DNA from: Synechococcus sp. CBW1004
Lineage (GTDB): Bacteria; Cyanobacteriota; Cyanobacteriia; PCC-6307; Cyanobiaceae
Assembly: GCF_015840715.1 (NCBI RefSeq)
Contig: NZ_CP060397.1
Location: 2,252,686 to 2,316,685 of the forward strand
Reading direction: 5' to 3'
DNA length: 64,000 nucleotides
Shown: positions 1-64,000 of the stretch, piece after piece
How positions within the stretch are numbered: the stretch's first letter is position 1
Layout of the letters: the number at the start of each line of letters is the position of its first letter
Made by a program: the position numbers and the translations under genes
The notes under the pieces: generated by a model
The model's input: only the letters and a program-made list of their open reading frames with translations
What the model was told of the DNA's origin: nothing
The model's database searches: none

Positions 1-536
1 CGGTGGCGGCTCTGCAGGCGATCCTGGTCGATCTCAGCCCGAGTGAGCGTGAACAGGTGCGCAACTCCCTGTTCCTCGGAGTGGGCCGCAGCGACTTCAG
101 CCTGGCCAGCCTGAGCCAGGAGCCCGCCGCTTTTCTGGTGCGCAATCTCATCGGGGTCGACCCGCGCAACGGTGCCGTGGCGGTGGCCGAACGCATGCGC
201 GTCGGTCAGAAGGTGCAGTTTCAGCTGCGCGACGGCGAGGCCTCGCGGCTGGAGGCCCGGCAGCTGCTCGCCGCCCTGGAGCAGCGTCTGGAGGAGCCGC
301 CGCTGGCAGCCCTTCTGTTTGCCTGTCTCGGCCGCGGCCAGGGCCTCTACGGCGCCCCGGACGGTGATGTGAGTCTCTGCCGCGAGGCCTTCGCGTCAGT
401 GCCGATCAGCGGTGTGTTCTGCAACGGCGAGATCGGCCCGGTGGGCGGCACCACCCATCTGCATGGCTACACGGCCAGCTGGGGCTTCCTGGTGCCGCGC
501 AGCCCGGCCACTCCGGCGTTGCCCGCCGCCGTCTGA
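1..536 (+). CDS. FIST domain protein, C-terminal part
   Basis: This is the last ~177 codons of a gene that begins before the window, so the true start is not visible; the frame is open from the first bases and stops at 534-536. The translation matches the FIST C-terminal region: a phrase like FLVRNLIGVDP, a stretch LLFACLGRGQGLYG, and a final IGPVGGTTHLHGYTASW, all usual at the end of cyanobacterial FIST proteins. FIST proteins are thought to sense small ligands and signal from the cytoplasm or through fused output domains; no output domain is visible in this part. It lies upstream of trmB with a 178-base gap in which I see no other gene. Confidence 0.75.
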   Translation, partial: VAALQAILVDLSPSEREQVRNSLFLGVGRSDFSLASLSQEPAAFLVRNLIGVDPRNGAVAVAERMRVGQKVQFQLRDGEASRLEARQLLAALEQRLEEPPLAALLFACLGRGQGLYGAPDGDVSLCREAFASVPISGVFCNGEIGPVGGTTHLHGYTASWGFLVPRSPATPALPAAV

Positions 537-714
537 TCGGTGGGGTTCCGGCCCGGAACCACGGGCCATGTGGATTCCGGGTCACCGATCCCTCGCGAAT
601 CAGGGTGGCGGCTGAGATGGACCTGGGCCATCGCTGGGATCGCCCGAGCCGCGCTGCTCACCCCTCCCTCTCCATCGCTCCGCCGCCGACTCACCTCTCG
701 ACCTTCCGCCCCTG

Positions 715-1428
715 ATGGTGCGCCAGCACGTCAATCCCCTCAGTCGCTACCACCAGCTGCCGCGGCCCCTGCCGCCGCTGGTGGATCTGTTCGCTGATCC
801 CACCCGGCCGCTCCACCTCGACATCGGCTGCGCCCGCGGCCGCTGTCTGCTGGAGCTGGCGCGCCGGCGGCCGCAGCGCAATCACCTCGGGGTGGAGATC
901 CGCCGGCCCCTGGTGGTGGCCGCGGAGGCGGATCGTCAGGCCGAGGGGCTCGCCAACCTGCACTACCTGTTCTGCAACGCCAACGTCAGCCTCCAGGACT
1001 GGCTGGCGCAGCTGCCCGAGGGCCGGTTGGACCTGGTGTCGATTCAGTTCCCGGATCCCTGGTTCAAGAAGAAGCACCACAAGCGGCGGGTGCTGCAGCC
1101 GACGCTGCTGCTCAGTTTGGCGGCGGCCCTGGCCCCGGGCCGGGAGCTGTTTGTGCAGAGCGATGTGCCGGCCGTGATCGAGCCGATGGTGCAGCTGGTG
1201 GAGCTGAGCGGCTGTTTTGAGCGCCCCGCCGAGGACGCACGCCCCTGGCGCCTGAGCAACCCCCTGCCGGTGCCGACCGAGCGGGAGACCTACGTGCTCG
1301 ACCAGGGACTGCCGGTGTATCGGGTGCTGTACCGGCGCAACACGCTGCCGCTGCCGTCGCTGGAGCGGCTCGAGCGGGCGCTGCAGGAGGCGGAGGCCGC
1401 CGGTCAGACGCTCACCGAACCGGTCTGA
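715..1428 (+). CDS. trmB: tRNA (guanine-N7)-methyltransferase TrmB
   Basis: A 237-residue SAM-dependent enzyme that methylates G46 of tRNA. The SAM-binding glycine motif ([14 protein letters not shown]) is at residues ~39-52, followed by [11 protein letters not shown] and the family signature [14 protein letters not shown] near residues 112-125, with basic residues that contact tRNA. The C-terminal Y-V-L-D...Y-R-V-L-Y-R segment is also typical. Length fits the bacterial family (about 210-240). The ATG at 715 is chosen because the conserved region begins soon after it. It is followed by ictB in the same direction after about 260 bases, so the two may be separately transcribed. Confidence 0.95.
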
Positions 1429-1687
1429 CCGGGGAGCGCTGCGCCGTTCAACGGGTGGTGTGGCTCTGGCGCCCTTCGCGAAGGGCCATCCCGGCGGGTC
1501 TGGGCGTGCTCTCGCGTGGAGACTGCCTTCCCCGGAGCCGTCCGAGACCGGTCTGCCGCTGTCACTGCCGCGCACCTGGAGCAATGGCTCGGCCGCACCG
1601 ATAATCCGGCAGATCCTCCTTCCCGGGCCGAGGGCATGCGCCCCAGGCGTGCCGGCAGGGAGGGGCCCTGGCCCTTCCACCCTCTCC

Positions 1688-3064
1688 ATGTCCTCTCCCC
1701 CCTCCGCCACATCGCCACGGCTGTTCCCAACGCCATGGCTGCTGCGCTGGCAGGGGCTGCTGGCCTCCTGGCACGGGGGCTGGCTGGCGGAGCATCTGCC
1801 CCTGCTGGCCGGTTGGGTGCTGGTGGCGCTGATGGCCAGCCTTCCCGTGATCACCCGCGCCGGCCTGACGCTGCTGATCACGGCCTGCGGGTTGCTGTGG
1901 CTGTTGTGGGCTCTGCGCACCCCGCCGGGGCGGATCGGTGCCATCAACGCCTGGCTGCTGCTGGTGCTCGGCCTGGCGGTGCTGGCCACGGGCTTCTCGC
2001 CTGTTCCCCTCGCGGCCTTCAAGGGCCTGCTCAAGCTGGTGAGTTACCTGGGTGTCTACGCCCTGATGCGTCAGCTCCTGGCCAGCGCTCCGCTCTGGTG
2101 GGACAGGATCGCGGCGGCTCTCCTGGCGGGTGAGCTGCTCACCAGCGTCATCGGCATCCGCCAGCTCTATGCCGCCCCGGGCGCCCTGGCCCGCTGGTCG
2201 GATGCGAACTCCGTGGCCCAGGGCACGGTGCGCATCTACAGCACCCTCGACAACCCCAACCTGCTGGGGGGCTACCTGCTGCCGATCCTGCCGCTGGCCC
2301 TGGTGGCGTTGCTGCGCTGGCAGGGACGTCCCCAGCGGCTGTTCGCCCTGGTGTCGCTGGTGCTGGGGGTGGTGGCCCTGGTGCTCACCTACAGCCGCGG
2401 TGCCTGGATGGGGATGGTGGCCGGCCTGGGCACGCTGGCGTTGCTGCTGATCTGGCGGGCGATTCGCCACTGGCCCCTGTTCTGGCGCCGCACTCTGCCG
2501 GTGCTGCTCGTGCTCGGTGGTGCCGCGGTTCTGGTGGTGCTGGTCACCCAGGTGGAGCCGCTGCGGGTGCGGGTGATGAGCCTGGTGGCGGGCCGCGAGG
2601 ACAGCTCCAACAATTTCCGCATGAACGTCTGGACGGCGGTGCTGGAGATGATTCAGGACCGCCCCTGGATCGGCATCGGCCCGGGCAACAGCGCCTTCAA
2701 CCTGATCTATCCGCTTTACCAGCAGCCCAAGTTCAACGCCCTCAGCGCCTATTCGATTCCCCTGGAATGGACGGTCGAGGCGGGCATCCCGGGCCTGCTG
2801 GCGGGGGTGGGGCTGTTTCTGACCGCGGTGCGCACCGGTCTGGCCCAGTGGCGCTCCCATGGACCCCTGGTGCTGCCCAGCCTGGCGGCGGTGGCGGTGT
2901 TCGTGGCGCTGGCGATCCAGGGCCTCACCGACACGATCTTCTTCCGGCCGGAGGTGCAGCTCGTCGCCCTCTTCAGCCTCGCCACCGTGGCCGCCTCGGT
3001 GAGCGGCGTCGGGGCGAGCCGCCGTGAGGCGGAGGGGCCCCAGGGCACCGCGGCTGATGGCTGA
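1688..3064 (+). CDS. ictB: IctB-type membrane protein (O-antigen ligase superfamily)
   Basis: A polytopic inner-membrane protein of 458 residues with about ten to twelve hydrophobic segments. It matches cyanobacterial IctB, long described as a putative bicarbonate transporter but related by sequence to O-antigen ligase/WzyC proteins; the transport role is unproven. The large periplasmic loop contains RIYSTLDNPNLLGGYLLP and GIGPGNSAFNLIYPLYQ, both strongly conserved in the group. The frame is open from 1460, but the first ~76 codons are low-complexity and unlike the family, so I place the start at ATG 1688. Its stop overlaps the next gene's ATG by 8 bases, suggesting translational coupling. 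Confidence 0.85.
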   Translation: MSSPPSATSPRLFPTPWLLRWQGLLASWHGGWLAEHLPLLAGWVLVALMASLPVITRAGLTLLITACGLLWLLWALRTPPGRIGAINAWLLLVLGLAVLATGFSPVPLAAFKGLLKLVSYLGVYALMRQLLASAPLWWDRIAAALLAGELLTSVIGIRQLYAAPGALARWSDANSVAQGTVRIYSTLDNPNLLGGYLLPILPLALVALLRWQGRPQRLFALVSLVLGVVALVLTYSRGAWMGMVAGLGTLALLLIWRAIRHWPLFWRRTLPVLLVLGGAAVLVVLVTQVEPLRVRVMSLVAGREDSSNNFRMNVWTAVLEMIQDRPWIGIGPGNSAFNLIYPLYQQPKFNALSAYSIPLEWTVEAGIPGLLAGVGLFLTAVRTGLAQWRSHGPLVLPSLAAVAVFVALAIQGLTDTIFFRPEVQLVALFSLATVAASVSGVGASRREAEGPQGTAADG

Positions 3065-4199
3065 GGCGATCGCGGGCTCCGGCCCTGGCCACTCCGGCCT
3101 TCAGGAGCCGGCCGCGGCGATCGGGCTCTCCCAGGCCGCTCTGATCGCCGGCTTCGACGCAGGCCAGACCCACACCACCTGCCGGCTCGCCGAGAAGCAC
3201 AGCGGCCGGGTGCTGGCCGAGGGGGAGGGCCCCGGGGTCAGCCATCTGGCGGCGGCGGCGGGCGAGGAGCGCTTCCGTCAGGCCCTCATCGTCAGCCTGC
3301 GTGACGCCCTGCGGAGGCTCCACGGTGGCGGCAGCGCCGCTGACCGGAGTCCTGAGCCGATGGCATCGGGCGATCCGGGGGCCCCGGGGGAGAGGCTGTT
3401 CTGCCCCCGGCTGGGGGGCCATACCGGGGGGCCTGCCCTGCTGGCGGCGGCGGTGGGAGCCAGTGGCATTGAGCGGGACAGCGCCGTGGAGCTCAGGGGC
3501 CTGGCCCTCGCCGCGGAGGCGCTGGCTCTCGAACCGGGGCGACTGTGGGTCGGCGGGGATGAGCGCACGGCCCTGCGCGGCGCCTTCCCCGAAGGAGCTG
3601 GAATCATTGTGATCAGCGGCACCGGCACGATCGCCCTGGGTCGCGATGGCCAGGGCCGGGAGCACCGCTGCGCCGGCTGGGGCTGGCTGCTGGATGGTGC
3701 CGGCTCCGCCTTCGACATCGGCCGCGACGGTCTGGCCCTCACGCTCGAGATGGCCGATGGCCGCCAGCCGGATGGACCCCTGCGCCAGCGGCTCTGGCAG
3801 GCCCTGGATCTGGATCCCGCCGATGCCGGCGCGCCGCAGGCGATCAAGGCCCGGGCGGTGAGCGCCGGATTCGTGCCGTCCGGGCTGGCTGCTCTGGCGC
3901 CCCCGGTCGAGGAGGCCGCGGCGGCGGGCGATGGCGTCGCCCTGACGATCCTGCGGCGCCACGGCGAGGCCCTGGCGGAGTCGGTGGCGGCAGTGGCCCG
4001 GGCCCTGGATCTGATCGCCCCACCGGTGGCGGCCCTTGGGGGGGCGATCAGCCATCTGCCCCTGTTCCGCAGGCAGTTCGAGCAGGCACTGGCGGATCGG
4101 CTGCCTGGCGCCTGTCTCGGCGCACCGGCCGGAGACGCGGCCTGTGGGGCCCTGGCCATCGCCCGGGAGCTGGCGGAGGGAGTGCCCTCAGCGGGTTGA
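3057..4199 (+). CDS. BadF/BadG-type ATPase, N-acetylglucosamine kinase-like
   Basis: A 380-residue sugar-kinase-fold protein of the BadF/BadG/BcrA/BcrD family, the group that contains N-acetylglucosamine kinases. The N-terminal phosphate-binding motif (AGFDAGQTHTTC) is near residue 32, the second motif is IIVISGTGTIALG around 186-198 with the downstream CAGWGWLLDGAGSAFDIGRDG typical of GlcNAc kinases, and the adenosine motif is near VAALGGAIS. The start overlaps the end of ictB. The opposite-strand neighbour is glmM, so an amino-sugar link is plausible, but the substrate is inferred from family only. Confidence 0.8.
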   Translation: MAEAIAGSGPGHSGLQEPAAAIGLSQAALIAGFDAGQTHTTCRLAEKHSGRVLAEGEGPGVSHLAAAAGEERFRQALIVSLRDALRRLHGGGSAADRSPEPMASGDPGAPGERLFCPRLGGHTGGPALLAAAVGASGIERDSAVELRGLALAAEALALEPGRLWVGGDERTALRGAFPEGAGIIVISGTGTIALGRDGQGREHRCAGWGWLLDGAGSAFDIGRDGLALTLEMADGRQPDGPLRQRLWQALDLDPADAGAPQAIKARAVSAGFVPSGLAALAPPVEEAAAAGDGVALTILRRHGEALAESVAAVARALDLIAPPVAALGGAISHLPLFRRQFEQALADRLPGACLGAPAGDAACGALAIARELAEGVPSAG

Positions 4200-4215
4200 A
4201 GCCCTTCGGTTCAGG

Positions 4216-5667
4216 TCAGCCGGCCGCCCCCGGGGCCGCGTTCAACCAGCGTTCGGCGTCGGCGGCGAGGCTGCTGCACCAGTGCTCCACCTGCTCCATC
4301 TCGGCGGCCTCCACCATCACCCGCAGCAGCGGTTCGGTGCCGCTGGGGCGCACCAGCACCCGGCCGCTGCCGGCCATCGCCTGCTCCGCCTGCGTCACCG
4401 CTTCGCGCAGGGGTGCGCAGTCCTGCCAGCCCACCCGCTTCCGGCGGTCCGGCACCACCACGTTCACCAGCTTCTGCGGATAGGGCTGCCAGCTGCCGTC
4501 CATCCACTCAGCCAGGCTCTGGCCGCGGCCCTGCACCAGCGTGGCCACCTGCACCGCCGTGAGCAGGCCATCGCCGCTCATGCCGTGGCGCGCCGAGAGG
4601 ATGTGACCCGACTGCTCGCCGCCGAGGCCGGCGCCGAGCTTCTCCATCGCCGCATGCACGTACTGATCGCCGACGGCGGTGCGCTCCAGCACGCCACCCG
4701 CGTCGGTCCAGGCCCGCTCGAAGCCGAGGTTCGACATCACCGTGGCCACGATGCGGTTCTCCGGCAGTTCGCCGGCCTGCATCAGGGCGGAACCCCAGAG
4801 GTAGAGGATCTGATCGCCATCCACCACCCGGCCGCGGCCGTCCACCGCCAGCATCCGGTCGGCGTCGCCGTCGAAGGCGAAGCCCATGGCGGCACCGGTC
4901 TCAAGCACCGCCTGACGCAGAGGCTCCAGGTGGGTGCTGCCGCAGCCCTGGTTGATGCGCTGCCCATCCGGGCTGCCGTGCAGCACGGTCAGATCGGCCC
5001 CCAGCTCGCGGAACACCGATTCGCCGCAGGCGGTGGCGGAGCCCCAGCAGAGATCGAGCACCACCCGGACGCCATCGAGGCGGCGGCCACCGGCGCTCTC
5101 GACGAGCGAGCGGCGATAGGTCTCGATCAGATCGGTGCGCCCCTGGCTGCTGCCCTCCCCGTGGAAGGCCGGCAACGGCCGCTCGCCCCGCAGCCCCGCC
5201 TCGATCGCCTGCTGCATCTGACGGCCGAGCTTGGAGCCGCCGTTGTCGAACACCTTGATGCCGTTGTCGTGGGGCGGGTTGTGGCTCGCCGACACCATCA
5301 GGCCACCGGCCGCCTGGTGGCGTCGGATCGTGCCGGGCACCGCCGGCGTCGGGCAGAGGCCCAGATCCCACACCTCGCGGCCGGCGGCGGTGAGGCCGGC
5401 GGTGAGGGCCGCCATCAGCATCGGGCCGCTGCTGCGGGAATCGCTGCCGATCACCACCGGCCCGTCCGGAGGCAGCACCAGGCCGCACCAGTAGCCGAGC
5501 TGCAGGGCCAGTGCCGGTGTGATCGTGCTGCCCACCCGGCCGCGGATGCCGTCGGTGCCGAAGCCCGTGACGGATTCCCCCAGGGCGGGCCCGATCGGCG
5601 AGGCTGTGGCGGCAGCGGGCGAGGACGCCGGCGTCGTGGTGGGAACCCCTGCTGAGCTGCCGTTCAC
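4216..5667 (-). CDS. glmM: phosphoglucosamine mutase
   Basis: GlmM interconverts glucosamine-6-phosphate and glucosamine-1-phosphate for UDP-GlcNAc, hence peptidoglycan. The protein has 483 residues; an N-terminal tail of ~33 low-complexity residues precedes the family start FGTDGIRG. The phosphoserine motif SASHNPP places the catalytic Ser at 128. The metal loop FDGDADR, the sugar loop GEQSGH and the phosphate loop RPSGTEPLLRVM follow in normal order. A downstream start would remove the odd tail, but no better ATG is evident. A small membrane-protein gene lies 33 bases upstream on the same strand, probably co-transcribed. Confidence 0.95.
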   Translation of the reverse strand: MNGSSAGVPTTTPASSPAAATASPIGPALGESVTGFGTDGIRGRVGSTITPALALQLGYWCGLVLPPDGPVVIGSDSRSSGPMLMAALTAGLTAAGREVWDLGLCPTPAVPGTIRRHQAAGGLMVSASHNPPHDNGIKVFDNGGSKLGRQMQQAIEAGLRGERPLPAFHGEGSSQGRTDLIETYRRSLVESAGGRRLDGVRVVLDLCWGSATACGESVFRELGADLTVLHGSPDGQRINQGCGSTHLEPLRQAVLETGAAMGFAFDGDADRMLAVDGRGRVVDGDQILYLWGSALMQAGELPENRIVATVMSNLGFERAWTDAGGVLERTAVGDQYVHAAMEKLGAGLGGEQSGHILSARHGMSGDGLLTAVQVATLVQGRGQSLAEWMDGSWQPYPQKLVNVVVPDRRKRVGWQDCAPLREAVTQAEQAMAGSGRVLVRPSGTEPLLRVMVEAAEMEQVEHWCSSLAADAERWLNAAPGAAG

Positions 5668-5700
5668 CCTGCCCCTGCCCCCGATGGATGGGGCGTCAGG

Positions 5701-6006
5701 CTACGCGGAGCGCTGCGGCCACCAGAGCCAGCCCACGAGCTCGCCGATCGCCCAGAGCAGCAGCAGCCCCACGCACCAGCCAGGCAGCCACTGAAACGGC
5801 GGCCAGGGCCGCAGCAGGACGGTCGCGGCCGCCAGCAGCCAGGCGATCAGCAACCTGCGGCGTTGTCCGGCTCCGGGCAGCACGCTCCCGGACGGCGCGC
5901 GGCGCCACCGCAGCAGCGGCAGTAGCCTGCGGCCTCCATCGGCGCGCCGTGCGGGGGGGAGGCCGGCCAAGGGGATAAGGCGAGTCAGTACCCAGAATGC
6001 TGCCAT
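5701..6006 (-). CDS. small membrane protein of unknown function
   Basis: A 101-residue protein starting at ATG 6006 (MAAFWVLTRL). It has a very basic N-terminal half (many Arg) followed by two hydrophobic segments, roughly residues 50-63 and 72-93, rich in Trp (PWPPFQWLPGWCVG, ELVGWLWWP). I do not recognise a family. It lies 33 bases upstream of glmM on the same strand and diverges from slt, whose start is only 16 bases away. The frame stays open further upstream, but that part overlaps slt and looks non-coding. Confidence 0.55.
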   Translation of the reverse strand: MAAFWVLTRLIPLAGLPPARRADGGRRLLPLLRWRRAPSGSVLPGAGQRRRLLIAWLLAAATVLLRPWPPFQWLPGWCVGLLLLWAIGELVGWLWWPQRSA

Positions 6007-6022
6007 TGCCGCATGCCGGTCC

Positions 6023-8011
6023 TTGATCCGTCTGCCGCGCCTGTTGGCGGTCTCCTGTCTGGGAACGTTTGGGGTGCTGCTGGCCGGGTGGGGGCTGCTG
6101 GGCCTGCGCCCTGCCCTGACTCCCCTCACCCCCGTCACCGGCCTGGAGCGGGTGCGGCGCTTCTCCGTCGATCCGGTGCGGCGGCGTGAGGCGAGCCTGC
6201 TGCTGGCCGCCCGCCCGGAGGCCCTGGCCGATCCACGCCTGCAGCGTCGGCTTCTGCGTCACCAGGGCTGGGGGCCCGATCCCCTTGCCGCGCTGGTGCT
6301 CAAGCGGGATGCCCGTGCTGCCGAACGGCTGCAGCGCGATCCCCAGGCCGCTGCTCAGTGGCGGAGCCTGCTGCGCCGCTTCCCGCAGGATCCGGCCAGC
6401 GCCGATGCCCTCTACAGCCTGGGCCGGCAGTCGTCGACGCTGCGCACCGAGCTGCTGCGGCGTTTCCCGGCCCATCCCGCCGCCCTGGCCGCGGCGCTGG
6501 AGGCCGGCCCGTCGGCCCCGGCCCGCCTGGCCGGTCTGCTGCATCTGGCCCGCTGGGGTGCCCGCTGGCCCGGGGCGGAGGAGCGCCTGCGCCAGGCCTG
6601 CCTCCAGGGACCGCTGACACCGGCTGACCGGGGTGTGGTGGCCTCGGCCCTGGCGGAACTGGGGGATGGCGAAACCGCTCTGGCCTGTCTCAGGCCTCAG
6701 GCCTCCCTGACTCCCCAGGGGAGCCTGGCCCTGGCCCGTGGCCTGCTCCGCGCCGGACCTGAACGCCGGTCTCAGGCCCTTGCCCTGCTCGTGCAGCTCG
6801 CGGGCGGCTCAGGTCCGGAGGCGGAGGAGGCGGTGCGGCTTCTGGCCATCCAGGAGGGTGACGGCGTTGAGGAGGCGATCGCCCGCCTGCCGCGGCGCTG
6901 GCGTGACAGTGCGCCGCTGGCGGCCAGGTGGGCTCTGGCCGGGCCGGACGATCGGGCGGCGCTGGAGGCGCTGCGGCGCTGGCCGAAGGATCCGGCCATC
7001 TGGGATCTGCAGTGGGAGCGCAGCCGCATCCATCTGCTGGCGGGGCAGTGGGCGGCGGCGCGGACGCTGCTTCAGGCGCTGGAGCCGGATCGCCTGCCGC
7101 CTCCCCTGGCGGCGCGGCAGCTGTTCTGGCTGGGCTACGCCCAGCAGCAGCTGGGCCAGAGTGATGAGGCCCGCGCCCGCTGGCGGCAGCTGAGCCAGCG
7201 CCACCCGGGTGGCTACTACGGCTGGCGTGCTGCGGTGCGCCTCGATCAGGGCGATCTGGCGATGCGGTCCCCGGCCACGCAGGCCCCCGCAGAACCGGCC
7301 TGGCACCCGTTGAACAGCGGTGACCCCGCATTGGATCGCCTGTGGCGCCTCGATCAGCGCGATGAGGCCTGGGAGGCCTGGCGCAGCGGCCGCCGCGGCC
7401 GGACACCGCGTCAGCCCCTGGAGCTGGCGCTGGAGGGAAGACTGCGGCAGGGCGTCGGTGATGACTGGACCGGCATGGCCCAGCTGGAGCGGGCCCAGCT
7501 GGGCCTGCCGCCCGATCAGTGCGCCCTCGAGACCCAGCTGGAGCGCGCCCTGCATCCACGCCGCTTCGGCGAGCACTTCGGCCGCGCGGCAGATCAGCAT
7601 GGCCTGAACCCTGCCCTGCTGCTTGGTGTGGCCAAGCAGGAGTCGCGCTTCACCCCCGGAGTCCGATCGGTGGTGGGGGCGGTGGGGCTGATGCAGCTGA
7701 TGCCCGAGACCGCCGCTGAGCTCGCCGGCCGGTCTCTCAGCGGCAGCGAGCTGGAGGATCCCGCGCGCAACACCGACCTGGGCAGCCTCTATCTGCGCCG
7801 TCTGCTGGAGCAGTGGCAGGGTGATCCACTGCTCACGGTCGCCAGCTACAACGCCGGTCCGGGGGCCACGGCCGGCTGGATCAACCCGCGGCTGCGCCAG
7901 GCCCCGGAGCTCTGGGTGGAGGCGATTCCCTACCCCGAGACGCGCCTCTACGTGAAGAAGGTGCTGGGCAACGCCTGGAGCTATCAGCAGGGCCGCCTGC
8001 CGGGGTGCTGA
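6023..8011 (+). CDS. slt: soluble lytic murein transglycosylase (Slt family)
   Basis: A 662-residue exported enzyme that cleaves peptidoglycan glycan strands, releasing 1,6-anhydro ends. An N-terminal hydrophobic signal/anchor (about residues 8-27) is followed by a long helical, Ala/Leu/Arg-rich superhelical region. The catalytic lysozyme-like domain is C-terminal: AKQESRF holds the likely catalytic Glu540, followed by GAVGLMQLMPETA, VASYNAGPGA and IPYPETRLYVKKV, the classic Slt70 motifs. The open frame starts at TTG 6023; no ATG gives a complete signal peptide, so TTG is accepted with caution. It diverges from the small membrane-protein gene. Confidence 0.9.
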   Translation: MIRLPRLLAVSCLGTFGVLLAGWGLLGLRPALTPLTPVTGLERVRRFSVDPVRRREASLLLAARPEALADPRLQRRLLRHQGWGPDPLAALVLKRDARAAERLQRDPQAAAQWRSLLRRFPQDPASADALYSLGRQSSTLRTELLRRFPAHPAALAAALEAGPSAPARLAGLLHLARWGARWPGAEERLRQACLQGPLTPADRGVVASALAELGDGETALACLRPQASLTPQGSLALARGLLRAGPERRSQALALLVQLAGGSGPEAEEAVRLLAIQEGDGVEEAIARLPRRWRDSAPLAARWALAGPDDRAALEALRRWPKDPAIWDLQWERSRIHLLAGQWAAARTLLQALEPDRLPPPLAARQLFWLGYAQQQLGQSDEARARWRQLSQRHPGGYYGWRAAVRLDQGDLAMRSPATQAPAEPAWHPLNSGDPALDRLWRLDQRDEAWEAWRSGRRGRTPRQPLELALEGRLRQGVGDDWTGMAQLERAQLGLPPDQCALETQLERALHPRRFGEHFGRAADQHGLNPALLLGVAKQESRFTPGVRSVVGAVGLMQLMPETAAELAGRSLSGSELEDPARNTDLGSLYLRRLLEQWQGDPLLTVASYNAGPGATAGWINPRLRQAPELWVEAIPYPETRLYVKKVLGNAWSYQQGRLPGC

Positions 8012-8292
8012 GCCAGAGGGGGGAGCCTGTGCAGGCCTGCGCAGCCGGAGCCCTGCAGCGGCAGCGAGTCGGCTGAAGGGGAGTGGCGAGCGGCTGGGGC
8101 GAGTCCGTTGCGCCAGGGCCGGCATCAGGGCTGTCGGCCCGTTGGCACAGCAGCAATGGCACGTGGAACGGAATGCGCGACAGGGACGGGCTCGAACCCC
8201 TCGAAGCCAGGCCTTGATTCCGCTGGATCTCCCGTCTTCACCAGCTCATCGGACGACTGCCCCGCCGGTGATTCAGACGCCGCCAGCGCCGT
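8012..8292. other. intergenic region between convergent genes
   Basis: A 281-base stretch between the ends of slt and the membrane-protein gene on the other strand. Short open frames exist but have no start context or recognisable composition. I see no hairpin with a clear T-run. Confidence 0.5.
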
Positions 8293-8904
8293 TCAGAGTG
8301 CTGGCCCCGGGGGGGCGTTGCCGGGCAGGTGCGGGATGGCGCGATCGGGTTCACGCCGGGTCCGGCTGCGGACCGGACGTCGATCGACAGCGGCAGGGGT
8401 CCGGGTCGGCTGCGGCACGTTCACATAGGGCCTGATCTGCAGTTCGAGGGCACGGCCGAGGGTGATGCCCCCGAGCACCAGCACGCAGAGGATCAGCGTC
8501 ATCACGAACGGTGGTGGCACCACCCTCAGGCGCACCAGATCCAGGCGTGCCAGCAGAACGCTGGAGGACAGGATCAGCACGTTGGAGAGCACCTCCAGAT
8601 GCAGCAGATAGAGGCCACCGGTCACCACCAGCAGCAGGGTGATCACCAGACTGGCCACGCGACTGGCGGCCATGATTGAAGAGAGGCGCCGCAGCAGCAG
8701 GTCGGGCATGGTGCACACCACCACCACCACCAGCGCCTGAAGGCATTCCGCCGACCAGATCAGATGGGTGACGCCCCCTATGCCCGCATCGGCCCAGGAG
8801 CCTGGGCGGCTCCAGTGCAGGCCGAGGTAGGTGCTCACCAGCAGCAGGAGCAGCACCATCGGTGCCCGCAGGGGAAGCAGGATCAGGTTCAGCACGGTCG
8901 TCAT
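8293..8904 (-). CDS. membrane protein coupled to NIL/ferredoxin protein
   Basis: A 203-residue integral membrane protein starting at ATG 8904 (MTTVLNLILLPLRAP). It has about four to five hydrophobic helices in the first 150 residues, then a polar Arg/Pro-rich tail (PQPTRTPAAV...). No family is recognised with certainty. Its ATG shares one base with the TGA of the upstream NIL/4Fe-4S gene, so translation is almost certainly coupled. The frame extends upstream to 9387 but that region encodes the ferredoxin in another frame. The pairing suggests an electron-transfer or metal-related membrane function; that is inference. Confidence 0.7.
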   Translation of the reverse strand: MTTVLNLILLPLRAPMVLLLLLVSTYLGLHWSRPGSWADAGIGGVTHLIWSAECLQALVVVVVCTMPDLLLRRLSSIMAASRVASLVITLLLVVTGGLYLLHLEVLSNVLILSSSVLLARLDLVRLRVVPPPFVMTLILCVLVLGGITLGRALELQIRPYVNVPQPTRTPAAVDRRPVRSRTRREPDRAIPHLPGNAPPGPAL

Positions 8905-9314
8905 CAGCTCTCCAGCACCAGTGAGATGGCCTCCAGAGGGCAGCTCGGGATGCACTGTTCGCACACCAGGCAGCGGGGGGCGTCGAAGCGCAGGCGCTGG
9001 CTGGCGCTCTCGAAGCGCAGGGCACCGCTGGGACAGATGCTGGCGCAGATGCCGCAGTCGATGCAGTGCTCCGGATCGATGCGGATCTCGCCGGGCACCC
9101 GGTCGAGCCTCAGGCCCTGACGCTCCATCCAGAGCTCGGCGGCGTCGAGTTCGTCGATGTCGCCGGAGAGCTCCACCACCATCGTGCCGCTCTGGTTGGG
9201 GGCGATCTGGGCGCGCAGGATCTTGGCGGCGATATCGAAATCGACGGCGAGCCGGTAGGTGATCGGCAGATGCACCGATTCCCGCGGGAAATGCACTGTG
9301 AGCCGCCGTTTCAC
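8904..9314 (-). CDS. NIL domain plus 4Fe-4S ferredoxin protein
   Basis: A 136-residue protein. Residues 1-73 form an ACT-like NIL domain (MKRRLTVHFPRESVHLPITY start), a fold often attached to methionine ABC transporters as an allosteric sensor. Residues ~80-132 carry two 4Fe-4S binding sets: CIDCGICASICPSGAL and CLVCEQCIPSCPLEAI. NIL-ferredoxin fusions are common in photosynthetic bacteria and sulfur-metabolising archaea, and a role in sulfur assimilation has been proposed; this is not established here. The stop overlaps the start of the downstream membrane gene. Confidence 0.88.
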   Translation of the reverse strand: MKRRLTVHFPRESVHLPITYRLAVDFDIAAKILRAQIAPNQSGTMVVELSGDIDELDAAELWMERQGLRLDRVPGEIRIDPEHCIDCGICASICPSGALRFESASQRLRFDAPRCLVCEQCIPSCPLEAISLVLES

Positions 9315-9409
9315 CTCGACCTTTCGCTTGCCTGGAAGCTAGCAATGGTGATCGGTTCCCTCCCGGCCCGGCGTGCGGCGGCCTCAAGGGTCACGAGGCC
9401 GCGACGCAC

Positions 9410-9437
9410 CTGAGGTGCCTCCGAGGTGGCACCTCAG
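9410..9437. promoter_or_regulatory. 10-bp perfect inverted repeat in a divergent intergenic region
   Basis: CTGAGGTGCC and its exact complement are separated by 8 bases, lying between the divergent NIL/ferredoxin gene and txlA. The octamer GCGACGCA occurs as a direct repeat on either side (9401-9408 and 9443-9450). No T-run follows on either strand, so an operator or RNA hairpin is more likely than a terminator. Confidence 0.4.
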
Positions 9438-9547
9438 GGTTTGCGACGCAGGCCTCTCCGCCGCCGAGTGAGGCGGCACGGGGCCGCGGCCGGCCGCTCA
9501 GCGCTGTCAGAGTGCCCGTTCCATTCCTCTGATCAGGCGCTTTCGTC

Positions 9548-10144
9548 ATGACGCCGTCCCCGCCGGATCCCGCTGCGCTGTCCTCCCCGTCCGGGCCGCG
9601 GCCGGCCTCAGGCGCCATGGGCCGCACCGAGCGGATGGTGCTGGCGGCCGTGGCCGCCCTGCTGGCGCTGCTGCTCCTCTGGCTGCGGGGAGGGCTGCAT
9701 CCGGAGGCGCCGCTGGAGCGCCTGGCCCGTCAATCGCCTGATCTGGCGGTGGCCCTGGCCAATGGGCGTCCCACGCTGGTGGAGTTCTATGCCGACTGGT
9801 GCGAGGCCTGCCGGGCGATGGCGCCGGCGATGGATCGGCTCGAGCAGCAGCACCGCGGCGAGCTGGATGTGGTGCTGCTCAATGTGGAGAACCCTCGCTG
9901 GCAGGCGGAGGTGGAGCGCTTCGAGGTGAACGGCATTCCCCAGCTGGAGCTGTTCGATGCCGCCGGCCAGCCGGTGGGCCGCTCGATCGGCGCCCGCAGC
10001 GCCACCGAGCTCGCGTCATTGACCACGGCGCTGCTGCAGGGTGAGCCGCTGCCGCAGCTGCCCGGTGTGGGCGCCACCAGCCGCCTGCCGGCCAGTGTTC
10101 CCGCCGCCGTCGCCACCCAGGCGGGTCCCCGCAGCCACGGCTGA
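9548..10144 (+). CDS. txlA: thioredoxin-like protein TxlA (HCF164 type)
   Basis: A 198-residue membrane-anchored thioredoxin. After a polar leader there is one transmembrane helix (about residues 30-46), then a thioredoxin fold with active site WCEAC (Cys85, Cys88), preceded by LVEFYADW, and cis-proline motif NGIPQLELF. TxlA/HCF164 passes reducing power across the thylakoid membrane for cytochrome assembly in plants; the same is usually assumed in cyanobacteria. ATG 9548 is used; ATG 9617 is a possible alternative giving a shorter leader. thyX follows in the same direction after 152 bases. Confidence 0.9.
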   Translation: MTPSPPDPAALSSPSGPRPASGAMGRTERMVLAAVAALLALLLLWLRGGLHPEAPLERLARQSPDLAVALANGRPTLVEFYADWCEACRAMAPAMDRLEQQHRGELDVVLLNVENPRWQAEVERFEVNGIPQLELFDAAGQPVGRSIGARSATELASLTTALLQGEPLPQLPGVGATSRLPASVPAAVATQAGPRSHG

Positions 10145-10296
10145 TCCGGCCGGCTCCCGCTGCGTCAGCAAGGACGAGCCCTCGCCGGTCCGCCGACACG
10201 GCACGGATGCCTGCCCATGCGCCGGAGGGGACGCGGTGCCATCGTTGGGCGGCCAGGGCCTGCCCTTTCCCCCGCATCGCTCCTGCCTCGACTTCC

Positions 10297-11022
10297 ATGG
10301 ATCCCCGCTTCCGGGTCGACCTGATCGCCGCCACCCCCAACCCTCAGCAGTGCGTCTATGCCGCGATGCACCAGGACTACAGCGAGGGCTTCGTGGCGGC
10401 CGATCGCGACGACTGGCCCGATGAGCAGCGGGCCGGTGAGATCTGCGTCAAGCGGCTGCTGGCGGGGGAGCGGGGCCACTACGGCCCGCTGGAGCATGCG
10501 CAGATCGTGCTCAATGTCGGCTGGTTTCCCCATTCGGTGATGCAGCAGGCCCGCACCCATCGGGTGGGTGTGAGCTTCGATGTGCAGTCGATGCGGTACA
10601 CGGGCGACCGGATCCGCAAGGCCGCCAACGGCGAACTGGATCTGGAGGAGGTCTTCTACCTGCGGCCCGTGGGCAGCTACAGCGACCGCCAGGGCAAGAA
10701 GTATCAGTATGACGAAGGCCAGCGGGCCATCGATCTGCAGCTCTGCCGGTCTGCCGCCGAGCGCTACCGCGACCTGCTCGATGCCGGCTATGCCGAGGAG
10801 CATGCCCGCGGCATCCTGCCCTTCGATTACCGCCAGCACTTCGTCGTGAGCTTCAGCCTGCGGGCGCTTCTGCATTTCCTCGATCTGCGCGCCAAGCTCG
10901 ATGCGCAGCAGGAGATCCGCGCCCTCTGCGATCTGCTCTGGCCGCATCTGCAGGCCTGGACACCGGAGTTCGCTGACTGGTACGAGAAGAGCCGCCTGCA
11001 TCGGGCCCGGCTGGCGCCCTGA
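10297..11022 (+). CDS. thyX: FAD-dependent thymidylate synthase
   Basis: ThyX makes dTMP from dUMP using FAD and methylene-tetrahydrofolate. The 241-residue protein contains the ThyX signature region as ARTHRVGVSFDVQSMRYTG, with the nucleotide-binding Arg/Ser residues, and the C-terminal region with LRALLHFLDLR. The start at ATG 10297 (MDPRFRVDLIAATPNP) is preferred over an in-frame upstream start at 10207, because the extra 30 residues are unlike the family. The signature differs from the textbook R-H-R-x7-S spacing by one residue, in the form I associate with cyanobacterial ThyX. Confidence 0.93.
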   Translation: MDPRFRVDLIAATPNPQQCVYAAMHQDYSEGFVAADRDDWPDEQRAGEICVKRLLAGERGHYGPLEHAQIVLNVGWFPHSVMQQARTHRVGVSFDVQSMRYTGDRIRKAANGELDLEEVFYLRPVGSYSDRQGKKYQYDEGQRAIDLQLCRSAAERYRDLLDAGYAEEHARGILPFDYRQHFVVSFSLRALLHFLDLRAKLDAQQEIRALCDLLWPHLQAWTPEFADWYEKSRLHRARLAP

Positions 11023-11043
11023 GGCCCACCGGCCGGGGCCGGA

Positions 11044-11544
11044 TCACAGACCGGGCTTGGCGTCGCTGAAGCTGGTGGGCCCATTGAACTGCGTCCAGAC
11101 AGCCAGCTCCTGCAGGCTCTGCACGCCGACGCGGCGCTCATTGCCCATCACCCAGGTGGGATAGGCCAGCACGTCGGCCGCGCTGCAGGCCTGGGCGCCG
11201 GCGGCGTCCTTGGCGCACTCCACATAGGGCAGTCGATTGCCGGCCTGCTCCCCGAAGAGCACCTTCTGTTTGAAGCAGTGCACACACCAGAAGGCGCCGT
11301 AGAAGACCACGCCCTTGTTGCGCAGGTGCTCGACGAGCGCGATCTGATCCGGGGTGGAGGGGCCGAAGGCCTTGCCGAGACTGGAGGTGGTGCTGGCGGG
11401 GGTGGCTGCGCCAGCAGCCTGATCCACCGGGGGGCCGCCGGCGTGAGCGGGAGCGCCGCCCGCCCCGAGCAGCAGGCCCGCCACTGCCAGGGCCAGCGTC
11501 ATCGGTGAGCGGGCGTGGAAGGACATCGGGCCGGTCGGGAACAC
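11044..11544 (-). CDS. periplasmic thioredoxin-fold protein (VKOR/LTO1-type domain)
   Basis: Up to 166 residues, with a signal peptide (hydrophobic stretch MTLALAVAGLLLGAGG) and an AHA-type cleavage region. The mature part has a thioredoxin-like active site FYGAFWCVHCFKQK (Cys87, Cys90) and two more cysteines (YVECAKD and QACSAAD), a pattern I associate with the thioredoxin domain fused to vitamin K epoxide reductase in cyanobacteria (LTO1). Here it is free-standing. It probably helps form or shuffle disulfides outside the cytoplasm. Alternative starts are ATG 11526 and ATG 11502. It converges with thyX. Confidence 0.8.
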   Translation of the reverse strand: MFPTGPMSFHARSPMTLALAVAGLLLGAGGAPAHAGGPPVDQAAGAATPASTTSSLGKAFGPSTPDQIALVEHLRNKGVVFYGAFWCVHCFKQKVLFGEQAGNRLPYVECAKDAAGAQACSAADVLAYPTWVMGNERRVGVQSLQELAVWTQFNGPTSFSDAKPGL

Positions 11545-11649
11545 TCCGGCGCGACTCTAGAAGCGGCGTCCCGTTCGGCCTTCCGCCCTCCGCCGCGCCC
11601 CTGGATGGCCGCCTGAGGCTGAGACAATGCACCCACAGGGCGAACGTTG

Positions 11650-12624
11650 ATGGCTGCCAACGGTTACCGCGACTACTTCAAGGTGCTCGGAGTGGAGCGC
11701 GGTGCCGACGCCGACGCGATCAAGCGCGCCTTCCGGCGCCTGGCACGGCAGTACCACCCTGACGTGAACCCCGGCGACAAGGATGCTGAGGCTCGTTTCA
11801 AGGAGGTCAGCGAGGCCTACGAGGTGCTCTCGGATCCCGACAAGCGGCGTCGCTACGAGCAGTTCGGGCAGTACTGGAACCAGGTCGGCGGTCCCGGAGG
11901 CGGCGCCGGGGTTGATGTCGACTTCGGCCGCTACGGCAACTTCGACGACTTCATCAACGACCTGCTGGGCCGCTTCGGTGGTCCCGGCGGCGGTGGCTTC
12001 GCCGGCTCTCCGGACGGGTTCGGCTTCGGCAGCGGCTTCCCCGGCGGGTTCTCCGGCTTCGGTGGCCCCGGTCCGGCGCGGCCGGTGAATCTCGACGCCG
12101 AGGCCACCCTCAGTCTCAGCTACACCGACGCCTTCCGCGGCTGCGAGCGCACCCTGGCCGTCAACGAGGAGCGGGTGCAGGTGCGCATCCCCGCCGGCGT
12201 CAAGGACGGGAGCCGTCTGCGGCTCAAGGGAAAGGGCAACCTTCAGCCCGGCACCGGCCGGCGCGGTGACCTCTATCTCACCCTCAAGCTGCAGCCCCAT
12301 CCCATCTGGCGGCTCGATGGCGACCAGCTCCGCGCCGAGCTGCCCCTCAGCCTCGATGAACTGGCCCTCGGTGGCGATGTGCGGGTCGCCACTCCCGATG
12401 GGGAAGCCACCGTGCAGGTGCCCCCCGGCATGAGCCTTGGCCGCAGCCTGCGGCTCAAGGGCAAGGGCTGGCCCCTGCGGGATGGCCGTGGTGATCTGTT
12501 GCTCACGCCCACCCTCCGGCTGCCCCAGGCCCTCAGTGAGCAGGAGCGCCAGCTGCTGGAGCAGCTGCGCCAGGCACGCAGCGCCGATCCACGGGAGGGC
12601 TGGGCGGCCGCGGCGCGTCTCTGA
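11650..12624 (+). CDS. dnaJ: DnaJ/CbpA-type co-chaperone
   Basis: A 324-residue Hsp40. The J domain fills residues ~5-70 with the HPD motif ([10 protein letters not shown]), then a Gly/Phe-rich linker (about 85-145), then two C-terminal substrate-binding beta domains ([19 protein letters not shown] and [19 protein letters not shown]). There is no zinc-finger, so it is a class B/CbpA-like protein. The ATG at 11650 directly follows a TTG at 11647 that could also start. It recruits and stimulates DnaK. The gene order with the next gene (52-base gap) is not obviously functional. Confidence 0.92.
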
Positions 12625-12676
12625 AGGCGCTTGCCTCCACCCGTGCAGACTGGCGGGCCCTGATTGCAGGCGGTCG

Positions 12677-13786
12677 ATGGAACGAGCACGGCGGTCATGG
12701 CGCCTGGGTCGCTGCGTTCTGGGCCGGCTGCTCCTGTCGCTCGTCCTGAGCCTCTGCCTGATGGGTTTCGCCCCTGCGGCTCAGGCGTTACCGACGGCGC
12801 GTGCCGAGTCAGCGGCTGCCGCGGCGCCCGCCACACCGGACGATCCCCTGACGGTGCGGGTGGGGCTGCATGTGCGCAACATCTATGGCCTGTCCCTGCA
12901 CGAGCAGACCTTCAAGGCGGATGGCTGGTACTGGCTGAAGGTGCCGCCGGCGGTGCTGGCGCTGATGAACAGCCGTGGGATCAGCCCCAAGGACATGGTG
13001 GAGTTCGTCAACCAGGTGGACAACTGGGATGGGCTGATCGAGCTGCTCGACGAGGAGCAGCCACCGCTGCAGGACGGGTCGCGTCTGTTCTCCTTTCGCT
13101 TTGCAGCCAACTTCTATGTCAATGAGATCGATCAGCGCCGCTCCCCGTTCGAGTCGATCCGGCTGCCGCTGATTCTCGAAACCGATGCCGACTCCTTCGC
13201 CGATCCGGCCTCGCGGGTCCGGCTTCTGCCGGAGTCCGGCAGCCGCGGGCTGCTGGGGGATTACAGCAGCATCTACGGCTATCAGCTGCGCGGGGTGCGG
13301 GTACGGGCGGCCGATCACGCCTATCCCACCGCCTTCGGCAAGGATTCGGATCAGACCTACAGCCGCGTCGAGATCTGGGTGGAGTACAGCCCCGATCCCT
13401 GGGCGATGTTCACCCAGTGGATCCTGCCCCTTCTGCTGGTGATGTGCCTGGTGCTGCTGGCGCCGACCCTTGAGGGCACGCTGGGGGACGCCAGGCTGGC
13501 CATTCCGCCCACGGCGCTGCTGACGCTGGTGTTCATGCAGCAGTCCTACAAGGCGGAGATGCCACCCACCTCCTATCTCACCTTCCTCGATCAGCTCTTC
13601 ATCTATGGCTACGTCGTCTCGGTGGGGCTGTTCGTGCTGTTCCTCTGGGGCAGCAACCAGATGGAGGCGGCCAGCGAGGATCAGCGCGAGCGGGTGATGC
13701 GACGCATCAACCGCGTCGATGTCCGCTCTCAGGTCGCGGCGCTGATCGGTTTCGTCCTGGTGGCCCTGATCGCCTGGTACCGATGA
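12677..13786 (+). CDS. pentameric ligand-gated ion channel homologue (Cys-loop superfamily)
   Basis: A 369-residue protein with a signal peptide (about 1-38), a beta-rich extracytoplasmic domain (about 55-240) and four transmembrane helices near 244-262, 274-291, 301-324 and 351-367. The layout and motifs fit prokaryotic pLGICs: W-x-W (DGWYWLKV), a Cys-loop-like segment without cysteines (IDQRRSPFESIRLPL, compare the conserved aromatic-Pro-Phe-Asp), Pro251 in M1, and MPPTSYLTF before M3, comparable to the LPKTPYMTY segment of GLIC. Ligand and ion selectivity are unknown. The frame is open upstream, but ATG 12677 gives the signal peptide directly. Confidence 0.75.
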   Translation: MERARRSWRLGRCVLGRLLLSLVLSLCLMGFAPAAQALPTARAESAAAAAPATPDDPLTVRVGLHVRNIYGLSLHEQTFKADGWYWLKVPPAVLALMNSRGISPKDMVEFVNQVDNWDGLIELLDEEQPPLQDGSRLFSFRFAANFYVNEIDQRRSPFESIRLPLILETDADSFADPASRVRLLPESGSRGLLGDYSSIYGYQLRGVRVRAADHAYPTAFGKDSDQTYSRVEIWVEYSPDPWAMFTQWILPLLLVMCLVLLAPTLEGTLGDARLAIPPTALLTLVFMQQSYKAEMPPTSYLTFLDQLFIYGYVVSVGLFVLFLWGSNQMEAASEDQRERVMRRINRVDVRSQVAALIGFVLVALIAWYR

Positions 13787-13833
13787 GCCAGGCCTGCACT
13801 GGTCCGTAGGATCCGGCCAGACCGATCCCCCCC

Positions 13834-14835
13834 ATGGAGCTCACCTACCGTCCGCGGCGGCTGCGGCGCACCCCTGCCCTGCGGGCCCTGGTGCGCGAGC
13901 ACCATCTCGCTCCCACCGACTTCATCTACCCCCTGTTCGTGCATGAGGGGGCGACCAACGAGCCGATCGGCGCCATGCCCGGCGCCAGCCGGTGGAGCCT
14001 CGAGGGCCTGGTGGATGAGGTGGGCCGCGCCTGGGATCTGGGCATCCGCTGCGTCGTGCTGTTTCCCAAGGTGGCCGACGGTCTCAAGAGCGAGGACGGC
14101 GCCGAGTGCTTCAACGAGCACGGCCTGATCCCGCGGGCGATCCGCCGCCTCAAGGAGGTGCATCCCGGCATGGCGATCATGACCGACGTGGCGCTCGACC
14201 CCTATTCCTGCGACGGCCATGACGGCATCGTCTCGGCCGAGGGCGTGGTGCTCAACGACGAGACCGTGGAGATCCTCTGCCGTCAGGCGGTCGCCCAGGC
14301 CCGTGCCGGCGCCGATCTGATCGGCCCCAGCGACATGATGGACGGTCGCGTCGGCGCCATTCGCGAGGCCCTCGATGACGAGGGCTTCGAGCACGTGGGG
14401 ATCATCAGCTACACGGCCAAGTACGCCAGCGCTTACTACGGTCCTTTCCGCGAGGCACTCGATTCGGCCCCCCGTGCCGCCGCCGGCAAGCCGATCCCCA
14501 AGGACAAGAGCACCTATCAGATGGATCCGGCCAACGGTCGCGAGGCGATCCTCGAATGCCAGCTCGACGAGAGCGAGGGGGCCGACATCCTGATGGTCAA
14601 GCCCGGCCTGGCCTATCTCGACATCATTCATCGCCTGCGCCAGGCCAGCGAGCAGCCGATCGCCGCCTACAACGTCTCGGGCGAGTACGCGATGGTGAAG
14701 GCCGCCGCCGAGCGCGGCTGGATCGATGAGCGGGCGGTGGTGCTCGAAACGCTGCTCAGCTTCCGGCGGGCCGGAGCGGATCTGATCCTCACGTATCACG
14801 CCTGCGACGCAGCCGCCTGGTTGCGGCAGGGCTGA
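13834..14835 (+). CDS. hemB: delta-aminolevulinic acid dehydratase (porphobilinogen synthase)
   Basis: HemB joins two 5-aminolevulinate molecules to porphobilinogen, the shared precursor of chlorophyll, haem and bilins. The 333-residue sequence shows both active-site lysines (YTAKYASAYYGPFR and ILMVKPGLAYLD) and the metal-loop region MTDVALDPYSCDGHDG, which lacks the three-cysteine zinc site and so is of the magnesium-dependent type. Length is normal. It follows the channel homologue by 47 bases on the same strand. Confidence 0.97.
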   Translation: MELTYRPRRLRRTPALRALVREHHLAPTDFIYPLFVHEGATNEPIGAMPGASRWSLEGLVDEVGRAWDLGIRCVVLFPKVADGLKSEDGAECFNEHGLIPRAIRRLKEVHPGMAIMTDVALDPYSCDGHDGIVSAEGVVLNDETVEILCRQAVAQARAGADLIGPSDMMDGRVGAIREALDDEGFEHVGIISYTAKYASAYYGPFREALDSAPRAAAGKPIPKDKSTYQMDPANGREAILECQLDESEGADILMVKPGLAYLDIIHRLRQASEQPIAAYNVSGEYAMVKAAAERGWIDERAVVLETLLSFRRAGADLILTYHACDAAAWLRQG

Positions 14836-14925
14836 GGGAAGGGGGCGCTGGGGAGCGAGAGAGCAGCCTGACTCCTGCTGCCTTGGTAGCAGGATGATGC
14901 CAGGCATTGGAGAATGCCCTAAGGA

Positions 14926-15954
14926 TCAAGGCTGATCTTGTCGCTCGCTGCGCTGACCGGATGATGGTTCCCCGCGATGCATGGATGTTGATCTCTGTTG
15001 TTTTTTTGGTTTGCCAGCCCGGCTTGACAGTGAAAATCTGTTCAAAACGGCTTCCAGGTTTTGCATGGCGCTCAGGAGCAGGCCCAGGGGGCCTCTTTTA
15101 GCGTTTCCATAGCGCTGCTTGTTCCATTGTTTAGCCGACTGTCTGCGGCGACGCTCCAGCATGTACGCCTGAATGCTGTTTGACAGAGCCTTGAATGGAC
15201 CCGATCGAAGTGCTGATCTACCAGCCGGCCCAGAACGGAACAATGTCCTGAGACGAAACGTCGCCAGCTTGTCCTGGACGCTGTCCATCAGAACCGGACC
15301 TGTTGGCGTTGGACTGGTGAAGGATGCGAAGCCGAACGCCAGCACGAGACAGGCGATGACGATGCGCAAGACCTGCGGCGCTCGGGCACGCCAACTGTAT
15401 TGCGCCGCCAAGGCCTGGCGTTGCTGGGTAATCTGTTTAGCGATCTGATCAAAGCCGGCATCCAACTGGGCTTGGACATCTGGAAGCGGGCGAGCGAGAA
15501 TCGCTGGGTTGAGTGCAGGTGCACCCAGCTTGGACATCCGTTGCTGAAGATCGGCAACGCTGGAGGCCTGATTGGCAGCCTGGCGATAGGTCTTGAGCTG
15601 CTGTTCCGAAGCATCAAGAGCACGAGCCTGATCGGATGTGCCAGTTTGTTGTAGAATCCCCATATAAATGTGCACTGGAACCAGGAACAGAAAACCTAGA
15701 ACTGCCAGTCCGGCGAGGCGAGAAAAGAGCAGGCGGCGTTTGTACAGGAGCTGATTCTCCGGATAAAGCTTGCTGCCCACGACAAGAACAAGAAGCGCAA
15801 GAAGCGGCATGCTCGAGCCGTTGATCAGGGTGGCAGTGACGCGACTGATCCAGTCGTAATCCAGTAGTTTTGGTGGGATGGCCGCAGAGACGACCAGCAG
15901 GACATACAGGAATGCAAACACCAGGCTGAGCCGGCTGAGGCTGCGCGCGTACAT
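14926..15954 (-). CDS. HpsJ-like membrane protein, copy 1
   Basis: A 342-residue protein starting at ATG 15954 (MYARSLSRLSLVFAF); the frame continues to GTG 16044 but that leader overlaps the terminator and neighbour. There are three N-terminal membrane helices, a coiled-coil stretch (SEQQLKTYRQAANQASSVADL), a fourth helix (RIVIACLVLAFGF) and a long basic C-terminal tail of ~140 residues. The fold and pattern match the HpsJ family, linked in cyanobacteria to polysaccharide secretion and cyanoexosortase systems. It sits just downstream of a PEP-CTERM-type gene, as does a paralogue at 36257-37051. Base composition is less GC-rich than the flanking core genes. Confidence 0.7.
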   Translation of the reverse strand: MYARSLSRLSLVFAFLYVLLVVSAAIPPKLLDYDWISRVTATLINGSSMPLLALLVLVVGSKLYPENQLLYKRRLLFSRLAGLAVLGFLFLVPVHIYMGILQQTGTSDQARALDASEQQLKTYRQAANQASSVADLQQRMSKLGAPALNPAILARPLPDVQAQLDAGFDQIAKQITQQRQALAAQYSWRARAPQVLRIVIACLVLAFGFASFTSPTPTGPVLMDSVQDKLATFRLRTLFRSGPAGRSALRSGPFKALSNSIQAYMLERRRRQSAKQWNKQRYGNAKRGPLGLLLSAMQNLEAVLNRFSLSSRAGKPKKQQRSTSMHRGEPSSGQRSERQDQP

Positions 15955-15964
15955 GCTGAGTGGA

Positions 15965-15994
15965 TAAAAGAAAAGCCCTGCTCTCGCAGGGCTT
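15965..15994 (-). terminator. Rho-independent terminator between PEP-CTERM gene and HpsJ-like gene
   Basis: A 9-bp perfect stem (AAGCCCTGC/GCAGGGCTT) with a 4-base loop is followed on the minus strand by TTCTTTT. It lies downstream of the PEP-CTERM reading frame and only 10 bases before the HpsJ-like start, so it may attenuate or separate the two genes. Confidence 0.8.
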
Positions 15995-16040
15995 GGTGAG
16001 GAGGCGCAAGGCTTGATTAGGAGTGAAGAGAACTCTCTAC

Positions 16041-16751
16041 TCACGCTTGTTGGGATTGTTCAGCCTTGGAGGCACTCCGGACCCGCGAACGCAGGCGACG
16101 GCTGAAGCTGAAGGCGGTGGCTGCTCCCAGAATGGGAAGCGGCCCGGGAACGGGAACCTCTCGGAATACAATGGTTTCACTGCTTCCGGCGAGTGTGAAG
16201 GTCACTGTGGGAGTTGCAAGCCCAAGCTGGGCAAGGCTGCGATCGAGGAAAAATGAATTGAGAATTGAATCTCCACTGGCATAAGAGTTTGCAAGCCAGA
16301 TGGTAGATCCCGGCACATTCGCGTTTGTTGAGCTGCCAGCATTAATGAACAGAGGAACTGTTGTGCTTGGTGCTGGAGATGCGAGTGCGAGGCAGTTTCC
16401 AGTTGCTGAGCAACCTGGCTGATTGGCGTTATCGAAGGTGAATGGGCTCGCAATCCCAGAAATTGAATAGTATCGGCCTGGTGTGCTCGCAATCAGTTCA
16501 CTGAAGCGAGTGACGTCGTTATTGGTGTTGAGGCCCGACCGTGCAGCGGCGTTTCCAAAATTTACGCTAAGATTAGTGCTAGTAAGGCCTGTTAGATTGA
16601 GAGAGCCGGATGCTCTGACCTCTGTTCGTGTTGGCGAAACTTCAATCAGGTCGATAAACAGGGTGGCTCGGCTGGCGCCTGCATTGATGATGAGCGGGGC
16701 TGTTGCAACTGCCAGTAATTAGGCAATTCCTTTAATCTTAAACCGTTGCAC
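16041..16751 (-). pseudogene. PEP-CTERM-type surface protein, copy 1, stop codon in signal peptide
   Basis: An open frame runs from 16718 down to the TGA at 16041, encoding a Ser/Thr/Asn-rich secreted-type protein that ends in a sorting tail VPGPLPILGAATAFSFSRRLR, nearly the same as in the gene at 35527. No ATG, GTG or TTG begins it before residue ~135. Reading further upstream in frame gives GTG 16751 followed by QRFKIKGIA, then TAA (16721-16719), then LLAVATAPLIINAGASRA: together a normal signal peptide interrupted by one stop. I call it a nonsense-mutated gene; sequencing error, readthrough or a non-standard start remain possible. Confidence 0.7.
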
Positions 16752-16927
16752 GGTATCTCTGATTTTAAACTGTCATCGCAATTTTGCTCCGCTGCCCTGA
16801 CGCACCCGAAGGGGCTGGACGCCTGTGCAACTGGCGCATTGACCGGTCGGCTTGGGTCTGGTCCGTGCTATGGGGTGATTGCTGGCTTTTCCGGCCCTGC
16901 TTGGTGTTCGGCAGCAGCCATAAAGAA

Positions 16928-16946
16928 GGCGCCTCGCCGAGGCGCC
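16928..16946 (-). terminator. 19-bp palindrome with A/T flank, terminator-like
   Basis: GGCGCCTCG and CGAGGCGCC face each other with a one-base centre; on the minus strand it is followed by TTCTTTA. No gene on that strand clearly ends here, so it may be a leftover of a lost gene in this decayed region. Confidence 0.45.
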
Positions 16947-17040
16947 TGCGGGTGGGGTTGGCCGGTGAACCTCGCCATGGCCGGCTTCTCCGCCCGACGG
17001 GAGGCAGCTTGCTCCATGCCGTGGATCCTGTCCAGGGGAC

Positions 17041-17250
17041 TTCCATTTCGAGGACCCGGCCGCAGTCGATGCGGGCCACGACCAGCTGGAGGCGACCGGC
17101 GATCCCATCGGCCCGCTGCATGACCATCGCGACGGCACCGCCTCCTCCTATCTGCAGGATCCGGAGGGCAACTGGCAGGAGGTGCACGACGAGCCTGCCT
17201 GCGGCGTTCCCGCCAACACCGGTGAGGATCCGATTCCCTTCGGTCGATGG
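17041..17250 (+). pseudogene. glyoxalase/VOC gene remnant (C-terminal half)
   Basis: About 70 codons that align without gaps to the C-terminal half of the intact VOC gene at 18831-19307: FHFEDPAAVDAGHDQL here against FHLEDRAAVDAVHGQL there, and HDHRDGTASSYLQDPEGNW against HDHRDGTASFYLQDPEGNW. The N-terminal half and any start codon are missing. It is in direct orientation to the intact copy, with the DUF4143 ATPase gene between them. Confidence 0.85.
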
Positions 17251-17256
17251 CTGCGC

Positions 17257-18489
17257 TCAGAGCACCCGCCACCACGGCGCCGCCAGCACATCGGCTGTGA
17301 GCCATTCGATGCGCGTGCCGGTGTGCAGCAGCAGACCCGAGCGGGCCTGGCTGCCGTATTCGGCGCGGAAGCTCCTCAGGTGGGTGCAGTCCGCCAACCG
17401 CGGTGATGCCGTGGCCTTGATTTCAATCGGCAGCAGTCTGCCCCCCGCTTCGATCACCAGATCCACCTCCTCGCCGAGGGTGGTGCGCCAGTAGCCCAGT
17501 TCCACCCGCTGGACGCGCGCATCGCGCCAGGCCAGTAGATCCTGGAGCACCAGGTTTTCGAGATGGCAGCCCTGCGGTTCCGCTCCGGCCAGGTGCAGGG
17601 CGACGGCGGTGTCGCCCCAGTAGAGCTTGGGGGCCTTGATCAGCCGCTTGGTGCGGTTCACGGCATAGGCCGGCAGGCGCACAAGCAGATAGGACGTTTC
17701 CAGCAGATTGAGCCAGCGGTGCACCGTGGGTTGGGGCAGCGCTACGTCACGGCCCAGTTCGGTCTGGTTGAGCAGCTGCCCCAGGCGCAGGCAGGCCGCC
17801 TGCATCAGCCGGCGGAAATCGGGCAGGGAGCTGATCGAGGCGAGGTCCTGCAGGTCGCGCTCGAGATAGGTGCGCACGTAGCCGTCGAACCAGATGGCGC
17901 GCTCGGCAGGGTTGCTCAGTTCGATCGCTGGCGTTGGGAAGCCGCCCCGCTGCGCCAGCGCCCGCCAGTCCTCGGGCTGGCCGTCCCCGTTGGCCAGCAG
18001 GTCGTGCCAGCTTTCTTCAGGCGTGGCGAGCAGTTCCTCCCAACGGCCGGCGCTTCCCAGCCCGAGCTGCTCACGGCGGGTGAGCGGCCAGAGGTTGAGG
18101 TAGCTCGCCCGGCCGGCGAGCGATTCAGACACCTGCCGCATCAGCAGCAGGTTTGCCGAGCCGGTGAGCAGGAAGCGCCCCGCTGTGCGGTTTCGATCAA
18201 TGGCCCGCTTCACGGCGCTGAGCAGAGAGGGCTCGCGCTGCACTTCATCGAGCGTGATCGGCTCGTGCCCTCCCACCAGGGCCTCCGGATCGCTTCTGGC
18301 GGCAGCGAGCACGTCGAAGTCATCCAGCGTGCGGTAGCGCCTGCCTCCAGCAACGAGCTGCTCAGCCAGGGTGCTCTTGCCGGTCTGACGCGCCCCCGTG
18401 ACCACCACCGCCGGCATCACCGCCAGACGATCGGCGAGGGCGCCGCTGACCAGACGGGGCAATGGATTCACGTCTTGGATGAATTTCAT
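17257..18489 (-). CDS. DUF4143-type AAA ATPase, copy 1
   Basis: A 410-residue ATP-binding protein. The N-terminal AAA module has Walker A GARQTGKST (about residues 32-40), Walker B ITLDEVQ, and a sensor phrase FLLTGSANLLL; the C-terminal DUF4143 domain has the nuclease-like motif WRTTLGEEVDLVIEAGGRLLPIEIKA. Such proteins are widespread single-gene accessory ATPases with unknown cell role; some resemble parts of toxin-antitoxin or defence systems. It is flanked by two direct copies of a VOC gene. A second, distantly related copy lies at 47801-48937. Confidence 0.85.
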   Translation of the reverse strand: MKFIQDVNPLPRLVSGALADRLAVMPAVVVTGARQTGKSTLAEQLVAGGRRYRTLDDFDVLAAARSDPEALVGGHEPITLDEVQREPSLLSAVKRAIDRNRTAGRFLLTGSANLLLMRQVSESLAGRASYLNLWPLTRREQLGLGSAGRWEELLATPEESWHDLLANGDGQPEDWRALAQRGGFPTPAIELSNPAERAIWFDGYVRTYLERDLQDLASISSLPDFRRLMQAACLRLGQLLNQTELGRDVALPQPTVHRWLNLLETSYLLVRLPAYAVNRTKRLIKAPKLYWGDTAVALHLAGAEPQGCHLENLVLQDLLAWRDARVQRVELGYWRTTLGEEVDLVIEAGGRLLPIEIKATASPRLADCTHLRSFRAEYGSQARSGLLLHTGTRIEWLTADVLAAPWWRVL

Positions 18490-18830
18490 TCACCATGCGA
18501 ATGGTAGGTGGCGCTGGCAATCGAGGCGCTGCACGCTGAACGTCCCGTGCCGCCCGAGCCGCAGCTGCATGCAGGCGAGGCGGCGCTGAAGGAGCCCCTA
18601 CGCGCCGCCAACGGACCGGGTTAGGCCGGGTGTCCTGGGGGCCTGGCCCCCGCACGCCGAGTGCCCGCAGAGCACCAGGAAGCCGGCGCGGTCGGCCGGG
18701 GCGATCAGCAGGGTGCGCAGGGTTGTTGTGCACCAGCTCGAAGCGCAACGGAAGCCGAAGGCTCCTGCGAAGCCATACAGCCGGTTCTCCTCCACCTCGG
18801 GATCCTGGCTGAACTGCGCCTTGCCCGAGA
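18490..18830. other. 341-base gap with degraded coding traces
   Basis: No intact gene. On the plus strand 18508-18623 reads as a 36-codon open frame rich in Ala/Glu that ends at TAG; on the minus strand 18598-18795 reads as 65 codons. Neither resembles a family I know, and the second loses frame quickly. The area looks like remnants of older genes. Confidence 0.4.
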
Positions 18831-19307
18831 ATGCAGGCCGTGCGCCGTCCCGCCATGGCTCCAGCCCCCCACCGCGCAGAGCCCGCCGTTCATCGCCTCG
18901 GCCATGTGGCCCTGCGGGTGACCGACATGGAACGGGCCAAGGCCTTCTACACCGCCCTCGGGCTGCGGCTCACCTGGGATGCGCCCGACTGGGCCTACCT
19001 GCAGTCGCCGGTCACCGGCGATGGTGTGGCCCTGCTCAGCCCTGAGTACAAGGCGGCGGGTCCCCATTTCGCCTTCCACCTTGAGGACCGCGCCGCTGTG
19101 GATGCGGTGCATGGCCAGCTCGTGGCCAGCGGCCATCCGGTGGGCCCGGTGCACGATCACCGCGACGGCACCGCCTCCTTTTATCTGCAGGATCCGGAGG
19201 GCAACTGGCTGGAGGTGCTCTATGAGCCCCCCGCAGGCATTCCCACCAACACCGGCGAGGCGCCGATCGCCTCGCTCACGCCAGCCAGGGACGGCGTTTG
19301 CGGGTGA
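18831..19307 (+). CDS. VOC/glyoxalase-family protein
   Basis: A 158-residue single vicinal-oxygen-chelate domain. It begins VHRLGHVALRVTDMERAKAFYTALG, contains FAFHLEDRAAVD, and ends with HDHRDGTASFYLQDPEGNWLEVLYEP, where His and Glu residues are the usual metal ligands. Substrate cannot be told; lactoylglutathione lyase, dioxygenases and resistance proteins share the fold. ATG 18831 or ATG 18855 could start it. Its stop overlaps GTG 19304 of mutS2 by three bases, suggesting coupling. A C-terminal remnant of the same gene is at 17041. Confidence 0.85.
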   Translation: MQAVRRPAMAPAPHRAEPAVHRLGHVALRVTDMERAKAFYTALGLRLTWDAPDWAYLQSPVTGDGVALLSPEYKAAGPHFAFHLEDRAAVDAVHGQLVASGHPVGPVHDHRDGTASFYLQDPEGNWLEVLYEPPAGIPTNTGEAPIASLTPARDGVCG

Positions 19308-22045
19308 GCCAGACGACCGACCCCATCCCTGCCGTGAACGAGAGCGCCGCCACCGTGCCGGATGGGCCGACGGACCGGCAGGTCTGCGCTGCCGCTGCCG
19401 GCCCTCCACCTGCTGACCTGAAGGACGCGGGGCCGACGTGGCAGCCGGCAGACGCGGCTGCGGTGTCCTTGCCGACAGATCCCGGCCTGGGGGTGGTGAT
19501 TTCCCCGCAGGCTCCCGGGCTGCTGCCAGCGGCTGACCTGCCAGCGGCTGAACGGGCTGCCGCGTCGGCCGCCATCCCGTCGCACTCGGCCCCTGAACCG
19601 GACATCGCCGCCGACACCCTGGAGCTGCTCGAGTGGCCGCGGCTGGCCGAGCACGTGGCCGGCTTCGCAGGCACCGAGGCGGGACGGCGCCACTGCCGCC
19701 TGCTGCCTCTGCCTGCATCGCCCGCCGAAAGCCTGGGGCTGCTGGCGGAGACCACCGAACTGCTGGCGCTCGATGGCCTGATCGAAGGCGGCCTCAGCTT
19801 CCAGGGGGTGGCCGACATCCGCGCCACGGTGCAGCTCTGCGCCAAGGGGGGCTGCGCCGGAGGCGAGGAGCTCCTGGATCTGGCCGCCACCCTGGCGGCG
19901 GCCCGCCGGCTGCGGCGCCAGATCGAGGATCCGCAGCTGCGGCCCGTCTGCAGCGCTCTGGTGGGCGAGCTGCGCACCCTGCCGGAGCTGGAGCAGCGCC
20001 TGCATTTCTGCCTCGAGGAGGGCGGTCGCGTGGCGGATCGGGCCAGCGCCGAGCTGGCGGCCTTGCGCCGCCGGTTGCAGGCAGCCCTGGCTGAGCGGCG
20101 CGAGCGGCTCCAGGACCTGCTGCGCCGTTACGCGCCGATGCTGCAGGACACGGTGCTCTCGGAGCGTTCCGGCCGGCCGGTGCTGGCGGTCAAGGCCGGC
20201 GCCGCCGCCCAGGTGAAGGGCCTCGTGCACGACAGCTCCGCCTCCGGACAGACGGTGTACATCGAGCCGCAGGCGGTGATCGCCCTCGGCAATCGCCTGC
20301 GGGAGCTTCAGGGGGAGGAGCGCGAGCTGGAGCGGGCGGTGCTGCTGGAGCTCAGCGGCCTGGTGGGGGAGGAGGCCGAGGCCCTGCACCATCTGCAGAG
20401 GATCCTGGTGCGGCTCGATGCCGGCCTGGCCCGGGCCCGCTACGGCGCCTGGCTCGGAGCGGTCCGGCCTGAGCTGACTGACGACCCCGAGACCCCGTTC
20501 GAGCTGCGGGATCTGCGCCATCCCCTCCTCCTCTGGCAGCAGCGTCGCGAGGAGGGATCTCCGGTGGTGCCGGTGACGGTGCGGGTGGGCCCCGAACTGC
20601 GTGTGGTGGCGATCACCGGTCCGAACACCGGTGGCAAGACCGTCACGCTCAAGAGCATCGGCCTGGCGGCGCTGATGGCCCGCGCCGGTCTGTTCCTGCC
20701 CTGCAGCGGTACGCCCAGGCTGCCCTGGTGCGGCCAGGTGCTGGCCGACATCGGCGATGAGCAGTCGCTGCAGCAGAACCTCTCCACCTTCAGCGGCCAC
20801 ATCCGCCGCATCGCCCGGATCCTGGCGGCCCTGGCGTCGGCTGCCGCGGCACCGAACGGCGGGTCCACCCCGCCACCCGTCGTCCACCCCGCCGGCGCCA
20901 GCCTGGTGCTGCTCGATGAGGTGGGCGCCGGCACCGATCCCACCGAGGGGGCGGCCCTGGCGGCCTCCCTGCTGCGGCACCTCGCCGACCGGGCCCGCCT
21001 GACGATCGCCACCACCCACTTCGGCGAGCTGAAGGCGCTCAAGTACGGCGATTCCCGCTTCGAGAACGCTTCGGTGTCGTTCGACGAGCAGACCCTCTCG
21101 CCCACCTATCGCCTGCAGTGGGGCATCCCGGGCCGCAGCAACGCCCTGGCGATCGCCACCCGTCTGGGCCTGGACGCGCAGGTGGTGCAGGCGGCGGCCG
21201 AGCAGCTGCGGCCCGGCGGCAGCGGTGAGGTGAACCAGGTGATCGAGGGCCTGGAGCGGCAGCGCCAGCAGCAGCAGGAGGCGGCGGAGGCGGCAGCGGC
21301 CCTGCTGGCCCGCACCGAGCTCCTGCACGAGGAGCTCCTGTCCCGCTGGCAGCAGCAGAAGGAGCAGAGCGCCGAGATCCAGGAGCAGCGGCGCCGCGAA
21401 CTCGAACACTCGATCCGCGAGGGACAGGGGGAGGTGCGCCGTCTGATCCGGCGGCTGCGCCAGGGCGGCCGCAGCGGTGGGCGCGAGGCGGCCGAAACGG
21501 CCCGCGTCACGGGCCAGCGGCTCAAGCGCCTGCAGCAGGAGCACAGCCCCCAGCCCCAGCGCGTGGACCACGGCGGCTGGCGGCCTGCCGTGGGCGATCG
21601 CGTGCGGCTGCTGGCCCTGGGCAAGGCGGCCCAGGTGCTGGCCCTCTCCGAGGACGGCCGCGAGCTCACCGTGCGCTGCGGCGTGCTGCGCACGACGGTG
21701 GATCTCTCGGCGATCGAAGGGCTCAACGGTGAGAAGGCGTCGCCGCCGCCGCTGCCCCAGGTGCAGGTGCGCAGTCGCCGCAATCCGGCCAGTCGCGGCC
21801 CTGATGTGCGCACCGAGGCCAACACCGTCGATGTGCGCGGCCTGCGCGTGCATGAGGCGGAGGCGGCGGTGGAGGAGCGGCTGCGCGGCGCCAACGGGCC
21901 GATCTGGGTGATCCATGGCATCGGCACCGGCAAGCTCAAGCGCGGTCTGCGCGACTGGCTGGCGACGATCCCCTACGTGGAGCGGGTCAGCGACGCGGAC
22001 AAGGGCGACGGCGGGCCGGGCTGCAGTGTGGTTTTTGTGAAGTGA
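19304..22045 (+). CDS. mutS2: MutS2 recombination/ribosome-rescue ATPase
   Basis: About 913 residues. After a ~100-residue low-complexity leader, the MutS-like core begins LELLEWPRLAEHVAGFAGTE; Walker A is ITGPNTGGKTVTLKS, Walker B LVLLDEVGAGTDPTEG; a long Gln/Glu-rich coiled coil follows; the C-terminal Smr nuclease domain has DVRGLRVHEAE and IHGIGTGKLK. MutS2 suppresses homologous recombination and in some bacteria splits collided ribosomes. GTG 19304 (four-base overlap with the VOC stop) is chosen; TTG 19298 is also in frame, and a start nearer the core cannot be excluded because the leader is unusual. Confidence 0.92.
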   Translation: MSQTTDPIPAVNESAATVPDGPTDRQVCAAAAGPPPADLKDAGPTWQPADAAAVSLPTDPGLGVVISPQAPGLLPAADLPAAERAAASAAIPSHSAPEPDIAADTLELLEWPRLAEHVAGFAGTEAGRRHCRLLPLPASPAESLGLLAETTELLALDGLIEGGLSFQGVADIRATVQLCAKGGCAGGEELLDLAATLAAARRLRRQIEDPQLRPVCSALVGELRTLPELEQRLHFCLEEGGRVADRASAELAALRRRLQAALAERRERLQDLLRRYAPMLQDTVLSERSGRPVLAVKAGAAAQVKGLVHDSSASGQTVYIEPQAVIALGNRLRELQGEERELERAVLLELSGLVGEEAEALHHLQRILVRLDAGLARARYGAWLGAVRPELTDDPETPFELRDLRHPLLLWQQRREEGSPVVPVTVRVGPELRVVAITGPNTGGKTVTLKSIGLAALMARAGLFLPCSGTPRLPWCGQVLADIGDEQSLQQNLSTFSGHIRRIARILAALASAAAAPNGGSTPPPVVHPAGASLVLLDEVGAGTDPTEGAALAASLLRHLADRARLTIATTHFGELKALKYGDSRFENASVSFDEQTLSPTYRLQWGIPGRSNALAIATRLGLDAQVVQAAAEQLRPGGSGEVNQVIEGLERQRQQQQEAAEAAAALLARTELLHEELLSRWQQQKEQSAEIQEQRRRELEHSIREGQGEVRRLIRRLRQGGRSGGREAAETARVTGQRLKRLQQEHSPQPQRVDHGGWRPAVGDRVRLLALGKAAQVLALSEDGRELTVRCGVLRTTVDLSAIEGLNGEKASPPPLPQVQVRSRRNPASRGPDVRTEANTVDVRGLRVHEAEAAVEERLRGANGPIWVIHGIGTGKLKRGLRDWLATIPYVERVSDADKGDGGPGCSVVFVK

Positions 22046-22128
22046 AGGGGCGCAGGAACCAGCACCGCTCGCCACTCGCGCTGTTTCAGCCCGCTCCCCC
22101 GCGCTTCATGACCTGCCGCCGCGGTCGC

Positions 22129-23361
22129 TCACCCCAGCACCGGCAGCTGAGGCTCCCTCCTTTCCTGGGGACCCGGCCCGCGCAGCAGCGCCTCGCCGGC
22201 GGCATCGAACAGACGCCAGCCGCTCGGATCCACCTCCAGATGCACGTCCTGGCCCACGGTCACGGCCTGCTCGGGACCTGTGCGCACCAGCAGCAGATGA
22301 TCGCCCTCCTTCAGCCGGCAGGTGAGCAGCTGCTCGTTGCCGAGGGCTTCAAGGTGGCAGACCACGGCCGTCAGGTTGCGGTTGGTGGCGGGCGCCAGGC
22401 GCAGGTGCTCCGGCCGCAGCCCGCCGGTGAGGCCCATGCCCACATGGGCGGCGCTGAGCTCCTCCAGCGGCCCCTCGAGCAGCAGGCGCTGGCCGGCGAC
22501 CTGCAGCTGCCCCGGGGCCACGATCCGCACCGGCAGCAGGTTCATCGGTGGGCTGCCGATGAACTGGGCCACGAACAGGTTGGCGGGCCAGCGGTACAGC
22601 TCCATCGGCGAGCCCAGCTGCTGCAGCCGGCCGGCATGGAGCACGGCGATGCGATGGCCCATCGTCATCGCCTCCACCTGATCGTGGGTGACGTACAGCG
22701 TGGTGGTGCCCAGGCGCCGCTGCAGATCGACGATCTGGCTGCGGGTGCCGGTGCGCAGCTTGGCGTCGAGGTTGCTGAGCGGCTCATCCATCAGGAACAC
22801 CGCCGGCTCGCGGGCGATCGCCCGGCCGAGGGCCACCCGCTGTTTCTGGCCGCCGGAGAGCTCCTTGGGCAGGCGCTGCAGCAGGCCGTCGAGTTCGAGG
22901 ATCTCCGCCACCTGCTGGACCCGCGCCTCGATCCGCCGTTCGCGGGCGGAGGGAACCTGCAGGGGGGCGGGCCAGCTGCGCGTCAGGCGATGGCCCTGGT
23001 CCTGGAGCTGCTGCAGCGGCGTGCGGGGCGTGCGGCGGCGCAGCCCGAAGCCGATGTTGTCAGCCACATCCAGGTGGGGGTAGAGCGCATAGCTCTGAAA
23101 CACCATGGCCACATCCCGCTGCGAAGGCCGCAGCCGGCTCACCGGCCTGTCGCCCACGAAGATCTCGCCGCCGCTGGGTGTCTCGAGGCCCGCCAGCATG
23201 CGCAGCAGGGTGCTCTTGCCGCAGCCGGACGGGCCCACCAGCACCAGAAATTCGCCATCTGCCACCGTCAGATCGAGCGAGGCCAGCACCTCCACCGGAT
23301 CGCCATCACCGCGGCGGGGCGGGTAGGTCTTGCGGACCTGCTGGAATCGGACCTCGGCCAA
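22129..23361 (-). CDS. ABC transporter ATPase, MalK/UgpC type
   Basis: A 410-residue ATP-binding subunit for a carbohydrate-type (CUT1) importer. Walker A is [10 protein letters not shown], the Q-loop region [13 protein letters not shown], signature [14 protein letters not shown], Walker [14 protein letters not shown], and a C-terminal TOBE region binds regulatory or sugar ligands. No permease or binding protein is nearby, which is usual since MalK-type ATPases can serve several systems. I place the start at TTG 23361 ([14 protein letters not shown]); the frame's only ATG at 23409 would overlap the divergent obgE start. Confidence 0.88.
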
Positions 23362-23398
23362 GCGGTTGCCGCGACCGGCGGATCCTAGGGTTGAGCGA

Positions 23399-24481
23399 AT
23401 GCAGTTCATCGATCAGGCCCGCGTCGTGGTGCGGGCCGGCCGCGGCGGCGACGGCATCGTGGCCTTCCGCCGAGAGAAGTACGTGCCGGCCGGCGGACCC
23501 TCCGGCGGCGATGGCGGTCGCGGCGGCCACGTGCTTCTGCGCGCCGACAGCAATCTCCAGACCCTGCTGGACTTCAAGTACAAGCGGCTCTTCGAGGCGA
23601 CCCCCGGTCGCCGGGGTGGCCCCAACCGCTGCGCCGGAGCCGGTGGCGATGACCTGGTGATCAAGGTTCCCTGTGGCACCGAGGTGCGCGACTGCCGCAC
23701 CGGCATCCTGCTGGGCGATCTCACCGAGCCGGGCCAGGAGCTGATGGTGGCCGCCGGCGGCCGCGGCGGTCTGGGCAATGCCCACTACCTCAGCAACCGC
23801 AACCGGGCCCCCGAGAAGGCCACCGAGGGCAAGGACGGCGAGGAGTGGCAGCTGCAGCTGGAGCTCAAGCTGCTGGCGGAGGTGGGCATCATCGGCCTGC
23901 CCAACGCCGGCAAGAGCACGCTGATCTCGGTGCTGTCCGCCGCCCGGCCCCGCATCGCCGATTACCCCTTCACCACCCTGGTGCCCAACCTGGGGGTGGT
24001 GCGCAAGCCCAGTGGTGATGGCACCGTGTTCGCCGACATTCCCGGCCTGATCGAGGGTGCCGCCCAGGGGGCGGGCCTCGGCCATGACTTCCTGCGCCAC
24101 ATCGAGCGCACCCGCCTGCTGATCCACCTGGTGGATGCCGGCGGCGAGGATCTGCTCGCCGATGTGGCGGTGGTGGAGGGCGAACTGCAGGCCTATGGCC
24201 ACGGCCTGGCCGAGCGGCCGCGGCTTCTGGTGCTCAACAAGATCGAGCTGCTCGACGCCGACGCGCTGGAGGCCGCCATGCAGGACCTGCAGCGCCACGC
24301 CCACAGCCAGGGCGTGCTGGCCACCCTGGCGATCTCCGCCGCCACCGGCGTGGGCCTGGAACGGCTCAAGGCGACCGTCTGGGCCCAGCTGGAGGCCGCG
24401 GCGGCCGAGCAGTCGCCCACAGTCCAGGAGATCACCACGGTGGAGCCGGTCGCCAGGCCGCGCTACGAGCCTTCAGCCTGA
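23399..24481 (+). CDS. obgE: GTPase ObgE/CgtA
   Basis: A 360-residue Obg-family GTPase involved in 50S ribosome assembly and stress response. The glycine-rich Obg domain fills residues 1-158 ([17 protein letters not shown] start, [11 protein letters not shown]), then the G domain: G1 [10 protein letters not shown]3 [10 protein letters not shown]4 NKIE. The variable C-terminal domain of some homologues is absent. ATG 23399 is chosen because it exactly begins the family sequence; the divergent ABC ATPase starts 38 bases away. Confidence 0.95.
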
Positions 24482-24567
24482 GCGCGACTGGCTGCGGCAG
24501 CGGGCAGCCTCGGGCCTGCGAACAGCCCCTTGCCATGGCAGCAGCCTCCCCGATGGGGCGCAAGGCC

Positions 24568-24593
24568 AAAAAAAACCGGGCCCTGCGGCCCGG
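24568..24593 (-). terminator. terminator of the CP12 gene
   Basis: A 7-bp stem (CCGGGCC/GGCCCGG) with a 4-base loop is followed on the minus strand by eight T. It lies 67 bases after the CP12 stop and could also stop antisense transcription into obgE. Confidence 0.85.
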
Positions 24594-24659
24594 CTGAAGC
24601 TGATTGATGGGCTCCCGGCGCGTTGATGGCTGCAGCGGAGCATGGGTGCGGACGACGAC

Positions 24660-24878
24660 TCAGTCGTCGTAGACCTTGCACTCGGGGGCTTCCGGGTTCA
24701 GATCGCAGAACACTTCCAGGGGAGTGGGGTCGTGGCTGTCCTCGGGGTGGTGCTGCTTGTACTCCTCGAGACCCTTGAGCTCCTCTTCGAGGTGACGGAC
24801 CTTGCCGTCGTTGCCTTCGGCGCGGGCGGCCTCGATCTCGAGCCTGTCCTTCTCGATGTGCTCGTCGATGCTTTTCAT
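24660..24878 (-). CDS. cp12: CP12 Calvin-cycle regulatory protein
   Basis: A 72-residue acidic, intrinsically disordered protein that in the dark ties GAPDH and phosphoribulokinase into an inactive complex. The C-terminal GAPDH-binding region is present with the redox cysteine pair (VFCDLNPEAPECKVYDD; Cys58 and Cys67). The helical central region is EEELKGLEEY. No cysteine occurs in the N-terminal part, so the PRK-binding disulfide is missing, as in several cyanobacterial CP12 variants. ATG 24878 is chosen; the frame runs upstream but without similarity. Confidence 0.92.
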   Translation of the reverse strand: MKSIDEHIEKDRLEIEAARAEGNDGKVRHLEEELKGLEEYKQHHPEDSHDPTPLEVFCDLNPEAPECKVYDD

Positions 24879-25044
24879 GCGGACACCGGCCTCGCCGGTA
24901 CGGACCGGGCATACCTTACGGACCATGCCCCCTCCCACGCGCCCCCCTGTGGGCGGCCGCTGATCTCCGTAGCCAACCGCAACGATGGCGCCTTGCGGTC
25001 TGCCGCTGCTAGCACCGAAGTGGACTGTCCTGGCAGGTGTGCCC

Positions 25045-25539
25045 ATGACCCGCATCCGCAAACGGCGCGGCCGTCACTTCATCGATGAGAACGGGCGTCT
25101 GTTCTGGATCAATGGTCCGGAGGATCACTGCTATCTCTCCGAGCAGCGCCAGTGGCGGCGGGGGCTGGCCTTCGAGGAGGTGCTCGACTGGAAACAGTGC
25201 GCCCCCAGCGGCATGGTCAGCCAGCGCTTCGGCTCGCCGCAGGAGGCCTGCGAGGCCTACGAACACAGCCGGATCAGCTGGTATCAGGATCTCTATCTGC
25301 GCCGCATGGGCGATCAGATGGCGGCCCATCGCAGCGCGGTCGATTACAAGCCCACCGCCATGAAGCAGGCGGAAGCGTCCGGTGAGCCGGTGCGGCAGCA
25401 GCCCTGGCGCCTGCCCGATCCCGCCGGACCGGTCTGCGGCCTGCCGCCCCGCTCCTGTGACGCCGGCGCCGCCTCACCCGGCAGCGGTCGCGGTGCTCCC
25501 GCAGAGGCGGAGGTCACCCATGCCTGCCGCCGCCGTCGC

Positions 25540-25566
<27 letters not shown>
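25045..25566 (+). CDS. conserved hypothetical cyanobacterial protein
   Basis: A 173-residue protein starting at ATG 25045 (MTRIRKRRGRHFIDENGR). The first ~110 residues look folded and rich in aromatics (RLFWINGPEDHCYLSEQRQWRRG; SWYQDLYLRRMGDQMAAHR), while the last ~60 are low-complexity Pro/Ala/Gly. I do not recognise a named domain. No membrane segment is visible. Its last 27 bases overlap the end of the convergent ABC-F gene, a sign of a recently lengthened tail. Confidence 0.65.
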
Positions 25567-27551
<1,985 letters not shown>

Positions 27552-27555
<4 letters not shown>

Positions 27556-28232
27556 GCGGCCGCTCCGCTCCGGGAGCCGGTCGCCGCGCGCTGGCGGGCG
27601 AGATGCTCGAACACGCTCTTGTCGCCCACATCGGCGGCGGCCTCCATCGGGAACTTGCGCAGGCAGAGCACCAGCAGCAGGGCGGCCGCGGCGAGCAGCA
27701 GGGCACCGGTGGGTTCTGCTGCCAGCAGGCCGCTGAGGCGGCCCAGCAGGGCCACGGGCAGCAGCAGCGTCACGCCGATCGCCTCGGGGCGGCGGAAGCA
27801 GAAGAATTCCTTGAAGCCGATGCCGGTGAGAGCGGCGAAGAACGGTCCCACCGCCAGGATCCACAGGGGCTGGGCGGCCAGCGTCGGCAGCAGGGCGTCC
27901 GGGCCGACGCGCAACGCCAGGGCGGCGGCGCCGAGGCAGCCCAGCAGCCAGAACAGCTGCAGGGCCCGGTGCAATGGCCGCAGATAGATGTGAATCCAGC
28001 GCAGCGCCAGACCCAGGCCGGCGCCCATCAGCAGCAGCCAGGGCCAGGTCAGGGCCGGGCCCCACTGCTGCCACTGCAGCAGCAGCGCCAGCAGCGCCAC
28101 GGCCACCGCCGTCAGCGCCAGCCGGTAGCCGAGCACCTCACGGCGGTCCCGTTCGGTGATCGTGTAGGTGCCGAACATCCCCTCAAACACAGGATCGGAG
28201 GCGGCGGGGCCGGGCGGGGAGGAGGAGCTCAT
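27552..28232 (-). CDS. DUF2301 membrane protein
   Basis: A 226-residue protein with about six hydrophobic helices, matching the DUF2301 family seen across cyanobacteria. Recognisable segments are FEGMFGTYTITERDR at the start, RWIHIYLRPLHRALQLFW, and GIGFKEFFCFRRPEAIGVTLLLP. Function unknown. Its start and stop both overlap the neighbouring genes by four bases (ATGA), so it is made together with the GST-like protein and the ABC-F ATPase. Confidence 0.85.
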
Positions 28233-29368
28233 GGCTGGGGGGCCTCCGCGAGGGGGGAGGTGGCGAGGGGATTGGAGGGGGGCATGGCCGAGAGCAGCGA
28301 GGCCAGGTCGGGGCCCGCCGGGATGATGCCCGAGGGGTGGAGCGGGAACAGGGCGCCGAAGTAGTCGCGCCGCCAGGCCTCAGGGAAGCAGGTGGCGGCC
28401 ACCCCGGGCAGTGCGTGGAAGCGGCGCCGCCAGTCCCAGATGGCCGGCAGCTGCCAGAGCGGGCGCCGGCTGACCCCGAACAGGGGCCCGTAGACCAGCT
28501 CCAGGCGCACCAGCGTGGTGAACAGCTGCACATCCGCCAGGCTCGGGGTGGGGCCACCGGCGAGCCAGGGCCCGCCAGGCGAGGCCGGGCCCTGTGGGTC
28601 TCCCGAGGGCTGCTCCCGTTCTGCCGATCCCGCCCCTGCGGACGTCCCGGCCGGGTCGGGCTGCGCGCTGTTCAGGTTCCCCATCGGTTGCGGCGTCGGG
28701 ATCCCAGCCGCCTGCGCCTGCAGCGTCTCCTCGGCGGCCTCAAGGGTCTGCCAGAAGTCAGCTTCCGCGTCGTCGTAGGCGGCCTGGTTGCGGGCGAAGC
28801 CGCAGCGATACACCCCGTCGTTGACCGCGCTCTGCAGGCGTTCGCGCCAGCGGCGGATCGCTTCGTGGCGCTCCGGTGGATCCAGCCGCAGCGGGGATGG
28901 CGAGGGCCAGAGGTCGAGCAGTTCGATCAACCGCGCGCTCTCCCCCACCACCACCTTTCCCTGCCGGCGCGACCAGAGCACCGGCACCGTGGCGCGGGTG
29001 CCGCGGGCCGCACCGCTGCGCTGATACAGCGCGGCCAGGGTGTCGCAGCCTTCGAAGGGCTCGCTGAAGCGCCAGCGGCCCGCCTGGGGGTCGGGATCGA
29101 CCACCAGCAGTTCGATCGTGGCGGCCAGACCCCGCAGGCTGTGCACCAGGGCGGCCCGGTGTGCCCAGGGGCAGCTGCGCCCGACGATCAGCACGTGGGC
29201 GCCCGGCTCGCCCGCGTCGTCCGGCACAGGAGGCAGGGTGGTGAAGGGGCTGGCCGGCCTGCGGTAGCGGCCCTGGTCGTCGGCCGGTCCAAGGCCTCCC
29301 ATCAGCTGGCGCCACTGGCAGTGCCAGAGCTCCCGGGCGGTGCGGATCAGAAGGGCGGGAGGGGCCAT
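28229..29368 (-). CDS. glutathione S-transferase-like protein (Ecm4/Xi-type), with insertion
   Basis: A 379-residue protein related to glutathionyl-hydroquinone reductases. The N-terminal thioredoxin-like domain includes VLIVGRSCPWAHRAALV, where Cys-Pro-Trp is the family's active site, and the C-terminal helical domain includes RSAVND-like RLQSAVNDGVYRCGFA and PSLADVQLFTTLVRLE. Between them lies a ~50-residue Pro/Gly/Ala/Ser insertion (about 225-275) without homology. ATG 29368 sits in a CATG that also gives an ATG on the opposite strand. First gene of a four-base-overlapping operon with DUF2301 and ABC-F. Confidence 0.82.
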   Translation of the reverse strand: MAPPALLIRTARELWHCQWRQLMGGLGPADDQGRYRRPASPFTTLPPVPDDAGEPGAHVLIVGRSCPWAHRAALVHSLRGLAATIELLVVDPDPQAGRWRFSEPFEGCDTLAALYQRSGAARGTRATVPVLWSRRQGKVVVGESARLIELLDLWPSPSPLRLDPPERHEAIRRWRERLQSAVNDGVYRCGFARNQAAYDDAEADFWQTLEAAEETLQAQAAGIPTPQPMGNLNSAQPDPAGTSAGAGSAEREQPSGDPQGPASPGGPWLAGGPTPSLADVQLFTTLVRLELVYGPLFGVSRRPLWQLPAIWDWRRRFHALPGVAATCFPEAWRRDYFGALFPLHPSGIIPAGPDLASLLSAMPPSNPLATSPLAEAPQP

Positions 29369-29423
29369 GGCCTCACTCTGGCGCTCCTGCGCCAGGCTGG
29401 CGCAGGTCCGGGCGGTGGCGACG

Positions 29424-30395
29424 ATGGGCATCGAGGTGAAGGACACACGGGCGGTGGGCCGCGTGCTGGTGGTGGCCGGCACCCATGGCAATGAGATCAA
29501 CGCCCCCTGGCTGCTGGATCGCTGGCAGCGGGACCCCCGCAGCGCACCCGACACCGAACTGGTGGTGGAGTGGCGCCTGGGCAATCCCGCCGCCCGGGCC
29601 GCCTGCCGCCGCTACCTGGAGCGCGATCTCAACCGCAGCTTCGATCCGGCGCTGCTGCAGGCCACGGAACCGGTGGCCCTGGAGGTGGAGCGGGCCCGCC
29701 AGCTGCTCGCCGATTGCGGCCCCACGGGCACGACGCCCTGCCTGGTGGCCTTCGATCTGCACAGCACCACCGCCGCGATGGGCAACAGCCTGGTGGTCTA
29801 CGGCCGCCGGCCGGCGGATCTGGCGCTGGCGGCCGCCGTGCAGGGCGATCTGGGCCTGCCGGTGTATCTGCATGAGGCCGATGCACGCCAGACGGGCTAT
29901 CTGGTGGAGCGCTGGCCCTGCGGCCTGGTGATCGAGGTGGGACCCGTGCCCCAGGGGGTGCTGGCGCCGGCGATCCTGCGGCAGACCAGGCTGGGGCTGG
30001 AGAGTGGCCTGGCGGCCCTGGAGCGGGCGGCGCTGGGGACGCTGCGGCTGCCGCCGCAGCTGGTGGTGCATCGCCACCTCGGCAGCCTGGATCTGCCTCG
30101 TCACGCCGATGGTTCACCGGCCGCGGTGCTGCATCCCGAACGCCTGGGTCGCGACTGGCAGCCGCTGCAGCAGGGGGATCCTCTGTTTCTGGATGGCGAG
30201 GGGGCCACACTTGCCTACGTGCCCCCGACCGGTCTGGAGGATCGTGTCGTCTGGCCGGTGTTCATCAACGAAGCCGCCTACGGCGAGAAGGGCATCGCCC
30301 TGAGCCTCACGCAGCGCGAGGTCTGGGACGGGGAAACCGCCTGGGCAGAAGCGCTGGAGGCGATGGCCCGGCGCCTGGAGCGTGCCGGGGGCTGA
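29424..30395 (+). CDS. aspartoacylase-like zinc deacylase
   Basis: A 323-residue member of the AspA/succinylglutamate-desuccinylase zinc-peptidase family. The zinc ligands are in VVAGTHGNEIN (His, Glu) and VAFDLHSTT (His), with substrate Arg/Asn in LERDLNRSF and the catalytic Glu in GLVIEVGPVPQG. Cyanobacterial copies are annotated as aspartoacylase, but the physiological substrate is unknown. ATG 29424 (MGIEVKDTRAVGRVLVV) is preferred; ATG 29367 would add 19 residues and meet the divergent GST gene at the same CATG. Confidence 0.88.
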   Translation: MGIEVKDTRAVGRVLVVAGTHGNEINAPWLLDRWQRDPRSAPDTELVVEWRLGNPAARAACRRYLERDLNRSFDPALLQATEPVALEVERARQLLADCGPTGTTPCLVAFDLHSTTAAMGNSLVVYGRRPADLALAAAVQGDLGLPVYLHEADARQTGYLVERWPCGLVIEVGPVPQGVLAPAILRQTRLGLESGLAALERAALGTLRLPPQLVVHRHLGSLDLPRHADGSPAAVLHPERLGRDWQPLQQGDPLFLDGEGATLAYVPPTGLEDRVVWPVFINEAAYGEKGIALSLTQREVWDGETAWAEALEAMARRLERAGG

Positions 30396-30453
30396 GACGG
30401 CCGCCGCCCATGGGCTCAGCCGCACGCCAGAGTCTCAGACGTAGGCCAGCGCC

Positions 30454-30789
30454 TCAGCCGCAGGCCAGGGTCGCCTGTTCCTGGTTGCACTCCAGATCGG
30501 TCTGGCTGCCGTCGGCCCAGTAGATGCGGAGACGGTTGCCGTCCTCGGCGGTGCGGTAGGTGAGCGACTTGATCGCCCCTTTCGGCACGCGCGGCCCCTG
30601 CTGCGGCTGCCTCACCTGGCCGGAGATCTGGTTGATCCGCGTCTCCAGCTGCTGGATCTTGAGCACCAGCTGATCGATGCGGCGGCTCTGCTCGTTGCCC
30701 TTGCTCTCACATCCGCTCAGGGCCATCGCGGCGAGCAGGGGCAGCACCAGCAGGCTGTTGCGCAGGAGCGGAGCGGCGCGCTTGGTCAT
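30454..30789 (-). CDS. small lipoprotein with coiled-coil segment
   Basis: A 111-residue protein starting at ATG 30789. The signal peptide ends in a lipobox (ALSGC, lipidated Cys27), followed by a short coiled coil (RIDQLVLKIQQLETRINQIS) and a C-terminal beta-like region (LRIYWADGSQTDLEC...) with two cysteines. No family recognised. It should be anchored to a membrane by its lipid. It converges with the aspartoacylase-like gene and diverges from psbA. Confidence 0.75.
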   Translation of the reverse strand: MTKRAAPLLRNSLLVLPLLAAMALSGCESKGNEQSRRIDQLVLKIQQLETRINQISGQVRQPQQGPRVPKGAIKSLTYRTAEDGNRLRIYWADGSQTDLECNQEQATLACG

Positions 30790-31159
30790 CAGCGGATCGA
30801 GCCCGGTCTGGCTACCTCCTAGCAGCCCGGCCTGGGCTTGACCAGACAGGCCCCGGGTGCTCTGCCGTGGGGAGCTGTGGATGGACGGCCGAACTCGGCG
30901 CCGATCCCGCGGCCTGCCACGGACAGGTGCGAGCGACGGCGGATCGCAGGCGAGGGAACGGGGGCCTCGGGATGGTCTGCCGCCATGGCGCGCTGAGGCC
31001 GGTTGCAGCCCCGGGATCGGCCATGGCCCCCGCGTGGGTGGGGCGCCTGCAGGGGCCGGATGGAGCGAGCCGAACGAGCAGCGCGGCGCCCGGAACACCC
31101 ATGCCCAGAGGCGGATCCGGGGCCTCCCGCCCCGCTCAGGAAATCTTCATGACGGCTCC
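30790..31159. other. 370-base region upstream of psbA without a gene
   Basis: GC-rich, with open frames on both strands but none with a start, composition or similarity that I would accept. It probably carries the regulatory DNA of psbA and the lipoprotein gene. Confidence 0.45.
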
Positions 31160-31189
31160 TTCACAAACGCCGCAAAGATCCGTTACATT
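31160..31189 (+). promoter_or_regulatory. predicted psbA promoter
   Basis: TTCACA (31160-31165) and TTACAT (31183-31188) are 17 bases apart, a standard sigma-70 layout. GTTACATT at 31182-31189 matches one half of the RpaB-binding HLR1 pattern; a second half is not seen at the usual distance. The predicted start lies ~90 bases before the ATG. Confidence 0.55.
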
Positions 31190-31195
31190 GCCGTC

Positions 31196-31211
31196 GGGCG
31201 GGAACCCGCCC
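31196..31211 (+). promoter_or_regulatory. hairpin at the start of the psbA leader
   Basis: GGGCGGG and CCCGCCC are separated by only two A, giving a strong stem near the predicted 5' end of the psbA transcript. A role in mRNA stability or translation is possible but inferred. Confidence 0.45.
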
Positions 31212-31285
31212 CTTCATTCCCGTCTCTCTGTCTGCGTTCAGGTCTGTCCTGTCGCCGGCACCGGGGCACCACCTCAACCGTTCTC

Positions 31286-32365
31286 ATGACCGCCACTCTC
31301 CAGCAGCGCTCCGGCGCTTCCGGTTGGCAGCAGTTCTGCGAGTGGGTCACCTCCACCAACAACCGCCTTTACGTGGGCTGGTTCGGCGTGCTGATGATCC
31401 CCTGCCTGCTGGCCGCCACCATCTGCTTCGTGATCGCCTTCATCGCTGCTCCCCCTGTGGACATCGATGGCATCCGTGAGCCCGTTGCCGGCTCGCTGAT
31501 GTACGGCAACAACATCATCTCCGGCGCCGTTGTTCCTTCGAGCAACGCCATCGGCCTGCACTTCTATCCCATCTGGGAAGCCGCCAGCCTCGACGAGTGG
31601 CTGTACAACGGCGGTCCTTACCAGCTGGTGGTGTTCCACTTCCTGATCGGCGTCTACGCCTACATGGGTCGTGAGTGGGAACTCTCCTACCGCCTGGGCA
31701 TGCGCCCCTGGATCTGCGTTGCCTACAGCGCCCCTGTGGCCGCTGCTTCGGCTGTGTTCCTGGTGTATCCCTTCGGTCAGGGCTCCTTCTCCGACGGCAT
31801 GCCCCTCGGCATCAGCGGCACCTTCAACTACATGCTGGTGTTCCAGGCTGAGCACAACATCCTGATGCACCCCTTCCACATGCTGGGTGTGGCCGGTGTG
31901 TTCGGCGGCAGCCTGTTCTCCGCCATGCACGGTTCGCTGGTGACCTCCAGCCTGGTGCGTGAAACCACCGAGTCTGAGTCCCAGAACTACGGTTACAAGT
32001 TCGGCCAGGAGGAAGAGACCTACAACATCGTGGCTGCCCACGGTTACTTCGGTCGCCTGATCTTCCAATACGCCTCGTTCAACAACAGCCGCAGCCTGCA
32101 CTTCTTCCTGGCTGCCTGGCCTGTGATCGGCATCTGGTTCACTGCCCTGGGCGTGAGCACGATGGCCTTCAACCTGAACGGCTTCAACTTCAACCAGTCG
32201 ATCCTTGATTCGCAGGGTCGTGTGCTGAACACCTGGGCGGACATCCTGAACCGCGCTGGTCTGGGCATGGAAGTGATGCACGAGCGCAACGCTCACAACT
32301 TCCCGCTCGACCTGGCTGCTGCTGAGGCCACGCCTGTGGCGCTGACCGCTCCGGTCATCGGCTGA
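31286..32365 (+). CDS. psbA: photosystem II D1 protein, form D1:2
   Basis: A 359-residue reaction-centre protein with five membrane helices. All key residues are in place: Tyr161, Asp170, Glu189, His190, His198 (P680), His215 and His272 (iron), Ser264 (QB), His332, Glu333, His337, Asp342 and Ala344, after which the C-terminal extension is removed. Residue 130 is Glu, the mark of the high-light D1:2 form rather than Gln130 of D1:1. ATG 31286 is the family start; the frame upstream is leader. AT-favouring codons (for example TTC/CTG with many GGT/GCT) reflect high expression. Confidence 0.98.
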
Positions 32366-32407
32366 TCCTCGGGATTTTTCCAACCCTCAACGCTCTGTTG
32401 AGCTCGG

Positions 32408-32433
32408 GCCCCCTCCTCGGAGGGGGCATTTTT
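32408..32433 (+). terminator. psbA terminator
   Basis: A 9-bp GC stem (GCCCCCTCC/GGAGGGGGC) is followed by ATTTTTG, 43 bases after the psbA stop. Confidence 0.9.
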
Positions 32434-32551
32434 GTCGCCGCGTCCCGGAAGGGGGGCAGCAGGCCACCGGCCACTGCAGATCCCGGATGGGTGGCAGTGC
32501 ATCCCCGACGCGGAGCGTTCCCGATGCCTGTCGGACCTCAGAGCGGCTTGA

Positions 32552-33205
32552 TCAGGCCTTCTGGGTCAGCACCGGCCGGCGGCGGTTTGGATAGAGCTCG
32601 CGGCACAGGGGGCAGACCGTGCCGTTGCAGCCGCGGGCGGTGCAGTACTCGCGGCCATAGAAAATGATCTGCAGGTGCAGCCTGTTCCAGGCCTCTCGGG
32701 GGAACAGGCGCTTCAGATCGGTCTCGGTGCGGGCCACGCTCTCGCCGCTGCTCAGGCCCCAGCGCTGCGCCAGGCGGTGAATGTGCGTGTCCACCGGGAA
32801 GGCCGGCACGCCGAAGGCCTGGGCCATCACGACGCTGGCGGTCTTGTGACCGACGCCCGGCAGGGCCTCCAGCGCCTCAAAGCTGCGCGGCACCTCGCCG
32901 CCGTGGCGCTCCAGCAGCAGCTCCGAGAGCCGTCTGACGTTCTTCGCCTTGGTGCGGGCCAGCCCCAGCTGACGGATGTGGCCCAGGATCGTCTCCTCGC
33001 TCAGGGCCGCCATCGCCGCCGGCGTCGGGCCAGCGGCGAACAGGGCCGGCGTCACCTCGTTCACCTTCCTGTCCGTGCACTGGGCGCTGAGCAGCACCGC
33101 GATCAGCAGCGTGAAGGCATCGCTGTGATCGAGCGGCACCGGTGTCTCGGGATAGTGCTCGTCGAGGCGCCGCAGGATGAGGGCCGCCCGCTCGGCTTTG
33201 CGCAA
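32552..33205 (-). CDS. nth: endonuclease III
   Basis: A 217-residue base-excision-repair glycosylase/AP lyase for oxidised pyrimidines. The helix-hairpin-helix LPGVGHKTASVV carries the catalytic Lys, and the catalytic Asp is in FPVDTHIHRLAQRWG. The C-terminal iron-sulfur region has four cysteines in the order EYCTARGCNGTVCPLC, a spacing different from the E. coli C-x6-C-x2-C-x5-C. Start at ATG 33205. It converges with psbA and diverges from aroC. Confidence 0.93.
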   Translation of the reverse strand: MRKAERAALILRRLDEHYPETPVPLDHSDAFTLLIAVLLSAQCTDRKVNEVTPALFAAGPTPAAMAALSEETILGHIRQLGLARTKAKNVRRLSELLLERHGGEVPRSFEALEALPGVGHKTASVVMAQAFGVPAFPVDTHIHRLAQRWGLSSGESVARTETDLKRLFPREAWNRLHLQIIFYGREYCTARGCNGTVCPLCRELYPNRRRPVLTQKA

Positions 33206-33300
33206 GGCTCGAGGCTCGCGGAGGGCCCCTGACGCTAAGCAGGGCGCCTGGCAGGCCGGCCGGGCTGCGTTTGTAGGCTCAGCCTCAGCGCAGACGGCCC

Positions 33301-34389
33301 ATGGGCAGCAGTTTCGGCACCCTCTTCCGCATCCACACCTTCGGTGAGTCGCACGGAGGCGGAGTGGGCGTCATCGTCGATGGCTGCCCGCCGCGGCTGG
33401 CTCTGGATCTCGAGGCCATCCAGGCCGAGCTCGATCGCCGCAAGCCAGGCCAGAGCAAAATCACCACCCCCCGCAAGGAGGACGACCGCGTCGAAATCCT
33501 CAGCGGCCTGCTGGATGGTGTGACGCTGGGCACGCCGATCGCGATGGTGGTGCGCAACAAGGATCAGCGCCCCCAGGACTATCAGGAGATGGCGGTGGCC
33601 TTCCGCCCCTCCCATGCCGATGCCACCTACCAGGCCAAGTACGGCATCCAGGCCCGCAGCGGCGGCGGCCGCGCCTCGGCCCGCGAGACGATCGGCCGGG
33701 TGGCGGCAGGCGCCATCGCCAAGCAGCTGCTGGCCAGAGCGGGCGGCACGGAGGTGCTGGCCTGGGTGCAGCGCATCCACACGATCGAGGCCCAGATTGA
33801 TCCGGCGGTGGTGAGCCTGGAGGCGATCGAAAGCAACATCGTGCGCTGCCCCGACGCGGAGGCCGCCGAGCGGATGATCGAGCGGATCGAGGCGATCGGC
33901 CGCGAGGGGGATTCCTGCGGCGGCGTGATCGAGTGCATCGTGCGCAACCCGCCCGTCGGCCTGGGCATGCCGGTGTTCGACAAGCTGGAGGCGGATCTGG
34001 CCAAGGCGGTGATGTCGCTGCCGGCCACCAAGGGCTTCGAGATCGGCTCGGGTTTCGGCGGCACGCTGCTCAGGGGCAGCGAGCACAACGACGCCTTCCT
34101 GCCCAGCGAGGCCGGCCGCCTGCGCACCGCTACCAACAACTCCGGCGGCATCCAGGGCGGCATCAGCAACGGCGAGGAGATCCGCCTGCGGGTGGCCTTC
34201 AAGCCCACTGCCACGATCCGCAAGGAGCAGCAGACGATCGATTCGGAGGGCAACGCCACCACCCTGGCCGCCAAGGGCCGCCACGACCCCTGCGTGCTGC
34301 CGCGGGCCGTGCCGATGGTGGAGGCGATGGTGGCGCTGGTGCTGGCTGATCACCTGCTGCGTCAGCAGGGGCAGTGCAGCCTCTGGTGA
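33301..34389 (+). CDS. aroC: chorismate synthase
   Basis: A 362-residue flavin-dependent enzyme forming chorismate from EPSP, the last shared step to aromatic amino acids, quinones and folate. Hallmarks: the start [19 protein letters not shown], the region [14 protein letters not shown], the segment [17 protein letters not shown], and the end [21 protein letters not shown]. Full length. Its last 201 bases (34189-34389) are repeated with one difference at 37241-37441, in the same orientation, on the far side of an accessory block. Confidence 0.96.
34189..34389 (+). repeat. 201-bp direct repeat, copy A (3' end of aroC)
   Basis: Identical to 37241-37441 except position 34209 (T here, C in the other copy). 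Identity begins in the codon run RVAFKPT and ends at the stop codon; the sequences differ at once on both sides. Confidence 0.95.
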
Positions 34390-34415
34390 TGAGGGGGAGG
34401 GTCGAGGCACCGGCC

Positions 34416-35100
34416 TCACTCCGCCCAGATCGGCTCCAGATCGATCACCAACCCCGAAAACTCTCGCTCCCCCTGCAGCCGGCTGGCGGCCTCGATCCGG
34501 CGGCCATGCGCACCGCCTTCCAGCGGTCCCCACACCTCCACGGCCTGTTCGGCCGGGATCAGCAGCCAGCCGAGGCGGGCGCCGTTGCGCTGGTAGGCGG
34601 TCATCTTCTGGCGCAGGGCGGTGAGCCCTCGGGGGCCTTCATCGCTGGGGCTCGCCAGCTCCACCACCAGATCGGGGCAGAGGGGGGAACCGGCGGCGCT
34701 GCTCGGGCGTGAGAGCCTGCCAGCGATCCAGGGCCACCAGGGAGGTGTCGGGGCTGAGCACCGCATCATCGGGGAGCCGGAAGCCTGTGGAGCTGTCAAA
34801 TGCCATCCAACCGCCCTGGGCCCGGGCCCAGGCCTTGATCTGGAAGAAGAGCTCGCCGTTGCGGGCGCCGGTGTCACCGCCGGTGGGTGTCATGGCGATC
34901 AGGTGTCCGTCGGCAGCCAGCTCCAGCACCGCCTCGGGGTTGGCCTGGCAGAGCTGTTCGAATTGCTCGGGGCTGAGCCGCAGGCTGGTGGTGAGCGCCA
35001 CGGGCAGGGTGAGGGCGCCGAAGGGTTGATCGGGGCTCAGGGTGCCCGGGCGCACCGGCGTGGCGCTCGGCGTCTCCCTGGGATTCGACGGGGCAAGCAT
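34416..35100 (-). pseudogene. Uma2-family (DUF820) putative nuclease, frameshifted
   Basis: Two overlapping frames together make one full Uma2 protein. The N-terminal part starts at ATG 35100 and includes LRLSPEQFEQLCQANPEAVLELAADG and STGFRLPDDAVLSPDTSLVALDRW; the C-terminal part in another frame includes CPDLVVELASPSDE, TAYQRNGARLGWLLIP and QGEREFSGLVIDLEPIW. They switch at a run of six G (34682-34687, six C on the coding strand); five would restore RFPLCPDLVVEL. Catalytic Asp/Glu residues sit in the second part, so the frameshift should kill activity unless slippage occurs. Uma2 proteins are PD-(D/E)XK-like and common in cyanobacteria. Confidence 0.85.
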
Positions 35101-35526
35101 GGACCGATCGGTCGCTGCGCTCAGGCTAAGAGCCTCGGCAGCAGCTGATCTGGATTCGAGGCCCACTGGCCCAGCGGCACGGATCCGGGAGTTGCAGCGA
35201 TCCGGTAAATCCAAGGCCAGAGCAGGGGTCCCGAACGCCATCAACGGCTCGGAGCCTTCCACCTCTGCACTGGCAGCCATCGCATCCGCTGCAAAACGGT
35301 GTGCAAATTCACGCTTCTCGACTGTCGCCTGCGTCGATGACACCGAGAAGGCGCGTAGGGGATTTCCCCCGCGATGGCAGGCTCGCTTCCGTCATGAAAT
35401 GCTCAGGTCCACGGCCCAACCGCTTGCTTGCGGTAAAGAAATCCGAAGATTGTTCGCCCTGAGATCTGGCACATACCCCCCCCAAAAAAAAGCAAGCCGT
35501 AAGCTTAGTTTGGAATATTCAGTTAA
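35101..35526. other. intergenic region with C8A8 tract before the second PEP-CTERM gene
   Basis: No gene. GC content drops sharply toward the right. A run of eight C and eight A occupies 35476-35491, about 35 bases before the ATG of the surface-protein gene, where the promoter should lie. Confidence 0.6.
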
Positions 35527-36096
35527 ATGAAGCCCTCAAAAGTCACTATTGCTTCCTTTTTCGTGGCATCACTTCTGAGCGCAACCCAAGCGAAAGCCGC
35601 TCTATTTAACTATGAATTTATGAATGTAGATGGCGCTGTTCCCGGTACGGTCAAAGGTAGCATCACCTTGCCCGATGGCGACGGCACGTTCGCGGCCTCT
35701 TTGGTTACGATCGATTCGTACCCCGCCGCGCTCGGCCTGGGTCCGACGCCAATATCAATATCCCCTTCCGATATGTTATCTAGTTCATTTACTGTTGGCG
35801 GTGGGCAAATTCTTTCCTCTGATTTCTTTGGATTGATCAATCAATTTACTGCCTTGGCGCTGAATGACACTTCGGTATGCGGAACTGGTGTGCCTGGTGT
35901 TTCGTTTCTGGATTTGTTCGATGCTATCGACTGCGGAGTTACTGGTGTCCTGGATTCAGCCAGTTCAACCTTGTCATTTTCTCCTGCCGCTGCCAGCGTT
36001 CCAGGCCCGTTACCCCTTCTCGGCGCTGCGGCAGCCTTCGCGCACAGCCGTCGCCTGAGAGCGCGTCTACGCGATGGCTCCCGCCCCCAGGCTTGA
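35527..36096 (+). CDS. PEP-CTERM-type surface protein, copy 2
   Basis: A 189-residue exported protein. A signal peptide (KPSKVTIASFFVASLLSA...AKA) is followed by a Ser/Thr/Gly/Asp-rich body and a C-terminal sorting tail: PGPLPLLG, a hydrophobic stretch, then the basic run SRRLRARLR. This is the tail recognised by cyanobacterial exosortases in PEP-CTERM-type proteins, in the proline-rich variant without an exact PEP triplet. The body is AT-richer than neighbouring core genes. It is followed by a terminator hairpin and an HpsJ-like gene, the same order as at 16751-14926. The partner exosortase is not in this window. Confidence 0.8.
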   Translation: MKPSKVTIASFFVASLLSATQAKAALFNYEFMNVDGAVPGTVKGSITLPDGDGTFAASLVTIDSYPAALGLGPTPISISPSDMLSSSFTVGGGQILSSDFFGLINQFTALALNDTSVCGTGVPGVSFLDLFDAIDCGVTGVLDSASSTLSFSPAAASVPGPLPLLGAAAAFAHSRRLRARLRDGSRPQA

Positions 36097-36120
36097 AGTT
36101 TCGCTCCATTTGCTTGTCTG

Positions 36121-36144
36121 GCCCTGCCTCGTCGGGGCTTTTTT
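36121..36144 (+). terminator. terminator after the second PEP-CTERM gene
   Basis: A 6-bp stem (GCCCTG/CGGGGC with one G-T pair) followed by six T, 24 bases after the surface-protein stop and 112 bases before the HpsJ-like ATG. Confidence 0.75.
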
Positions 36145-36256
36145 ATTGGTTGGTCGCCATCCCTGGTTTTGGTGGCTCCGTTGTTTGGCTCTCCAGCCTG
36201 GCTCGCCGGCTGGGTTGCGGAGCCGGTCTGTCTTGGTCTCCCGCCTGCTGCTCCCC

Positions 36257-37051
36257 ATGTCCGTGCGCAACTTCAGCCGCCTGGCGCTGGTGTTCGTGGT
36301 GCTCTTCGTCGTGCTGGTACTGGGCAGCCTCTTCCCCATCCAGCTGCTGGATCCCGCCTGGCAGCGCCGCTTCGGCGCTGTGCTGTTGAATGCGGGCACC
36401 CTGCCACTCACCGCCCTGGCGCTGCTGCAGCTGGCCCGGCATCTGGATCCTGAAGATCCGCGCATCAGGAAGCGCCAGCAGCGTTTCGCCCAGCTGGCGA
36501 TTGGCGCCGCCTTCGGTTTTCTGTTGCTGGCCCCCCTGCTGATCAGCGCCTCCCTGCGGCTCCAGAGCAGCGGCAACGCTGAGCAGCTCAGCCGCCTGGC
36601 TCGGGCCGAGGCGAAGGTGCAGCAACTGCGGCAGGCTGCCCGGCAGGCCAGCAGCAGCGCCGATCTCAGCGCCAGCTTCCAGGCCCTCAGCGGCCCCACC
36701 ATCTCCCCGGCTGAACTGGCTCTGCCGCTGCCGGTGCTCAAGGCCCAGTCCTCCCTCGCCCTCGATCAGGCCCAGGCGCAACTCCAGCGCCAGCGAAACG
36801 CCCTTCCAGGCAGCAATCCGCTGCGGCTGCTCCCCGAGCTGCTGCTCAACGCCCTCTCCTGCCTGGCACTGGCCTTTGGCTTCGCGATCTTTGCCAAGGC
36901 GAAAGACTCCGATCTCTCGCTGTTGGATTCCTGGCAGATCTCCCTGAAACGCCGATGTCAGTGGCGCGCTCGCCGCTCCGATCGGCAGGCCGATGAAGCC
37001 GACTACATCCGCCAGCTCAGCCGCGACGGGGACGAGCCGCCAAGGAACTGA
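36257..37051 (+). CDS. HpsJ-like membrane protein, copy 2
   Basis: A 264-residue paralogue of the protein at 14926-15954. Three N-terminal helices (SRLALVFVVLFVVLVLGSL; LPLTALALLQL; GAAFGFLLLAPLLISAS), an Ala/Gln-rich coiled coil (AKVQQLRQAARQASSSADL, compare YRQAANQASSVADL in copy 1), a fourth helix (LLLNALSCLALAFGFAIF) and a short charged tail. Start at ATG 36257 aligns with the start chosen for copy 1. HpsJ-type proteins are tied to polysaccharide secretion and exosortase systems; the exact biochemical role is unknown. Confidence 0.7.
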   Translation: MSVRNFSRLALVFVVLFVVLVLGSLFPIQLLDPAWQRRFGAVLLNAGTLPLTALALLQLARHLDPEDPRIRKRQQRFAQLAIGAAFGFLLLAPLLISASLRLQSSGNAEQLSRLARAEAKVQQLRQAARQASSSADLSASFQALSGPTISPAELALPLPVLKAQSSLALDQAQAQLQRQRNALPGSNPLRLLPELLLNALSCLALAFGFAIFAKAKDSDLSLLDSWQISLKRRCQWRARRSDRQADEADYIRQLSRDGDEPPRN

Positions 37052-37147
37052 GCGGCCCTCACAGATGGCGATGCCCCACTGACCACCCCATGTCCTCCAG
37101 AATGCAGTCCCCTCGGATGGCCCTGTAGATGGGGCGGCAGCGCTCAC

Positions 37148-37441
37148 GCCGCCGAGCGGATCGAGGCGATCAGCCGCGAGGGCGACTCCTGCAGTTGAGT
37201 GATTGAATGCGTCGTGGGCAACCCACCGGTGGGTCGTATTCGGGTGGCCTTCAAGCCCACCGCCACGATCCGCAAGGAGCAGCAGACGATCGATTCGGAG
37301 GGCAACGCCACCACCCTGGCCGCCAAGGGCCGCCACGACCCCTGCGTGCTGCCGCGGGCCGTGCCGATGGTGGAGGCGATGGTGGCGCTGGTGCTGGCTG
37401 ATCACCTGCTGCGTCAGCAGGGGCAGTGCAGCCTCTGGTGA
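37148..37441 (+). pseudogene. aroC 3' duplicate, truncated
   Basis: The first ~90 bases match aroC codons around residues 190-222 with many differences (AERIEAISREGDSC, then TGA), an internal stretch of ~75 codons is deleted, and the last 201 bases match aroC almost perfectly. A stop codon and the missing 5' two-thirds make it non-functional. The contrast between the diverged left part and the near-identical right part is unusual. Confidence 0.9.
37241..37441 (+). repeat. 201-bp direct repeat, copy B
   Basis: 200 of 201 bases identical to 34189-34389. The two copies are 3,052 bases apart and enclose the Uma2 pseudogene and the second PEP-CTERM/HpsJ pair. Confidence 0.95.
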
Positions 37442-37525
37442 GCGGATCTCCGTGGGGATCAGGGCAGCGTCAATCTGGATCGCATCCTGGGCTCTCGGCT
37501 GACCCAACCGATCGATAATGCCCAG

Positions 37526-37888
37526 ATGACAACACCAGAAGGCGGCATCCAGGCTGGGAACCTGCCGGAGGGCCTGCGAAGCGAACTGCTGCCGGCTCTG
37601 GAAACCCTGGTGCGACAGGTGCGGCCGGAAGGCCTCTGGCTGTTCGGCAGCTGGGCGCGGGGCACCGCCAGCCGCCGTTCGGATGTCGATCTGCTCGTGA
37701 TGGGCCTGGGCGACCGCCGTCTGCTCGAGGCCTACGAGGCGGTGCTGGAGGCACTGCAGGACTGCAGGCTGCCGCTGCAGCCGCTGGTCACCTCCGCTCA
37801 GCTCCTGGCTCGCCATGGCGATGCCCCGTTCTGGCGATCGGTGCGGTCTGAGGCGATTCCACTGCTGGCTGGCAGTCGCTTCCCATGA
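37526..37888 (+). CDS. MNT-type nucleotidyltransferase (MntA-like antitoxin)
   Basis: A 120-residue minimal nucleotidyltransferase. The motif LFGSWARGTASRRSDVDLLV holds the GS pair and the Asp-x-Asp metal ligands at about residues 40-56. In MNT/HEPN pairs this protein adds AMP to the HEPN toxin and silences it. The stop overlaps the next gene's ATG by four bases. ATG 37526 follows the aroC remnant by 84 bases. Confidence 0.88.
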   Translation: MTTPEGGIQAGNLPEGLRSELLPALETLVRQVRPEGLWLFGSWARGTASRRSDVDLLVMGLGDRRLLEAYEAVLEALQDCRLPLQPLVTSAQLLARHGDAPFWRSVRSEAIPLLAGSRFP

Positions 37889-38283
37889 GCCTGGAGAGCG
37901 CACGCCATCGGGCCCGGTTGTGGATCCGCCAGGCCGAGGATGATCTGCGGGCGGCACGATTGCTGCAGGCGGCGGGTCAGTCCGCCCAGGCCTGCTTCCT
38001 GTCGCAGCAGGTGGGAGAGAAGGCGATCAAGGCCCTGCTGGCCGCAGAAGACCGTGATCTGCGCAGCCATTCGCTCACCGCGTTGCTGCGCACGCTCGAC
38101 GAAGAGCTCGCCGTGCGCTGGCAGCGTCAGGCCCGCGTTCTCGACAAGCTGTATGCCCCCACCCGTTACCCGGATGCGCTGGGAGACGAGCTGCCTGCCG
38201 ATGTTTTCGGCCCTGAGGATGGCGAGGCAGCTCTCCAGGCTGCCGGAGAATTGCTGGACTGGGCTTCTCAACAGCTCCAGTAG
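37885..38283 (+). CDS. HEPN domain protein (toxin-type)
   Basis: A 132-residue all-helical HEPN protein: WIRQAEDDLRAARLL at the start, FLSQQVGEKAIKALL in the middle, and the RNase motif R-x4-H as RDLRSH with a following SLTALL. HEPN proteins of this type are RNases that act as toxins when unmodified. It is coupled by a four-base overlap to the MNT gene. A housekeeping role is also possible since such pairs are numerous in cyanobacteria. Confidence 0.87.
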   Translation: MSLESARHRARLWIRQAEDDLRAARLLQAAGQSAQACFLSQQVGEKAIKALLAAEDRDLRSHSLTALLRTLDEELAVRWQRQARVLDKLYAPTRYPDALGDELPADVFGPEDGEAALQAAGELLDWASQQLQ

Positions 38284-38440
38284 GAGGGCCTGCAGACGTC
38301 TCTCATGGGCGGGGGCCGTGTGGATCAGACAGGGCAGAGCAGCGGGATCGTCTGGCGTCCATGGCCTGATCTGCTCCTGAAGGCAAACGACAACTGAACA
38401 GCGACACCCAGGGGCCGTTGTCGAGCAGCAGCGCCATGCT

Positions 38441-39148
38441 TCAACGCGCGCCGAAGCCCTTCAGATGGGCTGGATTGGAAGACAGATCGGCCGGGGCTCG
38501 CTCACAGCAGCCCACCAGATCGCCGGCGTCAGGGGCTGTGCCCAGCGCCGCCAGCAACTCCAGCCAGGGTTCCTCCTCCAGGGCCCCCAGCCCTGAGCCC
38601 AGTGCCACCGCATCCACGCCGGCCTCCAGCCAGGGCCGCACATCGGCGGACGTGAGACCGCCGGCGGCGATGCAGAACGGCAGTGCTGCTCCCAGGGGCC
38701 CCCGCAGGCGCCGCCAGTGGCCTGGGCCGACGCTCACCGCCGGGAACAGCTTCACGATCGCGCAGCCGAGTTGCCGGGCGTGGTGCACCTCGCTGGGGCT
38801 CATCACACCAGGCACGAGCACCAGATCCCGGCGGGCCGCCTCCTGCTGCAGGGCCGGATCGAGCACCGGGGACACCGCGTAGCGGCAGCCGGCTGCGGCG
38901 GCCTCCACCACCCCCTGCGGCTTGCAGACGGAGGCGGCTCCCAGTTCGAGCGCGGGAAACCGCTGGATCAGCTCCGCCATCTGCTCAGCCCAGCCCGGCC
39001 GCTGCTGCCAGGCGATCTCCACGTGGCGCAGCCCCAGGGCCTGCAGGCGCTTCAGAGCGGGCTCTGCCTGCAGTGGGTCGCCGGGGCGCAGCACGATCAG
39101 CAGCGGCTGCGCCCGCAGGGACTGGATCAGAGACTCGGCGCTGGGCAT
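38441..39148 (-). CDS. eda: KDPG/KHG aldolase
   Basis: A 235-residue TIM-barrel class I aldolase cleaving 2-keto-3-deoxy-6-phosphogluconate and/or 4-hydroxy-2-oxoglutarate, so it may serve the Entner-Doudoroff route. Glu in LRHVEIAW, the phosphate region SPVLDPALQQEA and the Schiff-base lysine in AIVKLFPAVSVG are all visible. It is longer than most (about 205-215) because of a ~25-residue C-terminal tail. ATG 39148 (MPSAESLIQ) is preferred to in-frame upstream starts. It lies downstream of ftsH on the same strand but beyond that gene's terminator. Confidence 0.87.
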   Translation of the reverse strand: MPSAESLIQSLRAQPLLIVLRPGDPLQAEPALKRLQALGLRHVEIAWQQRPGWAEQMAELIQRFPALELGAASVCKPQGVVEAAAAGCRYAVSPVLDPALQQEAARRDLVLVPGVMSPSEVHHARQLGCAIVKLFPAVSVGPGHWRRLRGPLGAALPFCIAAGGLTSADVRPWLEAGVDAVALGSGLGALEEEPWLELLAALGTAPDAGDLVGCCERAPADLSSNPAHLKGFGAR

Positions 39149-39249
39149 CCCTTCATCCTGAAGCGCCGGGGGCCTCTGGAGCGCACGCATCCGCGTGAGG
39201 CCTGTCCATGGTGCGCGTCTCACCCGCTCATGGGAGGGCCGGCCCTGCC

Positions 39250-39282
39250 AAAACAAGAGCCCCCAGGAACAGGCCTGGGGGC
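39250..39282 (-). terminator. ftsH terminator
   Basis: A 9-bp stem (GCCCCCAGG/CCTGGGGGC) followed on the minus strand by TCTTGTTTT, about 50 bases after the ftsH stop. Confidence 0.85.
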
Positions 39283-39331
39283 TTTGCCATCAAAGGCGGG
39301 GCGGTGGTGCCGGCGCCGACTCGGCTCCGCT

Positions 39332-41176
39332 TCAGACGTAGCTGGCGACGCGCACGTCGCGCTGGATCAGCAGCTCCTGCAGCTCCTCGGCGTCGACGGT
39401 CTCGCGCTCCACGAGCATCTCGGCCAGCTCATCGAGCACGGGGCGGTTGCCGGTGAGCACCTCGGTGGCGCGGCGGTAGGCCTCGGCCACCAGCTGGCTC
39501 ACCTCCTCGTCGATGGCGGCGGCGGTGTCCTCGGAGAAGTCGCGCTCAGCGGCGATGTCGCGGCCGAGGAACATGCCGCCCTGACTGCGGCCGAGGGCCA
39601 CCGGGCCGAGCTTGTCGCTCATGCCGAAGCGGGTGACCATCTGGCGGGCGACGCGGGCCACCTGCTGCAGGTCGTTGGAGGCGCCGGTGGTCACCTCGTC
39701 CTCGCCGTAGACGATCTCCTCGGCGACGCGGCCGCCGAGGGCGACGGCCATCTGGTTCTGGAGATAGGCGCGCGAGTAGAGACCCGACTCCATCCGCTCC
39801 TCGGAGGGGGTGAAGAAGGTGAGGCCACCGGCGTTGCCGCGCGGAATGATCGAGATCTTCTGCACCGGGTCGTAGTCGGGCATCAGGGCGCCGACGAGGG
39901 CGTGACCGGCCTCGTGGTAAGCCACCAGGCGCTTGCGGCGCTCGCTCATGACGCGGTCCTTCTTCTCGGGGCCGGCCATGACGCGCTCGATCGCGTCGTT
40001 GACCTCATCCATCGAGATCTCGCTGAGCTGGCGCCGGGCAGCGAGGATCGCGGCCTCGTTGAGCAGGTTGGCCAGGTCGGCGCCGGTGTAGCCGGGGGTG
40101 CGGCGCGCCACCTTGTCGAGGTCGACGTCCTTGGCGAGGGTCTTGCCGCGGGCATGCACGCCCAGGATCTGGAGGCGGCCGGCGTAGTCGGGGCGGTCGA
40201 CGACCACCTGGCGATCGAAACGGCCCGGGCGCATCAGGGCCGCGTCGAGCACGTCGGGGCGGTTGGTGGCGGCCACGATGATGATGCCGCTGTTGCCCTC
40301 GAAGCCGTCCATCTCCGTGAGGAGTTGGTTGAGGGTCTGCTCCCGCTCGTCGTTGCCGCCGCCGAGGCCGGCGCCGCGCTGGCGGCCGACCGCGTCGATC
40401 TCATCGATGAACACGATGCAGGGGGCGTTCTTCTTGGCCTGCTCGAACAGGTCGCGCACGCGGCTGGCGCCGACACCGACGAACATCTCGACGAACTCCG
40501 AGCCGGAGATCGAGAAGAAGGGCACGCCCGCCTCACCGGCGACGGCCTTGGCGAGCAGGGTCTTGCCGGTGCCGGGAGGGCCCACCAGCAGCACGCCCTT
40601 GGGAATCTTGGCGCCGACGGCGGTGAAGCGATCGGGGTTCTTGAGGAAGTCGACGACCTCGGTGAGCTCGAGCTTGGCGCCCTCGATGCCCGCCACATCG
40701 CCGAAGGTGACCTGGGTCTGGGGCTCCATCTGCACCCGCGCCTTGCTCTTGCCGAAGTTCATGGCGGGGTTGCCGCCGCCGCCCTGGGCGCGGCGCAGCA
40801 GGAAGAAGAGGCCACCGAGCAGCAGCAGCGGGAAGATCAGCGAACCGACGGCCTGCTGCCAGGCGGCCGGCTCACGGCTGGGCTGAACGGCGATGTCGAC
40901 GTTGTGCTCGGTGAGGATCTTGAGCAGGTCGCGGTCGGGGGCGAGGTTGACCAGGGCGCGCTGGCCATCGTTCTCGACCACCTGAGCGGTGCCGCGATCG
41001 GGCGAGATCAGCACGCGGGAGATCTCATTGCCCTGAACGGCCTCGATGAAGTCGCTGTAGCGCAGGGTGCGCGGCGCGTTGGCCGGGGCGGGACGATCGA
41101 GGAAGGCGGTGCCGACAGCCAGGAAGACGATCACCAGCAGGACATAGAGCCCTGCGTTGCGCCAGCGTTTCTTCAC
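39332..41176 (-). CDS. ftsH: membrane AAA protease FtsH (FtsH3-like)
   Basis: A 614-residue thylakoid/cell-membrane protease. Two N-terminal helices (about 8-26 and 112-130) enclose a lumenal domain. The AAA module has [13 protein letters not shown] (Walker A), [12 protein letters not shown] (Walker B) and the arginine-finger region RPGRFDRQV; the zinc site is HEAGH. FtsH complexes remove photodamaged D1 and other membrane proteins, a link to psbA and psbO in this window. From memory its sequence is nearest Synechocystis FtsH3. Start at ATG 41176. Confidence 0.96.
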
Positions 41177-41202
41177 GGGGCGGTCTCCGGGGTGAGAAGG
41201 AA

Positions 41203-41218
41203 GTTACGTAACGTTAAC
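41203..41218. promoter_or_regulatory. palindrome upstream of ftsH
   Basis: GTTACGTAAC is a perfect 10-bp palindrome, followed directly by GTTAAC, 27 bases upstream of the ftsH ATG. It could be an operator; no regulator is assigned. Confidence 0.35.
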
Positions 41219-41269
41219 CGAGCTGCAGGGCAGGGCGGCGCACCGGCCGCTGCCCCGGGCTCCTGAGTC

Positions 41270-42445
41270 TCAGGCGGCGGACCGCAGCACCTCGACGACG
41301 CTGCGGAAGGCGAACCATTCGGGGATCTCCTCGCCGCCGCGCAGCATCTGGCGGAACTGGGTGCCGCTCAGCTTGCGCACATGCAGGCCGCGGGCCTCGG
41401 CGTGCTCGGCGGTCACGTAGCCCTCCTCCTCGGTGTAGACGAGGTTGAGTGAGGGCACCGTCTCCATGCCGAGTTCGGGGGCGTTGTCACGGGCGAAGTC
41501 CTGGGCCTCGTAGGGGCCGTAGAAGTCGTCGCCGGTGAGGCTCGATTTGCAGCCGGCCATGTCGCGGCCGATGATGAAGTGCGTGCAGCCGTAGTTCTTG
41601 CGGATGATCATGTGCTGCAGCGCTTCGCGCGGGCCGGCCATGTGCATCGAGTAGGGCAGGTAGGCCCAGCGGATGCGCGGGTTGTTCACCTCGGCGGCCA
41701 GGCGCTCGTAGGTCTGGAAGCGCACCTCGCCGGCGATGTCGTCGTCCTGGGTGGGGCCGCAGGTGGGATGCACCAGCACCACGGCTCCCTTGCTGACGTT
41801 GGTGGCGTCGAGGGCGCGGGTGAACAGCTCGTAGTGGGCCCGGTGGATGGGGTTCCGGCACTGGAAGGCCACCACGTCCTCGCGGGCCGGCAGGGTGGAA
41901 CGCACCTCGGCCGGGGTGCGGCAGGGGAAGACGCGGCGGGGCAGCTCGAGGCCCTGCACCCGGCCCCCGAGATAGATGCGGCCGCGCTCGGTGGCGATCA
42001 TGCGCACGGCCGGGTGCTCGAGTGAGGTGGTGCCGTAGCAGCCCTTGGCCTCCTTCACCTTGTCGGGTTCCCAGCGGCTCTCGACGGTGAACACCGCCAG
42101 CTCCTGGCCGCGGTAGGTGAGCAGCAGGCGGTCGCCGATGGCGATGGTGGCGTCGTCGGTGTCGAACACGATCGGGAGGCCGAACAGCAGGCCGCTGCTG
42201 GTGCGATGGCCGCTCACCACCGATTCGTAGTCCTCCTGATGCATGAAGCCGCGCAGGGGCGAGAAGCCGCCCACCACGAGGAGCTCCACGTCACAGGCGT
42301 TGCGGTCGGAGCATTCGACGCGCCGGTCGATGCCGCTGCGGACGGCGTCGCGCTCCGCGTCCGGCACCATCAGATCCACCAGCACACCGCCGTGGGGAGC
42401 GATCAGACCCGTGGCGGCGGTGGGACTGGCTTCGGCGAGGGACAT
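41270..42445 (-). CDS. sat: ATP sulfurylase (sulfate adenylyltransferase)
   Basis: A 391-residue enzyme making APS from sulfate and ATP, the first step of sulfate assimilation. It shows QCRNPIHRAHYEL (HxxH), LVHPTCGPTQDDD, the GRDMAGCK-type motif IIGRDMAGCKSS, and no C-terminal APS-kinase domain. Start ATG 42445. It lies between ftsH and psbO, all on the minus strand; I recall this order from related Synechococcus genomes. Confidence 0.95.
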   Translation of the reverse strand: MSLAEASPTAATGLIAPHGGVLVDLMVPDAERDAVRSGIDRRVECSDRNACDVELLVVGGFSPLRGFMHQEDYESVVSGHRTSSGLLFGLPIVFDTDDATIAIGDRLLLTYRGQELAVFTVESRWEPDKVKEAKGCYGTTSLEHPAVRMIATERGRIYLGGRVQGLELPRRVFPCRTPAEVRSTLPAREDVVAFQCRNPIHRAHYELFTRALDATNVSKGAVVLVHPTCGPTQDDDIAGEVRFQTYERLAAEVNNPRIRWAYLPYSMHMAGPREALQHMIIRKNYGCTHFIIGRDMAGCKSSLTGDDFYGPYEAQDFARDNAPELGMETVPSLNLVYTEEEGYVTAEHAEARGLHVRKLSGTQFRQMLRGGEEIPEWFAFRSVVEVLRSAA

Positions 42446-42675
42446 CGGAAGACGCGGCAGCGAGCAGTCGGGGGATTCTCCCAGACCGGACCACCCGGAA
42501 GGGGGGCTGACACCGCCGGGGTAGGGGCCGCCGCCGGCTTCGGGACGCCTGGTGCGGGCAGGCTCCGCTGAGGGGAGCTCCCTTGAGGACCGGGGATGTG
42601 CCGGCCCTGGCCGCCCTGCTCACCGGGGATGGCCGGGCTCGGGCAGCCCACTGGAGCGCTCGCGGCTGCGCCATC
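42446..42675. other. intergenic region upstream of sat
   Basis: About 230 bases without a supported gene between the psbO terminator and sat; should contain the sat promoter. Confidence 0.4.
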
Positions 42676-42698
42676 AAAAAGGGGGCCTTGCGGCCCCC
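42676..42698 (-). terminator. psbO terminator
   Basis: A 7-bp stem (GGGGGCC/GGCCCCC) with a 4-base loop, followed on the minus strand by five T, 41 bases after the psbO stop. Confidence 0.88.
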
Positions 42699-42738
42699 GG
42701 AGGATCTGCCGTTCTGGCGGCAGCCGTGGTGGGAAGGA

Positions 42739-43560
42739 TCAGGCCTGGTCGAGGCGGCCGTAGAGCTCACCGGTGATCTTCACGTCGAGGGGATCCTTGG
42801 AACCCATGTCGGTGTCGGAGGGCTGAATGGCGGTGAACACGCCGGCGAACTCACCGGTGGAGCTGTCCACCTTGGTGATCGACAGCTCCATGGTGCCGGT
42901 GCCGTCGACATAGCGCTTGATGTTCTCGCGCTCGATGCCCTCGCTGTCAGCGCCGAGGCCCACCAGGCCCTGGGCGTACTCGACCCCGGTGGTCAGGCCG
43001 CGGGCCTTGGGATCGAGGAAGTTGGAGGTGCGGTAGCTGGGAACGCGGTAGGAGCCGCTGAAGTCGGTGCTGGTGGAGAGGGCGGCGCCATCCGCGGTGG
43101 CGTTCAGCTGCTTGCTGGAGAACACGAAGGGCACCTCCTCACCTCCGGGGAGCAGCACGGTGACGAGCTGGAAGTCGAGACCACCCTGCTCCTGGAAGGT
43201 GATGCCGTCGCCCTGAACATTCAGATCGCCGTAGACCTGGTCAAGAGCGGTGGTGTAGCGGGTGAGGATCTTGCCGGCCACGAACTGCGCTTCCTGGCGC
43301 TTGTTGGCAGGTTCACCCTTCACGAACACCTCGGAGGGGTGGAGGCACAGCTCCCGAAGCTGATACTTGCCGCCGGTGTTGAGGGCGATGGAGCCGCGGG
43401 CCGAATCCGGCAGGGTGGGGCAGTTGTTCGCCAGGCCGGTGTTGTGGATGTCGTCGTAGGTGAGGTTGCCCCGATCGACAGCCTTGGCCCCGCCGCTGCA
43501 TGCGGTCACCAGGGTGAGACACAGGGCCAGCACCAGGGCCAGCAGGGGACGAAAACGCAT
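42739..43560 (-). CDS. psbO: photosystem II manganese-stabilising protein
   Basis: A 273-residue lumenal protein that protects the Mn4CaO5 cluster. The leader (RFRPLLALVLALCLTLVTAC) has a lipobox-like end (VTAC), so lipidation is possible. The mature part starts near LTYDDIHNTGLAN and carries the disulfide cysteines in NNCPTL and LRELCLHP. The C-terminal GEFAGVFTAIQPSDTDMGSK region is typical. ATG 43560 is chosen; the open frame upstream is not psbO-like. Diverges from the gene at 43673. Confidence 0.96.
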   Translation of the reverse strand: MRFRPLLALVLALCLTLVTACSGGAKAVDRGNLTYDDIHNTGLANNCPTLPDSARGSIALNTGGKYQLRELCLHPSEVFVKGEPANKRQEAQFVAGKILTRYTTALDQVYGDLNVQGDGITFQEQGGLDFQLVTVLLPGGEEVPFVFSSKQLNATADGAALSTSTDFSGSYRVPSYRTSNFLDPKARGLTTGVEYAQGLVGLGADSEGIERENIKRYVDGTGTMELSITKVDSSTGEFAGVFTAIQPSDTDMGSKDPLDVKITGELYGRLDQA

Positions 43561-43672
43561 GGGGAGAAGCCGCAGGGACGGAACGGGAACTGGGCTGGCC
43601 GGGATCCTACCGGTGGCAAACCGCCAGCCCAGAGTGCTTGCAGCCCCTCTCAACATCCTGTATGAGAGTGCG

Positions 43673-44098
43673 ATGAGCCAGAGCACTCCCCCCGCCATCC
43701 CGTCCGGTCCGGCCGGCGCTGAAGCGTCTCAGAGCACCTCTGAGCAGGTTGCCGCGCAGCCGCTGCCCGCAATCGCCCAGCCGCTGTCTCAGCTGGAGGA
43801 GGCGGCCCTGGAGCTGGAGGGTCAGCCGGAGGCTCTGCTGGCGCTGCTCCGCAGCCTCGAGAAGCTGCACCGCTCGATTCAGGACGGCCCGTTCCGCTCC
43901 AGCCTGCCGGCGGATCGCAATGACCTGTTCCGGCTGCTGTCGGAAATGGAGCGCAGCGGCGGCTGGCCCTACATCCCGCGGCTGCAGCTGCGCACCTTCC
44001 TCGATCTGCTCAGCCAGGGAGCCGGTGCCGAAGCCCTGGCCGAGCTCGAGGAGGGCCAGCAGGGTGGGCATGGAGCCGCCCCCCGGCTGGCGGCCTGA
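43673..44098 (+). CDS. conserved hypothetical cyanobacterial protein
   Basis: A 141-residue soluble protein from ATG 43673. The first ~35 residues are low-complexity Ser/Pro/Gln; the rest is helical with LRSLEKLHRSIQDGPFRSSLPADRNDLFRLLSEMER and a hydrophobic end. No domain recognised, but this composition and the position opposite psbO suggest a real gene. An upstream in-frame ATG at 43460 would overlap psbO and is rejected. Confidence 0.65.
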   Translation: MSQSTPPAIPSGPAGAEASQSTSEQVAAQPLPAIAQPLSQLEEAALELEGQPEALLALLRSLEKLHRSIQDGPFRSSLPADRNDLFRLLSEMERSGGWPYIPRLQLRTFLDLLSQGAGAEALAELEEGQQGGHGAAPRLAA

Positions 44099-44247
44099 GC
44101 CACCACCGGATCCACGGCCCCATTCGCTGATTGAAATGGCCGGCTTCATTGCCCCCACGCCTCTCCTTTGGAGGTCGGTGGGTTCGCCGCAGTCAGTGCC
44201 CGCCTGAGGGCTCGCCTGCGGCAGCAGCCCGCAGGCCTACATGGATG

Positions 44248-44517
44248 TCAGTCCTCGTCGAAGGGCTCCTGATCCACCAGATGCACGTAGGGGGCGGCGA
44301 GATCGGGGCGGTGAATCGCCAGGGCCCGCAGCAGGTGCCAGTCGTCGAGACCGGCGAAGGGGGTGGGGTAGTCGTCCTCCTCGAGGCGGCGGGCGAGCTC
44401 CGCGGCCTTGGCCTCATCGAAGCTGGCCAGCAGCTCCGGGGAGATGGCGGTGGCGCGCCCGTTGTCAGTGGTGCGGCCGTCGGCCGTGGCGCCACCGTTG
44501 GAGGAAGGGGAACCCAT
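44248..44517 (-). CDS. DUF2555 protein
   Basis: An 89-residue protein whose last ~65 residues match the cyanobacterial DUF2555 family (ELARRLEEDDYPTPFAGLDDW, then HLLRALAIHRPDL and an acidic end). Function unknown; cytosolic. ATG 44517 (MGSPSSNGG) is chosen over an upstream start at 44583, which would run into the tRNA. Lies convergent to the hypothetical gene at 43673. Confidence 0.8.
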   Translation of the reverse strand: MGSPSSNGGATADGRTTDNGRATAISPELLASFDEAKAAELARRLEEDDYPTPFAGLDDWHLLRALAIHRPDLAAPYVHLVDQEPFDED

Positions 44518-44586
44518 GGGTCGGTTGCAGGAGCCGCCACCGGCTGAGCCGGAGGGAGGGGGAGGGAGCAATAATGCACCCACCAG

Positions 44587-44659
44587 GGGGAATTAGCTCA
44601 GCTGGTAGAGCGCTGCGATCGCACCGCAGAGGTCAGGGGTTCGAGTCCCCTATTCTCCA
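44587..44659 (+). tRNA. tRNA-Ala (anticodon CGC)
   Basis: A 73-base cloverleaf: acceptor GGGGAAT/ATTCTCC, D arm GCTC...GAGC, anticodon arm CTGCG-ATCGCAC-CGCAG with anticodon CGC at 44620-44622, variable AGGTC, T arm AGGGG-TTCGAGT-CCCCT, discriminator A. CCA is not encoded. It reads GCG, a frequent codon in this GC-rich genome. Confidence 0.95.
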
Positions 44660-44770
44660 TTTCCGCCTACGCCAGCTGGGGTTCCGTCTCTCTGCCGGCC
44701 CCGATCTGCCTCCGCAGGCAGGTGCGCCTCCGGCCGCCCTGCGATTGTCCATGTGCTGTGTTGTGATCCG

Positions 44771-44944
44771 ATGAAGCCCGCGATCTCCTGGAGCGATGAG
44801 GCCGAGCAGCTGCTGCGGGAGGTGCCGTTCTTCGTGCGGCCTGCGGTGCGGCGTCGCATTGAATCCCTGGCGCTCGAGGCCGGCGAGGCTGTCGTGGATG
44901 CCGACTTCTACCGCCGGGCGCGCGACAGCTTCGGCCGCAAGTAG
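44771..44944 (+). CDS. PCP_red domain small protein
   Basis: A 57-residue protein starting MKPAISWSDEAEQLLREVP, with FVRPAVRRRIESLALEAGE: the short PCP_red domain otherwise found at the C-terminus of the light-independent protochlorophyllide reductase subunit ChlB. Free-standing versions are common in cyanobacteria. It may bind a subunit or cofactor in chlorophyll synthesis; not proven. An in-frame ATG at 44753 is possible but less likely. Confidence 0.8.
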   Translation: MKPAISWSDEAEQLLREVPFFVRPAVRRRIESLALEAGEAVVDADFYRRARDSFGRK

Positions 44945-45007
44945 GGGGGGCGGTGGCACGCGATGATGTAAAAGGGTGATCTGAACCGTCAGTTCCGTCC
45001 CTGATCG

Positions 45008-45205
45008 ATGTCGCAATCCAAACGAGAGCAGGTGGTGAGTCACCTGCGCTACATCCGTCAGGAGTTGCGCGAGATGCATCAGGGAGTCATGGAAGACGGT
45101 CTGCTGCCCGAGGCGGGTGAGGTGCGTGGCGTGATGGCCCAGATGGAGGCCCTGCTGGAGCTGCTGGAGGGCAAGGGCAGCCGCAAGAAGGATGGCGATC
45201 TCTGA
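45008..45205 (+). CDS. small helical protein of unknown function
   Basis: A 65-residue charged protein (MSQSKREQVVSHLRYIRQEL...), predicted as two helices with a Lys-rich end. No cysteines or membrane segment. It sits 63 bases after the PCP_red gene in the same direction. Family not recognised, though its good start context and codon use argue that it is real. Confidence 0.6.
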   Translation: MSQSKREQVVSHLRYIRQELREMHQGVMEDGLLPEAGEVRGVMAQMEALLELLEGKGSRKKDGDL

Positions 45206-45345
45206 GGCGTGAGCACCTGGGCAACCGGGATCGGTTCCCCTTCTCCTGAGTCTCAGGGCGAGGCCGTCAAGGGGTTCCCAGGACGATCCAGATGGCGGCC
45301 CGGCGCACTTGCGGCAACCTGCAGCCGTTGGTTCCCTTGTGTCGT

Positions 45346-45475
45346 CCCCATCACCCGGCCCCGGCCCCTGGCCAGGGCTTTTTTATTGGCATCCCCTATC
45401 TGTGGCGTCCAACCACTGCCAAGACGCCAGAGATGGTGTAAACAAGAAGTGCAGGGCGCGGGCCGGGTGATGGGG
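45346..45475. repeat. 130-bp element bounded by 16-bp perfect inverted repeats
   Basis: CCCCATCACCCGGCCC at 45346-45361 is exactly complementary to 45460-45475. Inside are a self-complementary GC stem followed by six T (45366-45384) and a 12-bp stem with one mismatch (45398-45409 against 45423-45434). The whole could fold into a long branched hairpin; it may be a small mobile element, a structured RNA or both. Confidence 0.6.
45364..45384 (+). terminator. terminator-like hairpin inside the inverted-repeat element
   Basis: CCCTGGCCAGGG followed by CTTTTTT. It may end the transcript from the small gene at 45008. Confidence 0.55.
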
Positions 45476-45666
45476 ATCACCGCCTGGGCGTCCTGGCCAT
45501 CGGTTGGTCCGCCTTCCGATTGTGCCAGGTTCCGGGATGATGGCCGCCCTGCACCCCACCCTCGCGATGGTGTCGCTTTCAGGCTGGTCGATCGGGAGCC
45601 TGTCTCAGGCGCCCTCGTGCGTTGTGCGGCTCCCCGGCTGAGCCTCTGTCTGCATCCGACGGTTCG

Positions 45667-46014
45667 GTGACGCCCTCCCCCCGCTACCAGCAGACCCGCT
45701 TTCAGCGCCGCATCGCCGCCGCCGGTGCAGGGCTGGAGCGCTGGGCCACCAACCCCTGGCGCCGGGCTTCGCTGCTGCTGATCGTGCTGCTGGGCGGCTT
45801 CGTCATCGGCGGCGGCCTGGGCACGATCACCGGCGCCCTCAGTGAGATCGATCAGATCTCGGCGATGGTGTGCGTGCTGCTGCTGGAGGTGGCGGTGCGG
45901 CTGAGGCGGCAGCTGCTGCAGCGCCCCGGGGATCGCCTCGGTCTGCAGCTGCTCGACATGACCCGGATGGGCGTGCTCTACGGCCTGGTCGTCGACGCCT
46001 TCAAGCTGCTCTGA
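45667..46014 (+). CDS. Ycf20/DUF565 membrane protein
   Basis: A 115-residue protein with two to three hydrophobic segments, matching Ycf20 (DUF565): RFQRRIAAAGAGLERWATNPWRR, SLLLIVLLGGFVIGGGLGTITGA, and DMTRMGVLYGLVVDAFKLL at the end. In algae Ycf20-type proteins have been linked to energy dissipation in photosystem II; role here unproven. GTG 45667 (VTPSPRYQQTRF) is the best start; the longer frame from 45622 has no similarity. Confidence 0.83.
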   Translation: MTPSPRYQQTRFQRRIAAAGAGLERWATNPWRRASLLLIVLLGGFVIGGGLGTITGALSEIDQISAMVCVLLLEVAVRLRRQLLQRPGDRLGLQLLDMTRMGVLYGLVVDAFKLL

Positions 46015-46021
46015 GGTTCCC

Positions 46022-47059
46022 TCAGGCGAGCTGGCCCCCATCGCCGCCGTCGCGGGTGGCCATCAGATAGAGGAGGGCCATACGCACGGGCACGCCATTG
46101 CGCACCTGTTCGTCCACGAGGCTGCGCTGCGGATCATCGAGCAGGCGGCCGGCCAGCTCGACGCCGCGGTTCACCGGACCGGGATGGAGCACCGGCACCG
46201 GCCTGCCGCAGAGGGCGAGCCGTTCGTGGCTGAGCCCGTAGAGGCGGTGGTAGGTGTCGAGGCTGGTGAGCAGGTGCTGCTGCATGCGCTCCTTCTGCAG
46301 GCGCAGCGTCATCACGGCGTCAGCGCCGGGCAGGGCGTCCTCGAGGCGGCGGCAGAGGTGCAGCTGGCCCCGCTGGGGCACCGGATCACGCTGCAGACCG
46401 GGCGGCGGGGCGTCGAGGAAGGAGGCGAAGGCCTCCGGCAGCAGCGTCGGCGGGCCGCAGAACACCACATCGGCGCCGCAGGCGGTGAGTGCCCAGAGGT
46501 TGGAGCGGGCGACGCGCGAATGCAGGATGTCGCCGACGATGACGATGCGGCGGCCGCGCAGGGCCTCCGGCGTGGGAGCGTCGGGCTGGAAGTGGCGGGC
46601 CAGGGTGAACAGATCGAGCAGGCCCTGGCTGGGGTGGCTGTGTAGGCCGTCGCCGGCGTTGAGTACCGACACCGAGGTGCCCGCGGCCTCGAGGGCCAGG
46701 GCCAGGCCGCGGGGCACGCCGGCGCAGCGGTGACGCACCACGAGCAGGTCGGCACCCATCGCCACGTAGGTGAGGGCGGTGTCGAGCAGGCTCTCCCCCT
46801 TGCTGAGGGCGCTGGAGGCGGGCGAGAAGGTCTGCACATCGGCGGAGAGGCGACGGGCGGCCAGCTCGAAGCTGCTGCGGGTGCGGGTGCTCGGCTCGAA
46901 GAACAGGGTGGTCATCAGCCGTCCCTGCAGGGCCGGCAGCTTGCGGGCGCCGGAGACGGGCAGGGAGCGGAAGCGCTGGGCCAGCGCCAGCACGGTGGCG
47001 AAATCACCCTCGCTGAAGGCCGCCAGATCGATCACATGGCGGTGACTCCAGCTGCTCAA
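46022..47059 (-). CDS. pyrB: aspartate carbamoyltransferase catalytic chain
   Basis: A 345-residue enzyme that forms carbamoyl aspartate in pyrimidine synthesis. Carbamoyl-phosphate binding [12 protein letters not shown], the HPSQGLLDL motif, and the terminal [13 protein letters not shown] are all present. No regulatory chain is nearby. ATG 47059; it follows the DNA glycosylase gene by 26 bases on the same strand, so the two are probably one transcript, though functionally unrelated. Confidence 0.96.
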
Positions 47060-47085
47060 GGGCCTGCGGCGGTGCTGTCGGCACG

Positions 47086-47739
47086 CTAAGCCTCACCCGG
47101 CGTCCAGGCCTCCTGGCGGCTGGGGGTGCGGTCGCCGGGGGCGCGGCGGCTGACGGAGCGGCTGGATCGCAGGTACCAGCGCCAGGGCAGCTCCTGCCCC
47201 TGGCTGATGCCGATGCGGCCGGTCTGCACCAGCGGCGGCTGCGGTGAAGACTCGAGCCGATGCTGCAGATCGGCATCGCGGGGCGCCAGCCAGAGCCCTT
47301 CTGAGGGATCTACCCCACGGGCGTCGTGGGAGCGGTCGATGCCGAAGCGGCGCGCCAGCAGGGCCGGGCCGGCCGCCACCCGCTCGGGCTCCCCGGGCAG
47401 GCAGGCGGCGCGCAGCAGCACGCCATTGGCCCAGTCGTCGCGGCCCGTCACCACATTGACGCAGTGGTGCATGCCATAGCTCACGTACACATAGAAGCGC
47501 CCGGGCGGGCCGAACAGGGTTTCATTGCTGGGCGAGCGGCGGCGATGGCCGTGGCAGGCGGGCTCGCTCTGGCAGTAGGCCTCCGTTTCCACGATCACCC
47601 CCCAGAGCAGGCAGCCATCCGCCAGGCGCCGCACCAGCCGGCAGCCGATCAGCTTCGGCGCGACGTCCTCGGCGGGGCGGGCGAAGAAGGAGGGGGGCAG
47701 GGGCTTGTGGATGGCGCTGTCGGTGGACGTCATCGACAC
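47086..47739 (-). CDS. DNA-3-methyladenine glycosylase (AAG/MPG family)
   Basis: A 217-residue repair enzyme excising alkylated purines. VIVETEAY with the catalytic Glu, the [16 protein letters not shown] core, and [23 protein letters not shown] are typical. The last ~25 residues are a basic Arg/Ser-rich tail. ATG 47739. Together with the alkyltransferase-like gene at 63394 it is one of two alkylation-damage genes in the window. Confidence 0.92.
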
Positions 47740-47800
47740 CAGGCTGGCAGCACCATCCGCCGGATGTTGCGGGCGACCTGACCGGTCGACGTCCGGCGGC

Positions 47801-48937
47801 TCAGGGACGCAGCTGCCTCAGCCAGGGCTCGATCGGCTCGCAGCGGATGCCATCGATCAGCAGCGGTTCCGGGGCGAAGGACAGCAGGAGGCATTCGGCC
47901 TCGGGATAGTCGTCTCCGAAGGCGCGCAGGCCCGCCAGATCGCGCCTGTCGATGCGGTGGCTGCGCTTCACCTTGATTGCCCAGAAGCGGTCGGGGCCGT
48001 AGATCACGAAATCCACCTCCAGCCCGGCGCGGGTGCGCCAGAAGCTGAGACTCTCCCCCCGCCGCCGCAGCTGGCAGAGGGCCCGCAGGTGCTGGGCGAC
48101 GAGCGTTTCCAGGGCCAGACCTTCGATCTCCTGCGGGGCGTCGAGAGGGCCACGTGGCCGCAGGGCGCGGTAGATGCCGGCATCGACATAGAAGAACTTC
48201 TGATGTTGCACCAGCTGCCGCTGGGCCCGGCGTTGAAAGACGGGCACCCGGAAGGAGAGCAGCAGATCTTCCAGGATCGTCAGATAGCTTTCAGCGCGCT
48301 TGCGGGGGATTTCGGCCTCGCGTGCGAGGGCGGCGAGGTTGAGCTGGCTGGCCTGGGAGAAGCTGATCACCTCCAGGAAGCGGCCGAAATCGCCGATCTG
48401 GCGCACCAGCGCCTCGGCCTGCACCTCTTCCTGCAGATAGAGCGAGGCGTAGGCGGCGAGGCTGGCCTGGGGATCCGCGGCCTGCCAGATCAGGGGCACC
48501 AGGCCGATCTGCAGAGCCCTGGTGAGGTCGAAGGCCGAACCAAGTTCGGCGGCCAGGAAGGGCGGCATGGACGCCGACACCAGGCGACCGCCGAGCAGGT
48601 TGGCGGCGCCATGGCGCAGTTTGCGGGCGCTGGAACCAGTGAGCACGAAGCGCAGCGAGGGGCGTTCCTCGATGAGCGAATGCACCACATCGAGCAGCTG
48701 GGGGGCCTTCTGGATTTCGTCGATCACCACGGTGTCGGCCGCGGGCATGGCGTCGAGTCGCTCCCGCAGCCGCTCGGGCCGGGCCTGCAGGGAGCGCAAC
48801 ACCTCTGGCGCCAGCAGGTCGAAGCGCAGGGCGCCTGGGAAGACCTGCCCCAGCCAGGTGGACTTGCCGGTGCCCCGCGGCCCGAACAGGAAGAAGCCCC
48901 CGGCCGGAGGCTGCAGAAATCGCCGCACCACCGCCAT
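47801..48937 (-). CDS. DUF4143-type AAA ATPase, copy 2
   Basis: A 378-residue ATPase of the same class as the gene at 17257: Walker [11 protein letters not shown], Walker [15 protein letters not shown], sensor [11 protein letters not shown], and the nuclease-like motif [16 protein letters not shown] with Lys in AIKVKRS. The two copies are distant, not a recent duplication. The start ATG lies inside a 7-bp inverted repeat (48934-48954). A broken copy of its promoter and first codons is found at 50606-50795. Confidence 0.87.
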
Positions 48938-48954
48938 TTCCGCAGCCGAAATGG
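48934..48954. promoter_or_regulatory. inverted repeat over the DUF4143 start codon
   Basis: CCATTTC and GAAATGG with a 7-base spacer cover the start codon of the ATPase gene; the identical 21 bases recur at 50744-50764. It could be an operator or a translation-blocking hairpin. Confidence 0.45.
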
Positions 48955-49043
48955 AGTTTTCGGTGCCAGTTTAGGGGTGCTGCCGGCGCCTGACGGGAGC
49001 AGGCCTGATGACATCAGGCAGACAAGCTGACTAGGCTGAGCCC

Positions 49044-49319
49044 ATGGGCCCTTTCATCTGGAGCCATGAAAAGAACGCGTTGCTCATCGCTGAGCGGGGC
49101 GTCAGCTTTGAGGCGGTGGTGGCGGCCATTGAGGCTGGTGAGCTGCTCGACGTGCTCGCTCATCCCAACCCCAAGCGCTACCCGGGTCAGCGCATCCTGG
49201 TGGTGCGTCTCCATGACTACGCCCACCTCGTCCCCTTTGTCGAGACGGCCGACGGTCTGCTTCTGAAGACCATCATTCCCAGCCGCAGGGCAACCCGTCG
49301 TTACATCTCAGAAACGTGA
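49044..49319 (+). CDS. BrnT-like toxin
   Basis: A 91-residue basic protein starting FIWSHEKNALLIAERGVSFEAV, the usual opening of BrnT-type RNase toxins (W-x-x-x-K-N...G-V-S-F-E). The later segment QRILVVRLHDYAHLVPFVE and the end KTIIPSRRATRRY are in line with that family and with DUF4258-like relatives. Its stop overlaps GTG 49316 of the following antitoxin gene by four bases. Expected to cleave mRNA when free of its partner; not tested. Confidence 0.78.
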   Translation: MGPFIWSHEKNALLIAERGVSFEAVVAAIEAGELLDVLAHPNPKRYPGQRILVVRLHDYAHLVPFVETADGLLLKTIIPSRRATRRYISET

Positions 49320-49321
49320 TC

Positions 49322-49609
49322 ATGCAAGCCACTCCCAGTCTTGAACCCGAAGAGCAACAACTCCTCGATGACTTTGAAGCCGGTTCACTGCATTCCGTTG
49401 CCTCACCGCAGTTGCTCACTCAGTTGCGAGCCGCAGCTCGATCCACAGGCCAGAAAGACGTGCGCATCAACATCCGTTTATCCAGTCCCGACCTTCAAGC
49501 CCTACGGGCGCGCGCCCTGCAGGAGGGAATTCCTTATCAAACACTGATCAGCAGCGTGTTGCACAAGTACATCAGCGGCACACTCAGAGAGGAGCCCGCG
49601 CCAAGGTAG
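49322..49609 (+). CDS. CopG/BrnA-like antitoxin
   Basis: A 95-residue protein (ATG 49322; an in-frame GTG at 49316 would overlap the toxin stop). It has an acidic N-terminal helix (PSLEPEEQQLLDDFEAG) and a ribbon-helix-helix end: KDVRINIRLSSPDLQALRARA, then GIPYQTLISSVLHKY. Such antitoxins bind the toxin and repress their own promoter. Coupled directly to the BrnT-like gene. Confidence 0.8.
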   Translation: MQATPSLEPEEQQLLDDFEAGSLHSVASPQLLTQLRAAARSTGQKDVRINIRLSSPDLQALRARALQEGIPYQTLISSVLHKYISGTLREEPAPR

Positions 49610-50025
49610 CCGCAGCCCCAAACCCTTTCACATCCAAGCCGGAAGGCACCCTGAGACTGATTGCGGCACAGCATGTTCGGCTCATCAATCGTACTTCCCC
49701 TCTCCCCTCGGCTGTCAGGGCGCCACTTGGAACCTGGCAATGATTGACAATGCCAAGGTGGGAAGCATCCCACTTTCGACGAAAGAGTCAGACAGCCAGG
49801 AGAGCATTGAGGCGGGCCTGCCTGAAAGCCGGAATCTCCAGCCGCTGCGCCAGGCAACTGGTGGGCCTGCTTGGAACGAGAAAAGATGCTCCAGCCCTAC
49901 TCATGGATCGGCGGCGACCACGATCAAAACAACGAAACCGGCACTTTCAGGCATCCCTGGGGCCAGCGCCACAGCTGTAGGGGCCAGCGCCAAGTTGGAT
50001 GGCGGCAGAACGCATCCTGCTAGCT
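49610..50025. other. 416-base gap inside the toxin-antitoxin island
   Basis: No recognisable gene; plus-strand frames at 49740-50168 overlap but lack start context or similarity and run antisense into the YoeB-type gene. Probably decayed DNA. Confidence 0.4.
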
Positions 50026-50295
50026 TCAGCGGTAGTGGTAGCGACAGGCCAGGATCACCAACAGTGAGGCTTCCAGGCGATAGACAAGCCGGTGTTCGTC
50101 ATCAATCCGGCGGGACCAGCAGCCGGAGAGATTTTCACGCAATGGCTCCGGTTTGCCGATGCCTGTGAAGGGTTCCCGCAGGCAGGCCTGGATCAGCTGG
50201 TACATCCGACGCAACTGTTTGCGATCCTGACCCTGCCAGTACAAGTAATCCTCCCAGGCTGCCGGAGTCCAGGCCAGGCGCTCAGCAGTTGGCAT
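50026..50295 (-). CDS. YoeB/Txe-type toxin
   Basis: An 89-residue RelE-fold RNase. [20 protein letters not shown] opening, [21 protein letters not shown], then [26 protein letters not shown]-type core split here as [10 protein letters not shown] and [13 protein letters not shown], and the terminal ACRYHY are all YoeB hallmarks, with catalytic Glu, Arg and His. ATG 50295 lies 14 bases inside the end of the antitoxin gene. It cleaves mRNA at the ribosomal A site in known homologues. Confidence 0.93.
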
Positions 50296-50557
50296 CAGCG
50301 CGATCCGGTTCCCACAGAGGCTGCTCCAGCAGTTCACCGTGTTCGGCCTGCTCCAGGGAGCGCTGCAGATGAGCTGCGTTGGCGGGAGAACGCAGCAGAT
50401 GCACGGTCTCCATCAGGCTGTTATAAGTGTCGAGGGACATCACAACCGCGTCCTTGGCGTGGCGTCTGGTGATCAACGTGACATCGGCGTCGGCGACGAC
50501 GCGATCCAGAACGGTTTTGAAGCTCTCGCGAGCCTCGGAGAAACTCACAACCTGCAT
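50282..50557 (-). CDS. YefM/Phd-type antitoxin
   Basis: A 91-residue antitoxin: [23 protein letters not shown]-binding start, then [20 protein letters not shown] and an acidic toxin-binding tail ([14 protein letters not shown]). It precedes and overlaps the YoeB-type gene, the normal order, and should repress the operon together with the toxin. Confidence 0.93.
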
Positions 50558-50605
50558 GCTCTTTGTCCAGCTGGTTGTACAACAGTCTAGCGTGGTTGTG
50601 AGCGG

Positions 50606-50795
50606 TGCTCTGGAGGTGCTGAGGACAAAGCGCGACTTGGGGCGCCTGGAAAGACCTGCGCCAGCCAGGTGGACTTGCCGGTGCCCCGCGGCCCAACAGG
50701 AAGGAGCCCCAGGCTGGAGGCTTCAGGAATCGCCTGACCACCGCCATTTCCGCAGCCGAAATGGAGTTGACGGCGCCAATTTAGGGGTTGTGCCG
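50606..50795 (-). pseudogene. 5' fragment of a DUF4143 ATPase gene
   Basis: About 190 bases resembling the promoter and first ~45 codons of the ATPase at 48937 (VVRRFLKPP against VVRRFLQPP), including the same start-codon inverted repeat. One base is lost after FLL (CCCAACAGG here, CCCGAACAGG in the gene), shifting the frame, and the rest of the gene is missing. Same orientation as the intact gene. Confidence 0.85.
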
Positions 50796-50874
50796 TATGC
50801 CTGATGAATTCCCCGGAGGATCAAAGGCATGGCAAGCCGGGGGGCACTCTGGGCGTGATCGTGAAGCGCCTGGC

Positions 50875-51324
50875 TCAGTCTTCGAAGAGGCAGCTGAGCG
50901 TGCTGTCGGTGGTGATCGTGAAGGTGGCCTTGCTCGAGCTGAGCGTGCTTGTGCTGCTCAGGCAGCGAATGCCGCTGGCGCGGGCGCTTCCCCAGGAGGC
51001 CTGCAGCGTGGCGCCCTGGTTGGCGGCCGTGCAGCCCTGCAGGATCTCCACGCCGCCCCGCTCCGGGGAGACGGGCGGCGGGGTGGGAGTCTCGCTCAGG
51101 CCTGATGCGTTGAGCGTGGCACAGGCCCTGGCGAAGCCCGTGAGCTCACCCACCAGGGAACCGATCAGGGCAGCGTTGCGGGTCTGCTGGTAGAGGGGGA
51201 AGGCCACGGCCGTCAGCACGACAAGAATCGCTGACGTGATCATCAGCTCGAGAAGCGTGAACGCAGCGGCACCGTTCCTGCCCACGGCGGCACCAGCCTG
51301 CTGGAGGCGACGAGGGGCATTCAC
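50875..51324 (-). CDS. type IV pilin-like protein, copy 1
   Basis: A 149-residue prepilin. The leader ends in a class III signal site: AAAFTLLELMITSAILVVLTAVAFPLY, with cleavage before Phe23 after Ala instead of the usual Gly and with Glu at +5. The mature part is Ser/Thr/Ala-rich with four cysteines able to form a C-terminal loop (QGCTAANQG, GIRCLSS, LSCLFED). The Gly-to-Ala change at -1 is tolerated by some peptidases. It opens the island that ends with a second pilin at 57265. Confidence 0.85.
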   Translation of the reverse strand: MNAPRRLQQAGAAVGRNGAAAFTLLELMITSAILVVLTAVAFPLYQQTRNAALIGSLVGELTGFARACATLNASGLSETPTPPPVSPERGGVEILQGCTAANQGATLQASWGSARASGIRCLSSTSTLSSSKATFTITTDSTLSCLFED

Positions 51325-51745
51325 GGTGGCCAGCGTCTTGCCGATGTTTTTGCGATAATCCTTACTCCAAGCGTACTCTGCCTATGGCCAGCGTCAATCT
51401 GATTGTGATGTAGGGAATGCTTGTTCGCGTGCCAGCGCCTCAAAAACCGGGCAATGATGGCGGCCGGCTGGCGTGCTGCCTTTTGAGTGATCAGATCGGG
51501 GGCGTCGAACTCGGCCGGGAGGGCGAAGCAGGTTGGGGAGATCCGATGGTGTCATCGATCGCAAGGCCGCCCAGGTCATCAGCTGACGGCATGTGGCTGT
51601 GGCGCACTGGAGCATCTGGCGTGACGTCATATCGAGAGATCTTGCAACGGGTTTATCCAGTTGAGCCTCTTTCCTGCAGATGCTCCACATCTCCTGTGAG
51701 GGCTTGCAAGCCTTCTGCTCCTTGCCTGCGCGCCGATGACAGACA
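51325..51745. other. 421-base intergenic region
   Basis: Between a pilin gene and a methyltransferase gene read in opposite directions. Short open frames occur on both strands; none is supported. Should hold both promoters. Confidence 0.45.
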
Positions 51746-54040
51746 ATGGTTCCCTGGATGCACAAGGGGGCGCAGGAGGCTTATCGTAAGCAGATCAATG
51801 CTTCGCGCTGGCCCTTCATGACTCGTCGGCTGCATATCGGTGGCACGGTTGCCCGTGAAGGCTGGGAAGTTCTGAATGCCATCCCAGCGGAATGGGTGGA
51901 CCATGTGGGCAGGGCCGAAGACCTGTCTCGCTTTGCGGATGGCACGTTCGCCGAGGTGTATGCGTCCCATGTTCTGGAGCATCTGGGCTACCAGTCGGCC
52001 TTGCCGGCTGCCCTGGCTGAATGGCAACGTGTTCTGGCCCCAGATGGCCGCCTGATGGTGAGTGTTCCTGATCTGGACACACTCTGTGAGCTTTATTCCA
52101 GTCGCGAAGCGCTGACCTCTGAACAACGCTTCGCTGTGATGCGCATGATGTTTGGCGGGCAGATCGATCAGTATGACTTTCACTGTGTGGGGCTGAATGA
52201 AGAGCTGTTGACGTCTTATCTCTCCAGTGCAGGTTTCAATGAGATCAGGCGGGTGAACGATTTCGGCCTGTTTGACGATTGCAGCACCCTGGTTTTTGCC
52301 GGCCGGCCGATCAGCCTGAATCTTGAAGCGCGCAAGAACCGCGCTGGTCAGGAGGGTTCCGTCGTGCAGCAGAAAAGCGCGGCGACTGAGGCACCCCAGC
52401 CCCAGCGTGCCGTCCCCGCAGAACTGAGAATCGGAGGATCCAGCTCCTGGGGCGGTGGCTATTACACCGGCCTCACCTACGGTTGCTATAGCTTCCGCGA
52501 GCTGGCGCCTAACTGGATTGATTTCGCCCTGCTCAGCCAGCGGCAGCGGCCGCCCCGGGTAGGTGGTGAAGGCAGCCCGTTTCACTACTTGGAGCTGGGC
52601 AGCGGCATGGGGCTCGGCCTCTGTCTCCTGGCCGCGGCTTATCCGGAGGGACAGTTCATCGGCATCGACTTCCACCCCAGCCATATCGCCCACAGCCAGT
52701 GGCTGGTGGCCGAGCTTGGCCTCAGCAATGTGAGCTTCCACGAGGCCGATTTTCTGGAGCTGGCGGCGGATGATGCCCAACTTCCCTTTGCTGCAGACCT
52801 GCACTTCCACTATGTGGTGGCCCATGGGATTCTCAGCTGGATCGCACCTGAAGTGCGTACTGCCCTCCTGCAGCTTTCCGGCCGGCTGTTGCGCTCCGGC
52901 GGGGCTTTCTACTGCTCCTACAACACTTTCCCGGGCTGGCTGGATCGCACGTCCTTCAAGGCCCTTGCGGATCTGGAGCGGCAACGCCTTGGTGCTGCCA
53001 ACGTGATGCAGGCCATGGAACGGGCGAGCTCCAGTCTGGGCATGCTGCTCCAGCATGACTCTGCGCTTGGCCGGGCTCTTCCCCTCCTGGCCAATCAGAT
53101 TGGGAAGATCAACACCATCAACCGCCCTGACTATCTCTGTGGCGAGTACGGAGCTGAGCATTGGCAGCCCTTCTACGTGGGCGTGGTGCATCAGCTGGCC
53201 GCCTCCTACAAACTCAGCTATGCCGCCTCTGCCAGCCTTCCGGATAACTTTCCCTCTCTTCTACCGCCCCCGGTGGCGGCGCTACTCTCAGCCGAGGGCG
53301 ATCCCACCATCCGCCAAGCGCTGCAGGATCTGGCCATCAACCAGAGCTTCCGCCGCGATCTGTTCGTGAAGGGTCCGTTGCCACTCACTCGCGCGGCCCA
53401 GGAGCAGCGCCTCTCTGAGCTGCGGCTGCGCAGCTCTGGCAACGGCGATTCGCGCTCACGGTCAGCAGACTCCGGTGGCCCCGACCGAATCGAGACCAAC
53501 CTGGGTGGAATTGCTGATCACAGCGGCAGCCTGCAGAAGCTGGAGGCGCTGCTGGCCGCCCAGCCTTCAACTCTGGCCGAGCTGCATCAGGCCATCGCTA
53601 TTCCGCCTGAGGAGCTGGTGGTGTTGACCAGCCTGCTGCTTCACGCCGATCGGATAGGCCTGGACCGGGGTACGGCAGCTACCGCCGCCATCTCCGCTTG
53701 CCGCGACGTGAATGCGCGCCTGATGGCCTTGATGCAGGGTGGTCACAACCTGGGATATTTAGCTGCGCCCGCCGTGGGCCATGGCGCCCAGCCCTTCAGC
53801 CTGATCGATGCTCTCATCCTTGAGGGGCTGCGGCAAGGCCTGGACGGTGAGATCCTCAGCGGCTGTGTGCTCCTCGGGTTGCAGGCCACAGGCGCAGAGC
53901 TGCGTGGTCCCGATGGGGACCCCTTGAATGTGAATGATGTGGCGGACTGCACGCAACACATCAACCGCCACATCGGGCGCTTCCTCAGCGCCACCCTGCC
54001 GGTCTTGGTACAGCTTGGGATGATTGATTCTCCCAACTGA
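51746..54040 (+). CDS. double-domain SAM methyltransferase with regulatory domain
   Basis: A 764-residue cytosolic protein with two methyltransferase modules. Module 1 (about 25-190) is of the type-11 class (LHIGG...GWEVLN, YASHVLEHLGY, APDGRLMVSVPD). Module 2 (about 230-400) has YLELGSGMGLGLCLLAAAYP and FIGIDFHPSHIAHSQ, followed by a methyltransferase regulatory-type region (about 400-520) and a helical C-terminus. Proteins of the second kind often stand beside OGT-type glycosyltransferases, as here. ATG 51746 and ATG 51758 are both possible starts; the family begins near MTRRLHIGG at 51818. Confidence 0.82.
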   Translation: MVPWMHKGAQEAYRKQINASRWPFMTRRLHIGGTVAREGWEVLNAIPAEWVDHVGRAEDLSRFADGTFAEVYASHVLEHLGYQSALPAALAEWQRVLAPDGRLMVSVPDLDTLCELYSSREALTSEQRFAVMRMMFGGQIDQYDFHCVGLNEELLTSYLSSAGFNEIRRVNDFGLFDDCSTLVFAGRPISLNLEARKNRAGQEGSVVQQKSAATEAPQPQRAVPAELRIGGSSSWGGGYYTGLTYGCYSFRELAPNWIDFALLSQRQRPPRVGGEGSPFHYLELGSGMGLGLCLLAAAYPEGQFIGIDFHPSHIAHSQWLVAELGLSNVSFHEADFLELAADDAQLPFAADLHFHYVVAHGILSWIAPEVRTALLQLSGRLLRSGGAFYCSYNTFPGWLDRTSFKALADLERQRLGAANVMQAMERASSSLGMLLQHDSALGRALPLLANQIGKINTINRPDYLCGEYGAEHWQPFYVGVVHQLAASYKLSYAASASLPDNFPSLLPPPVAALLSAEGDPTIRQALQDLAINQSFRRDLFVKGPLPLTRAAQEQRLSELRLRSSGNGDSRSRSADSGGPDRIETNLGGIADHSGSLQKLEALLAAQPSTLAELHQAIAIPPEELVVLTSLLLHADRIGLDRGTAATAAISACRDVNARLMALMQGGHNLGYLAAPAVGHGAQPFSLIDALILEGLRQGLDGEILSGCVLLGLQATGAELRGPDGDPLNVNDVADCTQHINRHIGRFLSATLPVLVQLGMIDSPN

Positions 54041-54177
54041 GAGGAATGCTGGACGATGAGGGGTCAAGAAGTCTTTCGACCTTTGAAATGACCTTCCAAC
54101 AGCGTTTTCGATTGCGGGACGTTAATTCTCTATTAATGATAAGACGAATCTCCTTGATGTCTCACCAGTATTCTGGC

Positions 54178-54927
54178 TTAATGGCGTGCCGTGAATGGTG
54201 CAAAGCCATAAGATCTCTCCTGATAGTCGCTGTCGCCAGGCTCATTCTTGATCAGCAGTGCGCAATTCTGCCCAAAGGTCACACTGCTGATCATGCGCGC
54301 AGTCGCAGGATCCAAGCCGGCCAGTAGCATCGAGTATTCCAGGAGATTTCTGTCTTCCTCGGAAAGATAGGCGCGATTAACATAATCTATGGTAAGCTTA
54401 AGCGCCTCGATTGCCGACCATTTAGAAAAAAGGCCAGCGCGTATCTGATAACCGTAGAGATTGCCAGCCAGCCAGTAGGACGTTTCGATGTCTTCAATGA
54501 TGTAGAAGCCTCCGGGTTCTAGAATCGTTTCAAAGAGTACGCTCAGAGTGCTCAGTTGATGGCGAGGCAGGTGGGAGCCATCATCAATGACAAGCCGCAC
54601 AGGACTGGGCGCACTGCGCAGGGCTGCCTGCAATTGGTCGGGCTGATCCTGATCCGCCTGGATCACGACGTAGCCCTCACCCTCTTGACTGACATCCCGG
54701 TCGATGCAGATCAGGAAGGCATGCGGGAAGAGCCCCCTCCAGAGATGAATGCTGGCACCATCTCCAAACCCGATCTCCACGATTGTGAACGGCTCTGCGC
54801 CACTGAGCTGGGCCAGCACAAGCGGATAAAATCGCTGATAGCCGTGGACAGCGGCCTTGTCTGTACCACAGGCATTGGCCAGATCAGCGAACGTCGAACG
54901 CTTGATCGGAGGTGGATGGGGGGGCAT
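54178..54927 (-). CDS. class I SAM methyltransferase
   Basis: A 249-residue protein with the SAM motif TIVEIGFGDGASIHLW (about 47-62), the acidic motif FLICIDRDVSQE, VRLVIDDGSHLPRHQLS and PGGFYIIEDIETSYW. This pattern is shared by sugar O-methyltransferases and CmcI-like proteins. Likely modifies a glycan. ATG 54927. It reads toward the large methyltransferase gene, lying just upstream of the SPINDLY-type glycosyltransferase's end. AT-richer than core genes. Confidence 0.82.
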   Translation of the reverse strand: MPPHPPPIKRSTFADLANACGTDKAAVHGYQRFYPLVLAQLSGAEPFTIVEIGFGDGASIHLWRGLFPHAFLICIDRDVSQEGEGYVVIQADQDQPDQLQAALRSAPSPVRLVIDDGSHLPRHQLSTLSVLFETILEPGGFYIIEDIETSYWLAGNLYGYQIRAGLFSKWSAIEALKLTIDYVNRAYLSEEDRNLLEYSMLLAGLDPATARMISSVTFGQNCALLIKNEPGDSDYQERSYGFAPFTARH

Positions 54928-55149
54928 CGATAAGAGGAGTGTGCGTTTACCGATGAGACTCTATCCATTGTGGCACTTGAGGAGACACTGGGGACACCCC
55001 TCTACTCGGTCCCAAGATTGCCTTTTGATCGCGCAAGCGGGACGTGCTCGCAAAAGGGAAGCAGATCTGCCACTGCTGATTTGAAGCATCAGCCAATCGT
55101 TCTTGATTGTGTTTATGGTGCAAAGACTTAACCGGGAAATGCCCGAATT
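54928..55149. other. short AT-rich gap
   Basis: 222 bases between two minus-strand genes; no open frame of note. May contain the promoter of the methyltransferase gene. Confidence 0.4.
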
Positions 55150-57111
55150 TCAATTATTTGCCTTGACTAGTTCACTGCAAAAATCTTCAAAGCTTCGTAT
55201 GAATGTCTGGTCGTCATAGAGGCGATGTGCTGCTTCAATGAGCTCATTTTTTAAACGCGTCCGCTCGACTGGATCCCTGGCGAGCTGCAGGGCGATCTGA
55301 ATGTACTCATTGATGGAGCTGGCTATGGGGGGATTTGAAATGCCCAGATGGCGATAAATCGCAGATGTCGTGGAGTCTCTGAGCCTCTTGCCCTTGAAAC
55401 ATATGGTGGGTGTCCCCACATACGTGGACATATAAGCAGTGATTCCCGCCCCGTAATAGGGCGTGTCCAATAGCAGATCGAAGCAATTGCATAATGACAA
55501 GAAATCGGCAGCGCCGCACTTGTTGATCAGGATGGTCTTGCTGGCTGCTGTTGGAGCTCGCCGCTGTATCCTCTCCAGGAATTCCCTGTCGAGGCCGTCT
55601 GTGCCTGAGCTCATGAAGGCAAAATAGGCCTCGGGCATGCCGCGGGAAATCTTTTCGATCATGCAGTCGAGATCGGGGTGCACCTTGCCGAGGGTTTGGG
55701 TGCAGCCAAAAATGAAGATATCATCCGGAAGCATAAAATACGCTCTCTCAGTGATTCGTTCTTTGTATCTATAATATAGCAAGCTGCGAGGGAAGCAGCA
55801 TGGAAGGCCTTCAAGTCGCGCCAGTTTTTCGGTATATTCATCCTGATGATCATCTGTTTCGATCCAAGCACTTGTTAAATAATAATCAATAGATTGAAGG
55901 CCTGTCGTGTGAGGCAGGCCCCAGCCGGTGATCTGTATCGGACATGGCCTCATATTGGGAATCAAGAAGTCGAATGGATCCATGCCGATATCTGTGAAAA
56001 AGAGAATATCCAGGCTTAAGCTTCTTATGGTTGCGCAGGAAAAGGATAAAGAGCTATCGAGGTAAATGACCTCGTCGGCCAGACTATTGATTGATTGTTG
56101 CATCTCATCGGCTATGGTTTCATGTCTGTGTATGACCACAACGGAAAAATGAGAGCGATCGATATACATAAAGTAGCCCATAAAAGCCTGCGTGTTGCTA
56201 TGCGAGTAGAAATATCGGGACAAAAAGCCGATTCGTATCTTCTTATTTATGACTCGATTTCCTGGGCTCCTCGGTTGTGAGGCCTGAGGGTCTGGCTTAC
56301 CGATTAAATGAAATGACTCAGTGATTGCCGCTGCATCGTTGAAGGCATCCTCCAGGTAAGGGGTAAAGGCATCTGTGAGCGCTGACATATACTCACCATA
56401 AATTAAACGGAGATTAAAGGGCGAATAGGCGATATGGAACGCATAGGGAACCAATGCATACTCTCCGGAAATATGCCATGTTTCACCGGATGCTAGATGG
56501 GAGCGGATGGCTTGGGCCGACCAGGCTAGCTTTGCGGCCATCGCGTTCGCCGTACGTCCATCTCTGGCAACTCTATTGCAGCGATTGTGGGCATTGAGAA
56601 AAAAGATGAGATTATCAGGCTCAAGAATGTGAGCCTTTGCGTATGCTAATGCGCATTCGTCAGATTGAAAAGCGAGATGACAGGCGCGTCCCTGCCAATC
56701 ATGGTAGAGTGCTGAATCAGGCGAGAGAGTTGCCAGCTTCTTGGCTATTTCTGAGGCCGAGTCGTATGCCTTTGCTTTCATGGAACATGCATAGGCTAAT
56801 GTCCATGTATTCAATTCATTCGGGAAGGATGCGAGCCTTCTCTCTATGATCTTGCGAGCTAAATGCGGCTTCTCCGCGTCTAAAAGCTCTGTGGCGATTA
56901 GCAGTTGAGCGTTGGCCGAGTGATTGAGTAAAGTCGATATTCGTAGAAGGGTCTCACCTGGGGAGTCTATGCTCTGTTTGACGAATCTCAATAAGCTTTT
57001 GATCGCAATGGCAGAATCCGTTTCCTTGATTACTTTTCTATAAAGTCGCCAGGCTGCTTTCAGGTTTCCTCTTTCCGCTTGCGCTTCAGCAGCCAACAGA
57101 TCTTGATCCAT
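55150..57111 (-). CDS. SPINDLY/OGT-type TPR glycosyltransferase (GT41)
   Basis: A 653-residue protein. Residues 1-280 form TPR-like helical repeats (AEAQAERGNLKAAWRLYRK; ELDAEKPHLARKIIERRL). Residues ~295-640 match GT41: RIGFLSRYFYSHSNTQ, DILFFTDIGMDPF, CPIQITGWGLPHTTG, FIFGCTQTLGKVHPD, and LLDTPYYGAGITAYMSTYVGTP with the UDP-sugar site. It should transfer a sugar onto Ser/Thr. Its codon use is strikingly AT-rich, a sign of transfer. It follows a type IV pilin gene on the same strand, so the pilin is a plausible target. Confidence 0.85.
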   Translation of the reverse strand: MDQDLLAAEAQAERGNLKAAWRLYRKVIKETDSAIAIKSLLRFVKQSIDSPGETLLRISTLLNHSANAQLLIATELLDAEKPHLARKIIERRLASFPNELNTWTLAYACSMKAKAYDSASEIAKKLATLSPDSALYHDWQGRACHLAFQSDECALAYAKAHILEPDNLIFFLNAHNRCNRVARDGRTANAMAAKLAWSAQAIRSHLASGETWHISGEYALVPYAFHIAYSPFNLRLIYGEYMSALTDAFTPYLEDAFNDAAAITESFHLIGKPDPQASQPRSPGNRVINKKIRIGFLSRYFYSHSNTQAFMGYFMYIDRSHFSVVVIHRHETIADEMQQSINSLADEVIYLDSSLSFSCATIRSLSLDILFFTDIGMDPFDFLIPNMRPCPIQITGWGLPHTTGLQSIDYYLTSAWIETDDHQDEYTEKLARLEGLPCCFPRSLLYYRYKERITERAYFMLPDDIFIFGCTQTLGKVHPDLDCMIEKISRGMPEAYFAFMSSGTDGLDREFLERIQRRAPTAASKTILINKCGAADFLSLCNCFDLLLDTPYYGAGITAYMSTYVGTPTICFKGKRLRDSTTSAIYRHLGISNPPIASSINEYIQIALQLARDPVERTRLKNELIEAAHRLYDDQTFIRSFEDFCSELVKANN

Positions 57112-57182
57112 GCGTGCTTCGTGGTATACAGCTCTTTGTGACTTGCTTGTCTTGCGATTGAAAATGCTTTGTTTAAATCATT

Positions 57183-57210
57183 AAAAATCCCCCCAATAAA
57201 AATTGGAGGG
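57183..57210 (-). terminator. terminator after the second pilin gene
   Basis: A 9-bp stem (CCCTCCAAT/ATTGGGGGG with one G-U pair in RNA) followed on the minus strand by ATTTTTAA, 55 bases after the pilin stop and 72 before the glycosyltransferase ATG. Confidence 0.75.
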
Positions 57211-57264
57211 ATGGCAAAATTTAAAGGGCTATAAGATTCTTAGTTGTTTTGGGTTTTGCTATGC

Positions 57265-57696
57265 TCAGCTGAAAGCGCAAGAGAGTGCGCCGTTGTCCGC
57301 AATTGTGATCGTGGCCTTGGTGTTTGCTGCTGCTGATGTGGCTCCAAGGCAGCGGAGGCCATCAACCCCAGATGTCCAGGTGCCCGACACTACCGTTCCG
57401 CCGCCGGAGGTGCAAGTTTCGCCGCTCGGTGCGGAGCCAATGTCAGATGCGGCCAAGGTTCCGCATTCCTTGGCTTTGCCGATCGCTTCACCGATTGCAG
57501 CGCCGGCTGCAGCTGCGTTCCGTGCCGTCAGGTACTGCGGTAGAGCCACCGCCGACAGAATACCGATCACGGCAACCACGATCATCAGCTCCACCAGGGT
57601 GAAGCCTTCGGTGCCTTTGCGGCGCTTGCGCTCGGCGAGGTGCATGAGCAGGCGTGTCCGGAAGGAGGCCTGGGCTCGCTTCTGAGTCAGGGTCAT
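57265..57696 (-). CDS. type IV pilin-like protein PilA, copy 2
   Basis: A 143-residue prepilin with a canonical class III signal: KGTEGFTLVELMIVVAVIGILSAVALPQY, cleaved after Gly33 before Phe with Glu at +5, and a basic leader. The mature domain is Ala/Thr/Gly/Ser-rich with four cysteines (KECGTLA, GETCTSGG, GLRCLGA, LSCAFS). ATG 57696 (MTLTQKRAQ) is preferred over 57741. Its Ser/Thr richness and the OGT gene next to it suggest O-glycosylation. Confidence 0.92.
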   Translation of the reverse strand: MTLTQKRAQASFRTRLLMHLAERKRRKGTEGFTLVELMIVVAVIGILSAVALPQYLTARNAAAAGAAIGEAIGKAKECGTLAASDIGSAPSGETCTSGGGTVVSGTWTSGVDGLRCLGATSAAANTKATITIADNGALSCAFS

Positions 57697-57725
57697 GATG
57701 TGGGGGATCCCTGGGGGGAGCTCGG

Positions 57726-59177
57726 ATGGAAAGGGATGCAACCTTTATAGCAGGCTTTCGGGGAGCCAGGCAAGAATCTCCTGAACGCAGGCTTAAAAAA
57801 GCTTCAGATCTCTCTGATAGCCTGGCTCGCTGGCTTCCCCGGGGCCCTGCCTCGCTGCGGCTGCGTCTGCAGGCGGCCACTGTGCTGGCCGTCCTGGCCG
57901 GTTACACGGCCCTGGTGCTGCTCTCGCTCAGTCTGGACCGGATCAGCCGCCGCCAGCAGCACCAGCAGCTGGTGGAGCGGATCGGCGTGGCGTTGATCCA
58001 GCAGCCTGCTCCCACTCAGCCGTTCCCCTCCGCGGTGCGTGCGCTGCTGCAGCCCGGCACCGAGCTGAAGCTGCTCCCCCCCGGCTCGGAGCATCCGCCG
58101 CGGCTCCGCTGGGAGGGGGAGCGTGCGCGGCTTGAGAGCATCTCGCCGCTCACGCTGCGTGACGGGGTGCCGCGTGCGCTGCTGCTGCGGCAGGACGTGA
58201 CCGACTCGGTGTCGCAGCAGAAGCTCTCGCTGCAGCTCCTGGCGGCGGCCGCCGCGGTGTCTGCCCTGATCACCTGCCTGCTGCTGCGTCTGGTGCTGCG
58301 CTTCGGCCTCGCCCGGCCCCTGCGCATCCTCAGCGATCAGCTGTCTGCCTATCGCTCCCTCGCCAATCCGCCGCCGCCGCTGGACGTGGAGCGCCAGCCC
58401 GATGAGCTGCGGCCGATCGCCGCCACCTTCAACGCCATGCAGGAGCGCCTCACCGCCTCCTGGGAGCGGCAGCGCACCTTCGTCGATGGGGTGGCCCACG
58501 AACTGCGCACCCCGATCACCCTGATCTCCGGCCATTCCCAGAGCCTGCAGCGTCAGAACACCACTCCTGCCCTGGCCCCCTCGCTGGCCCTGATCACCAC
58601 CGAGGCCCGGCGCATGGGCGCCATGGTGAGCGACATGCTCGATCTGGCCCGCAAGGATGCCGGTCGCCTGCACCTGCGGCGTCAGGCGATCGACGCCGAG
58701 GATGTGCTGCTCGACACCTTCGAGCGCCTCTCCCCCCGGGCGGAGGGGCGCCTGCGCCTGCAGCCCCCTTCGGAGGCCAGCGCGCTGCCGCTGGCCGCCG
58801 GTGATCCGGAGCGGCTCGCCCAGTGCCTGGTGGTGCTGATCGAGAACGCCCTCAACTACAGCCCTGCGCCCTTGCCGGTGCGCCTGTATGCCGAGGCTCG
58901 CGATGGGGTCGTCATCCTGCATGTGAGCGATCGCGGCCCCGGCGTGCCCCTCGAGGAGCGGAAACTGATCTTCGAGCGCTTCGCCCGTGGTGGTGCCGCC
59001 GTCAACACCCGCGGCAGCGGCATCGGGCTGGCGGTGGTGCAGCTGCTGATGGAAGCGATGGGAGGCCGGGTGCTGGTGACCGACGCGCCGGAGGGGGGCG
59101 CCGATTTCCAGCTCCATCTCCCCGTCCACGACGAGCAGCCGGAAAGCCCGGGTCTCGCGGCAGCCGGGGGGGCGTGA
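57726..59177 (+). CDS. sensor histidine kinase
   Basis: A 483-residue membrane kinase. Two transmembrane helices (about 52-70 and 167-190) enclose a ~95-residue extracytoplasmic sensor; then HAMP-like region (RPLRILSDQLSAYRS), dimerisation/phosphoacceptor box FVDGVAHELRTPITLI with His258, and an ATPase domain with NALNYS (N box), DRGPGVP (G1) and GSGIGLAVV (G2). The signal is unknown. Only ATG 57726 is available, 29 bases from the divergent pilin ATG. It faces the response regulator at 59901 tail to tail, a less usual layout for a pair. Confidence 0.92.
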   Translation: MERDATFIAGFRGARQESPERRLKKASDLSDSLARWLPRGPASLRLRLQAATVLAVLAGYTALVLLSLSLDRISRRQQHQQLVERIGVALIQQPAPTQPFPSAVRALLQPGTELKLLPPGSEHPPRLRWEGERARLESISPLTLRDGVPRALLLRQDVTDSVSQQKLSLQLLAAAAAVSALITCLLLRLVLRFGLARPLRILSDQLSAYRSLANPPPPLDVERQPDELRPIAATFNAMQERLTASWERQRTFVDGVAHELRTPITLISGHSQSLQRQNTTPALAPSLALITTEARRMGAMVSDMLDLARKDAGRLHLRRQAIDAEDVLLDTFERLSPRAEGRLRLQPPSEASALPLAAGDPERLAQCLVVLIENALNYSPAPLPVRLYAEARDGVVILHVSDRGPGVPLEERKLIFERFARGGAAVNTRGSGIGLAVVQLLMEAMGGRVLVTDAPEGGADFQLHLPVHDEQPESPGLAAAGGA

Positions 59178-59205
59178 TCCAGGGGGCTGTGTCGCCAGCC
59201 TGTCG

Positions 59206-59901
59206 TCAGCGCGGCAGCCCCTCCTTGATCATGAAGCCCACCCCCCGCACCGTCTGAATCAGGGTCGGGCTGCCGGCCGGTTCAAGCTTCTTGCGCAGAT
59301 AGCGGATATAGACATCGAGGAGGTTGTCATCGCCCATCCAGTCGGTGCCCCAGAGGGCATCAAGGATGGCCCGGCGTTCATGCACTTGATGCGGCTGGCG
59401 CAGCAGATAGAGCAGCAGATCGAATTCGCGCGCCGTCAGGTGAATGGGACGGCCGCCACGACTCACCTCGCGGCTGGCGGTGTTGACCATGAGATCGGCG
59501 ATGCGCAGCACACCATCCTCACTGTCCTTGAGCCCGCTGCGCCGCAGGCGTGCCCGCACCCTTGCCAGCAATTCCTCGATCGAAAACGGCTTGGTGAGAT
59601 AGTCGTCGGCGCCGGAATCGAGGGCCTCCACCCGCTCGCGCACCTCATCGCGCGCCGTGATCATCAGCACCGGCGTGCCGATGCCGCCCTGGCGCATGCG
59701 CCTGCACACCTCCACGCCGCTGAAATCGGGCAGTGTCCAGTCCAGTAGCACCAGGTCCCAGGATTCGTTGCGGATCTTCCCGAGTGCCTGCTGACCGGTG
59801 GCCGCCTCATTGCAGTCATATCCCTCCACCTTGAGCTCGGTGGTGAGGAAATGTCGCAGTTCCGGATCGTCGTCGACAATGAGAAGGCGGGCGGGACTCA
59901 T
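59206..59901 (-). CDS. OmpR-family response regulator
   Basis: A 231-residue DNA-binding regulator. Receiver domain 1-120 with acidic pocket VDDDPE, phosphoacceptor Asp54 in LLDWTLPDF, Thr in MITARDE and Lys in LTKPF; C-terminal winged-helix domain 130-228 with IHLTAREFDLLLYLLR and YIRYLRKKLEPAG, IQTVRGVGFM. Likely partner of the convergent kinase at 57726 (28 bases between stops), though that is inferred from position. Confidence 0.93.
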   Translation of the reverse strand: MSPARLLIVDDDPELRHFLTTELKVEGYDCNEAATGQQALGKIRNESWDLVLLDWTLPDFSGVEVCRRMRQGGIGTPVLMITARDEVRERVEALDSGADDYLTKPFSIEELLARVRARLRRSGLKDSEDGVLRIADLMVNTASREVSRGGRPIHLTAREFDLLLYLLRQPHQVHERRAILDALWGTDWMGDDNLLDVYIRYLRKKLEPAGSPTLIQTVRGVGFMIKEGLPR

Positions 59902-60196
59902 GACGTGCTTGCAGGCCCGAGCCTGCGATGGAAAGGCGTGGATTCAGGAACAGGAGATGGGGTGAGGCGATCCTGATGATGGGTGCAGCAGCGGCTGAAA
60001 ACAGGCTGATCTCGACAACCAGCGACAGATGTTCTGAGTTGACATCTGTCTGGCCGTTGAATGTGCCGTATCAGTTAGATCAAAGTTTAATGCAGCACAC
60101 TCCGGCGTCGCGCCCTGCCTTGCCAGCGCTGCGCCCTGCCGCCTCCCCGGCCCGGCATGGCTGCGCTTGGATGGGGCGCGCCTCGAAGCCTGCCCC
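59902..60196. other. intergenic region before the permease gene
   Basis: 295 bases with locally AT-rich sequence around 60000-60095 that likely includes divergent promoters. No gene supported. Confidence 0.4.
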
Positions 60197-61051
60197 ATGA
60201 TCCTGCGCTGGCGGCCCCGCACGCTCTCCGGGCGCATGGCCCGCTGGGGGGTGGTGATCGTGCTGCTCTATGGCCTGGTGGCTCTGCTGACCCCGCTGCT
60301 GATCCACCTGGGCTGGCTGGCGGATCCCAACGCGGGCCTGGCCAATCCCATCTACGCCCCGCCCTCGCTGGCCCACTGGTGCGGCACCGATCGCCTCGGC
60401 CGGGATGTGTGCGTGCGCACCCTCGCCGGCAGCGGCGTGGCCCTGCAGGTGGTGCTGGTGGCCCTGGTGCTCGCCCTGCTGGTGGGGGTGCCGCTGGGCA
60501 TGGTGAGCGGCTATCTGGGCGGTGGCGTCGATCGCAGCCTGGTGCTGCTGATGGACACCCTCTACACCCTGCCGGTGCTGCTGCTCTCGGTGGTGCTCGC
60601 CTTCCTGCTGGGCCGGGGCCTGCCCAATGCCGCCGCGGCGCTGTGCGTGGTGTACGTTCCGCAGTACTTCCGGGTGGTGCGCAATCAGACGGCCCAGGTG
60701 AAGGCCGAGCTGTTCGTCGAGGCGGCCCGCTCGCTCGGGGCCGGCCCGCTGTGGATCCTGCGCCGCTACCTGCTGCGCAACGTGATCACCTCGGTGCCGG
60801 TGCTGCTGACGCTCAACGCCGCCGATGCGGTGCTCGTGCTCGGCGGTCTCGGCTTCCTGGGCCTCGGCCTTCCGGAGACGATCCCCGAGTGGGGCGGAGA
60901 TCTGCAGCAGGCGCTCACGGCCGTGCCCACCGGCATCTGGTGGACGGCCCTCTACCCGGGGCTGGCGATGTTCGTGCTGGTGCTGGGGCTGTCGTTTCTG
61001 GGTGAGGGGCTGGAGAGCTGGCTGGCCGGCCAGCCGGAGCGCAGCAGCTGA
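60197..61051 (+). CDS. ABC permease, DppC/OppC type
   Basis: A 284-residue inner-membrane permease of a peptide/nickel-type importer. Five to six helices; N-terminal extracellular segment with APPSLAHWCGTDRLGRDV typical of OppC, and the ATPase-contacting EAA loop EAARSLGAGPLWILRRYLLRN. The C-terminal PEWGGDL and LSFLGEGL motifs also fit. Binding protein, second permease and ATPases are not in view. ATG 60197 (MILRWRPRTL) is preferred over in-frame 60167. Confidence 0.9.
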   Translation: MILRWRPRTLSGRMARWGVVIVLLYGLVALLTPLLIHLGWLADPNAGLANPIYAPPSLAHWCGTDRLGRDVCVRTLAGSGVALQVVLVALVLALLVGVPLGMVSGYLGGGVDRSLVLLMDTLYTLPVLLLSVVLAFLLGRGLPNAAAALCVVYVPQYFRVVRNQTAQVKAELFVEAARSLGAGPLWILRRYLLRNVITSVPVLLTLNAADAVLVLGGLGFLGLGLPETIPEWGGDLQQALTAVPTGIWWTALYPGLAMFVLVLGLSFLGEGLESWLAGQPERSS

Positions 61052-61151
61052 GCGGGGTTTCCTATCGGCCGGTCCTTCGGCGGCTGGGGCCATGGGCGGC
61101 GTTGGTGAGCCGGGCTAACGTCCCGGAAATGACATCGTCTGTGGGCTAAGG

Positions 61152-61373
61152 ATGACCTGGTGGGGCGAAGTGCTGCTGCTGCTCCTGTCGGGTGTCCTCT
61201 GGATGCGGGGCATCTCGCATCGCGATGAGGTCTTCGGCCTGTTCTGCAAGTTTCTGGCGATCCTGGTGCTGCTGGTCCTGCTGATCGCAGGGCATTCCCT
61301 CCTGCTGGAGCTGCCTCTGCTGGCGCTGGCGCTGTGGCTGCCGAGCGCGGTGCGGTTTGAGAAGGAGGCCTGA
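61152..61373 (+). CDS. small two-helix membrane protein
   Basis: A 73-residue protein that is mostly two to three hydrophobic segments (WGEVLLLLLSGVLWM; FCKFLAILVLLVLLIAGHSLLLELPLLALALW split by few polar residues) with a charged end (RFEKEA). Family not recognised. It follows the permease gene by 100 bases. Its ATG is preceded by a reasonable purine-rich site (AAGG). Confidence 0.55.
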   Translation: MTWWGEVLLLLLSGVLWMRGISHRDEVFGLFCKFLAILVLLVLLIAGHSLLLELPLLALALWLPSAVRFEKEA

Positions 61374-61491
61374 GGACAGGGCACCAGCGCCCGGACGGCA
61401 CCCTCAGCCTCCCGATACCCAGTCGCGATGACGCGACGCCGATCCCGAGCTGTGTCGCCAGCCCTCGCTACGGCGATCGCAGGGAAGAGCG

Positions 61492-61840
61492 ATGCAGATG
61501 TCTCTGGCCAGCACTCCAGCAGCTCCACCTGCGTCTGTCGAGGCGCCGCTCTCGCTGCGTCTTTCTGCCGATCTGCGGCTTACACCCGAGCAGTTCCCCC
61601 TGGTGTGTGCCGAAAACCGCGAGGCGGTGCTTGCGCTGGCGGCTGATGGTCGCGTGATTGCAATGACCCGCCGGGAGTGAAACCAGCAGTCGTCACAGTG
61701 AGCCTTCTCATGGCGATCCACGTCGCTGGCCTGCTGGCGTTGGCGTTCGTGTGCCGTGGCGTCCTGGGAGCCGAGGCCGCCGCCTACCGCCTGTCGGATC
61801 GGCTTCGCTCGCCAGCTTGGCCCTCAGTCACTGGCTAAGC
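61492..61840 (+). pseudogene. decayed Uma2-family gene
   Basis: The first 60 codons read like an Uma2 N-terminus (LRLSADLRLTPEQFPLVCAEN, AVLALAADGRVIAMT), matching the frameshifted gene at 35100, then the frame breaks at TGA 61678. Further traces follow in another frame (SLLMAIHV against the family's N-terminal helix, then YRLSDR and SPAWPSV against the F-R-L-P-D-G...L-S-P-D segment). Several indels make it non-functional. Confidence 0.75.
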
Positions 61841-61917
61841 TGAAATTCCGAATTTCCGTTGATCCTGTGACCCGTTCCTCTGGCGGTGCGCGCCATGGTG
61901 CCCGCCGTGAAGTGCTC

Positions 61918-62151
61918 ATGGTCTCGAATCGTGGTCAGATCACGCTTCCGGCCGGCATGCGTCGGCAACTCGGCATCACCCCCGGAGGAGCCGTGATCGT
62001 CGAGGAGTGCGACGGGGAACTGCGCCTCAAGCCCGCGGCTGTGCTGGGGATGGATTGCTACAGCGATACTGAGATCGAGGAGTGGGATCAGGCCGATGCC
62101 CTGCCGCCCTGCGAACGGCAAGCGATCCTCCACCGCCTGCAGCAGGCCTGA
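61918..62151 (+). CDS. AbrB/MazE-type antitoxin
   Basis: A 77-residue swapped-hairpin AbrB protein: MVSNRGQITLPAGMRRQLGI and GGAVIVEECDGELRLKP form the DNA-binding half, and the remainder is an acidic toxin-binding tail. GTG 61867 could give a longer N-terminus. It stands 15 bases before a PIN-domain gene, the usual VapB-VapC order. Confidence 0.85.
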   Translation: MVSNRGQITLPAGMRRQLGITPGGAVIVEECDGELRLKPAAVLGMDCYSDTEIEEWDQADALPPCERQAILHRLQQA

Positions 62152-62166
62152 GCACTCTGTCGACGC

Positions 62167-62574
62167 ATGCAGCGGCTCTTTCTGGATGCCAACGTCCTCT
62201 TCACCGCTGCGCACAATCCCGGTGGTAAAGCGGCGCTGGTGATCAGCCTCGGCCAAAGCGGCTTGTGGCAACTGGCTACCAGCGCCTATGCCAAGGAGGA
62301 AGCGCACCGCAATCTCATCCGCAAGTTTCCGTCCTGCGTCCATCGCTTTCAGGACATCATCAGGCCCATTCGTCTCGTGAGCGATCGCATCGACCTCCCC
62401 TGTCCGGCGTGTTTGCCGGAAAAGGACTGGCCGATCTATCGTGCCGCCCACGCCTGCCGAGCCGATGTGCTTCTCACCGGGGACCTCCGGGATTTCGGAC
62501 CACTGATGAATCAACCGGAGCTCGCCGATGGGCTGCTGATTCAGACGGTCGCTGACTTCCTTCTCAACCTCTGA
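62167..62574 (+). CDS. PIN-domain toxin (VapC-like)
   Basis: A 135-residue PIN nuclease: RLFLDANVLFTAA with the first Asp, KEEAHRNLIRKF with conserved Glu, and ADVLLTGDLRDFGPL with two more Asp. The metal-binding acidic set is complete, so it should be an active RNase. Paired with the AbrB-type gene upstream. Converges with trmH. Confidence 0.85.
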   Translation: MQRLFLDANVLFTAAHNPGGKAALVISLGQSGLWQLATSAYAKEEAHRNLIRKFPSCVHRFQDIIRPIRLVSDRIDLPCPACLPEKDWPIYRAAHACRADVLLTGDLRDFGPLMNQPELADGLLIQTVADFLLNL

Positions 62575-62671
62575 AGCGGCCCGCTGACGCCGTGACGACG
62601 AACCTCGACGCGCTCGGGGCTGATGGCCGATCGGTGATACCGACTCCCATGCTTCTCAGCCCCGCTCTGCC

Positions 62672-63361
62672 TCAGCACCGCACCCGCAGCGTCCGCGGCA
62701 GCTGCTCGCGGATCGCTCCCTCCGCATCCAGCTCCGGGTAGGGCCTGCCCTCCTGCCTGCACCAGGCCGCCACCTCCGGATAGGCCCATTCGAACAGGCG
62801 CTGCGCATACAGCGCCGCCGGCAGCCCTTCGCCATGGCTCGGCAGCACACCGGTGGCGCGCCGTTGGCGCAGCGCTTCAAACAGCAGCGTCGCCGCCGCC
62901 ACCGACACATTCAGCGACTGCACCATGCCGCGCATCGGGATGAACACCGCCTGATCCACCAGTCCCGCCGCCGTGTCGCTCAGGCCCCACTTCTCGGCCC
63001 CGAGCAGGAAGGCCGTCGGGCCTGTGTAGTCGCCGTCGCGGTAGTCGATCGCCTCCACCCCCAGATGGGTGCCCACCAGCCGGAAGCCCTGGTCCCTGAG
63101 CTGCCTCAGCGCCGCCGCCGTGTCGCCGTGGCTGCGCAGCTCCACCCACTTCTGGCTGCCCAGGGCCGTGTCATTGAAGGTGGGGGTGCGGCCCTTCAGG
63201 TTGATCACGTGGGCCTCCAGCACCCCGGCCGCATCGCAGCTGCGCAGGATCGCCGAGAGGTTGTGGGGTTTGTGCACGTGCTCGAGCACCACGGTGAGAT
63301 CGGCCATGCGCTGATCGAGCACCGCCTTGAGGCGCTCGAACCGGCGGGGCAGCAGGGGCAT
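62672..63361 (-). CDS. trmH: tRNA (guanosine-18-2'-O)-methyltransferase
   Basis: A 229-residue SPOUT methyltransferase. The opening LTVVLEHVHKPHNLSAILRS has the catalytic Arg region, motif 2 is FLLGAEKWGLSD, and motif 3 is IPMRGMVQSLNVSVAAATL, which forms the knotted SAM site. The C-terminal ~55 residues (EWAYPEVAAWCRQEGRPYPE) resemble the TrmH extension. ATG 63361; it diverges from the alkyltransferase-like gene. Confidence 0.94.
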   Translation of the reverse strand: MPLLPRRFERLKAVLDQRMADLTVVLEHVHKPHNLSAILRSCDAAGVLEAHVINLKGRTPTFNDTALGSQKWVELRSHGDTAAALRQLRDQGFRLVGTHLGVEAIDYRDGDYTGPTAFLLGAEKWGLSDTAAGLVDQAVFIPMRGMVQSLNVSVAAATLLFEALRQRRATGVLPSHGEGLPAALYAQRLFEWAYPEVAAWCRQEGRPYPELDAEGAIREQLPRTLRVRC

Positions 63362-63393
63362 GGGATGGGGTCGTCGCAGGGGATCAAGCCAGC

Positions 63394-63876
63394 ATGGCCG
63401 TCGGTCGGAGGGTGGGGCGCATGCCGGAGCTGAGGGGGCGAGGGGCGCGATCGCCTGCAGGGCAGGAGCGGGTGCCCGAGCAGGCGGTGCCCGCCATCGC
63501 CTCCCCGGACCCGGTGGCGGCTCGGCGCGGCTTCGACCAGCGCGTCTATGCCGCCGTGGCCCTGATCCCCGCCGGCCAGCTGGCCACCTACGGGCAGATC
63601 GCCGAGCTGATCGGCGCCTGGGGCTGCGCCCGCCAGGTGGGCTGGGCCCTGCGGCGCCTGCCCCTGCCCTCCGCCATCCCCTGGCATCGCGTCGTCAACG
63701 CCGCCGGCCGCATCGCCATGACCCCTTCGCGGGAGGGCAGCGACTGGATCCAGCGCGAGCTGCTGCTGGCCGAGGGCATCCCGGTGGATGGGGAGGGGCG
63801 TCTGCCCCTGGCCCGCTTCCGCTGGCGCTCCCCCTGCCCCGGGGAGGAGGGGGCTCCGAAGAACGGCCCGCGCTGA
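63394..63876 (+). CDS. alkyltransferase-like protein (ATL)
   Basis: A 160-residue MGMT-like protein. The helix-turn-helix region (VALIPAGQLATYGQIAELIG) and arginine finger region (GCARQVGWALRRLP) are clear, but the active-site motif reads IPWHRVV with Trp97 in place of the reactive Cys. ATL proteins of this type bind O6-alkylguanine and hand it to nucleotide excision repair instead of removing the alkyl group. A ~40-residue polar leader precedes the domain; ATG 63421 is a possible shorter start. Confidence 0.88.
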   Translation: MAVGRRVGRMPELRGRGARSPAGQERVPEQAVPAIASPDPVAARRGFDQRVYAAVALIPAGQLATYGQIAELIGAWGCARQVGWALRRLPLPSAIPWHRVVNAAGRIAMTPSREGSDWIQRELLLAEGIPVDGEGRLPLARFRWRSPCPGEEGAPKNGPR

Positions 63877-64000
63877 GGGCCCTGCGGCACCACCTGGGCG
63901 GCCGCTCCGGTACATCTGGATCAGCCGGTGCCGTCGCATGCTCCCCTCCGCCTCCTCTGAGGCACCCTCCGCTGCGGCGGGGACCACGCCCGTGGGCCTG

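Follow-up and report, generated by a model that had tools for sequence, protein, structure and literature searches.

Nerve cells use channels of the pentameric ligand-gated channel (pLGIC) superfamily as neurotransmitter receptors. The closest described bacterial systems include the proton-gated GLIC (Gloeobacter violaceus), the amine-gated ELIC (Erwinia/Dickeya), sTeLIC, and DeCLIC. The 2016 survey by Jaiteh et al. (PMC4795631) gives the proline at the tip of the β6-β7 loop as 100% conserved in the superfamily; two further conserved residues, an arginine before M1 (94%) and an aspartate in the Pro-loop (93%), form a salt bridge. The survey also states that no biological role was known at that time for any microbial pLGIC. 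Mutation of the arginine left ELIC not activated and GLIC not expressed; mutation of the aspartate abolished activation in both (PMC4778918). Tasneem et al. 2004 (PMC549065) list pLGIC sequences from Synechococcus and Methylococcus, and describe PBP-I domains fused to alpha-proteobacterial members and PBP-II neighbours that stand alone. A Synechococcus sequence also appears in Jaiteh et al. 2016 (PMC4795631).

The window analysed here is a whole stretch of 64,000 nucleotides from Synechococcus sp. CBW1004. A 196-bp stretch is duplicated in it at 81% identity (17040-17234 and 19073-19267); the second copy overlaps a glyoxalase-like gene (18831-19307), and the upstream copy lies on the far side of an ATPase-like gene. 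The gene under study has the following features.

12677..13786, + strand: pLGIC homologue gene; ATG start, 369 amino acids plus stop, open frame
12677..12787, + strand: predicted signal peptide, residues 1-37; by inspection, basic n-region, hydrophobic core, and AQA site near residue 37
12848..13393, + strand: extracellular (periplasmic) β-sandwich ligand-binding domain, residues 58-239; β strands at 59-239 in the AlphaFold2 model
13124..13159, + strand: Pro-loop (Cys-less β6-β7 loop) EIDQRRSPFESI, residues 150-161; from alignment, P157 invariant
13391..13393, + strand: pre-M1 position, Pro239; from alignment, arginine in nearly all pLGICs (GLIC R192, ELIC R199)
13397..13468, + strand: M1 helix, residues 241-264, with conserved kink proline P251; AlphaFold2 model and alignment
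13475..13558, + strand: M2 pore helix, residues 267-294; AlphaFold2 model and alignment
13583..13669, + strand: M3 helix, residues 303-331; AlphaFold2 model
13685..13780, + strand: M4 helix, residues 337-368; AlphaFold2 model

The window gene encodes a bacterial relative of the nerve-receptor channels; the family is known, but the branch in which the gene falls is large and little described. The first-pass annotation had proposed a pentameric ligand-gated channel homologue, and both profile and fold agree with this. With a single sequence, the best PDB match was ELIC (phmmer, E 8e-9, residues 52-335). A profile of 61 relatives found GLIC, ELIC, and GLIC/GABA-A chimeras at E values of 1e-14 to 4e-18 (hmmsearch), and a family profile gave E values of about 1e-15 for the PDB entries of ELIC and GLIC. 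When the window protein and its nearest relative were left out of a family profile, the window protein still scored 417 bits, against 4.6 for the best of 1000 shuffles. The AlphaFold2 monomer model has a mean pLDDT of 88 and a pTM of 0.81. Foldseek matched the model to GLIC at E 1e-20. In VIA the Z scores were 22.0 for GLIC, 21.8 for sTeLIC, 21.5 for GluCl, and 21.4 for ELIC; the alignments covered 280-290 residues, at 2.6-3.6 Å. GABA-A subunits were also among the best fold matches (Z 21-22). These matches span residues 53-369 of the model, and the predicted fold is that of GLIC, sTeLIC, and ELIC across the mature chain. The signal peptide, β-rich domain, and four helices noted earlier are seen by inspection of the translation and in the model, where residues 2-30, in the signal peptide region, form a helix. 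The segment IDQRRSPFES, described before as Cys-loop-like, occupies residues 151-160 and carries the superfamily-invariant proline as P157. The disulphide-forming cysteine pair of the animal Cys-loop receptors is absent, with no cysteine in or beside residues 140-170. The M2-M3 segment, likened earlier to that of GLIC, aligns to ELIC free of gaps.

Each of five residues is present in 109/109 branch members: P157 at the Pro-loop tip, P251 in M1, R273 (0'), L282 (9'), and P296 in M2-M3. The Pfam pLGIC model fails to recognise the window protein (Neur_chan_memb, E 0.34), and at a threshold of 0.01 it matches only 4 of the 61 relatives; the branch is therefore easily missed in annotation. Matches of the window protein to the NCBIfam LGIC models are also far under their cut-offs. 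Comparison with a 70%-identical relative gave a dN of 0.22 and a dS of 0.81 (dN/dS about 0.27), and this purifying selection indicates that the gene is kept by selection.

M2 positions were set by the ungapped ELIC alignment and the GLIC numbering (PMC5760087): D271 is -2', R273 0', P277 4', T279 6', L282 9', F286 13', Q288 15', and P296 23'. The branch has a signature in this helix, consisting of an acid at -2' with R0', P4', T6', L9', F13', and Q15', and its bearers span picocyanobacteria, Myxococcota, Gammaproteobacteria, and Verrucomicrobiota. M2 invariance in one alignment (A2) is partly circular, its loci having been fetched with an M2 pattern. The count was repeated on 46 close relatives found by a whole-protein search in which the M2 motif was unused. 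In these, R0', P4', L9', and Q15' are invariant, and the other positions are nearly so (T6' 44/46, F13' 45/46, D or E at -2' 44/46). More distant cyanobacterial pLGICs keep T6', L9', and Q15', and mostly P4'. It had been pointed out that the pore helix differs from the usual GLIC-type sequence; this is true, yet the difference is common to the whole branch, and IPPTALLTLVFMQQSY is the local form of the branch signature rather than an oddity of the window protein. The acid at -2' (D/E) is found in 106/109 branch members. In GLIC the equivalent E222 is the key selectivity residue and acts as a cation filter (PMC5760087). Since Asp271 corresponds to E222, cation selectivity as in GLIC is predicted, and is favoured over the altered selectivity suggested earlier. 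The histidine at 11' (GLIC H235) is absent; the window protein has Leu284, and all 46 close relatives have Leu or Met.

The ionic bridge between the binding domain and the pore is missing. Its two positions are Pro239 and Glu159 in the window protein. A pre-M1 basic residue (R/K) is present in only 8 of 109 branch members, versus an arginine in 11/11 other bacterial relatives, and an acid at the Pro-loop place in 60/109, versus 11/11. The aromatic-Pro-x-Asp motif of the Pro-loop is also absent from the window protein, which has Ser-Pro-Phe-Glu instead of Phe/Tyr-Pro-x-Asp. The ELIC/GLIC arginine falls on the Pro239 column in three independent alignments (phmmer, hmmsearch, and the branch alignment). 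The two partners of the bridge have decayed jointly, and this favours a genuine change of coupling over an alignment slip. In the profile alignment, the third triad partner, GLIC D32, aligns to L74, and Leu is found there in 43/46 close relatives. Position 89 is Val in the window protein and its closest relative, and Trp in 105/109 branch members. The arginine/aspartate pair is a trait within the superfamily, not its definition. Single mutations in GLIC and ELIC say that the pre-M1 arginine cannot be lost, but the branch members are mostly without it; about 100 natural homologues lacking this residue offer a handle for probing the coupling mechanism.

Of 250 genomes of the order, 76 carry homologues, as do 16 of 34 genera; named relatives come from Cyanobium, Synechococcus, Vulcanococcus, Myxococcota, Halieaceae, Methylococcales, and Akkermansiaceae. 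No copies were found in viral contigs (IMG/VR). The genome itself has a second pLGIC paralogue (G000:C1:1113245-1114222, L002), which is 28% identical and falls in a separate, well-supported clade; in place of the Pro-loop acid, all 19 members of that clade have Thr, Met, Leu, Val, or Ile. Domain fusions were considered for some relatives with open frames of at least 800 amino acids, and rejected; in these the frame reads through upstream and adds no domain. Several other proteins may be noted here. A third, very divergent pLGIC-like group occurs in Synechococcus-family genomes (L145:3708-4784, L144:3726-4877, and L149:3700-4761, all on the - strand); its members have an RYPFD loop, but their second helix, SRDDLILAAVVSAGGNYVFIAGNLP, is atypical. 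In one further protein (L154:3373-4578, - strand), a pLGIC-like extracellular domain precedes a membrane part that looks degenerate and lacks the usual pore motif. By eye, the Myxococcota channel proteins L054, L055, and L056 have lipoprotein-signal-like N-termini (e.g. LAGFSC, LAGFAC), which are unusual for a pLGIC.

A sister clade with a support of 100/100 spans four phyla, with members from marine Synechococcus, Myxococcota, Halieaceae, and Verrucomicrobia. A gene for a UrtA-type periplasmic binding protein adjoins the channel gene in 23 of the 27 sister-clade loci, versus 0/53 other loci (Fisher p 3e-16).

L059:4469-5998, L055:4373-5809, L073:7011-8387, and 20 more loci: stand-alone UrtA-type genes next to a pLGIC gene

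The neighbours match TIGR03407 (E 1e-131 to 1e-154) and Peripla_BP_5, and share 50-81% identity with the UrtA of the genome from which the window comes. The gene for that UrtA is located in a urea-transporter region, next to a ureG-like gene (urtB, urtC, and ureG named by inspection). Neither UrtB nor UrtC was found in the sister-clade loci, so the pair is not a transporter operon. Lipobox-like cysteines are visible in the UrtA-type proteins of L055 and L059. The pairing suggests that the sister clade may sense urea or an amide; no pLGIC with a urea-binding partner was found in the literature. For the window protein, a urea- or amide-like ligand is only a lead, the best one available, and is taken by analogy from these neighbours. 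The recurrent pair provides a first candidate ligand, which is testable in culturable marine Synechococcus such as WH7803. It is possible, with the odds well against the full account, that a multi-phylum branch couples without the ionic bridge, that part of it forms a two-gene urea/amide sensor in which a UrtA-type lipoprotein would hand the ligand to the channel, and that the window protein is a stand-alone descendant whose locus has been exchanged between strains for other receptor lineages.

The window gene itself stands in a slot between two other genes.

11647..12624, + strand: dnaJ-type gene, conserved flank on the left of the slot; identified by its sequence, ends 52 bp upstream
13834..14835, + strand: hemB (δ-aminolevulinate dehydratase), conserved flank on the right of the slot; starts 47 bp downstream

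The same strand and the tight spacing, in an arrangement that recurs in 13 of 80 loci, might suggest that the gene product works together with haem synthesis or with the DnaJ chaperone. Among the 40 genomes of the genus with hemB, dnaJ and hemB are adjacent in 39/39 where both could be placed, with or without a gene between them. The slot receptor gene is intact in 6 genomes, decayed in 4 (stops or frameshifts in G010, G037, and G588, a remnant in G186), and absent from 30, in which the dnaJ-hemB gap is 51-337 bp. Identity of the slot genes to the window protein is 41-48% (73% for one), versus 85-95% for hemB and 72-88% for dnaJ at the amino acid level. They represent four receptor lineages in different strains and are mixed in the trees with genes from other places; most relatives of the window gene are located elsewhere. 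Slot genes were joined in 0% of bootstrap trees. Simple descent from one ancestral slot gene was rejected, a single clade having an AU test p of 3e-42 for a slot group that was chosen after the first tree had been seen. Either different receptors replaced each other in the slot, or strains lost different copies of an old tandem array. The empty slots speak against a functional link to hemB or dnaJ, as do the different receptor lineages, and hemB is uninformative on function. A partnership with haem synthesis or DnaJ is therefore already largely refuted and hardly credible; the adjacency to hemB remarked on earlier holds, with no functional meaning visible in it.

Homology and fold extend over the whole core of the superfamily, the pore helix is conserved, and the gene is under purifying selection. 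Its product is probably one subunit of a pentameric ligand-gated channel in the inner membrane of a picocyanobacterium of the Cyanobium/Synechococcus group, with a probability of about 0.72. Five copies would form a ring, and a small periplasmic molecule would bind the β-sandwich domains; binding might turn M2 and open a pore gated near the L9' and F13' rings, and cations would pass the ring of aspartates at -2'. Frequent loss or breakage of the gene in close relatives counts against the channel reading. The first-pass annotation had also raised a non-channel sensor, that is, a non-conducting protein of pLGIC fold in which coupling of binding to the pore is lost and which signals by conformation or through partner proteins. 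The loss of the ionic coupling pair in the branch, a pair needed for activation of ELIC (PMC4778918), speaks for this explanation. As loss of the arginine abolishes ELIC activation and GLIC expression (PMC4778918), conduction here cannot be assumed. However, no part of the protein is more conserved than the pore helix, including the -2' acid and positions 6', 9', and 13', which face the pore by the GLIC/ELIC alignment, and a non-conducting sensor has no need of such residues. The protein also has no attached signalling domain, and no conserved signalling partner lies beside the window gene. The match of the -2' acid to the selectivity glutamate of GLIC favours a cation channel over a non-channel sensor, and the latter is retained as an unlikely rival.

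Instead of serving as a receptor for a small organic ligand, the channel might be constitutively leaky or, like GLIC, gated by pH. GLIC is the closest fold match and is proton-gated, and both proteins are cyanobacterial. However, the GLIC histidine at 11' is replaced by Leu284 here and by Leu or Met in the branch, and channel genes of the sister clade adjoin one for a small-molecule binding protein; a leaky or pH-gated channel is distinctly improbable.

The Synechococcus and Methylococcus sequences of Tasneem et al. (PMC549065) and Jaiteh et al. (PMC4795631), belong to the same superfamily, come from the same kinds of organism, and probably represent the same branch. The passages on them describe neither loss of the pre-M1 arginine as a branch trait nor a UrtA-type partner. 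The sTeLIC and DeCLIC share the fold, with a Z score of 21.6 for 6v4a, a pLGIC with an additional N-terminal domain; the window protein is about 16% identical and is without such a domain. GLIC has in common with the window protein the whole fold, the Cys-less Pro-loop, the -2' acid, the 0' and 9' pattern, the M2-M3 proline, and a simple architecture without extra domains, at about 19-20% identity. Its Arg192, H235, and Y-P-F-D loop motif are absent from the window protein, in which the pore has P4', F13', Q15', and Q16'. ELIC, the best PDB match of the single-sequence search, shares the fold and the ungapped M2-M3 alignment at about 22% identity, and itself keeps the Asp122-Arg199 bridge. Coupling must differ in detail from that in GLIC and ELIC, because their ionic bridge has no counterpart in the branch. 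The gene is ordinary for the superfamily, and the branch holds more interest than the gene itself.
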